This document shows, piece after piece, positions 1 through 64,000 of a DNA stretch of 64,000 nucleotides. The notes beneath the pieces are model-generated. The model did no database searches. It was not told the origin of the DNA and worked only from the letters and a program-made list of their open reading frames with translations. Where the stretch lies: the NCBI GenBank assembly GCA_945865365.1, contig CAMBDL010000001.1, positions 124,001 to 188,000 on the forward strand, given 5' to 3'. The translations under genes and the position numbers were made by a program. The stretch comes from Streptomyces griseus (lineage in GTDB: Bacteria > Actinomycetota > Actinomycetes > Nanopelagicales > Nanopelagicaceae). The first letter of the stretch is position 1. Each line of letters opens with the position of its first letter.

Positions 1-2
1 GT

Positions 3-962
3 TTAGATCGAGGCACATTGCCGGTAAAGGTTTGGTATTCAGGCGCTTTTTTCCGCGCCGAGCGTCCGCAAGCTGGTCGTTATCGTCAGTTTTACCAAGT
101 CGGCATCGAAGCTATTGGTCTTGATGACCCAGCCATTGATGCTGAAGTAATCGCCATCGCCGACGCGGGCTTTAGAGCAATTGGACTTACAAAATTTAGA
201 TTAGATCTGACTTCACTTGGCGATGCCCAATCACGTGCTGCACATCGCATCGATCTTTTAAAATTCATCGCTTCTATAGATGTAGATGAGGCCACAGCAA
301 CACGGGCCGCGATAAATCCTTTGAGATTATTTGATGATAAACGTGAAGAGATGATAAGTGCCATGGCTACGGCACCGTTATTGATGGATTACTTAAGCGA
401 TGCTTCTCGTGATCACTTTGCTCAAGTCAGAAAATACTTAGATCTATTGGGAGTTTCTTATGCCCTTAATCCACGGATGGTCCGTGGGCTTGACTACTAC
501 ACAGGTACAACTTTTGAGTTTGTGCATGAACTTTTAGGTGCCCAATCTGGAATAGGTGGAGGCGGTCGGTACGACGGCTTAATGCAGGAGCTCGGTGGTC
601 AAGAACTCTCAGGCATTGGTTTTGGGCTCGGCATTGATCGTGCAGTATTGGCAGCCGAGGCCGAAGGCGTTATTTCTCATGAGTTATTTGTATCTGACCT
701 GCTGATCATTCCTCTGGGTGAGTTAGCCAAAGAGAGTGCGCTAGTAATCGCAGCGAAGTTACGTTCTGCGGGTAAAACAGTAGAGGTCGCCTTTGGCGAT
801 CGTTCTTTAAAAGGCGCGATGAAGGCTGCAGACAAGAGCGGTGCACGTTTCGTGGTTGTTCTCGGTGATTCTGAAATCTCCAGCGCACATGTTGAGTTGA
901 AACACATGAACACCGGCGCTACTTCATCGGTTAGGATTGACTCCTTACTCGAAGCGATTTAG
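3..962 (+). CDS. hisS: Histidyl-tRNA synthetase, C-terminal part (5' end outside window)
   Basis: The frame stays open upstream of the listed ORF start (LDRGTLPVKVWYSGAFFRAERPQAGRYRQFYQ). Class II motif 2 and GLDYYTGTTFEF are present. Confidence 0.97.
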   Translation, partial: LDRGTLPVKVWYSGAFFRAERPQAGRYRQFYQVGIEAIGLDDPAIDAEVIAIADAGFRAIGLTKFRLDLTSLGDAQSRAAHRIDLLKFIASIDVDEATATRAAINPLRLFDDKREEMISAMATAPLLMDYLSDASRDHFAQVRKYLDLLGVSYALNPRMVRGLDYYTGTTFEFVHELLGAQSGIGGGGRYDGLMQELGGQELSGIGFGLGIDRAVLAAEAEGVISHELFVSDLLIIPLGELAKESALVIAAKLRSAGKTVEVAFGDRSLKGAMKAADKSGARFVVVLGDSEISSAHVELKHMNTGATSSVRIDSLLEAI

Positions 963-983
963 ATATAGGAACCGTACCCACAT

Positions 984-2735
984 ATGTTAAGAAGTCATGA
1001 AGCCGGAACGCTGCGCACGTCACACATTGGTCAGATCGTTACATTGGCTGGTTGGGTATCACGCCGTCGCGATCATGGTGGTGTGGCCTTTATCGATCTG
1101 CGCGATGCATCGGGTACGGTTCAAGTCGTTATTCGTGATGAAAAGTTAGCTGGCTCGCTGCGTGCTGAGTGGTGCTTACTTATTACTGGTGAAGTTCTAG
1201 CCCGCCCAGATGGAAATCAAAACTCTGGAACTCCAACTGGGGATATCGAGATTATGGGGGACACGATCGTTGTTCTCAGCGAATCTGCAGCGCTACCTTT
1301 TCCCATTGATAGTGGAAACGACTCCGATATCAGCGAAGAGGTTCGTCTGAAATATCGCTATTTAGATCTGAGACGTGAAAAACCATCTGCCAATCTTCGT
1401 TTGCGCTCTAAAGTAACCTCAACTATTCGTCGCGTAATGGAACAAGAGGATTTTCTGGAGATTGAAACTCCATATTTAACGCGCTCAACTCCTGAAGGTG
1501 CACGTGACTTCTTGGTTCCTGTTCGACTTCAGCCGGGGAGTTGGTACGCGCTTCCTCAATCGCCCCAACTATTTAAGCAGTTATTGATGGTGGCAGGAAT
1601 GGAAAAGTATTATCAAATCGCGCGGTGTTTCCGTGATGAAGATTTCAGAGCCGATCGTCAGCCTGAGTTCACCCAACTCGATATTGAGATGTCTTTTGTC
1701 GATCAGGAAGATATTCTGGCCGTTGCTGAAAAGATCGTCGCTAAAATTTGGCAGGAGGCAGTTGGTTACACGATTCCACTACCTTTACAACGCATGACAT
1801 ATGCCGATGCGATGTCACGTTTTGGATCAGATAAACCAGATCTACGTTTTGGAAATGAATTATCTGAACAGACTCAATACTTTGCAGCGACGAGTTTTAG
1901 AGTCTTTCAAGCAGCTTATGTGGGTGCAGTGGTCATGCCTAAGGGGGCATCCTCACCTCGTCGAGAGCTCGATGCTTGGCAGGATTGGGCTAAAGCACGC
2001 GGAGCAAAAGGTCTTGCATATATTTTAATAAATGAAGATGGAACTTTGGGCGGACCTGTTGCAAAAAATCTCTCTGAGCAAGAGTGCGCTGGAATTGCTG
2101 CCGCTACTGGCGCACAAGTTGGAGATGCAATCTTTTTTGCAGCGGGAGAGCGAGTTGCATCTCAAAATCTATTAGGTGCCGTTCGTTTAGAAGTTGGTAA
2201 GCGTTGTGGATTAATTGCCACCAATAAGTGGGAGTTCTTATGGGTTGTGGATGCGCCTATGTTTGAGCCAACCGATAACGGTGGGTGGACTGCAGTGCAT
2301 CATCCCTTTACTGGTCCTAAGCCGCAGTTTGCAGCGACATTTGCAAGTGATCCTGCCAGTGCTTTGGCCTATGCCTATGACATTGTCTTGAATGGAACTG
2401 AGCTGGGTGGTGGTTCGATAAGAATTCACGATAGAAATATGCAAAAAGATGTATTCAGCGTCATTGGATTAAGTGATGAAGAGGCCTCAAGTAAGTTCGG
2501 ATTTTTGTTAGAGGCTTTTAATTATGGTCCTCCACCTCACGGTGGAATCGCTTTAGGTCTTGACCGCGTATGCGCACTACTAACGGGTTCAGACTCTATT
2601 CGCGAAGTTATAGCTTTTCCTAAGACTGCCAGCGGAGGCGATCCTTTAACGGGTGCTCCAACACCGATTACTTCGGCGCAACGTAAAGAGAGCGGCATTG
2701 ATGGCGCTCCTAAGAGTGAGCCTCAGGTAGGCTAG
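984..2735 (+). CDS. aspS: Aspartyl-tRNA synthetase
   Basis: Class II aaRS with [25 protein letters not shown] and GIALGLDR motifs; ATG start. Confidence 0.98.
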
Positions 2736-2739
2736 CGAC

Positions 2740-3099
2740 ATGGGACCAGGTGGAGTTGCAACGATTATCGCTAGTTGTGGACTGCTCATTATTGCCGTCG
2801 CAATTGCGTACGTTGTCGTACGCATGGGTCGTTTCATCGATGAAGCTAAGCTCTCATTAAAATCTCTTACTGCAGAAACTGCACCTTTAATCGAGGAAGT
2901 TCACACAACAGTTTCACTTGTTAATGGACCCCTCAAGAGCTTCAACCGCATTACTAAAAATGCTGAAGATTTATCGGACAAGGTCAATGAGTCTGCACAA
3001 TCCTTTTTAAGTAAAAATGGCTCAGCGGTTAAGGTTGCCGGAGCGCTTTTGTCGGCCGCCTCAGCTAAAAAAGCCCGTGCAAAGAAGAAGGCTGAGTGA
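2740..3099 (+). CDS. DUF948-like small membrane-anchored protein
   Basis: N-terminal TM segment followed by a helical region; sits between aspS and alaS as in other actinobacteria. Confidence 0.75.
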   Translation: MGPGGVATIIASCGLLIIAVAIAYVVVRMGRFIDEAKLSLKSLTAETAPLIEEVHTTVSLVNGPLKSFNRITKNAEDLSDKVNESAQSFLSKNGSAVKVAGALLSAASAKKARAKKKAE

Positions 3100-3108
3100 T
3101 CTCTCACT

Positions 3109-5781
3109 GTGGAATCCGCCGAAATCCGTGCGCGCTGGCTGCGTTTTTTTGAATCTGAGAATCGTCAGGGCTTAACACATACTGTTGTACCTTCTGCCTC
3201 CCTCATAGCAGATGATCCAAATTTACTCCTCGTTAACGCTGGAATGGTGCCCTTTAAGCCCTACTTCTTAGGTGAAGTAACTCCGCCTTATGCACGTGCA
3301 ACCTCGGTACAAAAATGTGTTCGAACCTTGGATATTGATGAAGTAGGAAAGACAACTCGTCATGCTTCGTTTTTTCAGATGTGTGGAAATTTCTCCTTTG
3401 GAGATTATTTCAAAGAGGGAGCTATCTCTTTAGCCTGGGAGCTTTTGACGCGAGCTACACATGATGGCGGATATGGATTTGAACCTGAAAAACTATGGAT
3501 TACAGTTTTTCTAGATGATGATGAAGCTGCCGATATTTGGCATAAGAAAATCGGAGTACCTAAAGAGCGAATCCAGCGAATGGGTATGGGCGATAATTTT
3601 TGGTCGATGGGAGTTCCGGGACCTTGCGGACCTTGCTCAGAGATTTACTACGACCGCGGTCCGCAATATGGCGCTGAGGGCGGACCTATCGCCGATGAAA
3701 ACCGTTACATGGAAGTATGGAACTTGGTTTTCATGCAGAATGAACGTGGTGCAGGCAGTGGAAAAGATGATTTCCCAATTCTTGGCGAGCTACCGGCAAA
3801 GAGTATCGACACTGGCCTTGGCTTAGAGCGAATGGCAGCCCTGCTTCAAGGTGTTGAGAATATTTATGAGATTGATACAACGATGCAGATTTTGAAAAAG
3901 GCTTCGGAGTTAACTGGAGTCAGATTTGCAGTTTCAGAAAAATCCGATATTTCACTTCGAGTTATCGCAGACCATGCGCGAACATCGGCGATGCTTATTG
4001 GTGATGGGGTTACTCCAGGCAATGAAGGTCGTGGTTACGTCTTGCGACGCATGATGCGTCGAACAATTAGAAATATGCGCCTTCTTGGCTCTATGGATCC
4101 CATTATGTCTGAACTAACTGTTGCAGCTATTGGTGCGATGGGTCCTCAATATCCAGAGCTCATCAGTGATAAAGCGCGGATCTTAGCGGTTAGTGTTTCT
4201 GAAGAGGAGAGTTTCCTGCAAACTCTCAAGAGCGGTACGACTATCTTTGACGTAGCAAGTGCTGGCCTTAAAAAAGGCAAGAGTACGGTTTTACCGGGCG
4301 CAGATGCCTTTAAACTTCACGATACATATGGCTTTCCATTTGATTTAACCCTTGAAATGGCGCGCGAAGAAGGTCTTGAAGTCGATGAAGAGGGCTTTAG
4401 AAGGCTGATGAAAGAACAGAAAGATCGCGCTAAAGCCGATTCACGTGCAAAAAAGAGCGGCCACACCGATGTCAGCGTTTATCGAGGCGTTGCCGACAAG
4501 AGCGGCAAGAGTGAGTTCATTGGCTATTCCCACACGACCAGTGAATCAAAGGTCTATGCAATCCTCGTTGATGGCCGCTTAGTATCCAGTGCAGCCCATG
4601 GTGAAGAGGTCGAGATTATTTTGGATCGCACTCCCTTTTATTCCGAAGGAGGAGGCCAGCTTGCAGATGGTGGAGTTATCTCTCTTGGCAATGGAAGCAA
4701 CATCGAGATAGATGATGTTCAAACTCCAGTGCCTGGAGTGTTTGTTCATCATGGGCGCATCGTGCAAGGTGGCCTTGAAGTTGGGAATCAAGTCGTTGCA
4801 ACTATCGATAGCGAGCGACGAAATGCAATTTCTCGCGCGCATACTGCTACGCATATGGTGCACAAAGCTTTTCGCGAGATTCTGGGCGAAACCGCTACAC
4901 AGGCGGGCTCTGAAAACTCGCCAGGACGTTTTCGTTTTGATTTTCCATCAACTGGCGCAGTACCTAGTAGCGTCATCAACGATGTCGAGGCTCGCGTCAA
5001 CGCATTACTATTAGATGATCTACCGGTTCGAGCTGAAGTTATGACCCAAGCGCAAGCTAAAGAGATCGGTGCCATGGCACTGTTTGGCGAGAAGTATGGC
5101 GATCAGGTACGCGTTGTAAGTGTGGGAGATTGGGCACGGGAGCTATGCGGAGGAACCCACGTTACCGGGTCGGCTCAACTGGGAGTGGTAAAACTACTCA
5201 GTGAATCTTCAATCGGCGCAGGTGTTCGTCGAGTAGAGGCTCTAGTAGGAGCAGATGCCTACAAATTCCTAGCACGCGAACATATTTTACTGAACTCGCT
5301 CACTGAAATTATCAAGGGGGCCCGCACCGAAGAGTTGCCTGAGCGAATCTCAGATTTGCTCACCAAGATAAAAGATATTGAGAAAGAGTTAGCTGCGCTG
5401 CGTTCAACTCAAGCATTTGCACAAATTGGAGAGATTGCTAAGAGCGCTATCCATATCAATGGTGTTGATGTCATATTAGCTCTATTAAGTGATGGCATCT
5501 CTGGCGATGATCTAAGGAGAATTGCTTTAGAGCTTCGCAGTAAATCCGCCACGTCGGTGGTCGCTCTGATCAGTATTAATGATGGAAAGCCCGTCCTTGT
5601 CGCCGCCGTCAGTGATGCAGCACGCGCTCTAGGTATAAAAGCTGGAGCATTAGTTAAGACTGGCTCGACCGTACTAGGCGGTGGAGGTGGCGGTAAAGAT
5701 GATTTTGCTCAAGGTGGCGGAAGCAACCCTGACAAGGCGCAGGAAGCTCTAGCCGCAATTTCTCAATTAATAAAGGGATAA
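3109..5781 (+). CDS. alaS: Alanyl-tRNA synthetase
   Basis: AlaRS motifs including [32 protein letters not shown] and CGGTHV; GTG start. Confidence 0.98.
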
Positions 5782-5789
5782 TCCTTCTT

Positions 5790-6215
5790 ATGCAGCGTGG
5801 TCGCCGAATGGCTTTCGATTTCGGTGATGTGCGAATCGGCGTTGCAGTTTCAGATCCCGATGGAATTCTTGCATCTCCAGTAATCACATTGAAGGCAAGT
5901 GATAGAGATCTTGCCCTTCAGCTTCAACGTTTATGTGATGAATACGAGCCGATTGCGATTTATATCGGTAAACCCTCGAATATGGATGGCAGCGATGGAA
6001 GCGCAGTAGATAAAGCTGAAAATTTTAGACAGCTGATGGCGACAATTACGCGCACGCCAATCTCCTTTGTCGATGAACGTATGTCAACGGTGAGTGCGTC
6101 AAGGAGTATGCGTGACTCCGGCATCTCTGCCAAAGATGCTAGATCTAGAATAGATCAGGCTGCAGCGGTCGCAATTTTGGAGTTTGCTCTCTCAATTGAG
6201 AAAAATATTAAATGA
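5790..6215 (+). CDS. ruvX: Putative Holliday junction resolvase YqgF/RuvX
   Basis: RRMAFDFGDVRIGVAVSDPDG N-terminus and FVDERMST motif; sits between alaS and mltG. Confidence 0.95.
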   Translation: MQRGRRMAFDFGDVRIGVAVSDPDGILASPVITLKASDRDLALQLQRLCDEYEPIAIYIGKPSNMDGSDGSAVDKAENFRQLMATITRTPISFVDERMSTVSASRSMRDSGISAKDARSRIDQAAAVAILEFALSIEKNIK

Positions 6216-7228
6216 AGAGGCGTCGAATAGCGTTGGCTCTGACTTTTATTGCCGTTCTTACTTATAGCCTCTACGCCTCTCGAATCGGTAACGAGAATGC
6301 ACCAAACTACGCAGATCGTCAGATAGTGAGTAGTGATCCCGAGACCACCGTTGAAATTCCTTCAGGCGCTTCTGGTAGCGCGATAGCACGAATTCTCTTT
6401 CAAGCAGGAGTTACGAAATCATCTTTGGCGTATTTTAGAGTGGCGGTATCAGATCCACGATCACAAAAGGTTGCAGCTGGAGGACATAGATTGACGCTCA
6501 AGATTTCAGCTGCGCAAGCTCTAGAGCAGCTACTTGATGCATCGCGAATTCCTAACTTAATTAAGGTCTTTGAAGGCGAATGGAAGAGCGAGATTGAAGA
6601 TTCATTATGGGATTTTGGATTCACTAGAGCCCAGATTTCTCAAGCTTTTCGCGATTTAGTTTTACCTCAAGGATTCACAAGTGCCGAAGGACTGCTCTTT
6701 CCTGCGCTCTATAGTTTTCCTTCCGGAGTAGAAGCAGGTCAAATCCTTGCAGCGATGATCGAACGCTTTCAGCGCGAAAGTGTGGGGCGTGAGCTTCTTA
6801 CTGCAAATGGTAAATACTCTTCAGTCCAATTACTGACAATCGCTTCAATAGTTCAGGCTGAAGGAGATATTAAGGATTTTGGTAAGGTCTCGCGCGTGAT
6901 TCGTAATCGCTTGGATATTGGTATGCCACTACAGATGGATTCAACCGTACATTTCATTAAGAGGGTTCGTGGGCAGATATTCCTGAGTACGTCATCAACG
7001 CTCATCACATCTGCATACAATACGTATAAGAGATATGGTCTACCTCCAACTCCAATAGGAAATCCTGGAGCGCTAGCAATTGCTGCAGCCCTTCATCCGC
7101 AAGAGGGTGACTGGCTCTATTTCATTACCGTTGCACCAGGGGATACACGATTCACCAGATCTAACGATCAATTCCTAGCGTGGAAATCGCTGTATGCAAA
7201 AAATAGAAAGGCAGGTGCGTTTAAATGA
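6212..7228 (+). CDS. mltG: Endolytic murein transglycosylase MltG (YceG family)
   Basis: IASIVQAEG, MPLQMDSTV, YNTYKRYGLPPTPIGNPG and N-terminal TM. Confidence 0.95.
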   Translation: MKRRRIALALTFIAVLTYSLYASRIGNENAPNYADRQIVSSDPETTVEIPSGASGSAIARILFQAGVTKSSLAYFRVAVSDPRSQKVAAGGHRLTLKISAAQALEQLLDASRIPNLIKVFEGEWKSEIEDSLWDFGFTRAQISQAFRDLVLPQGFTSAEGLLFPALYSFPSGVEAGQILAAMIERFQRESVGRELLTANGKYSSVQLLTIASIVQAEGDIKDFGKVSRVIRNRLDIGMPLQMDSTVHFIKRVRGQIFLSTSSTLITSAYNTYKRYGLPPTPIGNPGALAIAAALHPQEGDWLYFITVAPGDTRFTRSNDQFLAWKSLYAKNRKAGAFK

Positions 7229-8043
7229 TTAAAGCGGCGGTTCTGGGTTCACCAATTGCTCACTCGCTGAGTCCTTTGTTACATCAGTGCGCCTATCAAG
7301 AGCTTGGAATAGCAGGGGAGTACAGCAAAATTGAACTTCGTTCGGGTGAGCTCGCAACTTTCCTAGCATCACTAGACACCACATGGACAGCATTCTCTTT
7401 GACTATGCCATTAAAGGTTGAAGTATTAGAAATTGCCTCATCTGTCAGCGCCGTCAGCTCTAGAATTAAGAGCGCTAATACATTGATCAAGTGCGATGGA
7501 GTTTGGCACGCTTCAACAACTGATGTAGATGGTTTCACTCATGCTCTACAGAGCAACGGCGTCGATTATTCTGGAAGAGTTCTCATCATTGGTGCGGGTG
7601 CAACTGCGCGAGCGGCCGCGCAGGCGTGCGATGGCATAGCATCGCATATCAGCGTGATGGCAAGATCTGCAAGAGGGGCTTCAGAGATGTCTGACTGTGT
7701 GCAGACATCTGAATTGGATTTCGTATTGTGGGCAGATGCTGAAGCCTTAAACTTTGCCGATGTAATTATTAGTACCACACCCGAAGCCGCTTCCGATTCA
7801 CTAGCAGAGCTCTTCCCACAACACCCGCATGGAGTTTTTTTTGATGTGTTATATAAACCGTGGCCTACCGTTGCGCTATCGTCATGGACATCAGCGGGGG
7901 GTCGGGTGATTGATGGATTAGAACTTCTCATTCATCAAGGGATCTCGCAAGTGGAGCTGTTTACGCAACTAACTATCGATCGACCTTCAATTTCGAAGTT
8001 AATGCGGATGGCTGCGTTGAATGAGATTGCTTCATCCACATAG
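7225..8043 (+). CDS. aroE: Shikimate dehydrogenase
   Basis: GSPIAHSLSPLLHQ, NTL and GAGATARA; in aro cluster. Confidence 0.95.
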   Translation: MIKAAVLGSPIAHSLSPLLHQCAYQELGIAGEYSKIELRSGELATFLASLDTTWTAFSLTMPLKVEVLEIASSVSAVSSRIKSANTLIKCDGVWHASTTDVDGFTHALQSNGVDYSGRVLIIGAGATARAAAQACDGIASHISVMARSARGASEMSDCVQTSELDFVLWADAEALNFADVIISTTPEAASDSLAELFPQHPHGVFFDVLYKPWPTVALSSWTSAGGRVIDGLELLIHQGISQVELFTQLTIDRPSISKLMRMAALNEIASST

Positions 8044-8081
8044 CTATAACGCAGTCTCATATTTAGACATACTGTTTCCAT

Positions 8082-8531
8082 GTGATCGCGCTACTCATTC
8101 TTGCAACTCCATTATGTATCGCCGATATCACTTACCACCGTATTCCAAATATCTATTTAGTTACCGGCCTTTATGCGATCGCTGCAGAGCGAATTTTTTT
8201 CGGTGTCGCCTCGATAGAGATTGTTGCTGCAGCAGTTGTGGTGATGCTCGCACTTCATGTAGTTATCAAGATTGGCATGGGCGATGTAAAACTTATTGTG
8301 CTTATAACCCTAGGGTGCAACTGTGAGGTGCTGGCTGACTTCCTGCGATTACTAGCCGCCATAAGCCTGTTCGCTAGCGCGGCGGGGATTATGCAGATAC
8401 TACGAAAAGGTGATCGTAAGGGCAGTATTGCCCTTGCCCCTTCAATATTTCTTGGAACCAGTCTCTATTTGTGCTCGAGGAGCTCCTCCTTTCTGCAAGA
8501 ATACGCAGATGCGTTGGTTAACAGCTGGTGA
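8082..8531 (+). CDS. Short A24-type prepilin peptidase (peptidase domain only)
   Basis: D-x-x-x-RIPN near the N-terminus and GMGDVKL motif; GTG start; no N-terminal methylase domain. Confidence 0.75.
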
Positions 8532-9690
8532 GTCTCATGGTCAAGCCCTCAGTGCAATTCTCGAGGGCATACCGGCGAGCGTAGAGATTACAACTGCAGA
8601 TATCGATTACCACCTACGACGTCGCCGGCTAGGAGCAGGTCGTGGTGCGCGGCAGAGTTTTGAGGCCGATGCAGTAACAATTCTTGGTGGAGTTCGTCAC
8701 GGACTTACTCAAGGTGGACCAATTGCCGTACAAATCAATAACTCAGAGTGGCCTAAGTGGGAAAAGATTATGTCGGCCGACCCTGTTGAACTAGATGAAA
8801 TCAAAAACCTTGCACGCAATGCTCCACTTACGCGACCACGCCCAGGGCATGCCGATTTAGTGGGAATGCAAAAATATAATTTAGATGATGCTCGCCCAAT
8901 TCTTGAACGTGCTAGCGCACGCGAAACAGCGGCACGTGTTGCACTAGGCGCTGTCGCACGACATTTTTTACAGCAAAGTGTTGGTATCTCCATTCTGAGC
9001 CATGTTCTCTCTATCGGTTCGGTTCGAACACCGGATGATGCACCTCTTCCCTGCTTTGCAGATATGGAACGCATCGATAATGATCCTGTTCGATGTGCTG
9101 ATCAGAGCACAAGTGAAAAAATGCTTGCCGAAATTGCAAGCGCTCACTCAGATGCAGACACACTGGGCGGGGTAGTAGAAGTTCTAGCATTTAACATGCC
9201 ACCCGGACTAGGTTCGCACGCACATTGGGATCGTCGCCTCGATGCTCGCTTAGCTGGGGCTTTGATGGGTATTCAAGCCATCAAAGGCGTAGAGCTTGGC
9301 GATGGTTTTCAGACTTCAGCTCGCCGAGGATCGCGCGCCCATGATGAAATCGAAAAATCCTCCGATGGACGAATAGTCAGACGCACAGATAGAGCTGGTG
9401 GAACCGAGGGTGGAATGTCTAACGGAGAAGTCCTGCGTGTACGTGCTGCCATGAAACCTATATCCACTGTTCCTAAAGCGTTAGACACTATAGATGTTGC
9501 AACAGGAGAGGCGGCCAAAGCCATAAATCAACGTTCAGATGTCTGTGCAGTTCCAGCAGCTGGCGTAGTAGCAGAGGCTATGGTTGCACTTGTTTTAGCC
9601 GAGGCCGTGCTTGAGAAATTTGGTGGCGATTCTGTAGGTGAAACTAAGCGTAACTTTGAAAGCTACATGCTGAATCTTAATTTTAAGTAG
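8509..9690 (+). CDS. aroC: Chorismate synthase
   Basis: [20 protein letters not shown] start at 8509 (the listed ORF has an upstream extension); [13 protein letters not shown] and GGMSNGE motifs. Confidence 0.96.
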
Positions 9691-9700
9691 GTCACTTCTT

Positions 9701-10204
9701 ATGCCCACACATATTTTGATTGGCCCGCCAGGTGCTGGAAAAAGCACTGTGGGTAAGGCACTAGCCAGGCACATAGGGGTTGCCTTTGTAGATTCAGATA
9801 ATTTAGTTGAAGAGAAATGCGATATGAAGATCTCAGATATTTTTATAACTAAAGGTGAAGCATTTTTTCGTGACCTTGAGTTTGAGGTACTACAGGAGTG
9901 TTTAGTGATGTCTGATTGTGTCCTTTCACTAGGTGGAGGAGCTCCTATATCTGAACGTGCACAAAAACTAATGGCGAAGACGGGTGCCCCTATAGTTTTC
10001 CTCGATGTCTCCCTTGCTATCGCTGCTGCACGGGTAGGTTTCAATCGCGATCGCCCGCTTTTATTAGGTAACCCGCGCGCACAATGGCAGGAACTGAACC
10101 AGCTGAGGCGTCCTATTTATGAAAAATTGGCAACGGCTAGAGTTACAGTTGATGGTGCAAGCGTCAAAGAGCTCGTAGCCCGCATTGTGGAGGCCTCATC
10201 ATGA
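9701..10204 (+). CDS. aroK: Shikimate kinase
   Basis: P-loop GPPGAGKSTVGKALA, DSD, GGGAP. Confidence 0.95.
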   Translation: MPTHILIGPPGAGKSTVGKALARHIGVAFVDSDNLVEEKCDMKISDIFITKGEAFFRDLEFEVLQECLVMSDCVLSLGGGAPISERAQKLMAKTGAPIVFLDVSLAIAAARVGFNRDRPLLLGNPRAQWQELNQLRRPIYEKLATARVTVDGASVKELVARIVEASS

Positions 10205-11256
10205 AAAGTATTGCAGTTCAAGCTGAAAGAACCTATGAGGTATCTATAGATTGCAGTTGGAAAAGTGAGCTTTTACAGATCGCGCAAGGCCGTTCGAGAG
10301 TAGCGATTATTTATTCGAGCCAGATGCGCGAATCTATCCGCTTCGAAGCCGACGCCGATGCGGAGTTCCATTTTTTTGAAGTAAGCGATGGAGAGTCTGC
10401 GAAGAGTGTCTCAACGCTTTCTTCTTTATGGAATTGGTTAGGAGCAGCTGGCTTTACGCGATCTGACTTGATTGTCGGTGTAGGAGGAGGAGCTATCACC
10501 GATTTAACGGGATTCGCTGCAGCGACCTGGTTACGGGGTATTGATTGGGTTGCAGTGCCTACGAGCATTGCTGGAATGGTTGATGCATCAGTCGGGGGCA
10601 AGACTGGAATCAATAGCGATTTCGGTAAGAATTTAATTGGCGCTTTTCATTCGCCTCAGTCAGTACTGATTGATTTTAGTTGGTTGGAAACTTTATCCCA
10701 ACGTGATTTCGCCGCCGGTTTTGCTGAAGTTATTAAGTGCGGATTTATAGTGGATCCCCAGATTCTTACTTTATTATCAGGGCACACATCGCAGTCACTG
10801 CATTCGAATGCACGTCTTGTCAGCGAGTTGGTTGCACGTTCGATACAAGTCAAAGCCGATGTGGTTGGTGCAGACTTTAGAGAGAGCTTTGCACGTGAAG
10901 TTCTCAACTACGGTCACACACTTGGTCATGCAATTGAGAGTCATTCGAAGTATTCATTACGTCATGGAGAAGCCATATCGATCGGCTTGGTCTATGCAGC
11001 AGAACTTGCACATGCGCGGGGATTAATCACGACAGAGATCCTTGATCAGCATCGTGAGCTTTTGCATGCGCAAGGTTTACCTACGTCTTATCCCTCTTCG
11101 GCCTGGCCAGCCTTGTGGCCTCTCTTAGCGCTAGATAAAAAAGCACGGGGTAGGCAGCTGCGCTTTGTCGTACTCAATGGACTCGGTTCGACCACACGGT
11201 TAGAAGATCTTAACGAGAGTGAATTGAGTAGCGCTTATGAGAGAATTAGCACATGA
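10201..11256 (+). CDS. aroB: 3-dehydroquinate synthase
   Basis: GVGGGAITDLTGFAAATWLRGIDW, VPTSIAGMVDASVGGKTGIN, NYGHTLGHAIE. Confidence 0.97.
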   Translation: MKSIAVQAERTYEVSIDCSWKSELLQIAQGRSRVAIIYSSQMRESIRFEADADAEFHFFEVSDGESAKSVSTLSSLWNWLGAAGFTRSDLIVGVGGGAITDLTGFAAATWLRGIDWVAVPTSIAGMVDASVGGKTGINSDFGKNLIGAFHSPQSVLIDFSWLETLSQRDFAAGFAEVIKCGFIVDPQILTLLSGHTSQSLHSNARLVSELVARSIQVKADVVGADFRESFAREVLNYGHTLGHAIESHSKYSLRHGEAISIGLVYAAELAHARGLITTEILDQHRELLHAQGLPTSYPSSAWPALWPLLALDKKARGRQLRFVVLNGLGSTTRLEDLNESELSSAYERIST

Positions 11257-11693
11257 AGATTTTGGTTATCAATGGTCCCAACCTTGCACGGCTGGATATA
11301 AGAGATTCATCGATGTATGGCGATCTCAACTACGGCGAATTAAAAGCCGAGATTGAAAGTGCAGCTATGAAGCATGGCCTAGAAGCCGATGTGCGACAAA
11401 GCGATGATGAAGCGACGATTATTGGGTGGCTTCATAACGCAGCAGATGCACAGACTCCAGTCATTATCAATCCTGCGGCTTTCACTCATTATTCTTATGC
11501 AATTCGTGATGCTGCCGAACTATTGAAGGCTCCACTCATTGAGGTGCATTTATCAAATCCCATGGCTCGTGAAGAGTTCCGTCACACATCGGTTATCTCT
11601 GGTGTTGCGCATGGAACTATTGCTGGATTCGGAGCTAACTCGTATGTATTGGCAATTATTGCTATGAAAAACCTGCTCAGCGGGGCGAACTGA
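11253..11693 (+). CDS. aroQ: 3-dehydroquinate dehydratase, type II
   Basis: INGPNLARLDIRD, INPAAFTHYSYAIRDA, EVHLSN. Confidence 0.95.
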   Translation: MKILVINGPNLARLDIRDSSMYGDLNYGELKAEIESAAMKHGLEADVRQSDDEATIIGWLHNAADAQTPVIINPAAFTHYSYAIRDAAELLKAPLIEVHLSNPMAREEFRHTSVISGVAHGTIAGFGANSYVLAIIAMKNLLSGAN

Positions 11694-11776
11694 GCATCTA
11701 CCTTTAACGGGTATCCTTTCTACCTTGCCATCACAACCGGTGGCCGAATAACTATTAATTCGACTGGAGTTCTACC

Positions 11777-12337
11777 GTGGCAACAACAGCTGATCTTAAG
11801 AATGGCATCACCCTAGATATCGAAGGACAACTATGGAATGTTGTTGATTTTCAACACGTGAAGCCAGGCAAGGGTCCTGCTTTTGTTCGTACTAAGTTGA
11901 AATCTGTCCTGACGGGCAAAGTGATCGACCGTACCTTTAACTCAGGTGTGAAAATTGAGATTGAGATTTTGGAAAAGCGCGATATGCAGTTCCTTTATAA
12001 AGAGGGTGAAGACTTTGTTTTCATGGATGCTAAGACTTTCGACCAGATGACGATTTCAGAGGCCACTGTTGGAGACATGGCTAACTACATGCTAGAAAAC
12101 ACCGATGCAGTTGTGGCAGTGCATGAAGGTAATCCTCTCTATATCGAACTAGCCGCCTCAGTTCCGCTAAAAATCACTTACACGGAGCCAGGTATTCAGG
12201 GCGATCGATCTTCTGGTGGAACCAAACCCGCCACGGTTGAAACGGGAATCGAGATTCAAGTTCCTCTCTTTATCAAACAAGATGAGGTTGTCATGGTTGA
12301 TACTCGCGATGGGTCTTACCAAGGTCGCGCTAACTAG
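11777..12337 (+). CDS. efp: Elongation factor P
   Basis: EF-P domain architecture, [18 protein letters not shown] start with an upstream SD (ctggag). Confidence 0.97.
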
Positions 12338-12759
12338 TGTCGGCCAGAAGTAAAGCTCGAAAGGCCGCGTTAGATTTGCTGTACGAGGCCGATATTCGCG
12401 GAACCAACGCGCTTGAAACACTTACTCTTCGCGATGTGGTTGAAGAGGGCCCTGATGCACGCCCTACTCGTGAATACACACGCGAGTTAGTCACGGGAAT
12501 TAGTGGGCATTATCGAAAGATTGATGAATTAATATCTACATATGCCCAGGGCTGGGATATGGACCGGCTACCTGCCGTTGATAGAAATATTCTGCGCCTT
12601 GGAATTTATGAAATTCTTTGGGGTGAAGAGATTCCAGATGCAGTTGCCATCGATGAGGCGTTAGATTTAGCTCGCGAACTCTCCACCGATGATTCCGCTG
12701 GATTTATTCACGGTGTTTTAGGTCGAATCGCTTCGATAAAAGATAGTTTATCTATCTAG
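12337..12759 (+). CDS. nusB: Transcription antitermination factor NusB
   Basis: SARSKARKAALDLLYEADIRG, LPAVDRNILRLGIYEI. Confidence 0.96.
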   Translation: MSARSKARKAALDLLYEADIRGTNALETLTLRDVVEEGPDARPTREYTRELVTGISGHYRKIDELISTYAQGWDMDRLPAVDRNILRLGIYEILWGEEIPDAVAIDEALDLARELSTDDSAGFIHGVLGRIASIKDSLSI

Positions 12760-13245
12760 CTGTATAAGCATTTTGTTTCTCCGCAGTATCTCTATAAGAG
12801 ATTTGCGTGTACCGCCCAGTGCAGTGGCTAGAAACTCCACATCATCAGCGCGCACTGTAAGAACCTCTCCATTCCAATCATTACGCTTGTTTATGATGCC
12901 GGCGATATACGTTGTTACGGTGCGTACGTGGATACCTTCATCGCTGATTGAGCTTTGATCACCTGCCAAGAGTCGCAGTCTTCGTAGATCGATCACAATG
13001 CTTTCGCCATACTCTTTGATGCTCGCAGGCTCTGATAGTAGATATGTCAGGGGAAGTCCATAGAATTCGGCGATTTGAATCGCCCTACCAACACTTAGTG
13101 CTCGATCTGCGCGTTCATAGGATCCAAGAACGACAGCTGGAATCTTCCCCGCACTGGCTATCTGGACGTCACGAAGTGATAAGCCTTTAGCGGTACGGAT
13201 CTCACGCAGGCGTTGTGCTATTGAGTTCATTGTTGGGTTGCTCAT
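12748..13245 (-). CDS. bldD: BldD-like XRE-family transcriptional regulator
   Basis: N-terminal HTH (VVLGSYERADRALSVGRAIQIAEFYGLPLTYLL), C-terminal RNDWNGEVLTVRADD; located between nusB and pyrR as in Streptomyces. Confidence 0.85.
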   Translation of the reverse strand: MSNPTMNSIAQRLREIRTAKGLSLRDVQIASAGKIPAVVLGSYERADRALSVGRAIQIAEFYGLPLTYLLSEPASIKEYGESIVIDLRRLRLLAGDQSSISDEGIHVRTVTTYIAGIINKRNDWNGEVLTVRADDVEFLATALGGTRKSLIEILRRNKMLIQLDR

Positions 13246-13252
13246 GAGTGCA

Positions 13253-13258
13253 AGGCTA
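13253..13258 (-). promoter_or_regulatory. Candidate -10 box TAGCCT, 7 nt upstream of bldD ATG (leaderless)
   Basis: Minus-strand TAGCCT-tgcactc-ATG. Confidence 0.55.
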
Positions 13259-13278
13259 GAGGTGGGGTTAGAGCTGAT

Positions 13279-13305
13279 AGACAGATATCCACAGTTTGGC
13301 TGTCT
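13279..13305. promoter_or_regulatory. Inverted repeat AGACAG-N15-CTGTCT between divergent bldD and pyrR promoters
   Basis: Perfect 6-bp half-sites at 13279-13284 and 13300-13305. Confidence 0.4.
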
Positions 13306-13311
13306 CGATGC

Positions 13312-13317
13312 TATAAT
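13312..13317 (+). promoter_or_regulatory. Consensus -10 box TATAAT of the pyr operon
   Basis: TATAAT just upstream of the pyrR leader hairpin. Confidence 0.65.
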
Positions 13318-13327
13318 CGCGCTTGCA

Positions 13328-13363
13328 TCCTTTAACGACCCATCCTGTGAGATGGGGAAGGAG
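13328..13363 (+). promoter_or_regulatory. PyrR-type RNA leader hairpin overlapping the pyrR Shine-Dalgarno
   Basis: CCTT-taacga-CCCATC-CTGTGA-GATGGG-g-AAGG: 6-bp upper stem 13339-13344/13351-13356 and 4-5 bp lower stem that includes the SD AAGGAG. Confidence 0.75.
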
Positions 13364-13370
13364 ATTTACT

Positions 13371-13901
13371 ATGAGTATTGCCCTGTCGGCTGCCGATATT
13401 TCGCGCGCGTTGACTCGTATTTCTCATGAGATCCTCGAAAAAAACCATGGTGCAGACTCCATCACTGTATTGGGCATACCCACTCGAGGCGCTCATTTGG
13501 CACAGCGAATCGCTACGACGATCTCCACAATTGAGAGTCGTGATGTGCAGGCAGGAATGTTGGATATCACGATGCACCGCGATGATTTACGAATACGTCC
13601 ACTTCGAGCAATCATGTCTACATCGATTCCTAGTATTGGAATTGAAGGACGTGATGTGATTCTCATTGATGACGTTTTATTCTCTGGGCGCACAATTAGA
13701 GCGGCCTTAGATGCATTAGGTGAAATTGGACGTCCGCGATCTGTGCAGCTAGCAGTGTTAGTTGATCGTGGCCATAGAGAGTTACCTATTCGAGCAGATT
13801 TCGTAGGCAAGAATCTGCCAACATCTCCAACGCAATCGGTTCGCGTTCACCTGTCCGAGATAGATGGATTAGATGAAGTTCTTATAGAGGGAGAGGCCTA
13901 A
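13371..13901 (+). CDS. pyrR: Bifunctional pyr operon regulator / uracil phosphoribosyltransferase
   Basis: PRTase motif VILIDDVLFSGRTIRAALDAL; first codon at 13371 after the SD. Confidence 0.96.
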   Translation: MSIALSAADISRALTRISHEILEKNHGADSITVLGIPTRGAHLAQRIATTISTIESRDVQAGMLDITMHRDDLRIRPLRAIMSTSIPSIGIEGRDVILIDDVLFSGRTIRAALDALGEIGRPRSVQLAVLVDRGHRELPIRADFVGKNLPTSPTQSVRVHLSEIDGLDEVLIEGEA

Positions 13902-13904
13902 CGT

Positions 13905-14849
13905 ATGAAGCACTTACTCTCTATTGCAGATCTTAATAGAACGCAAGCTATCTCGATTCTGGATACGGCGACCGAGTTGGCACGTGTGAGTGATGGCCAG
14001 GTGAAGAAGCTCCCGACGCTTCGCGGACGAACAATTGTTAATCTCTTTGCTGAGGATTCAACGCGCACGCGAATCTCTTTTGAAGCCGCAGCTAAACGAC
14101 TATCTGCCGATGTTATAAATTTTTCATCTAAGGGCTCCAGTATTAGTAAAGGCGAATCGCTAAAAGATACAGCCATGACCTTGCAAGCAATGGGGGCCGA
14201 TGCCGTTGTGATTCGGCACAGCGCCTCTGGTGCTCCACAACGTCTGGCCGATTCGCAGTGGATGACTGGAAGTGTCATTAATGCTGGAGACGGGACTCAC
14301 GAGCATCCGAGTCAAGCACTTTTGGATGCATTTACAATTCGCAAACACTTAGGTAAGGGAGGCCCAGATTTAGCGGGTCTGAGCGTTGCTATCGTTGGTG
14401 ATGTTTTGCACTCGCGAGTTGCGCGGTCAAATGTCCTTTTGCTAAATCTTTTAGGAGCGCATGTGACATTAGTTGCCCCTCCTACTTTATTACCAGTTGG
14501 AGTGCAGAGTTGGCCAGCTAATGTTTCATATGATTTTGATGAAGTGATCTCGCAGGCCGATGCTGTAATGATGTTACGTGTGCAGCAGGAGCGAATGAGC
14601 GATTTATTTTTTCCAAACGCTCGTGAGTACTCACGCTATTTCGGCCTGAATGCGCAGCGATTAGCGATGATGCAGCCGCATGCAATTATCATGCATCCCG
14701 GCCCGATGAATCGTGGCTTAGAAATCGCAGCTGAGGTGGCTGACAGTGCGCGCTCTGTAATTGTGGAACAGGTCGCAAATGGTGTGAGTGTTCGAATGGC
14801 GATCCTCTATGTCTTATTAGCTGGAGCACCACTGGAATCGGGGTCTTGA
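13905..14849 (+). CDS. pyrB: Aspartate carbamoyltransferase catalytic subunit
   Basis: [44 protein letters not shown]. Confidence 0.97.
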
Positions 14850-16144
14850 TGATGACAACAACTAAGTACCTACTCAAAGCTGGCACACTAACTGATGGGT
14901 CAGTACAAGATATTTTGATTGATGGGGAGTTGATAAGTAAAATTGCTCCATCGATCTTAGATCCACAAGCTATGGTGATAGATGTTAAGGGCGCGATTAT
15001 TCTGCCAGGGCTGGTAGATCTACATACGCATCTTCGTCAACCAGGCCGTGAAGATGCCGAAACGGTTCATTCAGCATCACGTGCTGGAGCCAAAGGTGGA
15101 TTCACGGCGCTCTCTGCGATGGCTAACACATCTCCTGTTGCCGACAACGCAGGCGTCGTAGAGCAGGTATACAGATTAGGTCAAGAGGCTGGTCTGCTTG
15201 ATGTTTTTCCCATCGGTGCTGTTACGCAGGGTCTTAAAGGCGAGTCATTATCTGAAATTGGTGCAATGGCAGATTCAATCGCTCGAGTGAGAGTATTTAG
15301 TGATGATGGAATGTGCGTTTTCGATCCACTCGTAATGCGCCGAGCACTTGAATACATAAAGAAGTTCAATGGAGTTATTGCTCAGCATGCACAAGAGCCA
15401 CGCTTGACAATTGGCTCGCAGATGAATGAGGGGGAGGTGTCTGCTCGACTTGGCTTGCGTGGGTGGCCGGCTATCGCCGAGGAGGCGATTATTGCGCGCG
15501 ATGTTCTACTAACGGATCACGTTCAATCGAGACTACATATATGTCATGTAACAACCGCTGGGGGAGTAGAGATTATTCGTTGGGCTAAGGCCCGCGGCAT
15601 TAATGTGAGTGCAGAGGTAACACCTCATCATCTTTTATTAACCGATGATTTAGCGAGTTCATATGACCCTGTTTTCAAGGTGAATCCACCATTGCGTACC
15701 GAGAAGGATATTCACGCGTTGAGAGAAGCACTTGCAGATGGCACAATCGATATCGTTGCGACAGATCATGCCCCGCACACAATGGAGTCAAAGGAGTGCG
15801 AATGGCAAGAAGCATCCTTTGGCATGTTAGGTCTAGAAACTGCGCTTTCCATAATACAAAAGACCATGGTTGAGACTGGGCTGTTAACCTGGAACGGTGT
15901 AGCAGATCGAATGTCTAAGGCTCCCGCTGTGATTGGTGGATATGAACATCAAGGCCACGATATAGCTAGCGGATCTCTGGCGAACGTGTGCGTTATCAAT
16001 CCACAAAAGAGTTGGATAGTTGACCGTGACTTGGTTCAATCGCGAAGCAGAAATACCCCTTTCCATGGATACGAACTTCCGGGCGTAGTGAGCCATACTT
16101 TTTACAGAGGTAAAATGACCCTATCCGACGAGGTGGTTGCGTAA
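14846..16144 (+). CDS. pyrC: Dihydroorotase
   Basis: [29 protein letters not shown]. Confidence 0.97.
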
Positions 16145-17260
16145 GTGAGTGCGGCATTCTTAGTTCTAGATGATGGCAGAGTCTTTGAGGGGCAATCCTG
16201 GGGTGCTTTGGGTACGACATTTGGTGAGGCGGTTTTCCAGACTGGAATGACTGGATATCAAGAGACGTTAACTGATCCTTCGTATCACAAACAAGTTGTT
16301 GTGATGACTGCTCCACACATAGGAAATACTGGCTTTAATAGTGAGGACAATGAGTCTGAAAAAATTTGGGTCGCTGGATTTGTGGTTAGAAATCCATCGT
16401 CAGTTGTCTCTAACTGGCGAAGCGAAAAAGATTTAGAGAGTGAATTGATTGAACAAAATATTGTTGGATTACAGGGAGTTGATACAAGAGCTCTGACGCG
16501 TCATTTACGGGATAAAGGTGCGATGCGTGTAGGCATCTTTTCTGGCCTTCAGCTATCTCGTGAAGAGATGGTTCTTGAAGTTCGTAAAAGCGCACACATG
16601 TCTGGCTCATTTCTCGTTGCCGATGTTTCGACAAAAAAGCCTTACATTGTGGCGGCTCAAGGTGAGAAGAAGTTTGTTGTAGCTGCTTTGGATCTAGGAA
16701 TTAAATCTGCAACACCTAGGGCTTTATCTCAACGTGGAGTTGAAGTACATGTGCTTCCATTTAATACAAGCGCAGCAGAAATCGTTGAGCTTGCTCCAGA
16801 TGGCCTGTTTATTTCTAACGGGCCTGGTGACCCTTCTACTATGGTCGATGTAATAGAGGTTGTTCGCCAGATTCTCACCAAGGAGATTCCTATATTTGGA
16901 ATTTGCTTTGGTCACCAAATTCTCGGTAGAGCATTAGGCTTTGAAACGTACAAGTTGGCCTTTGGTCACCGGGGCATCAATCAACCTGTAATCGATAAAA
17001 TCACCGGTAAAGTTGAGATTACATCTCATAATCATGGTTTTGCCCTATCGGCACCAACGCAGACCGAGTTCACAACAGTATTCGGTCGTGGAGAAGTAAC
17101 CCACGTGTGTCTCAATGATGGTGTCGTTGAAGGCCTACGTCTTATCGATCGCTCAGCTTTTTCGGTGCAGTATCACCCAGAGGCTGCAGCCGGACCCCAT
17201 GATGCTGCATATTTATTTGACCGCTTCGTGGAAATGATGTCTACGAAGGTGGGCGCATAA
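16145..17260 (+). CDS. carA: Carbamoyl-phosphate synthase small subunit
   Basis: Class I GATase [31 protein letters not shown] start. Confidence 0.97.
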
Positions 17261-20200
17261 TGCCACGCGATACCTCTATTAAGAGTGTTCTTGTCATTGG
17301 AAGTGGCCCCATAGTTATTGGCCAGGCCTGCGAATTTGATTACTCGGGAACCCAGGCCTGTCGCGTATTGCGTGAAGAAGGAATTCGCGTGATTTTGGTG
17401 AACTCCAATCCTGCAACGATAATGACTGATCCTGAATTCGCTGACGCTACATATATTCAACCCATTACTCCAGAGGTTATTGAAAAAATAATCGCACATG
17501 AAAAACCAGATGCAGTACTTGCTACCTTGGGCGGTCAAACTGCCTTAAATGCGGCAATCGGATTATTTGAACGCGGAACTTTGACTAAGTATGGTGTCAA
17601 ACTAATCGGTGCTGACGTTGGTGCAATTCAACGTGGAGAAAATCGGGAGCTATTTAGAGCGATTGTCGAAAAAGTTGGTGGTGAGTCTGCGCTCTCAAAA
17701 ATCTGCCATACGATGGAAGAGATTATCGTTGCTGTGCAAGCCTTGAACTATCCGGTCGTTGTTCGCCCATCCTTTACTATGGGTGGTTTGGGTTCAGGAA
17801 TTGCATTCAATGAAGATGAGTTACGACAAATAGCAGGTGCGGGTTTGCGACATAGTCCAACTTCTGAAGTTCTACTTGAAGAGTCGATCATTGGATGGAA
17901 AGAGTATGAACTAGAGGTCATGCGTGATCGCAAGGACAACGTAGTTATTGTCTGCAGTATTGAAAATGTTGACCCAATGGGAGTGCACACCGGCGATTCA
18001 ATTACAGTCGCACCAGCCATGACCTTGACCGATGTTGAGTATCAAACTCTTCGTGATCTTTCTTTGCGCATCATCCGAGAAGTGGGCGTGGATACGGGTG
18101 GATGTAATATTCAATTTGCGGTGAATCCCATTGATGGCCGAATCATCGTGATTGAGATGAACCCACGAGTATCTCGCTCGAGCGCGTTAGCTTCAAAAGC
18201 TACGGGATTTCCAATTGCTAAGATCGCTACAAAATTAGCGATTGGATACACATTAGATGAGATTCAGAATGACATTACGAAGGTAACTCCGGCATCTTTC
18301 GAACCAACTTTAGATTACGTCGTTGTCAAGATGCCACGTTTTGCCTTTGAAAAGTTTGCAGATGCAGATCCACGTTTGACAACAACGATGAAAAGCGTCG
18401 GTGAAGCTATGGCAATCGGTCGCTCTTTTTCTGAGGCCCTCATGAAGGCCTTGCGATCCCTGGAGCGCAAAGAGGCGATTTTTACTTGGCCTGAAGTTTT
18501 GGCAGGGGAGAAGGAACAACTTCTCTCCCAGATTTCGACTCCTACCGAGTACCGACTCCAACAGGTTCAGCGCGCTTTGTGGGCTGGAGCAACTAGCGAT
18601 GAAGTTTTCAAGGCCTGCAAAATCGATCCCTGGTATATACGCCAGGTAGAGATGATAAATCAACAGGCAGTTGCAATTTGCGTGCCAGGTGAGCTTACAT
18701 CTGAGATTTTACGAACAGCTAAGTCCAATGGTTTTTCGGACGCTCAGATAGCGAGTATTCGCGGTGTAAGTGAAGATGACGTGCGTCGTACTCGTCACCA
18801 CTTATCTATCAGACCTGTATATAAGACGGTAGATACGTGTGCCGCTGAGTTCGAAGCCTTCACCCCTTATCACTATTCATCCTATGAAGAAGAGACTGAA
18901 GTCCGACCTAGAAGCGTTCCTGCAGTAATTATTCTTGGCAGCGGGCCTAATCGAATAGGTCAAGGAATTGAGTTTGATTATTCATGCGTCCATGCCTCAT
19001 TTGCACTTCGAGCAGCTGGTTATGAAACAATTATGATCAACTGTAATCCTGAGACTGTCTCTACAGATTACGACACAAGTAATCGATTGTATTTTGAACC
19101 TTTGACGCTAGAAGATGTGCTTGAAGTGATTCACGCAGAGACGCAAGCAGGGCCTTTGCTAGGCGTGATAACGCAGTTAGGTGGACAGACGCCACTTGGT
19201 CTAGCAGCTGGACTCAAATCTAATGGTGTAACAATTCTAGGAACTAGCCCAGAAGCTATCAACTCTGCTGAAGAACGTGGGGCATTCGGAAATATCTTAT
19301 TTGAGCAAGAGTTAACTGCGCCAGAGTTTGGCATGGCCGCTTCACAATTAGAAGCCATCTCTATCGCAACGCGAATCGGCTATCCAGTGCTTGTGCGCCC
19401 ATCCTTTGTTCTCGGAGGTCGTGGAATGGAGATTGTCTACGATGATCAATCCTTAGCTGGTTTTATTTCACGGGCAACAGATATCACGCCGGATCATCCA
19501 GTGTTAGTGGATCGATTCTTAGATAGTGCAATCGAAATTGACGTGGATGCACTTTTTGATGGCGAGGAGTTATTTCTTGGCGCAGTGATGGAACACATTG
19601 AAGAGGCGGGCATTCACAGTGGAGATAGCGCCTGCGTCCTGCCTTCGATGACCGTTTCACCGCAGTCATTGGTAGAGATTAAGGAGGCCACACTTAAAAT
19701 AGCTCGAGGCGTTGGTGTTCGCGGTCTTATTAATATTCAATTTGCAATCGCAGGCGCTCAACTCTACGTTTTAGAAGCGAACCCTCGCGCTTCTCGCACA
19801 GTGCCATTCGTGAGTAAAGCAACGGGAGTTCCATTAGCAAAAGCTGCAGCTAGAATCTCTCTAGGTAGCTCTATTGCCGATCTGCGAAGTGAGGGGTTAT
19901 TGCCAGCCATGGGTGATGGAATCGCGCGTGGGGTCTCAGTCAAAGAGGCGGTGCTGCCATGGAATCGTTTTCGTCGAACCGATGGCCGCGGCGTTGATGC
20001 GGTGCTTGGTCCAGAGATGCGCTCTACGGGAGAAGTAATGGGTATCTCGCCAACGTTTGGTGAGAGCTACGCTAAGTCTCAGATACAGGCGTTCGGACCA
20101 CTTCCTAAAACAGGCACGGTTTTCATCTCACTGGCCGATAAAAATAAGTCTCACGGTGTTGATGCAGCCGCTGGTCTTCTGGCTCTAGGCTTTAGAGTTT

Positions 20201-20520
20201 TAGCGACAGCTGGAACAGCGCAGTTTTTAGCATCACATGGAGTACCGTCAATCACTGTTCGAAAGAACTCTGAAGGTAAAGGTCCCATGGGAGAGCCCAC
20301 GATTGTAGACATGATTAACTCTGGCGATATAGATCTGGTGATAAATACCCCAGTTGGACGCGGTACGCGCCATGATGGTTGGGCCATACGTACCGCAGCG
20401 GTTCAGCGCTCGATTCCAATTATTACTACAACTGCCGGATTTAACGCGGCGGTAGAGGGCATTCGCTTCTTGCAATCAAATGAGTTGTCAATTAAATCTC
20501 TGCAGGAATGGTTGGCTTAG
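17260..20520 (+). CDS. carB: Carbamoyl-phosphate synthase large subunit
   Basis: Duplicated ATP-grasp domains, [44 protein letters not shown]. Confidence 0.98.
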
Positions 20521-20521
20521 T

Positions 20522-21358
20522 ATGGGTGAAATCAATCGCAATGCGCGTCAGATAATGGCCCAGGTTGTTAGTAATAAACGCGTAGGTCAATACCATCAAT
20601 TGATTATCAATATTGGCGATGTCGCTCAACACTGTAAACCAGGAAATTTTGTGGCAATTAATGTAGGTGGAGATACATCGCGCATGATTTTACGTCGCGC
20701 ATTTGCGATTTCACGCGTTTCAGTTAGCTCAGTATCTGGTGGGACTATGGAGTTAATTGTCGCTCCACACGGTCAAGGGAGTATGTGGCTGTGTTCACAG
20801 CACGAGGGTTCCGTCTTAGATGTAGTGGTTCCATTGGGAACCGCTTTCGGTATACCAACCGAGCCGGTGCAAGTTCTTTTAGTTGGCGGCGGTTATGGAT
20901 CAGCACCGTTATTTGGATTAGCTGAGGTATTAAAGGCACGCGGATGCCGCGTTGATATGCTGTTAGGAGCTAGCACTGCATCTAAAATTTATGCACCAAT
21001 GGAGGGCAAGCGTGCAGTGAATTCGCTGCGTATTTATACCGAGGATGCAACGATGGGTCAGATGGGTCGAGTTACCGATCCTATACAAGCTCTCATACAA
21101 GATTTAGATATTGCAGTGATTTATTCATGTGGACCTATGCCCATGCTTGCGGCCATAGATGCGATTACACGAGGCTCAGATGTTATCCATCAATGTGCAG
21201 TTGAAGAGTCGATGGCCTGCGGAATTGGAGTATGCATGACGTGTGTACTCCCAACAATCGATGGCGAAGGCAATATTGCGATGCTTCGCTCTTGTATTGA
21301 TGGACCTGTAATGGATGGCGAGAAAGTTATGTGGGACAAAGTTGGTAAAGGGCTATGA
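20522..21358 (+). CDS. pyrK: Dihydroorotate dehydrogenase electron transfer subunit
   Basis: FAD/NAD-binding fold and C-terminal 2Fe-2S cysteines CAVEESMACGIGVCMTCVLP; ATG at 20522 directly after carB. Confidence 0.9.
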   Translation: MGEINRNARQIMAQVVSNKRVGQYHQLIINIGDVAQHCKPGNFVAINVGGDTSRMILRRAFAISRVSVSSVSGGTMELIVAPHGQGSMWLCSQHEGSVLDVVVPLGTAFGIPTEPVQVLLVGGGYGSAPLFGLAEVLKARGCRVDMLLGASTASKIYAPMEGKRAVNSLRIYTEDATMGQMGRVTDPIQALIQDLDIAVIYSCGPMPMLAAIDAITRGSDVIHQCAVEESMACGIGVCMTCVLPTIDGEGNIAMLRSCIDGPVMDGEKVMWDKVGKGL

Positions 21359-22302
21359 CAGCTTTAGATTTCTCTACAACACTGGGAAATTCTTGGTTTC
21401 CTGCACCGATATTCACGGCTAGCGGATGCGCCAGTTCAGGGCGAGAGTTAGCGCAGTTTTTTCCGCTTCATTCAATCGGAGGCGTAGTAACAAAATCTGT
21501 TATGTCCAAGCCACGACACGGACGTCCAACTCCGCGAATGGCTGAAACACCTAGTGGAATGTTGAACTCTATCGGCCTACAAGGTCCTGGAATCGATGCC
21601 TTCATTGCCAAAGATATTCCGTATCTTCTGGAACAGAAAGCGCGAATTATTGTTTCGATCGCAGGAGAGACAGTTGAAGAGTATTCAACGCTGACACGCA
21701 AACTGCGCGGGATATCGGGAATAAGTGCGATTGAGGTCAACATATCCTGCCCTAACGTTGAAAATAGAGGATTGGTATTTGCTTGTGATCCCGAGGCATC
21801 ACGACGGGTTATAGATGGAGTACGTCGCACCATTGGCGGTGAACTTCCTATCATCGCCAAACTCTCACCTGACGTAACAGATGTGGTGCATATTGCACGT
21901 GGAGTAGTTGACGCTGGCGCCGATGCCGTTGCTCTCATTAATACAGTTTTAGGTATGGTCATTAATATTGAAACGTTAAGACCGCATCTTGGAGGAAAGA
22001 CAGGTGGTCTATCAGGTCCTGCTATTAGACCGATTGCAGTTCGGGCTATTTATCAAGTACATGCTGCATTACCTCAACTTCCTATCTTGGGTATGGGTGG
22101 AGTAGCAAGTGGGCGTGATGCCCTCGAGATGATTGCAGCTGGAGCAAGCGCGGTATCTGTAGGTACTGCAAGCTTCGGTAACCCCACAGCGCTACCGATG
22201 ATTCAAAGTGAGTTAAAAGAACTTCTAATCGCCAAGGGCTTTGCATCGCTGCGTGAAGCAGTTGGATTTGCTCATAGACCAGAGGACTCTGATGAACAAT
22301 AA
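21355..22302 (+). CDS. pyrD: Dihydroorotate dehydrogenase, class 1B catalytic subunit
   Basis: VNISCPNVENRG, AKLSPDVTDV, GMGGVASGRDALEMIAAGASAVSVGTA. Confidence 0.95.
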   Translation: MTALDFSTTLGNSWFPAPIFTASGCASSGRELAQFFPLHSIGGVVTKSVMSKPRHGRPTPRMAETPSGMLNSIGLQGPGIDAFIAKDIPYLLEQKARIIVSIAGETVEEYSTLTRKLRGISGISAIEVNISCPNVENRGLVFACDPEASRRVIDGVRRTIGGELPIIAKLSPDVTDVVHIARGVVDAGADAVALINTVLGMVINIETLRPHLGGKTGGLSGPAIRPIAVRAIYQVHAALPQLPILGMGGVASGRDALEMIAAGASAVSVGTASFGNPTALPMIQSELKELLIAKGFASLREAVGFAHRPEDSDEQ

Positions 22303-23005
22303 GGCTCCAATAGTTTTAGCGATTGACACATCTGATCTGAACACTGCCATTAGCTGGGTTAAGGCTACAGAAGACGTCGTATCGGTTTATAAGTTGGGCT
22401 TAGAGTTTTTTCTAACATTTGGTGGCGAAGGTGTACGAGCGATAACACAGAACACCGAGGCAGATATTTTTCTCGATCTTAAACTTCATGACATTGAACA
22501 CACGGTCGCTGGTGCTGCACGAGCAGTAAGTAGTCTAAAACCGAAGTTTCTTACTGTTCATGCCTCTGGGGGAGCGGCAATGATGAGAGCCGCTGCCGAT
22601 GCTCTACCCACCACTTTTGTAACGGGAGTAACAGTCTTAACTTCGTTATCTGAAATCGATGTGCAGAGCATCGGATTTAGAGATAACTCCTTAGAGAGTG
22701 CGGTTCGCTTGGCCAGCTTAGCGACCGCCGCAGGTGCTCGGGCAATTGTCTGCTCGCCTTTAGAAATCCAGGCGATTCGCCTCGCTGTTGGTGATGCAGT
22801 AACAATTATTACCCCTGGTGTACGACCGGCCGATGTCGCACACAATGATGATCAAGTACGAACAATGACACCACGAGAGGCTATAGACCGTGGTGCAAAT
22901 TTTGTCGTCATAGGTAGACCGATAACTATGTATTGGCAGCAAGGCGCTTCTGCTATGCGCGATCGTGCTCTTGAAATAGCTCATCAGATTAACTCTGTGC
23001 ACTAG
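22292..23005 (+). CDS. pyrF: Orotidine-5'-phosphate decarboxylase
   Basis: LDLKLHDIEHTV, ITPGVRP; ATG at 22292. Confidence 0.95.
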   Translation: MNNKAPIVLAIDTSDLNTAISWVKATEDVVSVYKLGLEFFLTFGGEGVRAITQNTEADIFLDLKLHDIEHTVAGAARAVSSLKPKFLTVHASGGAAMMRAAADALPTTFVTGVTVLTSLSEIDVQSIGFRDNSLESAVRLASLATAAGARAIVCSPLEIQAIRLAVGDAVTIITPGVRPADVAHNDDQVRTMTPREAIDRGANFVVIGRPITMYWQQGASAMRDRALEIAHQINSVH

Positions 23006-23008
23006 ATT
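23003..23008 (+). promoter_or_regulatory. Candidate -10 box TAGATT, 6 nt upstream of the mihF-gmk ATG
   Basis: TAGATT-tatccc-ATG; its first three bases are the pyrF stop codon. Confidence 0.5.
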
Positions 23009-23014
23009 TATCCC

Positions 23015-23887
23015 ATGGGCGCACCTCCACACTTAACTGCCGAACAACGTGCGATGGCCCTCGCAAAGGCGGCACAATCACGCAAGCGTCGAGCAGAAGT
23101 AAAAAATAAGGTTAAAAGTGGAGAGTTTTCAATTGATACTGTCTTAGAGATAGCGGCTAATGAAGACAGTGTTGGAAAGATGCGAGTAAGAGAGCTTTTG
23201 GAGGCGCTATCTGGAGTTGGAAAAGTTAGGGCAACCACTCTCATGGAGCGTTTGAATATCTCACCCACTCGCAGGATTCAGGGTTTAGGTCGTCATCAGT
23301 TAAAGCAGTTGCGTCATGAGTTTATGAAATCCACTCACGCAGTTGCCCCTGGCAAACTTTTAGTTTTGTCGGGTCCGGGTGGAGTTGGTAAGAGCACCGT
23401 TGCAAGCACCCTGCGTACATCTGGCGACTTCTGGGTCAGTATCTCTGCTACTACTCGTGCTCCACGAAGTAATGAACATGATGGAGTAGATTATTTTTTC
23501 ATCACTGATGAAGAGTTCTCTCGTCGTATCAAGGATGATGAGTTTCTTGAATGGGCGGCCTTTGCTGGTAGCCGTTATGGAACACCGCGATCTGCAGTTG
23601 AAGAGGCGCTGCTCAAAGGTAGGAACGTTCTTTTGGAGATTGAGATAGCCGGAGCCAAGCAGGTGAAGGCGCATCTAGCGCAGTCACTTTTAGTATTTCT
23701 AGAACCTCCCACGTGGGAGGAGCTGGTTTCTAGATTAGAGGGGCGTGGCACAGATGGGCCCGAGCGCAGAGCCGAACGCTTGGCCTTAGCGCAGGAAGAG
23801 TTGGCCGCCGCCTCCTTCTTTGACATCGTTATCGTTAATGACCAGGTCGAGCGGGTCGTTGAACAACTGATAGGATTGATATCTTGA
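23015..23887 (+). CDS. Fusion of actinobacterial IHF (mIHF-like, ~residues 1-103) and guanylate kinase (~104-290)
   Basis: mIHF-type LLEALSGVGKVRATTLMERLNISPTRRIQGLGRHQLKQLRHEF, then in the same frame GMK P-loop LSGPGGVGKST and RAPRSNEHDGVDYFFI; no stop codon between them. Confidence 0.9.
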   Translation: MGAPPHLTAEQRAMALAKAAQSRKRRAEVKNKVKSGEFSIDTVLEIAANEDSVGKMRVRELLEALSGVGKVRATTLMERLNISPTRRIQGLGRHQLKQLRHEFMKSTHAVAPGKLLVLSGPGGVGKSTVASTLRTSGDFWVSISATTRAPRSNEHDGVDYFFITDEEFSRRIKDDEFLEWAAFAGSRYGTPRSAVEEALLKGRNVLLEIEIAGAKQVKAHLAQSLLVFLEPPTWEELVSRLEGRGTDGPERRAERLALAQEELAAASFFDIVIVNDQVERVVEQLIGLIS

Positions 23888-23915
23888 CCAAAACAGCTTA
23901 TGAGCGGGGATAACT

Positions 23916-24164
23916 ATGGATGGCATCACAAATCCACCAATTGACGAACTTCTAGAGAAGAGTGGCTCTAAGTACAGCCTTGTTCTTTACGCTGCAAAGC
24001 GCGCTCGTCAGATCAACGCCTACTACTCACAGCTCGGTGAAGGTCTCCTTGAATATGTCGGACCTCTGGTTGAGACACATGTGCATGAAAAGCCGCTCTC
24101 GATCGCCCTTCGCGAAATAAATGAAGGTCTTCTCACAATCGAAAATCTCGAACCAACGGCTTAA
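23916..24164 (+). CDS. rpoZ: DNA-directed RNA polymerase omega subunit
   Basis: [32 protein letters not shown]; downstream of gmk. Confidence 0.95.
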
Positions 24165-24179
24165 AGTCTCTGTGTACCA

Positions 24180-25364
24180 ATGTCCGCCAATCGCCGTGAG
24201 GTAATACTCGGCGTTGGGGCTGGAATAGCGGCCTATAAATCAGCCGATCTTCTTCGTCGTCTTCACGATCGTGGATATTACGTCACGGTCGTGCCAACTC
24301 CATCATCACTCAATTTTGTAGGCGCCGCAACGTGGGAAGCGCTGTCAGGACGTCCGGCGTTAACGCAGGTGTGGGAGAGCGTCCATCAAGTAGCGCATAT
24401 CTCCCTAGCTAAAAACGCAGGATTTTTTATTATCGCTCCCGCAACTGCCGATTTAATCGCTCGAATAGCAGTCGGGCGAGCCGATGATTTATTAACTAAT
24501 CTTGTTCTATCAAGTGATGTAGCGAAAATGATTGTTCCAGCGATGCATCCTAATATGTGGAATAACGCCGCCACAAAGGCGAACGTTGAGACACTACGTG
24601 CACGGGGATTTATTATTATGGAGCCAGATACGGGGCGACTGACTGGATCAGATTCCGGGCAAGGACGTTTCCCTGAAGTCTCTCGAATAGTCGAAGAGTT
24701 TGATTCGATGACAGGCAACACACAAGATTTTACTGGTCGAAAGATTCTAATTGCCGCAGGGGGAACGCGAGAAGCCATTGACCCTGTGCGCTTTATCGGA
24801 AATAGATCCTCTGGAAAACAGGGCATCTCATTAGCGCGAGCTGCGCAGTTACGTGGCGCCGATGTGTATTTGGTGGCCGCAAATATGGATACATCAACAC
24901 TCGATGGTATTTCTATAACTCACGTAGAGAGTGCACGTGAAATGCAGCAGGCTTTGCAGAGAGATTTTCCTTCCAGTGACGTTCTTATTATGTGTGCAGC
25001 AGTTGCAGATGCACGACCAGTTCAAACTCTGGCAGATAAGATCAAGAAGGCCTTATTTACATCTATCGAACTTGAGCCGAACCCCGATTTATTGGCCGAG
25101 CTAGCATCTACTAAGGTGCAGCAAGTACTGATTGGCTTCGCCGCTGAAACCAAAGATCATCTTGAGTCTGCACGCGCGAAATTGAAGGCCAAAGCTCTCG
25201 ATATTATCTATGTCAATGACGTTAGCAATGGTGCAATATTTGGAAAAGATGTCACGCACGGTACTATTCTTCTCAGAAACGGTGAGGAAATAGCGCTCAA
25301 GGAAGTCTCCAAAGACGCTCTCGCAGATTTACTCCTTGATCACGCCAAACGGCAGTTAGGTTAG
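24180..25364 (+). CDS. coaBC: Bifunctional phosphopantothenoylcysteine decarboxylase / phosphopantothenate-cysteine ligase
   Basis: [45 protein letters not shown]. Confidence 0.96.
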
Positions 25365-25369
25365 AACTT

Positions 25370-26560
25370 ATGTCGAAACGTCTCTTCACCTCGGAATCAG
25401 TTACAGAAGGACATCCAGACAAGATCGCCGATGCAATTTCAGATGCCGTTTTGGACTCATTACTCTCTCAAGATAAAAAAAGTCGAGTTGCCGTTGAGAC
25501 GCTTATTACGACAGGGCAAGTCCATGTTGCTGGTGAAGTTACAACTGATGGTTATGCCGACGTCAACACAATTGTCAGAGATACCGTTTTAGAGATCGGT
25601 TATGACTCATCTGATAAAGGTTTCGATGGAAATAGTTGCGGAGTTTCTATCTCTATTGGCCAACAGTCGCAAGATATTGCGCAAGGCGTTGATGATGCCT
25701 ACGAACACCGTGTCTCATCTGGAGTTGATCCTCTAGATCTTCAAGGCGCGGGGGATCAGGGTTTAATGTTTGGCTATGCCTGTGATGACACAAAGGAGTT
25801 AATGCCCCTGCCTATTTGGTTAGCACATGCTTTAGCGGCTCAACTAGCAAAAGTTCGTAAATCTGGCCAACTTGCATATCTACGTCCAGATGGAAAAACT
25901 CAAGTTACGATTGAATACGATGGAGATCGTGCGGTTGCCCTAGATACTGTAGTTATCTCTAGTCAGCACAGTGAAGATGTAGATGTTGTTAAGATGTTAA
26001 CTCCAGAGATAATTGAGTGTGTTATTGAGCCTATTTTGGCCTCAATCGATCTTCCAAAGAATGAGTTGAAGATTCTGATCAATCCAACTGGCCGTTTCGT
26101 TATCGGTGGCCCAATGGGAGACGCTGGATTGACTGGGCGCAAAATTATTGTTGATACATATGGTGGTATGGCAAGACATGGTGGGGGAGCCTTTAGCGGT
26201 AAAGATCCTTCCAAGGTAGATCGCTCGGCTGCTTATGCCATGCGCTGGGTAGCCAAGAATGTGGTCGCTGCGGGCTTGGCCCGCAGATGTGAAGTACAGG
26301 TTGCTTATGCAATTGGAAAGGCCCAGCCCGTCGGATTATTTGTTGAAACATTTGGAACTCAAACTGTTTCAGTGCAAAGTATTCAAGATGCTGTTTTAAC
26401 AACCTTTGATCTCAGGCCTGCAGCAATCATCAGAGATCTTCAGCTTTTGCGTCCTATTTATTCGCTCACAAGTGCATATGGTCACTTTGGTCGCGAGCTT
26501 CCTGAGTTTGCTTGGGAGCGTACCGATCGAGTGGAAGCTTTGCTCAAGGCTATTAAGTAG
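25370..26560 (+). CDS. metK: S-adenosylmethionine synthetase
   Basis: [43 protein letters not shown]. Confidence 0.98.
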
Positions 26561-26563
26561 AAC

Positions 26564-28450
26564 GTGGCGACGCCGCGTTTATTTCGCCTGAAGGCCGAAG
26601 TTGTTGCACGGCCGCAAGAAAAACCGGCTACGAACTTTCCCATAGCTCGAGTCTGGGTTGATACTGGAGTCTTTCATTTAGATACACCCTTTGATTATTC
26701 GGTTCCCGAGAATTTATCTGAACACATATCCACTGGGGTTAGAGTGCAGGTTCCATTTGGAGGCCGTGAAGTTGAGGGCATTGTCATAGAGCGATGCCAG
26801 GAATCACTGACCTCGGGTCGTATACGAGCGATATCTAAATTATTATCTGCTCATCCAGTTGCAACCAAAGGCTCATTAGAGTTGATAGAGGCCGTTGCTC
26901 AACGATGGGCTACACATGCCTTCGATGTTATTCGACTCGCAATTCCACCCAGGGTTGCGGCGATAGATAAGACATTTATCCCACAAGCGGTAACCAAGAT
27001 ACCGAATCGTATTCCCACTTCTGAACAAAGCTTCTATGCCTTTGATCCATTTGAAAATCCAGCACAACAGATTCTCACTCTCATAGAAAAGGCATCGAAA
27101 AAGGGATCAGTACTGGTAGTTGCACCAGATGAAAAGGACCTCAATGAGATAGAGAGTCTGTTAGAGGTCAATCATCTTACCTATCTGAGATTAGATAGTT
27201 CGTGCTCAAGAGCAAAGCGTTATGAAAACTACCTTAAAGCTATTAACTCGAAGAATTGCATCGTGTTAGGCGCTCGAAGTGCAATTTTGACGCCGGTTGC
27301 TAACTTGCAAACAATAATTGTTTACAAGGAGAGTTCTCATGAGCATTTTGAGCCTCGCTCTCCAGGATTTAATGTTCGCGATATCGCCTTCATTCGCAGA
27401 TCGATGGAAGCTGTAGATGTCATATTCGCTGGCTTCGTTCCATCTATGGAGCTTTCGCTCATGATAGATACAAAGCAATTACGGTTTATCAACCATGCAT
27501 TTAAACTTAACGTTAAAGCATTCTCATCTGAGGATGGAACTCTTTTGCCAGGACGCATTTTTACCGATATTCGAAAAGCGCTCAACCGCGGACCAGTACT
27601 TTTTGTTCTTCCTCGCAAGGGATATGGAAACGCACTTCTATGTGGGCACTGTAAAAATCTCGCACAATGTAGCTGTGGAGGGCGCTTATCTATAGGAGCC
27701 AGAAATGCACCTCCTATATGTACCGTATGTGCAACGGTTTTTTCGGAGTGGTCATGCACGTGGTGTAATCGAAGCAAGCCATACATCGCTGGAAGAGGTA
27801 TCGAGCGTGCGGCTGAAGAGATATCACGAGCATTTACTGGTTTCCCATTGATTCTTTCATTTGGCGATGTTATTAAAGCCTCGGTAGAGGCTTCTCCAGC
27901 ATTAGTCTTAGCTACCCCAGGTGCAGCACCACGTTGCGCACGAGGCTACAGCGCAGTCGTGATATTAGAAGGAATTAAGTTTTTTTCACACCCAGATATT
28001 CGAGCACAGGAGCGAGCTCGTGAACTTTTTTTTGAAAGCGCGGCGATGATCGATACAAAGGGAAGCGTGCTCCTGTCGATTCCTGATGCGCATCCAGTTA
28101 CCGCAGCGATATCTAAGTGGAATCCTGGGGCGATGATTCGTAGAGAGCTTGTGGAGAGAGAAGAAGTCTCGTTACCCCCATTCGTTCAGAGCATACTTAT
28201 TACATGTCCTGCGGCTGAGACCAGTCAATTAGTGAGCGGTATACACAAGGCGATTGTAGATTCACGGTTACCTTCTAGCGTCAAAGTATTGGGACCCACT
28301 CCTTCATCAAAAGGCCTATCGAAGATTGTTCTATATTCACCCGATAGTCAGAGCGCGCATGTAAGGCGATTCATACATGAATTACAACGAAGACGTAGTA
28401 TCGCTAAGAAAGAACTACTCACCGTACGAGTGGATCCATATTCTCTCTAG
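26564..28450 (+). CDS. priA: Primosomal protein N' (PriA)-like, helicase motifs degenerate
   Basis: N-terminal PriA domain (DYSVPENL, VPFGGREVEGIV), paired-Cys zinc region (CGHCKNLAQCSCGG..CTVC..CTWC); no recognisable Walker A; GTG start; downstream of metK. Confidence 0.8.
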   Translation: MATPRLFRLKAEVVARPQEKPATNFPIARVWVDTGVFHLDTPFDYSVPENLSEHISTGVRVQVPFGGREVEGIVIERCQESLTSGRIRAISKLLSAHPVATKGSLELIEAVAQRWATHAFDVIRLAIPPRVAAIDKTFIPQAVTKIPNRIPTSEQSFYAFDPFENPAQQILTLIEKASKKGSVLVVAPDEKDLNEIESLLEVNHLTYLRLDSSCSRAKRYENYLKAINSKNCIVLGARSAILTPVANLQTIIVYKESSHEHFEPRSPGFNVRDIAFIRRSMEAVDVIFAGFVPSMELSLMIDTKQLRFINHAFKLNVKAFSSEDGTLLPGRIFTDIRKALNRGPVLFVLPRKGYGNALLCGHCKNLAQCSCGGRLSIGARNAPPICTVCATVFSEWSCTWCNRSKPYIAGRGIERAAEEISRAFTGFPLILSFGDVIKASVEASPALVLATPGAAPRCARGYSAVVILEGIKFFSHPDIRAQERARELFFESAAMIDTKGSVLLSIPDAHPVTAAISKWNPGAMIRRELVEREEVSLPPFVQSILITCPAAETSQLVSGIHKAIVDSRLPSSVKVLGPTPSSKGLSKIVLYSPDSQSAHVRRFIHELQRRRSIAKKELLTVRVDPYSL

Positions 28451-28458
28451 CCTTTTGG

Positions 28459-28464
28459 TAGTAT
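28459..28464 (+). promoter_or_regulatory. Candidate -10 box TAGTAT, 6 nt upstream of def GTG
   Basis: TAGTAT-ggggca-GTG. Confidence 0.5.
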
Positions 28465-28470
28465 GGGGCA

Positions 28471-29031
28471 GTGCCAATACAAGAGATTCGCTTCTTCGGA
28501 GATCCAGTACTCGTGACTCCAGCTGCCCTTGTTGTCGATTTTGATAAAGAGTTAAGAACCCTTGTCGCAGATCTGACCGAGACGATGTTAGAGGCACCAG
28601 GGGCGGGTTTAGCTGCACCCCAAATCGGCGTTCCGCTTCGCGTCTTTACGTGGAACGTTGATGATGTCCTGGGTCATTTAGTTAATCCTGTTCTCGTCCT
28701 AGGGGAGGAGATTCAGGAGGAAGATGAGGGCTGTCTTTCCTTTCCAGAGATGAGTTATCCAACTCCACGTTCCATCGTGGCGGTTGCCAAAGGATTCAAT
28801 ATGTTTGGTGAACCAATAACAATCGATGGCACAGATTTTTTAGCTAGAGCTCTGCAGCATGAAACTGATCATTTGGATGGAATTCTTTTTATAGATCGCA
28901 TGCTCCCAGATGCTCGCAAGTTAGCGATGAAAGAGATTCGAGAATCCGATTGGTTCAATGAGGCTGCTCACATTGGTCAAAAGATATCTATTAAAGAGTC
29001 ACCGCACAGTATTTTTGGACGGAATACGTAA
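28471..29031 (+). CDS. def: Peptide deformylase
   Basis: GAGLAAPQIG, EEDEGCLSFPE, LQHETDHLDGIL. Confidence 0.97.
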   Translation: MPIQEIRFFGDPVLVTPAALVVDFDKELRTLVADLTETMLEAPGAGLAAPQIGVPLRVFTWNVDDVLGHLVNPVLVLGEEIQEEDEGCLSFPEMSYPTPRSIVAVAKGFNMFGEPITIDGTDFLARALQHETDHLDGILFIDRMLPDARKLAMKEIRESDWFNEAAHIGQKISIKESPHSIFGRNT

Positions 29032-29942
29032 TGCGCATTGGAGTGGCAGCTACTCCGCATGTTGCGATTCCAACGCTCGATTGGTTGCTAACGACCTCTC
29101 ATGAGTTAGCGCTCATCATCACGCAACCTGATAGACCGGCTGGTCGAGGTAGAGAGCTAGCTCAATCCCCAGTGAGCGAGTGGGCCAAGATTCATGAGAT
29201 TGCGTGTATCAAACCGCTTTCTTCCGCTGATTTAAAGGGAGTTGTTGATGACCTTGATTTGGTCTTAACGGTTGGTTACGGAGTACTCCTACCAGTAGAG
29301 ATTTTGACTCTTCCACGCTTTGGTTTTATCAATCTGCATTTTTCACTTTTACCTGCATATCGTGGCGCAGCACCTGTTCAACGTGCACTTGAAAACGGTG
29401 ATCGCCTTACCGGAGTAACGGTCTTTCAACTAGATAAAGGTATGGATACCGGTCCGGTTTTCTCGCAACTTTCAGCACATATCGAATCTTCATGGCGCAG
29501 TTTGGAATTGCTTGATCATCTAGCACATATGGGCCCAGAGGCTTTAGAACAAAGTTTGGATAAAATCGCACAAGGAATAGAGCCTGAACCACAAGTAGGC
29601 GCAGCATCTACCGCGCCAAAAATATCGAAAGATCAAGCAAAGATTGATTGGATGAATTCTGCTCAGGTAGTTGTCAATAAGATCCGAGCGTTTTATCCCG
29701 CTCCTTGTGCGTGGAGCTTATGTAAGGGCAGTCCTGTCAAGATTACTCAGGCAATCACAGCTGATATCGATCTGAAGCTAACCCCTGGGCAGATTTATTT
29801 TCATGACAATAAGCTTTTTGTAGGAGCTGGACAAAGCGCAGTTATAGAATTAAAGAGCATCATCCCTTCGGGTAAAAATGAGATGTCGGCTGCAGATTGG
29901 GCTCGTGGAGCACATCTTGGCGGTGGTGAAAACTTTGGTTGA
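29031..29942 (+). CDS. fmt: Methionyl-tRNA formyltransferase
   Basis: INLHFSLLPAYRGAAPVQRAL, TGVTVFQLDKGMDTGPV. Confidence 0.97.
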   Translation: MRIGVAATPHVAIPTLDWLLTTSHELALIITQPDRPAGRGRELAQSPVSEWAKIHEIACIKPLSSADLKGVVDDLDLVLTVGYGVLLPVEILTLPRFGFINLHFSLLPAYRGAAPVQRALENGDRLTGVTVFQLDKGMDTGPVFSQLSAHIESSWRSLELLDHLAHMGPEALEQSLDKIAQGIEPEPQVGAASTAPKISKDQAKIDWMNSAQVVVNKIRAFYPAPCAWSLCKGSPVKITQAITADIDLKLTPGQIYFHDNKLFVGAGQSAVIELKSIIPSGKNEMSAADWARGAHLGGGENFG

Positions 29943-31287
29943 AGCGCGCAGAAATACTTTTAAATCTCCAAAACCTGATGCATCTAGGCTCCTGGCATTT
30001 GATATTTTGACTGAGGTCAACAGAAATGATGGCTACTCCAATCTACTTTTACCTGCAGCTTTATCGGCCAGCTCCCTTGAGGAGCGCGATCGTAATTTAG
30101 TGACTGAATTGCTCTATGGAACGCTTCGGATGCAAGGCAAACACGATTGGGTCCTTTCCCAACTCAGTGACCGCCCATGGGGTGAAGTCGACCCCGGAAT
30201 TGTTGATTTGTGTCGCCTAGGTGTTCATCAAATACATGAGATGCGAATTCCAGATCATGCAGCTGTCGCAGCGACGGTTGAAGTTGCCCGCAAGAGAGTG
30301 GGCGAGTCAAAAGCTAGTTTTGTAAATGCATTACTGAGGGGTGTTACCAGAAGAAGTGTGGATGAGTGGTTCGCGCCATTGAAAGAGATTAAAGATCCAA
30401 TTACGCGAATGTCGATTCAGTACTCGCATCCTGAATGGATTATCTCAGCATACTTTGATCTGCTTAAGGATTGGGAAGAAGTTGAAGCTGCGCTATTGAT
30501 CAATAACATACCGGCCACACCAACTTTAGTTTCTTGGCCAGGATTCTCAACAAGAGAAGAGTTAGTAGCCCTTGGCGGCCTACCTACCGAATTCTCACCG
30601 TTCGGTGCTAATTTTAAAGGCAATCCAGGATCTCTTGAACTTATTCGACATCGTAAAGCTGGAGTACAAGATGAGGGCTCACAACTAGTTGCAACTGTAT
30701 TTGCAAGTATCGCGCAAGGTAAACATTGGTTAGATATATGCGCTGGACCTGGCGGTAAAGCCGCTCTGTTATCGAGCATCGCTGCAACACGAGATATTGA
30801 GTTTTATGCCAATGAAGTCTCACCTGCGCGCGCTGAATTAGTAAAGCGGGTTGTTCACGGTGCTCATGTGTGGTGTGGCGATGGTCGCGATATCGCATCT
30901 CATGCTCAAAGCTTTGACGCAGTTCTTCTCGATGCGCCCTGTACAGGATTAGGGGCTCTACGCAGACGACCTGAGGTTCGTTGGAGACGCACTCTCAAAG
31001 ATCTACGTGCACTTACCGAGCTACAGTGCGAGCTCATAGAGGCATCGATTCAGGTGCTAAATGTTGGGGGAGTTCTGGCTTATGCAACATGTTCACCACA
31101 CTTAGCCGAAACAACGGTTCAAGTCAGAGATATCTTGAAAAATCATCCAGAGTGCGAGCTAATAGATATAGAGCCTTATCTACCAGAGAACTTATTAGAG
31201 GCTACTCGTGACGGTGCGATGTCATTGTGGACTCACCGACATGGAACCGATGCAATGTTTCTAGCCGTCTTAGTGAAGAAAAGTTAA
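29926..31287 (+). CDS. rsmB: 16S rRNA (cytosine-967) methyltransferase RsmB/Sun
   Basis: NusB-like N-terminus, DICAGPGGKAALLSS, LDAPCTGLGALRRRPEVRWRR, YATCSPH; start probably GTG at 29923/29926 rather than the listed 29878. Confidence 0.93.
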   Translation: MKTLVEARRNTFKSPKPDASRLLAFDILTEVNRNDGYSNLLLPAALSASSLEERDRNLVTELLYGTLRMQGKHDWVLSQLSDRPWGEVDPGIVDLCRLGVHQIHEMRIPDHAAVAATVEVARKRVGESKASFVNALLRGVTRRSVDEWFAPLKEIKDPITRMSIQYSHPEWIISAYFDLLKDWEEVEAALLINNIPATPTLVSWPGFSTREELVALGGLPTEFSPFGANFKGNPGSLELIRHRKAGVQDEGSQLVATVFASIAQGKHWLDICAGPGGKAALLSSIAATRDIEFYANEVSPARAELVKRVVHGAHVWCGDGRDIASHAQSFDAVLLDAPCTGLGALRRRPEVRWRRTLKDLRALTELQCELIEASIQVLNVGGVLAYATCSPHLAETTVQVRDILKNHPECELIDIEPYLPENLLEATRDGAMSLWTHRHGTDAMFLAVLVKKS

Positions 31288-31290
31288 TAT
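31285..31290 (+). promoter_or_regulatory. Candidate -10 box TAATAT, 6 nt upstream of rpe ATG
   Basis: TAATAT-agtgtc-ATG; overlaps the rsmB stop codon TAA. Confidence 0.5.
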
Positions 31291-31296
31291 AGTGTC

Positions 31297-31962
31297 ATGA
31301 AACGAGAGATTCGTATTACACCGAGCATATTAAACGCTGATTTTTCGCAACTAGATGAAGAGATCAAGCGAATCGCAAGTGCTTCGGATTTATTGCATTT
31401 AGATGTGATGGATAATGTTTTTGTACCTAATTTTACCTTTGACTTTGCAAGAAGTGCAGAGATAATCGCTGCCTGTCCAATCGGGGTAGATGCTCACCTG
31501 ATGGTTGCTGATGCCGATCTAATTGCACCGGCTTATGCTGAAGCGGGTTGTGCGAGCGTGACAATTCACGTGGAGGCTACAAATAATATTAGCGCAACTG
31601 CTAAAGCCATACGACGTGCGGGTGCGCGATGTGGCCTAGGTATTAAGCCAGGAACTTCTGTAGAAGACTATGCAGATTACGTCGATAGCATCGACATGTT
31701 TTTAATTATGACGGTAGAGCCAGGTTTTGGTGGACAAAAGTTTATGTATGACATGATGGAGAAGGTGCGTAAAACCCGCATTATTATTGGTGATCGTCCA
31801 ATCTGGTTACAGGTCGATGGTGGAGTTTCACTCCAGACTATTAGTGCAGCTGCCGAGGCTGGTGCCGACACCTTTGTTGCTGGAAGTGCAGTCTTTAACG
31901 CCGATGATCCAGCCGGCATGATCGAATCACTGCGTGCCTTAGCTCACTCGGTTGCGCAGTAA
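31297..31962 (+). CDS. rpe: Ribulose-phosphate 3-epimerase
   Basis: PSILNADFSQLDEEIKR, HLDVMDNVFVPNFTF, MTVEPGFGGQKF, VDGGVS. Confidence 0.97.
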   Translation: MKREIRITPSILNADFSQLDEEIKRIASASDLLHLDVMDNVFVPNFTFDFARSAEIIAACPIGVDAHLMVADADLIAPAYAEAGCASVTIHVEATNNISATAKAIRRAGARCGLGIKPGTSVEDYADYVDSIDMFLIMTVEPGFGGQKFMYDMMEKVRKTRIIIGDRPIWLQVDGGVSLQTISAAAEAGADTFVAGSAVFNADDPAGMIESLRALAHSVAQ

Positions 31963-31978
31963 TAATGAATATCATTAC

Positions 31979-32074
31979 ATGGCTACCGGTACTTTGTATG
32001 CGATTTACCTGCCATTTGTAGTGTGGGGCTTCCTCTCATGGCTGAAAATCTCCAGGAGCCGTGAAAATAGGTAA
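31979..32074 (+). CDS. Putative 31-aa single-pass membrane microprotein
   Basis: My own translation: MATGTLYAIYLPFVVWGFLSWLKISRSRENR*. Hydrophobic segment then basic tail; fills most of the rpe-hisE gap; below the ORF-track size cutoff. Confidence 0.45.
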   Translation: MATGTLYAIYLPFVVWGFLSWLKISRSRENR

Positions 32075-32095
32075 CGCGGTGGTGAGCTCGACTAG

Positions 32096-32101
32096 TAAAC
32101 T
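32096..32101 (+). promoter_or_regulatory. Candidate -10 box TAAACT, 6 nt upstream of hisE ATG
   Basis: TAAACT-aggcag-ATG. Confidence 0.5.
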
Positions 32102-32107
32102 AGGCAG

Positions 32108-32371
32108 ATGAAATCTTTCGATAGCCTCTGGATTGAGTTAGCAGAGAAAGTGCTGCTACGACAAGAGGGATCGGGGACTGTGGCCGCCGTTGATGCTGGT
32201 GTTCACACTATTGGGAAAAAGATCGTGGAAGAGGCTGGTGAAGTGTGGCTAGCTGCTGAACATGAATCCGATGAAGCATTAGCACAAGAGATTAGTCAAT
32301 TAATTTATCACCTGCAAACTTTGATGTTGGCTCGCGGTTTAACCCCTGACGATATTTATAAGTACCTATAG
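32108..32371 (+). CDS. hisE: Phosphoribosyl-ATP pyrophosphatase
   Basis: [34 protein letters not shown]; next to hisG. Confidence 0.95.
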
Positions 32372-32384
32372 GAAGGCATCACAC

Positions 32385-33230
32385 ATGTTAAGAATTGCTG
32401 TACCTAATAAGGGATCATTAGCTGAGGATTCAATCTCGATTCTCAAAGAAGCTGGATATAAGCAGCGCTCAGATTCGCGAGATTTAATTCTCATTGATGC
32501 CGACAATAACGTTGAGTTTTATTATCTACGTCCACGAGATATTGCAATCTACGTTGGCACAGGCGAACTTGAGGCTGGAATCACCGGAAGAGATCTACTC
32601 ATAGATTCGGCAGCAAAGGCTACTGAGTTGATGGCATTGAACTTTGGGGGCTCTACTTTTCGCTTTGCAGCACCTTCGGATCGAGCGTGGACATTGGCCG
32701 ATATTGAAGGTAAGCGTGTGGCCACTGCTTATCCAGGCTTAGTTGCCCAACACTTGCAGAGTTGTGGGATTCAAGCCGATGTTGTGCGCCTTGATGGAGC
32801 AGTTGAGAGCAGCGTCCGCCTGGGAGTTGCAGATGTGATTGCCGATGTGGTGAGCACGGGTAGCACATTGCGCCAGGCTGGTTTATCCGTCTTTGGTGAA
32901 GCAATCTTGACCAGTGAAGCAGTTCTAATTGGCAGAGATCGAGCATCCGTTCCTGCTGAGTTAGAGATTTTGCTTCGCCGATTGCAAGGAGTGGTGACGG
33001 CACGTCAGTACGTACTACTCGATTACGATATTCCCACTTCGCAAGTCGACGTGGCATGTGCAATTACTCCAGGCTTAGAGTCCCCAACTATTTCACCGCT
33101 GCAACGTAAAGACTGGGTAGCGGTGCGTGCGATGGTATTGCGTAAAGATACAAATAGAGTGATGGATGAACTATGGGCAGTTGGAGCCAGAGGCATTTTA
33201 GTTACAGATATTCACGCCTGTCGGCTTTAA
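32385..33230 (+). CDS. hisG: ATP phosphoribosyltransferase, long form
   Basis: [55 protein letters not shown] plus C-terminal regulatory domain. Confidence 0.97.
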
Positions 33231-34408
33231 TTCTCACTATCATCGCGCAGGATTCCTAATAAATACAGCACTGAGTCAAGATTAGGATTACTAAGCGAAC
33301 TATCGGCAGCGGCCTTCACTGCCGGTTTTGCATTGAAAGCTATTCCTAAGCCTGCAGCAGCGATCATATCGAGATCATTTGCTCCATCACCTATTGCAAC
33401 TGTTTGTGACATGCTGATCGATTCAAGGGCTGCAAACTCACGCAACGCTTGCGCTTTTGCGGCTCGATCGATGATTGGACCGAGTACTGCGCCAGTTAAG
33501 CGACCATTGGAGATTTCGAGCGTGTTAGCTTTAACATGCTTAATTTTTAGTGAGGCGATTAAAGGTTCGATGACATTAATAAAGCCTCCCGAAACCACGG
33601 CCACGCTATGTCCTAAAAGGTGCAGCGTAGAAACTAGGGTATGAGCTCCAGGAGTTAAACGTATCTCTTGTTGTACTTCGTGGAGTGCAGATTCAGGAAG
33701 GCCTTTAAGAAGTGCGACTCTAGCCCTTAAAGATTGGGCGAAATCCAACTCACCACGCATCGCAGATTCTGTGATCGCTCTTACTTGTTCACCGACACCA
33801 GCTTTATCGGCAAGCAGATCAATAACCTCTTGTTGGATCAAAGTGGAGTCGACATCTAGCTGTACTAATCTTCTTGAAAAACGAGATTGCCCCCCGGGCT
33901 GCACGCAAACATCGACACTGTGTTCAGCAGCTATAGGTGCTAATGCAGCGGCCAGAGTTTCGTAGGTAGTCCCTGAAATACTCATCTCTATAGCGGTAAT
34001 TGGCGAGGAAGAAGTTCGCGATATACGCTCTATATTTCCACCGAGCTGTGCGATAGCAGCTGAAATTGAGGCGATAGATTGTGGCAAAAGTTTCGAACTG
34101 AGAACGACCACATGGACTAAGCCCTTCTTTACGGCACTACTATCTTTTGACGTAGTGGAGAAGAGGGTTGCAATATCGACTTCTAGCTCAGAGGCACAGG
34201 AAAGCAAGTCGTCATCGATAGCCTTTTCATGAGCTGGGTTACATGAGATTAAGACCGTCAAGATCAATCTGTCAGAGATAACAACCTGCTCAACATCTAG
34301 GACTGTTATCGAAAAGGGAGCCAGCGTCGAAAATAGGGCCTGCGTTATTCCAGGCTTATCAACGCCGCTGAGCAAGATGAGTCCAGTGAATTCTTCATGA
34401 GAGGTCAT
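33227..34408 (-). CDS. serB: Phosphoserine phosphatase with N-terminal ACT-like region
   Basis: HAD motif [35 protein letters not shown]; probable start MTSHEEF at 34408. Confidence 0.95.
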
Positions 34409-34480
34409 AAGACTGGGGAGTTTATCGCGAATCACTAGGCATTAAGGGGCAAAATCGCCTTACATGATGCAACTAAGCAG

Positions 34481-34486
34481 TATCTT
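34481..34486 (+). promoter_or_regulatory. Candidate -10 box TATCTT, 8 nt upstream of the ABC ATPase ATG
   Basis: TATCTT-catggcct-ATG. Confidence 0.45.
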
Positions 34487-34494
34487 CATGGCCT

Positions 34495-35286
34495 ATGACG
34501 AGTACATCTGTTCTTAGTATCAACGATGTCACCGTTGTGCGTGCCGGCAAGAGCATTCTAGGTCCACTAAATTTTGAGATTATGCCAGGGGAGCGGTGGG
34601 TAGTTCTTGGTCCTAACGGTGCAGGCAAGTCGACCTTATTGCAGGTACTGAGTACAAAACTATTTCCAACTACGGGCCAAGTGAGCGTCTTGGGTCAGCA
34701 GATGGGTCGAGTTGATCTCTTTGAACTTCGCACGCGTATTGGAACCTGTGGTGCTTTAACGAATGAAGAGATTCCCTATTATGAGAAAGTTCGAGATGTA
34801 GTACTTACTGCAGCATATGCAATCGCTGGCAGGTGGAATGAAGTTTACGATTTATGGGATGAATCGAGAGCGATGGCACTTCTGACAACATTTGGAGTTC
34901 GCGAATTGGGTGATCGCCACTATGGAACGTTAAGTGAGGGCGAACGCAAGCGAGTTCAAATTGCTCGTGCCTTGATGACTGATCCAGAACTACTCCTACT
35001 AGATGAACCTGCCGGGGGATTAGATGTTGGTGGCCGTGAAGATCTATTACGTCGATTTTCGCAGTTTTCATTTGACCCATTAGCCCCAGCAACAATTTTG
35101 GTCACCCACCATATAGAGGAGATACCAGTAGGCACCACCCATGCACTCTTACTCAAAGATGGCTTAGTAGCAGTAAGTGGTCCCGCTTCTTCGGTAATAA
35201 CATCTGAACATATCTCTGCGGTCTTTGATACATCTATCACCGTGACCTTTGACTCAGGTCGTTTTTTCGCACGCACTACGGTCTAG
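34495..35286 (+). CDS. ABC transporter ATP-binding protein
   Basis: Walker A GPNGAGKSTLLQ, signature LSEGERKRVQIARAL, Walker B LLLLDEPAGGLD. Confidence 0.93.
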   Translation: MTSTSVLSINDVTVVRAGKSILGPLNFEIMPGERWVVLGPNGAGKSTLLQVLSTKLFPTTGQVSVLGQQMGRVDLFELRTRIGTCGALTNEEIPYYEKVRDVVLTAAYAIAGRWNEVYDLWDESRAMALLTTFGVRELGDRHYGTLSEGERKRVQIARALMTDPELLLLDEPAGGLDVGGREDLLRRFSQFSFDPLAPATILVTHHIEEIPVGTTHALLLKDGLVAVSGPASSVITSEHISAVFDTSITVTFDSGRFFARTTV

Positions 35287-35290
35287 ATGT

Positions 35291-35926
35291 ATGTCGCTGT
35301 TTCAACAGATGCATTCAGAGTGGCAGATTGCATTGGAGCATCTTAAGCAGGAGATTGATCTCATAGATGTGCGTATCGATCCTAACAATGTCACACCACA
35401 CTATTCCAACATTATGCGTGTTTTTAGCCAACCCATAAGCAAGGTTAAGGTCGTCATAGCTGGTCAAGATCCATATCCTGGGGCAGGTCATGCCGAAGGT
35501 TTAGCCTTCTCGGTAACTTCAAAGACTCTTCCAGCGTCACTGAGGAATATTTTTCGAGAGCTCAGTGACGACTTGAATACACCGTTGCGCACAAACGGCG
35601 ATCTCAGCGATTGGGCAGAGCAAGGGGTTTTCTTGCTGAATCGAATCCTGAGCACAACACCTGGAACCTGCCTTGCGCATCACGATTATGGTTGGCAAAA
35701 GATTACAAATGGGGCTGTAGAGATTTTAGGTCAAAGGAATACTGTGGGGATTTTTTGGGGTAAAGCTGCCCAAGAGTTGAAGCTCTACTTTAACGATCAA
35801 GCAACTATTGAATCTGCGCACCCAAGTCCTTTATCGGCCTATCGAGGGTTTTTTGGCTCCAAGCCATTCTCTCGCACCAACATACTGCTGAAATCACACA
35901 GTGAATCACCGATTCTATGGGCATAA
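35291..35926 (+). CDS. ung: Uracil-DNA glycosylase, family 1
   Basis: VIAGQDPYPGAGHAEGLAFSV, LLNRILSTTPG, HPSPLSAYRGFFGSKPFS; start MSLFQQMH at 35291. Confidence 0.95.
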   Translation: MSLFQQMHSEWQIALEHLKQEIDLIDVRIDPNNVTPHYSNIMRVFSQPISKVKVVIAGQDPYPGAGHAEGLAFSVTSKTLPASLRNIFRELSDDLNTPLRTNGDLSDWAEQGVFLLNRILSTTPGTCLAHHDYGWQKITNGAVEILGQRNTVGIFWGKAAQELKLYFNDQATIESAHPSPLSAYRGFFGSKPFSRTNILLKSHSESPILWA

Positions 35927-35962
35927 GAAAAGCCCTGCACATATGAGCGCAGGGCTTTTCTT
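35925..35962. terminator. Bidirectional intrinsic terminator between convergent ung and NCS2 permease
   Basis: Perfect 14-bp stem AAGAAAAGCCCTGC / GCAGGGCTTTTCTT with 10-nt loop; A/T arms give a U-rich end in both directions. Confidence 0.93.
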
Positions 35963-35973
35963 AACTTAGATAA

Positions 35974-37413
35974 CTAGCCTACCCAGGCGTTGATTGGCGA
36001 AGATAAGAAGTAGATCATAAACAGGCCTGATACAAGAAGAAGCAATGGATGAACATCTTTGCGACGACCTTGGACCAGACGGATTACTACGTGAGAGACA
36101 AATCCAGCGCCAATACCTACTGAAATATTGTAAGTAAATGGCATCAGAATAATTGTTAGGAATGAAGGAATTGCGATTCCATAATCTTCCCAATCAATCT
36201 TCTTAATCTGAGTCATCATCAGGAAGCCAACGATTACCAGAGCTGGCGTCGCGGCTTCGTAAGGAATAACTGCCACAAGAGGCGATAGGAAAGTTGTTAG
36301 TAGGAAGAGAGCTCCTGTAACCACTGATGCAAGACCAGTTCGTGCGCCTTCTCCTACACCCGCCGCTGATTCGATGTAGCTTGTGTTGGAGGAGATGCTT
36401 CCAGCACCGCCAGCAACTGCTGCCAATGAGTCGACCAATAGAATGCGATCGTTATTTGGGATGTCACCATTTTTGTCAACAAGCCCAGCTTCATATCCGA
36501 TAGCCGTTACAGTTCCAACGGTGTCAAAGAAGTCTGAGAGCAACAAAGTAAAGACGAAGAGAATTCCGGCGATTAAAGGAATTCGGTCAAATGATCCAAA
36601 TAGATTGAACTGACCAAATAGCCCGAAGTCTGGTGTACCAACTATCTCCGTTGGAATAGCGGGAACGTTAAGACCCCATCCCTTTGGATTAACAGCGCCG
36701 GTAGCACCGTTGAAGCCAGGACCAATTTTGAATGCTGACTCAACTGCAATTGCAGCAACAGTTGCCGCTGCAATACCGATAAGAAGTGCACCCTTTACTT
36801 TCTTTACCATGAGCGCAATCATCAAGAAGAGACCGAAAGCAAAGATGACGATTGGCCAGCCAACGAGAGTTCCGTTATCTCCAAGAGTGACTGGAACTGG
36901 ACCAGCACCGGTTTTGCGAACAAAGCCAGCGTCGACGAGTCCGATGAGAGCGATGAAGAGACCTATACCAACTGACACTGCAATTTTGAGTTGAGCTGGA
37001 ACTGCCTTAAAGACTGCAGTTCTAAAACCAGTCAAAACAAGGATCGTGATAATTAAACCTTCCAGCACTACTAAGCCCATGGCATCTGCCCACGACATCT
37101 GGGAAGCGATTCCAACGGCCACGAAAGTGTTGAGACCAAGGCCGGTTGCAAGTGCCATTGGATAGTTACCAACGACACCCATAAGAATCGTCAAAACTCC
37201 TGCCATCAGCGCTGTCATTGCTGCAACAGCTGCCAAGTTTGGAGCGTCTCCGCCACCGAGGAACTTTCCATCTGCATCCTTGGCAAGGCCAATGATCAGT
37301 GGATTAAGCGCAACGATGTATGCCATTGTAAAGAATGTGACGAAGCCGCCACGGACTTCACGAGCTAGCGTTGACCCACGTTCTGAGATTTTAAAATACG
37401 TATCGAGCATCAT
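35974..37413 (-). CDS. NCS2 family permease (purine-type, AzgA/PbuG-like)
   Basis: FFTMAYIVALNPLI, ATGLGLN, FSDFFDTVGT-type motif (LLSDFFDTVGTVTAIG), NTSYIESAAGVGEGARTGLASV; SD aaagga. Confidence 0.9.
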   Translation of the reverse strand: MMLDTYFKISERGSTLAREVRGGFVTFFTMAYIVALNPLIIGLAKDADGKFLGGGDAPNLAAVAAMTALMAGVLTILMGVVGNYPMALATGLGLNTFVAVGIASQMSWADAMGLVVLEGLIITILVLTGFRTAVFKAVPAQLKIAVSVGIGLFIALIGLVDAGFVRKTGAGPVPVTLGDNGTLVGWPIVIFAFGLFLMIALMVKKVKGALLIGIAAATVAAIAVESAFKIGPGFNGATGAVNPKGWGLNVPAIPTEIVGTPDFGLFGQFNLFGSFDRIPLIAGILFVFTLLLSDFFDTVGTVTAIGYEAGLVDKNGDIPNNDRILLVDSLAAVAGGAGSISSNTSYIESAAGVGEGARTGLASVVTGALFLLTTFLSPLVAVIPYEAATPALVIVGFLMMTQIKKIDWEDYGIAIPSFLTIILMPFTYNISVGIGAGFVSHVVIRLVQGRRKDVHPLLLLVSGLFMIYFLSSPINAWVG

Positions 37414-37436
37414 TATTCCTTTCTGTTTTGGTATCG

Positions 37437-37484
37437 GGGGTGTTTACGACCCCGTGCACTAAAGATCGGCATGTACAAAGCCGA
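37437..37484 (-). promoter_or_regulatory. Two-hairpin 5' leader of the NCS2 permease
   Basis: GGGGT/ACCCC (37437-37453) and TCGGC/GCCGA (37466-37484) stems downstream of minus-strand TATCTT (37488-37493). Confidence 0.4.
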
Positions 37485-37509
37485 GGGAAGATAAGAAGCA
37501 GGCTATCGG

Positions 37510-38160
37510 CTACTTAGCGGTAAGGCGGGAAACCACACCAAGAGAAATAGCAACAGATTGACCGATACAAGCGGCAAAGATAAGCGTGCCCAGACCAACA
37601 TTGCCTCCCAAAAGAGCGCCAAAGAGCACTACGGTGCTTTCAATAGCTAGTCGGACCCTTCCAACGCGAACACCTGAGCGGTGATGAATAGCTGTCATCA
37701 GGCCATCTCGAGGGCCAGGACCAAGACCACACGTGATGTATAAACTTGAGGCGATCCCTACCGCTGCGACTCCGACAAGTGAGTAAATGATTCCAAGAAA
37801 GTAGTTGTGCTGCACGGGAATATAAGTGACACCAATTTGAATGGCGATTGCAATGACTAGGATATTTGAAATCGTACCGAAACCAGGCTTCTCGCGAAGT
37901 GGAATCCAAGCCAGTAGCACGAGAGCACTTATTCCAAATGTTGACCATCCCATAGTTATATCTAATCGATGAGAAAGACCTTGAGCAAAGACAGACCAAG
38001 GGGCATTTCCAATATTGCCTTGTATGAGTAGCGCATCACCGATGCCGAAAATAAAGAGACCACCCAATAAAATGAATACTCGAAGAGGCGAAAGATCCCA
38101 TCGACTTGCTGCAGTCCAAGGAGTGTGCGGAACCGTCTTATGGGGGCGAAAAAAATCCAT
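37510..38160 (-). CDS. YczE/YitT-family integral membrane protein
   Basis: Multi-TM, GLGPGPRDGLMTAIHHRSG motif; better start ATG at 38160 with SD aaggag. Confidence 0.75.
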   Translation of the reverse strand: MDFFRPHKTVPHTPWTAASRWDLSPLRVFILLGGLFIFGIGDALLIQGNIGNAPWSVFAQGLSHRLDITMGWSTFGISALVLLAWIPLREKPGFGTISNILVIAIAIQIGVTYIPVQHNYFLGIIYSLVGVAAVGIASSLYITCGLGPGPRDGLMTAIHHRSGVRVGRVRLAIESTVVLFGALLGGNVGLGTLIFAACIGQSVAISLGVVSRLTAK

Positions 38161-38228
38161 TAGTTTTCTCCTTGTCATCCGGGGAGTCTAACCCACGACT
38201 GGTTGTTGCATCGGCATATAAATCTGCG

Positions 38229-38234
38229 TAGCCT
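38229..38234 (+). promoter_or_regulatory. Candidate -10 box TAGCCT, 6 nt upstream of the DUF554 ATG
   Basis: TAGCCT-gcagca-ATG. Confidence 0.5.
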
Positions 38235-38240
38235 GCAGCA

Positions 38241-38975
38241 ATGTTTCCAGGAATCGGTACCGTCATAAATATTCTCACTATCGTTGGTGGAGCATCTATA
38301 GGTGTTTTAGTCGGAAATCGAATGTCAGGTAAGACAAGAGTTTTACTCACTGATGTTTTAGGGCTCGTCACAATGCTCGGAGCGGCCTCTGCTCTCATTG
38401 CAATGTGGTCACCTCAATTTATTGCCGCTTTTCCAAAAGGGTGGCCACTCCTAGTTGTTCTTGGCTCATTACTGATCGGTGGTCTCATCGGTTCAGCTCT
38501 TCGCCTAGAATATAAATTTGAAACACTCGGTGAGAGATTACGTAAACGTTTTGGGGCATCCAAGGAGAGCCCCTTTGTGGAGGGCTTTGTCTCAGCCTCT
38601 CTTCTCTTTGCAATTGGTCCGCTTGCAATTTTAGGCTCCATTAGTGATGGCATGTCCACAGGTATCGATCAGCTTCTATTGAAAAGCACACTCGACTTTT
38701 TTGCGGCGATGGCCTTTGCTACATCCCTCGGCTGGGGAGTTGCAGTGTCGGCGATTCCAGTTGGTATTTATCAGGGTCTATGGACGCTTATTGGATTGCT
38801 GTTGGGTCAAATTCTTTCGCCATACCAAGTAGATGCAATGACGGTAGTGGGTGGCGTCATGTTGATTACCATTGGCCTAAGACTACTTAATGTGAAGAAT
38901 GTAGCGATCGGCAATCTTCTTCCAGCTCTTGCAGTTGCACCACTGTTAGCACTCGTCGTGCATCAGTTGAGCTAA
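38241..38975 (+). CDS. DUF554 family membrane protein
   Basis: GTVINILTIVGGASIGVLVGNRM, FVEGFVSASLLFAIGPLAILGSISDG. Confidence 0.9.
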   Translation: MFPGIGTVINILTIVGGASIGVLVGNRMSGKTRVLLTDVLGLVTMLGAASALIAMWSPQFIAAFPKGWPLLVVLGSLLIGGLIGSALRLEYKFETLGERLRKRFGASKESPFVEGFVSASLLFAIGPLAILGSISDGMSTGIDQLLLKSTLDFFAAMAFATSLGWGVAVSAIPVGIYQGLWTLIGLLLGQILSPYQVDAMTVVGGVMLITIGLRLLNVKNVAIGNLLPALAVAPLLALVVHQLS

Positions 38976-38978
38976 AAA

Positions 38979-40019
38979 TCAAATAGTTGAAGCGTCGATA
39001 ACGAATCGGTATTTAACATCACTTGCTACGGTTCGATCATAGGCTGTATTGACATAGTCTGCGCGGATAATCTCTACATCGCTGACTAAGGATTTTTCTC
39101 CACAAGAATCTAGCATCTCTTGTAGCTCGGGGATGCCACCAATCATTGATCCAGCAATTCGACGGCGACCATTCAATAGTGTCCCTACATTTACTGTGTA
39201 AGGTTTACCAGGTAATCCAATAACAACCATCGTTGCATCAAGTGTGAGCAGGTCTAAGTAGAGGTTTATATCCAACTCTGCACTGACTGTATTGAGAATA
39301 AGGTCAAACTTCTTATTCCAAGGTTTAAGAGATTCGGCTTCGCTAGTACACACAAAGTGAGTTGCACCCTTAGCAAGGGCATCAGCCTTTTTAGATGCTG
39401 AGTGTGAAAAAACCGTTACTTCAGCACCCATGGCGTGAGCAAACTTCACACCCATATGGCCGAGCCCTCCAAGACCCATGACGCCAACTTTCATGCCCGA
39501 CTGTGCGCCCCATTTTTTTAATGGAGAATACAGAGTTATTCCTGCGCATAGGAGAGGAGCTACTCCCGCCATATCTAAATTATCAGGGATGTGGACTGCA
39601 TAATCTTGATTGATAACAAAGTTATTTGAATAGCCACCGTAGGCGACTGTTTTTCCGTCGCGCTCACGTGTGTTGTAAGTGCCTGTCATGCCTGACTCGC
39701 AGTACTGCTGTAATCCTGCGACACAACTCGCACATGTTCGACACGAGTCGATGAAGACTCCTACTCCGATTCGATCTCCAACTTTAAATTTAGTGACATC
39801 TGTACCAATTGCACTGACTGTTCCCACTATTTCATGTCCTGGAACCATTGGAAATATTGCGGGTCCCCACTCTTCTCGTACTTGGTGAATATCTGAGTGA
39901 CAGATACCGGCGAAAGCGATATCCAAGGCAACATCGTGAGCTCCAATAGTGCGACGCTCAATCTCGTGTGGAAGGATTAATGAGCCAGGGGAAAGCGCGG
40001 CTAGAGTTCTTGACTTCAT
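38979..40019 (-). CDS. Zinc-dependent NAD(P) alcohol dehydrogenase (YahK/CAD-like)
   Basis: GICHSDIHQ, PGHEIVGTV, CRTCASC, MGLGGLGHMGVKFAHAMGA; start MKSRTLAAL at 40019. Confidence 0.92.
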   Translation of the reverse strand: MKSRTLAALSPGSLILPHEIERRTIGAHDVALDIAFAGICHSDIHQVREEWGPAIFPMVPGHEIVGTVSAIGTDVTKFKVGDRIGVGVFIDSCRTCASCVAGLQQYCESGMTGTYNTRERDGKTVAYGGYSNNFVINQDYAVHIPDNLDMAGVAPLLCAGITLYSPLKKWGAQSGMKVGVMGLGGLGHMGVKFAHAMGAEVTVFSHSASKKADALAKGATHFVCTSEAESLKPWNKKFDLILNTVSAELDINLYLDLLTLDATMVVIGLPGKPYTVNVGTLLNGRRRIAGSMIGGIPELQEMLDSCGEKSLVSDVEIIRADYVNTAYDRTVASDVKYRFVIDASTI

Positions 40020-40023
40020 GGCA

Positions 40024-40668
40024 TTACTCCTTAAACGGTAGTGGTTGCGAGGAAATATGTCCTGCGCGAGAAGCTCGGGCGGTGACGTGACGCATGTGGT
40101 GTCGTCTACACAAAACCTCGTAGGCGATCTCTGCACCGGATGTTACGTCACCGACTACAACTTGCTCGCCTTCTACAACCATTACGCCACCCTGTGTTCG
40201 GGCATTATGGGTGGCTCGTGAACCGCACCAACATAGCGCTTCAACTTGAAGAGCATTAACACGATCAGCTAATTCAATCAGACGTGCTGAGCCTGGAAAA
40301 AGTAAGGTTTTGAAGTCGGTTAAAATCCCGAAAGCAAAAACATCGATGCCCAGACCGTCAACAATACGTGCAAGTTGCTCAATCTGTTCGCGCTCATAAA
40401 ACTGTGCTTCATCACAAATGATGTAATCAATTCGATCTCCAGCTGAGAGATGATCGACAACATGTTTGTGCAGGTCTAGCCCGGGGGAAACCTCAATCGC
40501 CGGAGATGAGAGACCTAAACGCGATGAAATGATTCCACTTCCAGCACGATCTTTATTAGTAAATATAACTCCAGATCGACCTCTACTGTGGTGGTTGTGG
40601 GCGGTCTGCAAGGCCAGTGTGGATTTGCCGCTATCCATCGTTCCGCAGTAGTAGATCAATTCAGCCAT
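40024..40668 (-). CDS. tdk: Thymidine kinase
   Basis: YYCGTMDSGKSTLALQTAHN, CDEAQFYEREQIEQL, DVFAFGILTDF. Confidence 0.93.
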   Translation of the reverse strand: MAELIYYCGTMDSGKSTLALQTAHNHHSRGRSGVIFTNKDRAGSGIISSRLGLSSPAIEVSPGLDLHKHVVDHLSAGDRIDYIICDEAQFYEREQIEQLARIVDGLGIDVFAFGILTDFKTLLFPGSARLIELADRVNALQVEALCWCGSRATHNARTQGGVMVVEGEQVVVGDVTSGAEIAYEVLCRRHHMRHVTARASRAGHISSQPLPFKE

Positions 40669-40689
40669 GATAGGTATCTTGTCACACCG

Positions 40690-42540
40690 TTAAGTAAAAA
40701 GCCCAGCGCGAATAAGGGCCTGCTCTAACTCTCTGCTTAAGTGGCGTGCCATATCTACCGAGATATGTGATGCATCTCTATATGCCACGATTCCATCGAT
40801 AATTGCGGGACAAAAGCGTGAACAGAGCCAATCTGTAGGATCAATAATTGAGAAGCCTTGAACTATATTGACGGGGGACTTTTCAGTGGAGTCGCACGTG
40901 TCAGAGTTGCGTGAAGCCAGGCAAGATGGGATATCACGAATTGGGTGCGGTGTATCACTGAGATAGATCAGCTTATCGCTAGCACCTTTTAGGTCATGCA
41001 AGAGTTTTTGTTGTCCGTCACTCCACCATTTAGCTCTATTTGGATATCCATGTGGGGGCGTGAAATATTGAAAACTACTGACGATGACTGCTGCCGGTTG
41101 AATTTCTTGTATACGTGCAATCGAATTCTCTCGCCACTTTTCGCAATGAACATTCTTAAAGGCACCTTGGTCTGGGCGGGGCGAATCTACTGAGGGACAT
41201 GCTGATTTGGTCAGTGAGATTAGGGTGAAGCCCCGCTCGCTCGCCAATGTCTGAAGAGCAGGGAACCACTGTGCTGCATGGGAGTCGCCGTAGAGCACAA
41301 TCGTTGTTGGGGAAGCCTTTTTACCGTAGGTACAGTAACCAGATTTAGTTTCACCATAGTTCACATGACAACCATCACCGTAAACGGTGGGTTTTGCCAT
41401 AACCTTTTCAAGGTCAAAAGTATAGGAAGTTGCACCTTTTGTTGAAATGATAGATGTTGCAGAAGTTGCAATGAGAACTCCCATTATTAATGATACGAGT
41501 GTGGTTGCAAGTGCGACCATATATATTTTTTTAGGTGCAATTTTTTTATGTCGAAGCGGTTCTTCAATAAACTTATTGGTAAAGTGCGCCAAAATAACGG
41601 TGAGAACAATGCACGCTATTCTTTCACGAATTCTCAATGGGCGCCCGAGTGCACTACTTGGCAAAACTAAAGCTGGCCAATGCCATAAGTAGAGTGGATA
41701 TGAAATCTTTCCAAGCCACTGACTTATTCGATTATTTGACAGATCATTAAATATTGGCGGCCAGATTGCGATAGTGGCAATGAGTAGCGCTGTCGCAAAG
41801 ACTGGTAAAACCGCGTTGACGCCTGGGAAAGCGGTCTTCTCATCAAAGTAGAGTGATGAGATAACGATTCCTATGAAACCGATCCAGGGTAAAAACTTAT
41901 TACCGAAAACTTTGTTTGGAATAAAAAGCAAAAGTGCGCCGATACCCAGCTCCCAGGCGCGAGTAGGAAGTGAATAAAATGCCCAAATAGGAGAGGTCTG
42001 TGTTTGGTAAATCGAAAGAAGCAGGGAGAGTCCGGTTATGAGAGTTATTCCAATGAATACAATCTTCTTGCCCGAACGCGCCAGTAGAAGAATAAAGAGT
42101 GGCCACACCAGATAGAACTGTTCCTCCACTGCTAAAGACCAGTAGTGAATGAAAGGAGATGGAGTTGCATCTAAATTTTGGTAGTCATTTTGCCACCAGG
42201 CAAATAGATAGTTTGAGATGTAAGCAGAGGCTGCAAATAGATCGCGCCCCAAGGAGTCACGAGTGATGACTGGTAGGACAAACCAACCTACTAGGGCGGT
42301 AGCAAAGAGAACGAAGACTGAAGTTGGCAGCAACCTTTTGATTCTACGTTGATAAAAAGCGTTGAGATTGAGATGACCGGTGGCATCTATCTCTCGAAGA
42401 ATTAGGCCAGTTATTAGGTAACCAGAGATAACATAGAAGATATCTACACCGATAAATCCACCCGGTACCAGTCGGGCGTGAAAAAGCGTCACCACTATCG
42501 CAGCAAATGCTCGAAGCCCCTGAATTTGAAGAACGCGCAC
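40690..42540 (-). CDS. Acyltransferase 3 with C-terminal SGNH-like domain (OafA/OatA-like)
   Basis: QGLRAFAAIVVTLFHARLVPGGFIGVDIFYVISGYLIT, multi-TM, LYGDSHAAQWFPAL, DASHIS. Confidence 0.92.
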   Translation of the reverse strand: MRVLQIQGLRAFAAIVVTLFHARLVPGGFIGVDIFYVISGYLITGLILREIDATGHLNLNAFYQRRIKRLLPTSVFVLFATALVGWFVLPVITRDSLGRDLFAASAYISNYLFAWWQNDYQNLDATPSPFIHYWSLAVEEQFYLVWPLFILLLARSGKKIVFIGITLITGLSLLLSIYQTQTSPIWAFYSLPTRAWELGIGALLLFIPNKVFGNKFLPWIGFIGIVISSLYFDEKTAFPGVNAVLPVFATALLIATIAIWPPIFNDLSNNRISQWLGKISYPLYLWHWPALVLPSSALGRPLRIRERIACIVLTVILAHFTNKFIEEPLRHKKIAPKKIYMVALATTLVSLIMGVLIATSATSIISTKGATSYTFDLEKVMAKPTVYGDGCHVNYGETKSGYCTYGKKASPTTIVLYGDSHAAQWFPALQTLASERGFTLISLTKSACPSVDSPRPDQGAFKNVHCEKWRENSIARIQEIQPAAVIVSSFQYFTPPHGYPNRAKWWSDGQQKLLHDLKGASDKLIYLSDTPHPIRDIPSCLASRNSDTCDSTEKSPVNIVQGFSIIDPTDWLCSRFCPAIIDGIVAYRDASHISVDMARHLSRELEQALIRAGLFT

Positions 42541-42542
42541 GT

Positions 42543-43070
42543 TTAAGAAACTACCAGCGTTGAAACTGTTATATCGGGATATTTACCCTCTAAAAATGCG
42601 CGTCCTGAAAGTACCCCAATCTCTAATAATGCCAAAACCCCAACAACCTCAGCTCCACATCGGCGAACCAACTCGATCGCCGCTGCGATTGTTCCACCCG
42701 TAGCAAGCACGTCGTCAACGATCAGAACTTTGTCACCGGCCGTGACGGCATCGATATGAATCTCAAGAGTGTCGCTTCCGTATTCCAGACCATAGCTTTC
42801 ACTGAAAGTTACGAAGGGAAGTTTTCCTGCCTTGCGAATAGGAATAAATCCCGATTGAAGTTGATGAGAAAGTGCACTTGCAAGAATAAAACCACGAGCT
42901 TCAACTCCTGCAACTAATGTGCCTGGCTCGGCATAGCTAGCAAATCGCATTGTTACTGCATTAAATGCTTGCGGATTGGACAGTAGAGGAGTGATATCTA
43001 AGAATCGAATACCTGGCTTTGGATAGTCAGGAATTTCTCGGATGAGCGAGAGCGCGTCATCTATATGCAT
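42543..43070 (-). CDS. apt: Adenine phosphoribosyltransferase
   Basis: IPDYPKPGIRFLDITPLL, VEARGF, VLIVDDVLATGGTIAAAIELV. Confidence 0.95.
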   Translation of the reverse strand: MHIDDALSLIREIPDYPKPGIRFLDITPLLSNPQAFNAVTMRFASYAEPGTLVAGVEARGFILASALSHQLQSGFIPIRKAGKLPFVTFSESYGLEYGSDTLEIHIDAVTAGDKVLIVDDVLATGGTIAAAIELVRRCGAEVVGVLALLEIGVLSGRAFLEGKYPDITVSTLVVS

Positions 43071-43071
43071 G

Positions 43072-43155
43072 TGTCCGAAAGGGGACTTGAACCCCTAAGC
43101 CCTTGCGGGCACTAGCACCTCAAGCTAGCGCGTCTGCCAATTCCGCCACCCGGAC
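43072..43155 (-). tRNA. tRNA-Leu (anticodon GAG)
   Basis: RC folds as GTCCGGG acceptor, CTAGC-TTGAGGT-GCTAG anticodon arm, long variable arm GCCCGCAAGGGC, T arm AGGGG-TTCAAGT-CCCCT, discriminator A; no encoded CCA. Confidence 0.95.
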
Positions 43156-43168
43156 TGAGTGAAGGGCA

Positions 43169-43174
43169 AGGATA
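43169..43174 (-). promoter_or_regulatory. Candidate -10 box TATCCT for tRNA-Leu/apt
   Basis: Minus-strand TATCCT 13 nt upstream of the mature tRNA 5' end. Confidence 0.4.
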
Positions 43175-43198
43175 GCAATTTGGTGAGAGAATGGCGAA

Positions 43199-44512
43199 AT
43201 GGATACTTCGCAACTCTCGCGCATTGAACAAGAAGCTATTTCAATCTGCCAAGATCTCATCAGAATCCCCAGTGTGAACTTTGGCGACGGCAAGGGTAAT
43301 GAAGCTGCAGTGGCTGCATATGTCGTTGCATCACTTGCCGAAGTGGGAGTTGAATCAACGATGTATGAATCAGCACCAGGGCGCTGCAATGTGATGGCGC
43401 GCTTGCAAGGTAGTAATTCGAATCGCCCTGGTCTAGTTGTCCATGGGCATATTGATGTTGTGCCAGCCAATGCCGATGACTGGAGTGTGGATCCCTTCTG
43501 TGGCGACATCAAAGATGGATTTATCTGGGGCCGCGGTGCAGTTGATATGAAAAATATGGATGCCATGATGTTGGCAACTGTTCGTGAATGGGCTCGTACC
43601 GGTTACAAACCACCACGCGATATTGTCTTAGCCTTCTTTGCCGATGAAGAAGCTGGAAGTATCTATGGCTCGCACTGGATGGTTAAGAATCATCCAGAGT
43701 TATTCGCTGGATGCACAGAGGCAGTTTCTGAGGTAGGTGGTTTTTCAGTAACCGTTGCAAATGGAAAGCGTTTATACATGATTGAAACTGCGGAAAAGGG
43801 AATTCATTGGATGCGCCTCACTGCTAACGGACGCGCTGGCCATGGCTCTGTTATGAATGATGAAAATGCTCTTACTCGACTTACCGAAGCAGTCAGCGCA
43901 ATTGGAAATTACAGTTGGCCCCAGCGTTACAGCACTACGGTGAAAGCGCTCTTTAAGCGCGTAGCTGAAGTTACTGGCAAAGCCTACGATGAAAAGGATT
44001 TACGACCATTGTTATCAGAAGTTGGTTTTGCTGCGCGCATGATTGGTGCAACGCTACAAAATACTGCCAACCCAACGATGTTAGAAGCTGGATATAAAGC
44101 AAATGTTATTCCTGGTTCGGCGAGTGCGGTTATTGATGGCCGATTTATTCCTGGCTTTGAAGATGAACTCAACTCGACTATTCAATCACTGATTGGAGCT
44201 CACGTAAGTGTTGAAACAATCACACGTGATAAAGCCTTAGAAGTTCCATTCGAAGGCGACTTAGTTGATGCAATGTGTGCCGCCATTGTGAAAGAGGACC
44301 CAGAAGGTATTCCAGTTCCGTATTTAATGAGCGGTGGAACCGATAACAAAGCTCTAGCTGAACTTGGAATCATTGGTTATGGTTTTTCACCCTTGAAGCT
44401 CGATGCTGAGTTTGATTTCATGGCGATGTTCCATGGAGTCGATGAGCGTGTACCAGTCGATGGTCTCACTTTCGGTGTGCGCACCTTGAAGGATTTTTTA
44501 GAAAATAGTTAG
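43199..44512 (+). CDS. M20 family metallopeptidase
   Basis: VVHGHIDVVPANADDWSVDPF, GRGAVDMKNMDAMML, FADEEAGS. Confidence 0.92.
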   Translation: MDTSQLSRIEQEAISICQDLIRIPSVNFGDGKGNEAAVAAYVVASLAEVGVESTMYESAPGRCNVMARLQGSNSNRPGLVVHGHIDVVPANADDWSVDPFCGDIKDGFIWGRGAVDMKNMDAMMLATVREWARTGYKPPRDIVLAFFADEEAGSIYGSHWMVKNHPELFAGCTEAVSEVGGFSVTVANGKRLYMIETAEKGIHWMRLTANGRAGHGSVMNDENALTRLTEAVSAIGNYSWPQRYSTTVKALFKRVAEVTGKAYDEKDLRPLLSEVGFAARMIGATLQNTANPTMLEAGYKANVIPGSASAVIDGRFIPGFEDELNSTIQSLIGAHVSVETITRDKALEVPFEGDLVDAMCAAIVKEDPEGIPVPYLMSGGTDNKALAELGIIGYGFSPLKLDAEFDFMAMFHGVDERVPVDGLTFGVRTLKDFLENS

Positions 44513-45453
44513 AGACTCACGTCATCTAGAGCACTGCGTACAACTTGGGGAAGCGTGATCTCTTCTGACTGGAGAAATCCCCGCAGCTGGGCTCCTGTTC
44601 GCGCACCTACAATTGCACTTGTGACACCAGGAGCATCGCGTACCCATGCTAAGGCAACCTCCAAGGGGGAGTAACCCAATCCTTGAGCTGCGATGCTGAC
44701 GGCCTCAACGATTCGCGAACTACGTGCATCCAAGTATGGCTCGATATGTTTGGCGAAATGCGGAGCTGCACCGCGCGAATCACTTGGAATACCTTTGCGG
44801 TACTTACCAGTTAATACACCGCGGGCAAGTGGCGCCCATGCAAGAAAGCCGATCCCACAATCATCTGCAGCCTCTAAAACCTCAACCTCAGCATCTCTAT
44901 TGAGTAAGGAGTATTCATTTTGGGCAGTTACTAAAGGCGCCTTCATGGAATTAGCCTGTTGCTTGGTCGCCGCTCTTGCTAATTGCCATCCAGAATAATT
45001 ACTTACTCCAACATAGCGCGCACGCCCCGTTGTATATGCATAGTCGAGGGCGGCAAGGCTCTCATCTAGTGGTGTGAATTGATCCCAGGCATGTATCTGC
45101 CATATGTCGACGTAGTCGCTTCCCAAACGTTGCAGAGATTTGTCCAGCTGTGAAATCAGTGTTTTGCGAGACGTATCAACTGATCGAAGACCATCGGAGA
45201 AACTTAAGCCCGCCTTTGTCGCAATAACTACTTCATCGCGACTAAAGAGAGTGCCTATTAATCCACCAATCACACGTTCGCTGTCACCATCTCCGTAGGT
45301 GTTGGCTGTATCAATGAAATTACCACCAGCGTCTATATATGCCCGGCATTGGTCAGCGGCTTCATGTTCATCTGTATCTCTACCCCACGTCATGCTTCCT
45401 AAGCCAAGGCGTGAAAGTGTGAGTCCGCTTGTTCCGGCCCTTCGCATCTGCAT
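44509..45453 (-). CDS. Aldo/keto reductase
   Basis: LSRLGLGSMTWGRDTDEHEA, GGNFIDTANTYGDG, VDIWQIHAWD, YVGVSNYSGWQ. Confidence 0.93.
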   Translation of the reverse strand: MQMRRAGTSGLTLSRLGLGSMTWGRDTDEHEAADQCRAYIDAGGNFIDTANTYGDGDSERVIGGLIGTLFSRDEVVIATKAGLSFSDGLRSVDTSRKTLISQLDKSLQRLGSDYVDIWQIHAWDQFTPLDESLAALDYAYTTGRARYVGVSNYSGWQLARAATKQQANSMKAPLVTAQNEYSLLNRDAEVEVLEAADDCGIGFLAWAPLARGVLTGKYRKGIPSDSRGAAPHFAKHIEPYLDARSSRIVEAVSIAAQGLGYSPLEVALAWVRDAPGVTSAIVGARTGAQLRGFLQSEEITLPQVVRSALDDVSL

Positions 45454-45459
45454 GGGGCG

Positions 45460-45465
45460 ACCTTA
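45460..45465 (-). promoter_or_regulatory. Candidate -10 box TAAGGT, 6 nt upstream of the AKR ATG
   Basis: Minus-strand TAAGGT-cgcccc-ATG. Confidence 0.5.
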
Positions 45466-45491
45466 GCAAGACGTAGCGGTAAAACCTGCGA

Positions 45492-45497
45492 TAGCCT
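45492..45497 (+). promoter_or_regulatory. Candidate -10 box TAGCCT, 7 nt upstream of the phosphatase ATG
   Basis: TAGCCT-ttgtttt-ATG. Confidence 0.5.
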
Positions 45498-45504
45498 TTG
45501 TTTT

Positions 45505-46176
45505 ATGCAGATCGTTTTGATTAGACATGCGCATTCCAAGGCCAATGAACGTGGAGTCCTTTCAGGTCGACTACCAGGTATTGCACTATCGGAGCGGGGA
45601 ATCGAGCAGTCTGAACGTCTCATAACACGGCTAGGTTCAATAAAAATCAGATCTCTACATGTAAGTCCGCTGCAACGTTGCAATGAGACTATTTCTCCGT
45701 GGTGGAATCAGATTGGTTCCATGACCAATCCACGCGTGTCTATGGTTGAAGATAACGGTCTTATTGAAGTTGATTACGGCAATTGGAGCGGTAAGAAACT
45801 ATCCATGCTCGCGCGTAAACGCCAATGGCATACGGTACAAAACTCACCCAGTTCAATGTATTTTCCAGGTGGGGAAGGCTTAGCTCACGTACAAGCACGG
45901 GCCATGAGTTCAATTCACTCTGCCTTGTCTAAGAAGGGCAAGGGTTCAGATGTCTTTGTAAGCCACGGAGATGTGATCAAAGCAATTGTCTCTTCAGTTT
46001 TAGCTATGCATTTAGATGACTTTCAACGCATTGTTATCGATCCAGCCTCAATTACGGTACTGGATTTCTCCTCAAATAAACCTCGAGTTCTACTGATGAA
46101 TGATTCCCGATCCAATGTCCAGGATTTTTTGAACGCACCGTATCGCGCTAAAAATCTGATCGGTGGAGGCTCATGA
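45505..46176 (+). CDS. Histidine phosphatase family protein (MSMEG_4193-like)
   Basis: VLIRHAHSKANERGVLSGRLPGIALSERG, FVSHGDVIKAIVSSVL. Confidence 0.88.
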   Translation: MQIVLIRHAHSKANERGVLSGRLPGIALSERGIEQSERLITRLGSIKIRSLHVSPLQRCNETISPWWNQIGSMTNPRVSMVEDNGLIEVDYGNWSGKKLSMLARKRQWHTVQNSPSSMYFPGGEGLAHVQARAMSSIHSALSKKGKGSDVFVSHGDVIKAIVSSVLAMHLDDFQRIVIDPASITVLDFSSNKPRVLLMNDSRSNVQDFLNAPYRAKNLIGGGS

Positions 46177-46667
46177 TCTTTGATTCAGTAGAGCGTTTTA
46201 TTGTTGGGACAGTTGGTCAGCCTGGTGAGCGGGCTTTTTACCTGCAAGTTCGACAATCTGGGCGCCTAGCAACTGTTGCAGTAGAGAAGTCGCAAGTCGG
46301 TGCATTAACCCAACGTTTAGAGATATTGATTTCGCAGCTGCGAAAAACTGGTGTTGTAACTCTTTCGGAGCCTTTTCAAAGAGATGATGATCCCCTCGAG
46401 CAACCCATCGATCCTGATTTTATAGTAGGGGCCATCTCTATCTCTTGGAATGAAGATGCTGGCCAGATAGAGATTGAACTTTTAGATGTAGATGAAGATT
46501 CAACAGTGCCAGGATGGAGTATTACTCTGCCTATAGATATGGCCTACGCCTTTGTAAAACGCTCTCAAGCCGTTATAAGTTCTGGGCGTTTACCATGCCC
46601 TTTGTGTGGTCTAGCTATAGATCCGCATGGTCATCTATGTCCAAGATCCAATGGATACAGACGCTAA
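46173..46667 (+). CDS. DUF3090 family protein with C-terminal Cys/His zinc-like motif
   Basis: RFIVGTVGQPGERAFYLQVRQ and tail CPLCGLAIDPHGHLC; ATGA overlap with the previous gene. Confidence 0.88.
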   Translation: MIFDSVERFIVGTVGQPGERAFYLQVRQSGRLATVAVEKSQVGALTQRLEILISQLRKTGVVTLSEPFQRDDDPLEQPIDPDFIVGAISISWNEDAGQIEIELLDVDEDSTVPGWSITLPIDMAYAFVKRSQAVISSGRLPCPLCGLAIDPHGHLCPRSNGYRR

Positions 46668-47355
46668 GCGCAGGCTATTAACGCTCGGAGAAATCTCGGT
46701 CACCGGTCGATTAATAGATGCGTCAAATGCCACTTTATTTGCAACTACAACGCTAGATGGTGAATCAATGGCGTGTATATATAAACCCATCGCAGGCGAA
46801 CGCGCATTATGGGATTTTCCCGATGGCACTTTAGCCCACCGTGAATACGCCTCATATTTGCTGAGTAAGTTTTTGGATTTGAATCTAGTGCCTGTAACGG
46901 TTCTAAGAGATGGTCCCTATGGTGAAGGTATGGTTCAAGAGTGGATCGATATAGATGAGAGTATCGATCTCGCTGATTTCTTCTCAACCAAAAATCCGCA
47001 GCTACGAGCCATGGCCTTCTTCGATGCGATTATAAACAATACTGATCGCAAGATTGGACATCTTCTGCCTGATAACCAGGGTAAGGTCTTTGGATGCGAT
47101 CACGGAGTGACTTTCCATGTCGACGACAAGTTACGTACAGTCTTGTGGCAGTGGGCTGGAGAACCTCTTCTTGAGAGCGAGCTAGCGCTACTGGAATTTC
47201 TCAAAGAATCATTAGACCAGAACTTCGATCTCACTGAGTTTCTCACCGAACACGAGATTCAAGCGCTCATCATACGTACTTCTAGGTTGATTGATACGGG
47301 AACTATGCCTATTCCAAGTCAAGAGTGGCCACCGGTTCCTTGGCCTGCATTTTAA
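46651..47355 (+). CDS. SCO1664-family protein with PI3K/HipA-like kinase fold signatures
   Basis: IYKPIAGE, HREYASYLLSKFLDLNLVPVTVL, FFDAIINNTDRKIGHLL, GCDHGVTFH; start MDTDAKRR at 46651. Confidence 0.82.
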   Translation: MDTDAKRRLLTLGEISVTGRLIDASNATLFATTTLDGESMACIYKPIAGERALWDFPDGTLAHREYASYLLSKFLDLNLVPVTVLRDGPYGEGMVQEWIDIDESIDLADFFSTKNPQLRAMAFFDAIINNTDRKIGHLLPDNQGKVFGCDHGVTFHVDDKLRTVLWQWAGEPLLESELALLEFLKESLDQNFDLTEFLTEHEIQALIIRTSRLIDTGTMPIPSQEWPPVPWPAF

Positions 47356-47367
47356 AGAAACACAAAC

Positions 47368-47373
47368 TACTAT
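47368..47373 (+). promoter_or_regulatory. Candidate -10 box TACTAT, 6 nt upstream of mshC ATG
   Basis: TACTAT-gagcag-ATG. Confidence 0.5.
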
Positions 47374-47379
47374 GAGCAG

Positions 47380-48621
47380 ATGCAATCGTGGCCTTCGATA
47401 ACGGTGCCGGCGCTAAATCCCAGGCGACCAATTCCACCCTTATCTCTTACAGATACGAAGTCAAATACGCTGCATAGGGTTGCGAAAAAAGATTCATATC
47501 GGATGTATGTGTGCGGAATAACTCCTTACGATGCCACTCACCTTGGGCATGCAGCTACGTACTTAACATTTGATTTAATTCAAAGATATTTACGAGCAGC
47601 TGGCAGTCACGTCAATTATGTGCAGAACATAACCGACATAGATGATCCGCTTTTGGAGCGAGCAAAGCGCGATGGCGTGAATTGGCAGGATTTAGCAACT
47701 TCTCAAATCGAGCTTTTTCGATCTGATATGGTCGCACTCAGAGTAATTCCACCTCTCCATTACATAGGCGCGGTAGAAGCTATTCCATTAGTGGTCAAAG
47801 CTATCGAGTTGCTTTCTGCTAAAGGATCTACATATTTAATAGATAAAGATTTATATTTCGAAAACAATTTAGTATCTGATTTTGGTGCACTCTCGCATCT
47901 GGATAAGAAAGAAATGGAATCAATATTTTCCCAACGTGGGGGAGACCCTTTACTTATTGGAAAGCGAGATTCACTTGATTGTTTAGTGTGGATGGCCCAG
48001 CGACCAGGTGAGCCTGGATGGCAGTCAACATTAGGTGTTGGGCGTCCGGGTTGGCACATTGAATGCACTGCGATTGCATATGAATATCTCTCGCCTAATA
48101 GCGATGATGATGAGCTCATAGATATACAAGGAGGGGGAAGTGATCTCATCTTCCCTCATCATGAAATGTGTCGTACTCAAGCTCAAGTCCTGACGGGCAA
48201 GGAGTTAGCTAGCGTATATGTGCATGCTGGAATGCTTGGATTAGATGGCGAAAAGATGAGCAAGAGTAAGGGAAATCTAGTTTTTGTCTCTCAGCTAATC
48301 GCTGATGGCGTAGATCCGATGGTAATTAAGTATGCGCTCATGATGTCTCACTACAGGCAAGATCGCATGTGGACTCACGAGGTTTTGGAGCAAGCACAGC
48401 TCGAGGTCGCCAATCTGAAGTCGGCCTTAGGCGCAAAGTCTCAAGCAGCTACTGATTCAGTCATTTCAGAGATTATTCAAGCGCTGGCAGACGACTTAAA
48501 TACCCCGCGTGCGCTGAGCGCACTGCAATCGTGGTCTACGCAATGTCGAAATGGCGAAACAGGTGGAGATCTGAGCGCAATGCGCAACTGTTTAGACTCT
48601 CTGCTTGGTCTTGATTTCTAA
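47380..48621 (+). CDS. mshC: Cysteine--1-D-myo-inosityl 2-amino-2-deoxy-alpha-D-glucopyranoside ligase
   Basis: CysRS-like MYVCGITPYDATHLGHAATYLTFDLIQR, KMSKSKGNLVFVS; short C-terminus; next to DUF3090/SCO1664-like genes. Confidence 0.92.
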   Translation: MQSWPSITVPALNPRRPIPPLSLTDTKSNTLHRVAKKDSYRMYVCGITPYDATHLGHAATYLTFDLIQRYLRAAGSHVNYVQNITDIDDPLLERAKRDGVNWQDLATSQIELFRSDMVALRVIPPLHYIGAVEAIPLVVKAIELLSAKGSTYLIDKDLYFENNLVSDFGALSHLDKKEMESIFSQRGGDPLLIGKRDSLDCLVWMAQRPGEPGWQSTLGVGRPGWHIECTAIAYEYLSPNSDDDELIDIQGGGSDLIFPHHEMCRTQAQVLTGKELASVYVHAGMLGLDGEKMSKSKGNLVFVSQLIADGVDPMVIKYALMMSHYRQDRMWTHEVLEQAQLEVANLKSALGAKSQAATDSVISEIIQALADDLNTPRALSALQSWSTQCRNGETGGDLSAMRNCLDSLLGLDF

Positions 48622-49481
48622 CCCTGATTATTACGACGTAGATATCGTTCAAACTCTTTAGCGATCATTTCGCCAGAAACCTCAGGAAGATCTTGTGCAT
48701 CTTTTGACTCTTCTAAAGATTTTACATAATCAGCGACATCGCTATCTTCAAGGGCTAAAGCATCTATCTCTTTCTCCCACTCATCTGCTTCATTGGCCAG
48801 TTCTCCTTGGGGAATGTTTAGTTCAAGGAAGTCTTCTATCGCATGAATAAGAGCAAGGGATGCTTTAGGTGAAGGGGCATTTGATGCATAGTGGGGGATT
48901 GCCGCCCACATAGATATGGCGTCGATCCCTCTGCGTGATGAAGCATCATTGATGATTCCCAAAATTCCGGTTGAACCTTCATAGTGTGAAATCTCTAAAC
49001 CTAAATCTTTAGCAAGTATTGGATTAGATGCATTCAGGCCTACTGAAATCGGCCTGCTATGGGGAACATCGGCCAAGAGAGAGCCAATCGTAATGATGAG
49101 TGAGACCTCTATATCATCGGCTAAATCAAGAACTTCATTAACAAATGACTTCCAATGCATAGATGGCTCTATGCCTTTGACGATAACTAGATCTCGTGCG
49201 AATCCAGGTACTACAACACCCCATACTTGTGTTGACGGCCATGTGATTATTCGATTCTCAAGCTCATCTATGTTGACCTGGGGTCGATTAACCTGAAAAT
49301 CAAAATACTCGTCGGAATCAATTTCACCGATAAGCGTTGAAACAACATCGGAAGAGACTTCACTAAGTGCGTCGAGTAGATGCTCGAGCGTGCGGCTCGC
49401 CGCTTCAGCTGCATCATTCCATCCCGTGAAAGCGCAGAGCATTACCGGATTACGTAGAGCCGGGATGTGCAGTATCTCCAT
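48618..49481 (-). CDS. PAC2 family protein
   Basis: PVMLCAFTGWNDAAEAASRTLEHL, GSLLADVPHSRPISV, GILGIINDASSRRGI, WAAIPHY; start MEILHIP at 49481. Confidence 0.9.
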   Translation of the reverse strand: MEILHIPALRNPVMLCAFTGWNDAAEAASRTLEHLLDALSEVSSDVVSTLIGEIDSDEYFDFQVNRPQVNIDELENRIITWPSTQVWGVVVPGFARDLVIVKGIEPSMHWKSFVNEVLDLADDIEVSLIITIGSLLADVPHSRPISVGLNASNPILAKDLGLEISHYEGSTGILGIINDASSRRGIDAISMWAAIPHYASNAPSPKASLALIHAIEDFLELNIPQGELANEADEWEKEIDALALEDSDVADYVKSLEESKDAQDLPEVSGEMIAKEFERYLRRNNQG

Positions 49482-49489
49482 AGCCGCAA

Positions 49490-49495
49490 ACCTTA
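49490..49495 (-). promoter_or_regulatory. Candidate -10 box TAAGGT, 8 nt upstream of the PAC2 ATG
   Basis: Minus-strand TAAGGT-ttgcggct-ATG. Confidence 0.45.
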
Positions 49496-49511
49496 CGGTA
49501 CCCTGCACCAC

Positions 49512-50198
49512 GTGGAGACATCAAAATCGCATGAGTTTTTTGATGCAGTTTTCTTTGATATGGATGGTCTCTTAGTAGATTCAGAGCCTTTGTGGTTGGA
49601 GTCTGAAACTCAGATCACTGCCGCCTATGGATACACATGGACTCTTGAGGACCAGGTCGCCTGTCTTGGTGGACCCCTGACACGCGTGGGCGCTTATATG
49701 CACCAAAAATGCGCTGGGGCGCAGTCGCCAGATTTTTTCACGCAGACTCTCATTCAAACTCAGAGCCACAAGATGCGTCAAGGAACTGCGCTGATGCCAG
49801 GGGCGCTGGAGTTGGTCACCTCGCTTCAGAGTCAGGGCGTTACTACGGCCTTGGTATCGGCTAGTCCACGCATCATTGTTGATGCCGTGCTTGAGAATCT
49901 GGGCGTCATTAGCTTTGCATTTTCGATTAGTAGCGATGATGTTGTACATACCAAACCGCACCCAGATGCATATCTTTTGGCTGCCGAACGTGCTGGGGTA
50001 GATATAAAGAGCAGTTTAATTTTTGAAGACTCATTAACTGGGGTAAGTGCAGCGAAAGCTAGTGGTGCTTGGCTCATTGCCGTGCCGCATTTAGTTGTTG
50101 TTGATGAGGGCCCACGCGTTAGATGCATTAAATCTCTTGAGCAAATGAGCTACGTAAAACTTGAGAAACTATTTTATGATTTCACTCTTTCGATTTAG
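49512..50198 (+). CDS. HAD-superfamily hydrolase (beta-phosphoglucomutase-like)
   Basis: FFDMDGLLVDSEPLW, ALVSASPR, KPHPDAYLLAAE, FEDSLTGVSAAKASG; GTG start at 49512 likely. Confidence 0.92.
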   Translation: METSKSHEFFDAVFFDMDGLLVDSEPLWLESETQITAAYGYTWTLEDQVACLGGPLTRVGAYMHQKCAGAQSPDFFTQTLIQTQSHKMRQGTALMPGALELVTSLQSQGVTTALVSASPRIIVDAVLENLGVISFAFSISSDDVVHTKPHPDAYLLAAERAGVDIKSSLIFEDSLTGVSAAKASGAWLIAVPHLVVVDEGPRVRCIKSLEQMSYVKLEKLFYDFTLSI

Positions 50199-50959
50199 CT
50201 TATGTGCGCCGGACAAATCCTTTTGAAATAGCACCAATCGCACAATTTACTTGGCTTAGGTGGCCAATAATCTTTATCAAGAGAGGCCAAAATGTCATCG
50301 GCAGTTCTAAGAAGTGACTTCTTAGCCGATTCTAAATCAGCCAATGTTGGATTACTTCTCACTAACTTTCCATCACCTAGATACATTAACTGCAACAATC
50401 GAGGAAGCACACCGCTATTTTTCCAATACAGCAGCGCATAGACACGCAGTTGAAAAAGTGCCTTATCTTCCCAGCCAGGCTTTGGAGATTTTCCCGTTTT
50501 GTAATCGATTATTCGTACTTCTCCGCTCGGTGCAACATCAAGTCGGTCGACATAGCCATGCAGATAGATATCTTCCCTAAAGTCATTCTCTAAATGCATT
50601 TCACGATGCGTCGCCTCGAAAGTAGTTGGTTGTTCCAGTGTGAAATATGTCTGCACCAGTGAGGTCGCTCGGTCAAGCCACTCTTTGTCATTAGTCACCA
50701 TGCTGGCTAACTCTGGCTTCGCTTCTACCTGCGCACGCCATCTAGTTGGTAGTAGATCAATAGCGTTCTGCGGTGTTCGCTCGTGCGCCGGATGCTCGAA
50801 TAAATCATGTAACACCGTGTGCACTAACGTGCCTCTTTCAGCATCCAAACTAGGCGGCTGCGGCAGTCGATCGATACTTCGGTACTTATAGAGTTGAGGG
50901 CAGTTATTAAACTCATTAACGCTGCTGGGCGAGAGCCGGAGTCTGGGATCACTGTTCAC
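50195..50959 (-). CDS. RecB-family PD-(D/E)XK exonuclease-like protein
   Basis: LSPSSVNEFNNCPQLYKYR, RGTLVHTVLHDLFE, YVDRLDVAPSGEVRIIDYKTGKSP, Cys cluster CDWCYFKRIC; GTG start at 50959. Confidence 0.9.
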   Translation of the reverse strand: MNSDPRLRLSPSSVNEFNNCPQLYKYRSIDRLPQPPSLDAERGTLVHTVLHDLFEHPAHERTPQNAIDLLPTRWRAQVEAKPELASMVTNDKEWLDRATSLVQTYFTLEQPTTFEATHREMHLENDFREDIYLHGYVDRLDVAPSGEVRIIDYKTGKSPKPGWEDKALFQLRVYALLYWKNSGVLPRLLQLMYLGDGKLVRSNPTLADLESAKKSLLRTADDILASLDKDYWPPKPSKLCDWCYFKRICPAHIS

Positions 50960-50966
50960 CTGACGC

Positions 50967-50972
50967 AAGATA
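50967..50972 (-). promoter_or_regulatory. Candidate -10 box TATCTT, 7 nt upstream of the RecB-like GTG
   Basis: Minus-strand TATCTT-gcgtcag-GTG. Confidence 0.45.
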
Positions 50973-50998
50973 CTCTCACTGGCTGATTATTTTTCGCC

Positions 50999-51004
50999 TA
51001 AGAT
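50999..51004 (+). promoter_or_regulatory. Candidate -10 box TAAGAT, 6 nt upstream of trmI GTG
   Basis: TAAGAT-acctac-GTG. Confidence 0.5.
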
Positions 51005-51010
51005 ACCTAC

Positions 51011-51862
51011 GTGTCTAATTTAGGGTATTTCAGCGATGGGGATCGTATTCAATTGACCGACCCCAAAGGCAAGTTGTACAGCTTCACTATTACAGCGGGC
51101 AAGGAGTGGCACACCCACAAAGGGTGGATTACACATGATGAGTTAATAGGAATGCCTGAAGGAAGTGTTGTTAGCACTACGGGAGGACTCAAATTTACCG
51201 CTTTCAAGCCTTTGTTAGCCGACTATGTACTTACTATGCCGCGCGGTGCAACGATTGTTTACCCTAAAGATGCAGCCATGATTGTGGGGATGGCCGATAT
51301 CTATCCTGGCGCACGCGTCTTAGAGGCAGGTGTTGGAAGTGGTGCACTCACGATTTCACTTTTGCGTGCCTGTTCCAATACTGGTTCGGTGCACTCTGTT
51401 GAGCGCCGCTCTGACTTTGCCGATAACGCACGGGCAAATGTTGAGAACTACTTTGCAGGCTCACCATCAAATTGGAGTTTGACCGTTGGCGATCTGCAAG
51501 ATCAAGAGGTGGAATCTTCCTATGACCGGGTGATATTAGACATGCTTGCGCCGTGGGAGTGTGTTGATGTGGCTGCACAAGCACTTCGCCCCGGTGGAGT
51601 CTTTATGGCCTACGTTGCAACAACGACACAACTCTCTGCCACTGCAGAAGCGATAAAGAGCGACGGACGCTTTACTGAACCTGAAAGCAGTGAAACATTG
51701 GTACGAGGGTGGCACCATGAAGGTTTAGCCGTTCGTCCACAACAACGAATGATTGGCCATACAGGCTTTCTCATACAAAGCCGACGCATGGCCCCTGGAG
51801 TAGAAGTCTTAGCACGCCGACGTCGACCAGCCAAAGGTGCCTACGGTGTCTCGGAAGATTGA
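51011..51862 (+). CDS. trmI: tRNA (adenine-N1)-methyltransferase TrmI
   Basis: RGATIVYPKDAAMIVGMADIYPGARVLEAGVGSGALTISLLRA, VILDMLAPWE. Confidence 0.93.
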   Translation: MSNLGYFSDGDRIQLTDPKGKLYSFTITAGKEWHTHKGWITHDELIGMPEGSVVSTTGGLKFTAFKPLLADYVLTMPRGATIVYPKDAAMIVGMADIYPGARVLEAGVGSGALTISLLRACSNTGSVHSVERRSDFADNARANVENYFAGSPSNWSLTVGDLQDQEVESSYDRVILDMLAPWECVDVAAQALRPGGVFMAYVATTTQLSATAEAIKSDGRFTEPESSETLVRGWHHEGLAVRPQQRMIGHTGFLIQSRRMAPGVEVLARRRRPAKGAYGVSED

Positions 51863-52787
51863 GCGATTAATCAACCTAACGATCGCCCTTCTTGCAACTA
51901 GGAGATATCTGACTAAGAACGAGATTTTTTCGACTATTGAAGGCTATGAGGGTGCGCCCGATGCCAAAGAGCGAATGTTTGAACGCGATAAAGATGATTT
52001 AAGAAATCTGGGAATCGACATTGAAGTAGGTGGCTTTGATCCAGCCTTTGATGATGAAGCAGGATATCGAATTAAGAGCGAAAGCTATGTTCTTGATTTA
52101 GGGGACATTACGGGAAGTGAAGTGGCTCTGCTTTCTCTTGCTGCTGCGGCCTGGCGAGGCGCAGCACTTGATGAAGCTGCGCACAGTGCACTCATCAAAT
52201 TGAAATCTATAGGTGTCGAGTCGGACCTAGATTCGATTCCCAATATTGCTCCACAAATACGCACACCTAACGCAAATTTTGAAGTGATTTCACAGGCTAT
52301 CTCCCAACGTGCAATTCTGCACTTTTCATATGTTGCTAAAGATCTAGGCACACAGCAAAGACGAATAGCGCCCTATGCGATTGCAACCCGCAAGGGCTTT
52401 TGGTATTTAGCTGGGCTGGATCTAGATAAGCAATCAGTACGCACATTCAGGCTAGATCGTATCGATGGTGAACTACAGATTGCTAAATCATCTATACCAT
52501 TTGAGATTCCTAGTGAGTTTAACATTTTGAAAACTTTAGAGACTCTTGGCCAGACCAAAGTGGCGACTATAGATATCCGAAAGGGTAAAGCACATTTACT
52601 ACGTTCAAACGCGCTGACTACGGTTGATAAGGGTGAATGGGATCAAATTACCTGCGGCTATCAAGAGATAGAACACATCATCGAATTGATTTTATGGCAC
52701 GGTGACGATGCTTTTGTCATCGCTCCTAGCGAACTTCGCTTAGGCGTTATCGGCGCACTAAAAAAGTTAGTTGCCCATCATGAGTAA
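51846..52787 (+). CDS. pafB: WYL-domain transcriptional regulator PafB
   Basis: KIERLINLTIALLATRRYLTKNEIF, GYEG...MFERDKDDLRNLGIDIEVG; paired with pafC; GTG start at 51846. Confidence 0.88.
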   Translation: MSRKIERLINLTIALLATRRYLTKNEIFSTIEGYEGAPDAKERMFERDKDDLRNLGIDIEVGGFDPAFDDEAGYRIKSESYVLDLGDITGSEVALLSLAAAAWRGAALDEAAHSALIKLKSIGVESDLDSIPNIAPQIRTPNANFEVISQAISQRAILHFSYVAKDLGTQQRRIAPYAIATRKGFWYLAGLDLDKQSVRTFRLDRIDGELQIAKSSIPFEIPSEFNILKTLETLGQTKVATIDIRKGKAHLLRSNALTTVDKGEWDQITCGYQEIEHIIELILWHGDDAFVIAPSELRLGVIGALKKLVAHHE

Positions 52788-53703
52788 AGCGCCACAGACA
52801 CCCCTTAGTCGTACGTCAAGACTTTTAGATTTAGTTCCGTACATAACCGCTCACCAGGGAATTGATTTGACAACTCTTGCACAGGTTTTTTCTGTGACTC
52901 CACAGCAGATGGTCGCCGACTTAACAACTCTATGGATGTGTGGACTACCCGGCTATACACCACTTGAATTGATGGAGCTTTCATTTGACTCTGGCTATGT
53001 CACTATTCATAACGCGCAGACTTTGAGCCGACCTAGAAATCTCACCATGGAGGAGTGTGTCGCACTCTTATTGGGCTTGGATCTAATAATGCAGTCTTTG
53101 CCCAAAGATCGAGAGGATTTGAAATCTACAGCTAGAACGTTGGTCGCCAAACTCTCTTTACGAGCCAACATTTCATCGCCTTTACACGCCCAATCGCTGG
53201 AGAATCAAGAGATTCGAGCGTGTGTTCTGGCGGCGATATCGTCAAAAAGCAAGCTCACTATCAGTTACCACTCTCTCTACTCTGATGAAGTAAGCACACG
53301 TGTTATTCAACCGGTAGAGCTAAGAAGTGACCAGATGCATGAGCATGTGTGGGCTTACTGTGAAAAGGCCCTAGCCTTTAGAAGTTTTAGAGTTGATCGA
53401 CTCCTCACCTGTGAAGTGGCCGATATGCCATCGGTGCAGATACACGCCACTGAAGATCTAGATTCACCATTTATCTACTACTCGCTACACGTTAGCTCAC
53501 GATTGAGAGATGTTATGGAGCGGTTTAATCTTGAGGTAGCAGATATGAGTTCTACGATTCACTCGCGCGCTTATTCACGACAGTGGCTTTCCCGTTCGGT
53601 TGTGGCCTCGGCCGGGGTCGTGGAGCTGACTGAACCCCCAGAGATTCGCGCTGAAATTGCAGGCATTGCCGCCCTCCTCTTGCAGAAATACGGCCAGACG
53701 TAA
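52780..53703 (+). CDS. pafC: WYL-domain transcriptional regulator PafC
   Basis: SRTSRLLDLVPYITAHQGIDLTTLAQVFSVTPQQMVADLTTLWMCGLPGYTP; upstream of tatA. Confidence 0.88.
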   Translation: MSKAPQTPLSRTSRLLDLVPYITAHQGIDLTTLAQVFSVTPQQMVADLTTLWMCGLPGYTPLELMELSFDSGYVTIHNAQTLSRPRNLTMEECVALLLGLDLIMQSLPKDREDLKSTARTLVAKLSLRANISSPLHAQSLENQEIRACVLAAISSKSKLTISYHSLYSDEVSTRVIQPVELRSDQMHEHVWAYCEKALAFRSFRVDRLLTCEVADMPSVQIHATEDLDSPFIYYSLHVSSRLRDVMERFNLEVADMSSTIHSRAYSRQWLSRSVVASAGVVELTEPPEIRAEIAGIAALLLQKYGQT

Positions 53704-53709
53704 CTTCGC

Positions 53710-53737
53710 CTACCCAATAAGTATAGAACTGGGGTAG
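53710..53737. repeat. Inverted repeat CTACCC-N16-GGGTAG upstream of tatA
   Basis: Perfect 6-bp arms 53710-53715 and 53732-53737; no T tract. Confidence 0.35.
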
Positions 53738-53779
53738 CCTTGATACGTACTTACGGTTGCTCTCAAAGGAGTTTGCTCA

Positions 53780-53965
53780 ATGTTTTTAAAGGAACCTAGT
53801 CACATTATAATTCTTCTTGTCGTTATTCTTGTTCTCTTTGGAGCAAAGCGCCTACCAGACTCTGCCCGCTCTCTAGGTCGCTCAATGCGCATCTTCAAGA
53901 GTGAGATGAAAGAGATGACTACCGAGGAAAAAAAGGACGAGGGCGACTCTAGCCCAGAGAAGTAA
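53780..53965 (+). CDS. tatA: Sec-independent translocase TatA
   Basis: [43 protein letters not shown] aaaggag. Confidence 0.95.
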
Positions 53966-53970
53966 CATCT

Positions 53971-54786
53971 GTGGCGTCGACAAAAGGCGCTCGGATGCCT
54001 CTGTTGGATCACTTGCGTGAGTTACGTAAACGAACTTTTCGTGCATCTGTAGCGATATTTATTGCCTCGGGTGTTGGTTGGTTTTTTTATAATTCGATAA
54101 TTACAACGTTGGCTCTACCTGTATGTGATTTGAAACAGGCACAGGAGTCGGGAGCGACTCAATGTGGCGCTCTCTACATCAACGGCGTTCTTGGCCCACT
54201 TAATCTTCAGATTAAGGTCGCACTTTTAGCGGGCATCATAATGTCAGCCCCGCTATGGCTTTATCAACTCTGGGCATTTATCGCACCCGGATTGCATAGG
54301 AAAGAAAAACGAAACTCAATACTTTTCTTCTTCAGCGCTACGCCATTTTTCGCGCTCGGAGCCACCCTTGGATATCTAGTTTTGCCATTAGCGATCAAGG
54401 TCTTATTTGGCTTCACTCCAAACTCTTTATCTAACTTAGTAAAGTTTGATGACTATCTAGATTTCGTGATGCGAATAATCCTACTTTTCGGCTTGGCCTT
54501 TGAACTTCCGGTCTTCCTTCTCACCTTTAATTTAATCGGTTTTCTTAGGGGAGAGAGTATTTTGAGACCTTGGCGTATGTGGGTCTTTAGCATTGTGCTC
54601 TTCACCGCAGCATTTAGCCCCACAGCCGATCCATTAACCATGATGCTTCTAGCCGTGCCACTGTGTTTGCTGTATTTCTTAGCTGGGGGAATAGCCGTGC
54701 TGATAGACCGCCGACGCGATAAACGTTTACTCAATGTAGAAACTAAGGTGAGCGCCATCGAAAGCGCCACCTCGATAGAGGAATAG
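53971..54786 (+). CDS. tatC: Sec-independent translocase TatC
   Basis: MPLLDHLRELRKRTFRA, six-TM pattern, APLWLYQLWAFIAPGLHRKEKR, AAFSPTADPLTMMLLAVPL. Confidence 0.96.
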   Translation: MASTKGARMPLLDHLRELRKRTFRASVAIFIASGVGWFFYNSIITTLALPVCDLKQAQESGATQCGALYINGVLGPLNLQIKVALLAGIIMSAPLWLYQLWAFIAPGLHRKEKRNSILFFFSATPFFALGATLGYLVLPLAIKVLFGFTPNSLSNLVKFDDYLDFVMRIILLFGLAFELPVFLLTFNLIGFLRGESILRPWRMWVFSIVLFTAAFSPTADPLTMMLLAVPLCLLYFLAGGIAVLIDRRRDKRLLNVETKVSAIESATSIEE

Positions 54787-54791
54787 GGCGA

Positions 54792-54797
54792 TAAGGT
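54792..54797 (+). promoter_or_regulatory. Candidate -10 box TAAGGT, 6 nt upstream of the DGK-family ATG
   Basis: TAAGGT-cgcctc-ATG. Confidence 0.5.
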
Positions 54798-54803
54798 CGC
54801 CTC

Positions 54804-55673
54804 ATGTGGGCGCTCGTAGTTAATCCGATCTCCGGCTCCGGAAAAGGTGCTGTAGTCGCTTCACACGTTGAAAAGTTCTTGCTTTCTCATCAGATTGAGT
54901 TTGAGATAGTTACAGGTGACAGTGCTGAGACATTAATTTCTAAACTCAAGGATTTCCTTGCACGTTCCCCGGAGTGCAGTGGCGTGATCGCTGTCGGAGG
55001 AGATGGAGTTTTACATCTTGCCCTGCAGATTCTTATACCCCAACAAATTCCACTAGCAATGATTCCAGCAGGTACTGGCAATGACTTTGTGCGAACGCTG
55101 GGATGGCCTCTTGATAACCTAGATGGCTACTTGTTACATATAGTGTCAAATCCACCCAAAACTATGGATGCAGGTTTAGTAGATGCCCGCTGGTTTGGTG
55201 CAATTCTCTCCACCGGATTTGATTCAGTAGTGAACGAAAAAGCCAACACTATGCGCTGGCCTAAAGGCCCAAATAAATACAACGCGGCAATCGCGATAGA
55301 GTTACCACGTTTTCAGCCCCGTCACTATGAGATAGATTTAGATGATCGGCACATCTCAACGCAGGCGATGTTGATTGCAGTGGCAAATGGACGCTCCTAT
55401 GGCGGTGGGATGTTGGTTTGCCCCCAAGCAGATATCCACGACGGTCTTTTTGATGTCATGATTTTGCATCCAGTCTCAAAAATTGAGTTTCTTAAAGTTT
55501 TTCCTCGAGTCTTTAAGGGAACCCATATAACTCATCCAGCAGTTGAAATTATCCGAAGTAAAAGAGTAACTATCCGCGCCACTGCAGTTGCTTACGCTGA
55601 TGGTGAGCGTTTAGGAGAGACCCCTTTAACTGCTGAGTGCGTGAATGGAGCTCTGCAGACGTGGATACCGTGA
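54804..55673 (+). CDS. Diacylglycerol kinase family lipid kinase
   Basis: VNPISGSGKG, VIAVGGDGVLHLALQIL, IPAGTGNDFVRTLGWP. Confidence 0.92.
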   Translation: MWALVVNPISGSGKGAVVASHVEKFLLSHQIEFEIVTGDSAETLISKLKDFLARSPECSGVIAVGGDGVLHLALQILIPQQIPLAMIPAGTGNDFVRTLGWPLDNLDGYLLHIVSNPPKTMDAGLVDARWFGAILSTGFDSVVNEKANTMRWPKGPNKYNAAIAIELPRFQPRHYEIDLDDRHISTQAMLIAVANGRSYGGGMLVCPQADIHDGLFDVMILHPVSKIEFLKVFPRVFKGTHITHPAVEIIRSKRVTIRATAVAYADGERLGETPLTAECVNGALQTWIP

Positions 55674-58045
55674 GCACCCCAGCCGAGAAATTCGCAGCTG
55701 CCAAGGTTAGAAATGCGCATCCAGTAACTCGTGAGTTTCTCTTAACTTTTGACTTCGAATTTGATCCATTTCAAATCGCAGCCTGCCATGCAGTGGAGGA
55801 GGGTAGTGGCGTACTTGTTGCAGCTCCCACAGGTGCAGGAAAAACAGTCGTAGGCGAATTTGCTGCATATTTTGCACTCAGCCTTGGCAAGAAGTGTTTT
55901 TACACAACGCCGATTAAGGCGCTTTCCAACCAAAAGTATTTTGAGTTTGTCGCAAAATTTGGAGAGGATAAAGTTGGCCTTCTAACTGGCGATACAAGCA
56001 TCAATAGCGATGCCGATATCTTGGTTATGACTACTGAAGTTCTACGAAATATGTTGTATGCCGGTTCTAGCACCCTAAAAAACCTGGGTTATGTAGTGAT
56101 GGATGAAGTTCACTATCTGGCCGATAAATTTCGTGGCGCCGTTTGGGAAGAAGTACTTATTCATCTCATGGAGAGTGTGCAAGTAATCTCACTGTCGGCG
56201 ACCGTATCTAATGCTGAGGAGTTCGGTGAATGGCTAGGTGAAGTTCGCGGCAATACACAGGTAATAGTCAGCGAGATTCGCCCAATTCCTCTGTACCAAC
56301 ATGTTCTCATTGGTAATCGCATGATGGATTTATTTGAAAAGCCAGGGCAGATAAATCCCGAGATTTTAGCGCGCGAACGTGAGGCAATTCGACGCTCATC
56401 TATTAGCAAGCAACGCAGAGGTAGGCATGACGAGTCAAGTGAGCGACTCTCACGCGCCGATATTATTGAGAAGCTACAACGCGAGAGCATGTTGCCAGCA
56501 ATCACTTTTATTTTTTCAAGAGTTGGGTGCGATGCCGCCGTCAATCAATGTCTTCAAGCTGGCATCAGGCTCACTTCCCCCGAAGAGCGCGTGGAGATAA
56601 AGGCGACGGCGCTTAAGTACACAGCAAATATCGCAGTTGAAGATTTGGAAGTTCTCGGCTTTACACAGTGGTTAACTGCTTTAGAACGTGGCATAGCTGC
56701 TCACCATGCTGGCTTATTACCTAGCTTCAAAGGCGCTGTAGAAGATCTTTTTCAACGCGGATTAGTAAAAGCAGTCTTTGCCACCGAAACTTTGGCACTT
56801 GGAATCAATATGCCTGCGCGAACCGTAGTCTTAGAAAAATTGGTAAAATACAACGGTGAAGCCCACGTTCCTATAACGCCAGGGGAGTACACCCAGTTAA
56901 CCGGGCGAGCAGGACGTCGAGGGATCGATATCGAAGGTAATGCCGTCATTCAATGGTCGCCTACGGTTGATTCAGCGGCCGCGGCTGGTTTAGCCTCGAC
57001 ACGAACGTACCCGCTGCGCTCCTCATTTGCGCCTTCATACAATATGTCGATTAATTTAATCTCCCGGTTTGGCCGCGAACGTGCACGAGGCTCACTTGAA
57101 TCTAGCTTTGCGCAGTTTCAAGCCGATCGAGCCGTTGTTGGTCTGGCGCGTCAGATACGCAAAAATGAAGGCGCAATAGAGGAGCTTCTCCAAGAGGCGC
57201 AGTGCCATCTAGGGGATTTCATCGACTACGCCAGTATCCGTCGTGAGATCAAAGAGGTTGAAGTTTTATTAAGCAGGCGTGATAATAAAAAGAGTTTTGA
57301 TAATCGCCAGCGTTCACGTTTAGAGAGCGATTTAAGTGACTTACGAAAATCTCTTCGCAATCACAGCTGTCATAGTTGTAATGAACGTGAAGAACATGCG
57401 CGTTTAGCTGAACGCGCTGGACGATTAAATCGTGAGAATGAAGGCCTGCGCACGAGAGTAGATTCGCGGACAAATGTTATAGCAAAGACTTTCGACCAAA
57501 TATGCCAGGTACTCACACACCTGAATTATATTGAGGGTGAGAAACCAACGGCTCAAGGGAAGATACTCACTAAGATTTATGCTGAGTCCGATTTATTGTT
57601 GACCGAGTCGATTCGTGTTGGCCTTTTTGATGAATTAAATGCACCAGAGCTTTTATCAATAGTTTCATGCATGATTTTTGAGTCGCGAACAACTGAAAAC
57701 GTTGCGCCTAAAATGCCAAATTCCCGTGTCTCTCAAGCGTTGGCTGAAGTGATTTCTGTGTGGGCACAGTTAGAGGCGATAGAGAGTGAGTACGGTGTAA
57801 AGACGCAGCGTGAACCAGATCCCGGTTTTTGCTGGATCGCCTACAAATGGGCAAACGGTGGCTCGTTGCAAAGTGTTTTAAAAGGTAGCGACATGTCGGT
57901 AGGAGATTTTGTTCGCTCTACAAAACAGTTAGTGGATCTACTCAATCAGATAGGTGGTGCTAGTGAGAAGCTTCGCCCGATATGCAAAGATGCTGTGAAG
58001 AGAGTTGATCGTGGCGTAGTCGCCTATTTAATGGGGGATGTATGA
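55670..58045 (+). CDS. helY: DEAD/DEAH-box RNA helicase (HelY / MTR4-like)
   Basis: LVAAPTGAGKTVVGEFAAYFAL, VMDEVHYLADKFRGAVWEE, SATVSNAEEFGEWLG, AHHAGLLPSFKGAVEDLFQRGLVKAVFATETLALGINMPARTVV, QLTGRAGRRGID; GTG start at 55670. Confidence 0.94.
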   Translation: MSTPAEKFAAAKVRNAHPVTREFLLTFDFEFDPFQIAACHAVEEGSGVLVAAPTGAGKTVVGEFAAYFALSLGKKCFYTTPIKALSNQKYFEFVAKFGEDKVGLLTGDTSINSDADILVMTTEVLRNMLYAGSSTLKNLGYVVMDEVHYLADKFRGAVWEEVLIHLMESVQVISLSATVSNAEEFGEWLGEVRGNTQVIVSEIRPIPLYQHVLIGNRMMDLFEKPGQINPEILAREREAIRRSSISKQRRGRHDESSERLSRADIIEKLQRESMLPAITFIFSRVGCDAAVNQCLQAGIRLTSPEERVEIKATALKYTANIAVEDLEVLGFTQWLTALERGIAAHHAGLLPSFKGAVEDLFQRGLVKAVFATETLALGINMPARTVVLEKLVKYNGEAHVPITPGEYTQLTGRAGRRGIDIEGNAVIQWSPTVDSAAAAGLASTRTYPLRSSFAPSYNMSINLISRFGRERARGSLESSFAQFQADRAVVGLARQIRKNEGAIEELLQEAQCHLGDFIDYASIRREIKEVEVLLSRRDNKKSFDNRQRSRLESDLSDLRKSLRNHSCHSCNEREEHARLAERAGRLNRENEGLRTRVDSRTNVIAKTFDQICQVLTHLNYIEGEKPTAQGKILTKIYAESDLLLTESIRVGLFDELNAPELLSIVSCMIFESRTTENVAPKMPNSRVSQALAEVISVWAQLEAIESEYGVKTQREPDPGFCWIAYKWANGGSLQSVLKGSDMSVGDFVRSTKQLVDLLNQIGGASEKLRPICKDAVKRVDRGVVAYLMGDV

Positions 58046-58944
58046 CCTTAATGCTCTTAGATAGCGCATCGCTGTGGTATCGCGCATATTATGGAATGCC
58101 AGATACGTTACTTGCACCTGATGGAACCCCAGTACATGCGATTCGTGGCTATCTAGATATGACAGCGCGACTAGTAGGTATCTATAAACCCGATCGATTA
58201 GTCGCATGTCTTGACGGAGATTGGCGGCCATCGTGGCGAGTTGAACTATTTCCCGACTATAAAGCTAACCGCCTAGATGAAGATGGTGATGAAGAGGAAG
58301 AGCCCGATACTTTAACTCCGCAGATTCCAATACTTCTAGATCTTCTAGATCTCTTTGGTATTCAAGTAGTTGGAGTTGATGACTACGAAGCCGACGATGT
58401 AATGGCAACGTATGCAGAAGTTGAGAAGGGTCCGATGCGAATAGTTACGGGCGATCGTGATCTTTTCCAGATAGTTGATGATGCACGAGACATCAAAGTT
58501 GTCTATCTAGCTAAAGGAGTATCGCAACACGACTTGGTAGATGTGAAATACGTTGCGGATAAGTATCAAATCCCGGGGGAGCGCTACGCCCTATTTGCAA
58601 TGTTTCGTGGCGATCCATCCGATGGTCTTCCTGGTGTTCGCGGTATCGGAGAAAAGGGTGCCGCCCTGATTGCCAATAATTTCGCTACGGTGGAGGAGGC
58701 CTTAGCTGGTGCACATGCGGCTCATGAATCTTTGCCGGCCGCTCTTGCTAAGAAAATTATTGCCGGCAGTGATTATTTGGCAATTGCACCTACTGTGGTT
58801 CAAGTTGCGCGACATGTTGCCCTGCCTCGCCTTGATCTTTCAATGCCCAAGGCCCCAGCTGATTTATCGCCCATCTATCAATTTAAGGAGCGTTACGGAC
58901 TAGGTGCCAGCGTCGATCGTTTGATCAGTGCATTAGGGTGGTAA
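58042..58944 (+). CDS. 5'-3' exonuclease (PolA N-terminal-domain-like)
   Basis: DGDWRPSWRVELFPDYKANR, DDYEADDVMATYA, VTGDRDLFQIV, GDPSDGLPGVRGIGEKGAALI. Confidence 0.93.
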   Translation: MTLMLLDSASLWYRAYYGMPDTLLAPDGTPVHAIRGYLDMTARLVGIYKPDRLVACLDGDWRPSWRVELFPDYKANRLDEDGDEEEEPDTLTPQIPILLDLLDLFGIQVVGVDDYEADDVMATYAEVEKGPMRIVTGDRDLFQIVDDARDIKVVYLAKGVSQHDLVDVKYVADKYQIPGERYALFAMFRGDPSDGLPGVRGIGEKGAALIANNFATVEEALAGAHAAHESLPAALAKKIIAGSDYLAIAPTVVQVARHVALPRLDLSMPKAPADLSPIYQFKERYGLGASVDRLISALGW

Positions 58945-60311
58945 ATCTTCTCATCAGTGTTTTAGCCGGTCTTCTTCTCACCGGGGCTTTTGCGCCGCTA
59001 TCTATCTGGTGGTTAGCACCGCTGTCGATAGCGATGCATATGTACAGCCTCTCCCGCAGTGCACGACCTTTTCTGAACTCATTTATATGTGCTTGTGTCT
59101 TTAATGCAGTAGCACTGCATTGGACAAGTATTTACGTTGGTGCCCTTCCATGGATCATTCTTTGCCTAGGACAAAGCCTACTTTTTCTACCTCTTGGATT
59201 TGCTACAAAGTATGGAATGCATCTCTATCCACTAATTTTTTTGGTGCTGGAAGAGCTTCGCTCGCGCTTTCCATTCGGCGGTTTTGGATGGTTACGTCTG
59301 GCTTTTTCTCAAGCCGATTCACCGTATCGTAAGATTGCTGCATACGGGGGAGTAAGCGCCCTCAGCGCCGCAGTTCTCTGTTCTGCATTGGTTATTTTTA
59401 TACTCATACGTAGACGAATTAATCTGCTTGCTTTATTACCACTTGTTTTTATCTTTCTCCCATTTGCAACTACCACCGTCGCAAGCGTAAAGGTTTTGAT
59501 GGTTCAAGGTAATGTTCCACAACTAGGATTAGATTTTAACTCGAGAGCTATGGCCGTATTTTCCAATCATTTGAAAGAGACGCAGCTGGCTTTACAACAA
59601 AATAGCGATGTCGACTTTGTGCTATGGCCTGAAAACGCAGTCGATGTTGATCCCTTTACTCATCCCAGCGTTGCTAAGGCTCTTAACTCACTTGAAAAAC
59701 CATTAATCATTGGCGCAGTTATTCGTTCACAGGGTCAGTTACAGAATGCATCGATTCATTGGACAAAGAGTGCAGCCAATGTCTATCTTAAGCAGCATCT
59801 AACGCCCTTTGGAGAGTACATCCCACTTCGAGGAGTCGCCTCGGCAATCTCACCATTAGTTGATTTCGTTGAGGATTTTTCACCTGGTCAAAGCGGGGTG
59901 ATCTTCACCGAAAAGAAGGCCAAGATTGCACCAGTTATCTGCTTTGAGCTTCTCGATGATCAGATTCTTCATCAGGCGGCTATCGCTTCCAATCTTCTGG
60001 TTGTGCAGACAAACAGTGCGACCTTTGGAGTATCTCCACAAAACGCCCAACAGCTGGAGATTTCGCGAATCAGAGCTATCGAACATGGCAGAAATACTCT
60101 CTCTGTGTCGACAACTGGAGTCTCAGCAGTGATCGATTACCAAGGCGATCTGCTGGAAAAAACCGCCTTACACACAGCAGCACATATCTTCACGAAGGTT
60201 GATCTCTTGGAGCATCAAACACCACGGGATAAGGCGGGTGATTGGGCCTTAGTAGGCACGGCATCATGGCTGCTTGTAGTGGCAATGGCTGGGCGCCGCA
60301 GATATACCTAA
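58938..60311 (+). CDS. lnt: Apolipoprotein N-acyltransferase
   Basis: GFGWLRLAFSQADSPYRKIAAYGGVSALS, VLWPENAVD, LTPFGEYIPLR, PVICFELLDD; GTG start; no fused Ppm1 domain. Confidence 0.9.
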   Translation: MVNLLISVLAGLLLTGAFAPLSIWWLAPLSIAMHMYSLSRSARPFLNSFICACVFNAVALHWTSIYVGALPWIILCLGQSLLFLPLGFATKYGMHLYPLIFLVLEELRSRFPFGGFGWLRLAFSQADSPYRKIAAYGGVSALSAAVLCSALVIFILIRRRINLLALLPLVFIFLPFATTTVASVKVLMVQGNVPQLGLDFNSRAMAVFSNHLKETQLALQQNSDVDFVLWPENAVDVDPFTHPSVAKALNSLEKPLIIGAVIRSQGQLQNASIHWTKSAANVYLKQHLTPFGEYIPLRGVASAISPLVDFVEDFSPGQSGVIFTEKKAKIAPVICFELLDDQILHQAAIASNLLVVQTNSATFGVSPQNAQQLEISRIRAIEHGRNTLSVSTTGVSAVIDYQGDLLEKTALHTAAHIFTKVDLLEHQTPRDKAGDWALVGTASWLLVVAMAGRRRYT

Positions 60312-60321
60312 CGCCGATAAG

Positions 60322-60334
60322 TTACATTATGTAA
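60322..60334. repeat. Palindrome TTACAT-T-ATGTAA in the lnt/gcvP convergent spacer
   Basis: Perfect 6-bp arms. Confidence 0.35.
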
Positions 60335-60376
60335 AGTAAAGCAGAGTAAGGCAGCGCTAGCTCTGTGACGCCTCTC

Positions 60377-63226
60377 CTATCGATACTCATCTAATGGCGT
60401 GCAGGCACAGACGAGATTGCGATCGCCATGAACTCCATCGATACGCGAAACTGGCGGCCAGTACTTCATGCGAGAGCCGATCGACTCCCCAGGAACAAGA
60501 CCATCTGGCAGAACTGGATACCCGCCCTTCTCCCGGCTGTAGGCCCTCTCCCACTGGGTGGAGACAACCGAGTGCGCTGTGTGCGGGGCATGTCGCAGGG
60601 CAGAGGCCTCCACGCTCACCTGTCCATCGAGAATCTCTTGAATCTCTAGGCGAATGGCGAGCATTGCATCGATAAAGCGGTGAATCTCAGTTATATCCTC
60701 AGACTCCGTTGGTTCAATCATCAAGGTACCGGCGACAGGAAAAGACATAGTTGGAGCGTGGAAGCCGTAGTCCATCAACCTCTTAGCAATATCATCGACA
60801 GTGACCCCCGAATCCTTCGTTAACCCGCGAATATCAAGGATGCACTCATGGGCTACACGGCCGTTGAGGCCGGTGTAGAGAACTGGATACGCATCTGCAA
60901 GACGCAGTGCAATGTAATTTGCCGAGAGAATCGCCACTTGAGTCGCATGAGTTACCCCTTCTCCCCCCAGTAAGCGAATGTAGGCCCATGAGATTGGCAA
61001 GATGCTAGCTGAACCAAATGGGGCAGCTGAGATTGGACCAGGTCCAGTGGCCGGCCCGGCTAGAGGATCCATTGGATGATTAGGTAGAAATGGCGCCAGG
61101 TGTGCCCGTGAAATAACCGGACCTACCCCAGGGCCTCCTCCACCGTGTGGAATTGCAAAGGTCTTATGCAAATTCAAGTGAGAAACATCGGCGCCGAATT
61201 TTCCAGGTTGAGCAAGGCCCACCAATGCATTCAAATTGGCACCATCGACGTAGACCTGACCACCAGCATCATGAACCAAGGCACAGATATTCGAGACAGC
61301 GGTTTCAAATACTCCATGTGTTGATGGATAAGTGATCATTAAGGCGGCGAGCGTGGCGCCATGTTCGGCTATCTTCTCCTTGATGTCATCTACCGAGACA
61401 TTTCCATGGTCATCGCACTCAACTACTACAACCTTCATCCCAGCCATGACCGCTGAGGCGGCATTTGTCCCATGGGCACTTGAAGGAATAAGACAGATAT
61501 TTCGCGCCTGATCTGCGCGTGAGTCATGGTAATTTCTAATCGCAAGTAAGCCAGCGAACTCGCCTTGACTGCCCGCATTAGGCTGCAGAGAGACTGCGTC
61601 GTATCCAGTAATCGCTACAAGCCAATCAGATAACTGTTGAATGAGCTTTCGTGAGCCAGCGCTCTGATCAGCGGGTGCAAATGGGTGCAACGATGAAAAC
61701 TCCGGCCACGTGACCGCTTCCATCTCTGTTACAGCATTGAGTTTCATAGTGCATGAACCTAAAGGAATCATAGTTCTATCTAGTGCTAGATCTTTATCGG
61801 CTAAATTACGTAGATAACGCATCATGCCTGTTTCGCTGTGATAGGAGTTAAAAACAGGGTGCGTTAAATACTTACTTGTACGAAGAAATTGTGCAGGGAT
61901 CTTCCGCCCTTCAGCATCTTTAACACCAAAGATAGAAAGTACATCGGTGAAAGTCGCTTCAGTAGTCTCTTCATCAAAGCAGACTCGCACCTCTGTATCG
62001 CTCACCCGTGCAAAGTTAATACCTAGATCGCTCGCCTTTGAGTGAATCAGGTTCGCATCGTTGACGAGAATGTGCACAGTATCGAAAATGACATCGGCAC
62101 TACCATTTGTTGCAGCATGAAGACGAGATGCAAAGCCATGTACTCTTTCGGCAATATGGCGAAGACCATCAGGACCATGCCACATCGCATAGAAAGAGCT
62201 CATGTTGGCCAATAGGACTTGGGCCGTGCAGATGTTGGAGGTCGCCTTGTCGCGACGGATATGTTGTTCACGGGTTTGAAGTGCTAATCGAAATGCCGGC
62301 CTTCCCGTAGCATCAATACTCTGCCCCACAAGGCGCCCAGGCATCGAACGCTCTAACCCCTTACGCACTGCTAAGAAGCCAGCATGAGGTCCGCCAAAGC
62401 CCATGGGAACTCCAAAGCGTTGTGCAGTTCCAACAGCGATATCGGCCCCCCACTCCCCTGGAGCTTTCAAAAGTGTCAATGCAAGTAGATCGGTTGCCGC
62501 AATCACACATGCATCTTTCGTGTGTGCATAATCTGCGAACTGTGAATAATCAATCACAGTTCCTGTTGTATCGGGATATTGAAGCAAGGCACCAAAAAAT
62601 TCGCCCGCATAACCATCTCGTACAACATGACCAGAATCAATCTCAACTACCGTGATGCCAAGTGGCTTTGCACGTGTGCGCACAACGGCCTTAGTCTGCG
62701 GATGTACATGCTCCTCAATCAAGAAAACAGCGTCATCACTGAGCTTTGAAGCACGCCTGGCAAGAGTCATCGCCTCTGCCGCAGCGGTGCTCTCATCAAG
62801 CATCGATGCATTTGAAATATCAAGCGCGGTTAATTCACAGATCATTGTTTGAAATGCAAAGAGCGCTTCTAAACGACCTTGAGATATCTCGGGTTGATAC
62901 GGTGTATAAGCGGTGTACCAGGCTGGATTTTCAAAAACATTTCTCTGAATTACCGCGGGAACAATCGTTCCGTAATATCCAGTTCCAATTAATGACCTGA
63001 AAACTTTATTCTCTGCAGCGATTGAACGCAGCTCTGCAATAACTTCGACCTCCGTCTTGGCACCATCGAGAGCGCTCTCCACAACACCATGGACTGCGAT
63101 ATTTGATGGAACAACATCGCTGATAAATGAATCAAGATCTGGATATCCGAGCGCCTGCAACATCGAACTTTCATCTGCTGAGGTTGGTCCTATATGTCGA
63201 CGTGAAAATCCGTCGTAATCAACCAT
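60377..63226 (-). CDS. gcvP: Glycine dehydrogenase (decarboxylating), P-protein
   Basis: FSRRHIGP, LDEstTAAAEAM ([17 protein letters not shown]), [28 protein letters not shown]; likely start [11 protein letters not shown] at 63226. Confidence 0.97.
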
Positions 63227-63285
63227 AACCACAATCTCCAACCCATACGGGTCGAAATTACCCGTAGGAGTTAAGAGTATTGCTT

Positions 63286-63786
63286 TTATGCGCCTTTACT
63301 GTTGCGGCGTAGAGAAAGTTCGTCGTTAGATTCAACACCTTCTACGTGTCCGGTAATTTCACCCTGTAAGAGCGAGAGTGAACCCTCAACCTCATGCCAC
63401 ACCTTGCCCACTGCAATGCCGAAGACACCTTGCCCACCTGCAAGTAAGTCGATAATCTCATCAGGGCTTGCGCACTCATAGATCGAGGCACCATCACTTA
63501 ACAACGTCATGCTCTCAAGCTCTGCTACTCCCCGACCACGCACATGATCCACCGCGGTGCGAATGTTTTGAAGTGATACACCGGCATCCAGTAAGCGCTT
63601 AACAATTTTCAATACAAGAATATCTCGAAAGCCATAGAGTCTTTGAGTTCCTGAGCCACTTGCTGTACGAACGCTTGGCTCAACTAAAGATGTGCGGGCC
63701 CAATAATCTAACTGGCGATAAGTAATTCCCGCCGCCGAGCATGCAGTTGCGCCGCGGTAGCCGATCTCAGTCTCTTGGGAAGTCAC
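63286..63786 (-). CDS. MerR-family transcriptional regulator
   Basis: [60 protein letters not shown]; between gcvP and a bifunctional nuclease. Confidence 0.88.
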
Positions 63787-63893
63787 GTCGAGCTCGATTC
63801 TCTTGGGGAGTGCTGATAAATCTAAGGTAGTCGAGCTGTAGTTTCAATGACCGACACGGTCGCAACCTCTACTAGAGATTGAGGGTTTTACCG

Positions 63894-64000
63894 CTAACTT
63901 GCGAAATCGTCAGGGTTAATCTCATCCAAGAAGGCCCTAAAGCGCTCAACCTCTTGATTCTCCTCGCCGCCCTCCATCGGGATCGCTATACCTGCATCCT
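63894..64000 (-). CDS. Bifunctional nuclease (DUF151) family protein, C-terminus only (continues beyond window)
   Basis: My own translation: DAGIAIPMEGGEENQEVERFRAFLDEINPDDFAS*. C-terminus and neighbourhood (MerR, gcvP) match this family. Confidence 0.65.
   Translation of the reverse strand, partial: DAGIAIPMEGGEENQEVERFRAFLDEINPDDFAS

Follow-up and report, generated by a model that had tools for sequence, protein, structure and literature searches.

A single open reading frame in the window, i.e. the 64,000-nt stretch of DNA that was analysed as a whole, encodes an actinobacterial IHF domain followed directly by a complete guanylate kinase (GMK). The predicted product combines an N-terminal mIHF-type H2TH DNA-binding domain with a short, probably flexible linker and a GMK that appears catalytically complete. 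With a probability of roughly 70%, it is one bifunctional protein that remains uncleaved and possesses both activities, the two domains acting independently of each other. The fusion gene, its parts and its immediate neighbors are as follows:

23015..23887, forward strand: ihf::gmk fusion gene, a single open frame of 290 codons followed by TGA, without internal stop
23027..23323, forward strand: IHF domain of the actinobacterial mIHF/sIHF type (residues 5-103, last residues LRHEF), matched by NF041260 (E=5e-36) and Pfam H2TH_5 (E=4e-25)
23324..23350, forward strand: linker MKSTHAVAP between the HMM-defined domains, in a region of low AlphaFold2 pLDDT
23324..23326, forward strand: in-frame internal ATG (within ATGA), candidate for the old gmk start, similar to the stop/start overlap (4 nt) seen in split relatives
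23351..23878, forward strand: GMK domain (residues 113-288; P-loop SGPGGVGKST), matched by TIGR03263 (E=6e-63) and Pfam (E=5e-43)
22241..23005, forward strand: pyrF (OMP decarboxylase), ending 9 nt upstream of the fusion gene (context)
23916..24164, forward strand: rpoZ (RNA polymerase omega), the next gene downstream (context)

In GTP synthesis, GMK is an essential enzyme, and mIHF is an essential nucleoid protein of mycobacteria. Both are represented over their full length: the actino_IHF profile NF041260 matched residues 5-103 with 123 bits (cut-off 60; profile positions 3-101 of 102) and TIGR03263 matched residues 113-288 with 212 bits (cut-off 160; profile positions 1-177 of 180), and Pfam agreed (H2TH_5, residues 33-103; Guanylate_kin, residues 114-286). 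The original prediction of two complete domains within one 290-aa frame, made by reading the DNA alone, is thereby confirmed, and the peptides that it quoted are present in the frame. NF041260 is classified at NCBI as an "equivalog_domain" model, which permits a match to a domain inside a longer protein. Since no stop codon separates the domains, IHF is not made here as a separate protein of ~105 aa, and each copy of it necessarily has a GMK domain attached. In the source genome (1.41 Mb draft, 92% complete), no further copy of either domain was found above cut-off. The fusion gene lies in the order pyrK-like, pyrD, pyrF, [ihf::gmk], rpoZ, coaBC, metK, which is the usual neighborhood in actinobacteria. 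Both domains are under purifying selection: where computable, dN/dS between the window and close relatives was ~0.03 for the IHF and the GMK portion alike, and synonymous sites approached saturation in this comparison.

Structure prediction by AlphaFold2 yielded a mean pLDDT of 89 for the window protein and of 92 for a fused homologue from family f34. The pTM values were modest (0.61 and 0.66, respectively), as expected for two confidently predicted domains on a loose linker. A block of low pLDDT (62) at residues 101-110 of the window model corresponds to the linker, and no rigid interface between the IHF and GMK domains was predicted. Foldseek matched the model to the M. tuberculosis GMK Rv1389 (target TM 0.87); among the matches listed there were only GMKs, namely those of M. 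tuberculosis, Listeria and E. coli, and the IHF fold is assigned from the sequence and the predicted helices. Like the stand-alone GMKs described by Rv1389 and TIGR03263, the window domain scores above cut-off and has an intact P-loop and intact substrate residues (motifs SGPGGVGKS, TTR..R..E, Y-G-T and E-I/V-GA in the alignment), and its model superposes on 1z8f, 1s4q and 1znw. Unlike Rv1389, it carries a 112-residue N-terminal extension, which is the predicted DNA-binding domain.

By sequence, the IHF domain aligns end to end and free of gaps with SCO1480/sIHF (4itq, 6bek) and with mIHF (6tob). It shares with stand-alone mIHF (Rv1388) and sIHF (SCO1480) the full domain, the R86-R87 pair, the GLG..Q helix and the position directly upstream of gmk-rpoZ, and it retains R23, R26, K30, G69, G92 and Q95. 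In contrast to these proteins, it has no stop codon of its own, always comes with GMK and carries Gln89 in place of the third Arg of the RRxR motif. Two further residues that are near-invariant in split IHFs are changed, A60 to Glu (the split homologues mostly have Ala) and P66 to Ser. The three arginines of RRxR are presumably the residues reported to bind DNA in mIHF of M. tuberculosis, and the third is 96% conserved in split IHFs outside Nanopelagicaceae. Given its loss, DNA binding of the fused IHF may be weaker or altered.

An open junction such as this could result from a sequencing or assembly error, in which case the two genes would in fact be separate. Nothing at 23015-23887 supports this, and its probability is negligible. 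The proposed survey of relatives for fused versus split genes found an open fusion without stop or frameshift at the junction in 64/64 sampled genomes of Candidatus Planktophila (g1). Because every congener with good coverage shows the open junction, as do independent genomes, complete single-contig ones among them, it is neither a chance event nor a base-calling error. The one apparent fusion that did prove to be an artifact belongs to another family (f90, genome G950), where the junction is an assembly gap filled with a run of N; this candidate was rejected.

The fused architecture extends well beyond the genus. In the GMK-domain tree, a named Candidatus Planktophila record falls within g1, the genus of the window, and one g1 locus encodes a GMK domain identical to that of strain IMCC26103. 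Family f1 therefore corresponds to Ca. Nanopelagicaceae, and family f36 is interleaved with named Microbacteriaceae in the same tree. By hand count from the survey table, 128/149 Nanopelagicaceae genomes with a match carry the fusion, the remainder being split and belonging to genera g21, g23, g24, g27, g29 and g31. In Microbacteriaceae the fusion was present in 111/118 cases, with Pseudoclavibacter, Curtobacterium, Frondihabitans, Microbacterium, Leucobacter, Gulosibacter, Cryobacterium, Naasia, Agreia and Frigoribacterium among the named genera. A third family, f34, contributed 7/59 fused cases, and its genus g116 comprises fused and split species alike. The genes are split in Streptomycetaceae, Mycobacteriaceae, Micrococcaceae, Cellulomonadaceae and others; there they are adjacent and often overlap by 4 nt or are separated by one stop codon. 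Thus, the view that the IHF gene and gmk are normally separate neighbors is correct for most actinobacteria but fails for Planktophila, Nanopelagicaceae and Microbacteriaceae, and the presumed rarity of the fusion is not supported, given its near-universal presence in the latter family and its repeated origin. A search of open-access literature found no description of an IHF-GMK fusion, nor is one mentioned in the passages found in a 100-genome study and in papers on mIHF. The architecture must nevertheless be common in protein databases, as Microbacteriaceae are heavily sequenced, and many matches to guanylate kinase models in the fused taxa carry a predicted DNA-binding domain.

Trees of the GMK domain alone indicate that the fusion arose independently at least three times. 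The AU test rejected a single clade of the Nanopelagicaceae and Microbacteriaceae fusions (p 5e-9), of the Microbacteriaceae and f34 fusions (p 1e-9) and of the Nanopelagicaceae and f34 fusions (p 3e-5), and one origin for all fusions is therefore rejected between families at p 3e-5 or lower. One origin within Nanopelagicaceae (p 0.32) and one origin of the f34 fusions (p 0.44) were not rejected by this test. The Microbacteriaceae proteins (e.g. of Curtobacterium, Microbacterium, Leucobacter, Agreia and Frigoribacterium) have the same domains in the same order, likewise without a stop, but differ from the window protein in their separate origin, a longer linker, a diverged IHF N-terminus and KR..G instead of RR..R.

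Split relatives suggest how the fusions may have come about. Where the two genes are split in Nanopelagicaceae, it is common for the IHF stop and the gmk start to share an ATGA, or for gmk to begin after a single stop codon; phylum-wide, many split pairs share one frame that is interrupted by a single stop. Such overlaps and single in-frame stops offer an easy route to fusion. Accordingly arranged neighbors, translationally coupled, would have lost the stop either through a 1-nt indel at the ATGA overlap or through loss of a single in-frame stop; the ATGA at 23324-23327 of the window could be such an overlap, left behind when the IHF frame shifted by 1 nt. In M. tuberculosis, deletion of mihF required that gmk and rpoZ be supplied, owing to polar effects, which demonstrates joint expression of the separate genes in this species (PMC6155035).

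The internal ATG raises the possibility of two products, a full-length fusion and a free GMK initiated at 23324 that supplies most of the enzyme. As stated in the original prediction, 23324 is the only in-frame ATG of the linker; a TTG lies five codons upstream at 23309. Within the Planktophila clade of the window, the codon for Met104 is ATG in 32/34 and TTG in 2/34 loci, the ATGA looks like the stop/start overlap of split relatives, and MKSTHAVAPGK resembles an ordinary GMK N-terminus. On the other hand, synonymous variation in the codons preceding the ATG is not reduced as expected for a constrained ribosome binding site in these 34 loci, and the predicted Shine-Dalgarno pairing at 23324 is weak (-1.5 kcal/mol). 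The original prediction had pointed to the lack of a convincing signal here; the weakness was reproduced, but the gene's own start at 23015 has the same value and such signals are weak across the window, so it argues neither way. Moreover, translation of gmk in split relatives probably relies on termination-reinitiation, which a fusion would abolish. Finally, 18/106 fused loci have no ATG, GTG or TTG between the C-terminal helix of IHF and the start of GMK; five of them are from Nanopelagicaceae (four loci of Planktophila or its sister genus, and IMCC26103). In these 18 loci, no source of GMK other than the fusion is evident, which disproves a two-product gene as the general rule for fused loci. 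We therefore regard a predominant free GMK from the window gene as rather doubtful, while some additional free enzyme may be made from ATG 23324.

If the two-domain protein is made and retained as a unit, the IHF part would most likely bind and bend DNA while the GMK part converts GMP to GDP, each in its own right. Both would be present in forced 1:1 amounts, and some or all of the cellular GMK would reside on the nucleoid. We infer the absence of cleavage, the presence of both activities and the nucleoid localization of GMK from the gene and its predicted product. In a very abundant freshwater lineage as well as in the large, easily cultured Microbacteriaceae, IHF can be produced only together with GMK, and the old adjacency of mIHF, gmk and rpoZ is now directly testable for a functional link.

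Whether the tether itself matters is a separate question. In a near-neutral operon fusion, the domains would keep their old separate jobs and the connection would have no effect. Such fusions are easily formed in one step from adjacent genes, and the variable linker fits this explanation: most fused Nanopelagicaceae have ~12 aa between the HMM-defined domains, but length (9-25 aa) and sequence differ between lineages. The same holds for the prediction of confident domains without strong overall pTM and for the coexistence of fused and split species in g116 of f34. Near-universal retention in Microbacteriaceae and in most Nanopelagicaceae is less readily explained in this way, and a 1:1 stoichiometry would be odd if IHF reached its abundance in mycobacteria, reported to be the third highest there (PMC3724605). 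We consider the odds of a neutral tether to be even.

Alternatively, the guanine-nucleotide or (p)ppGpp state may act on DNA binding, or GDP/GTP synthesis may be localized to the nucleoid, with this benefit having driven repeated fixation. This would fit the independent joining of these two genes, in identical order, on at least three occasions and the long retention of the fusions, the adjacency of the pair across the phylum, and the finding that (p)ppGpp inhibits GMK in several non-proteobacterial phyla (PMC6783271). Common substitutions in the fused IHFs point in the same direction: 74/77 fused compared to 15/58 split rows have another residue in place of the third RRxR arginine, and position 60 is acidic in 73/77 compared to 16/58. 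However, these strong raw counts reflect just 3-7 independent contrasts, three of them supported, and are not significant; a tie of the acidic residue 60 and the lost third Arg to the fusion is a lead, not a result. The split IHFs of g23 (f1; loci L068, L071, L074, L077 and L099-L101) likewise have Glu at position 60 and lack the third Arg, and this pattern may stem from secondary fission of a fused ancestor or from a change that preceded fusion. Further points against coupling are the ease of repeated neutral fusion, the absence of a predicted rigid interface and the complete loss of IHF in some lineages. Coupling is thus improbable, and marginally more so is the stronger claim that repeated fusion was selected for linking nucleotides to the chromosome or for GDP/GTP production at the nucleoid, the IHF changes being adaptations to it. 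The flexibly linked protein with independently acting domains remains our preferred reading.

The link between IHF and GMK is not always needed. The complete small-genome Microbacteriaceae G530, G608, G533 and G611 have GMK alone, and genome-wide no IHF above cut-off was found in these or in several genomes of families f34 and f5, whereas mIHF is called essential in mycobacteria. Genomes with GMK alone indicate that the GMK domain can work without the IHF domain. In loci L121-L125 (G608, G530, G533, G597 and G611), the IHF domain is lost and GMK starts within ~20 codons of the upstream stop. Loci L112, L113 and L117-L119 (f34) and L145 (f5) have GMK without detectable IHF in the genome, which extends the loss beyond Microbacteriaceae.

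Two additional loci were noticed in the course of the survey. An AT-rich MAG from outside the class of the window (G921, family f52, locus L229) contains an open IHF-GMK frame of 287 aa; as one draft genome, it represents a possible further independent fusion. Another MAG, titled Bifidobacterium breve (L215, CAMDHH010000001.1), encodes a fused IHF-GMK whose GMK is 70% identical to that of the window, and it looks like a mislabelled Nanopelagicaceae genome.
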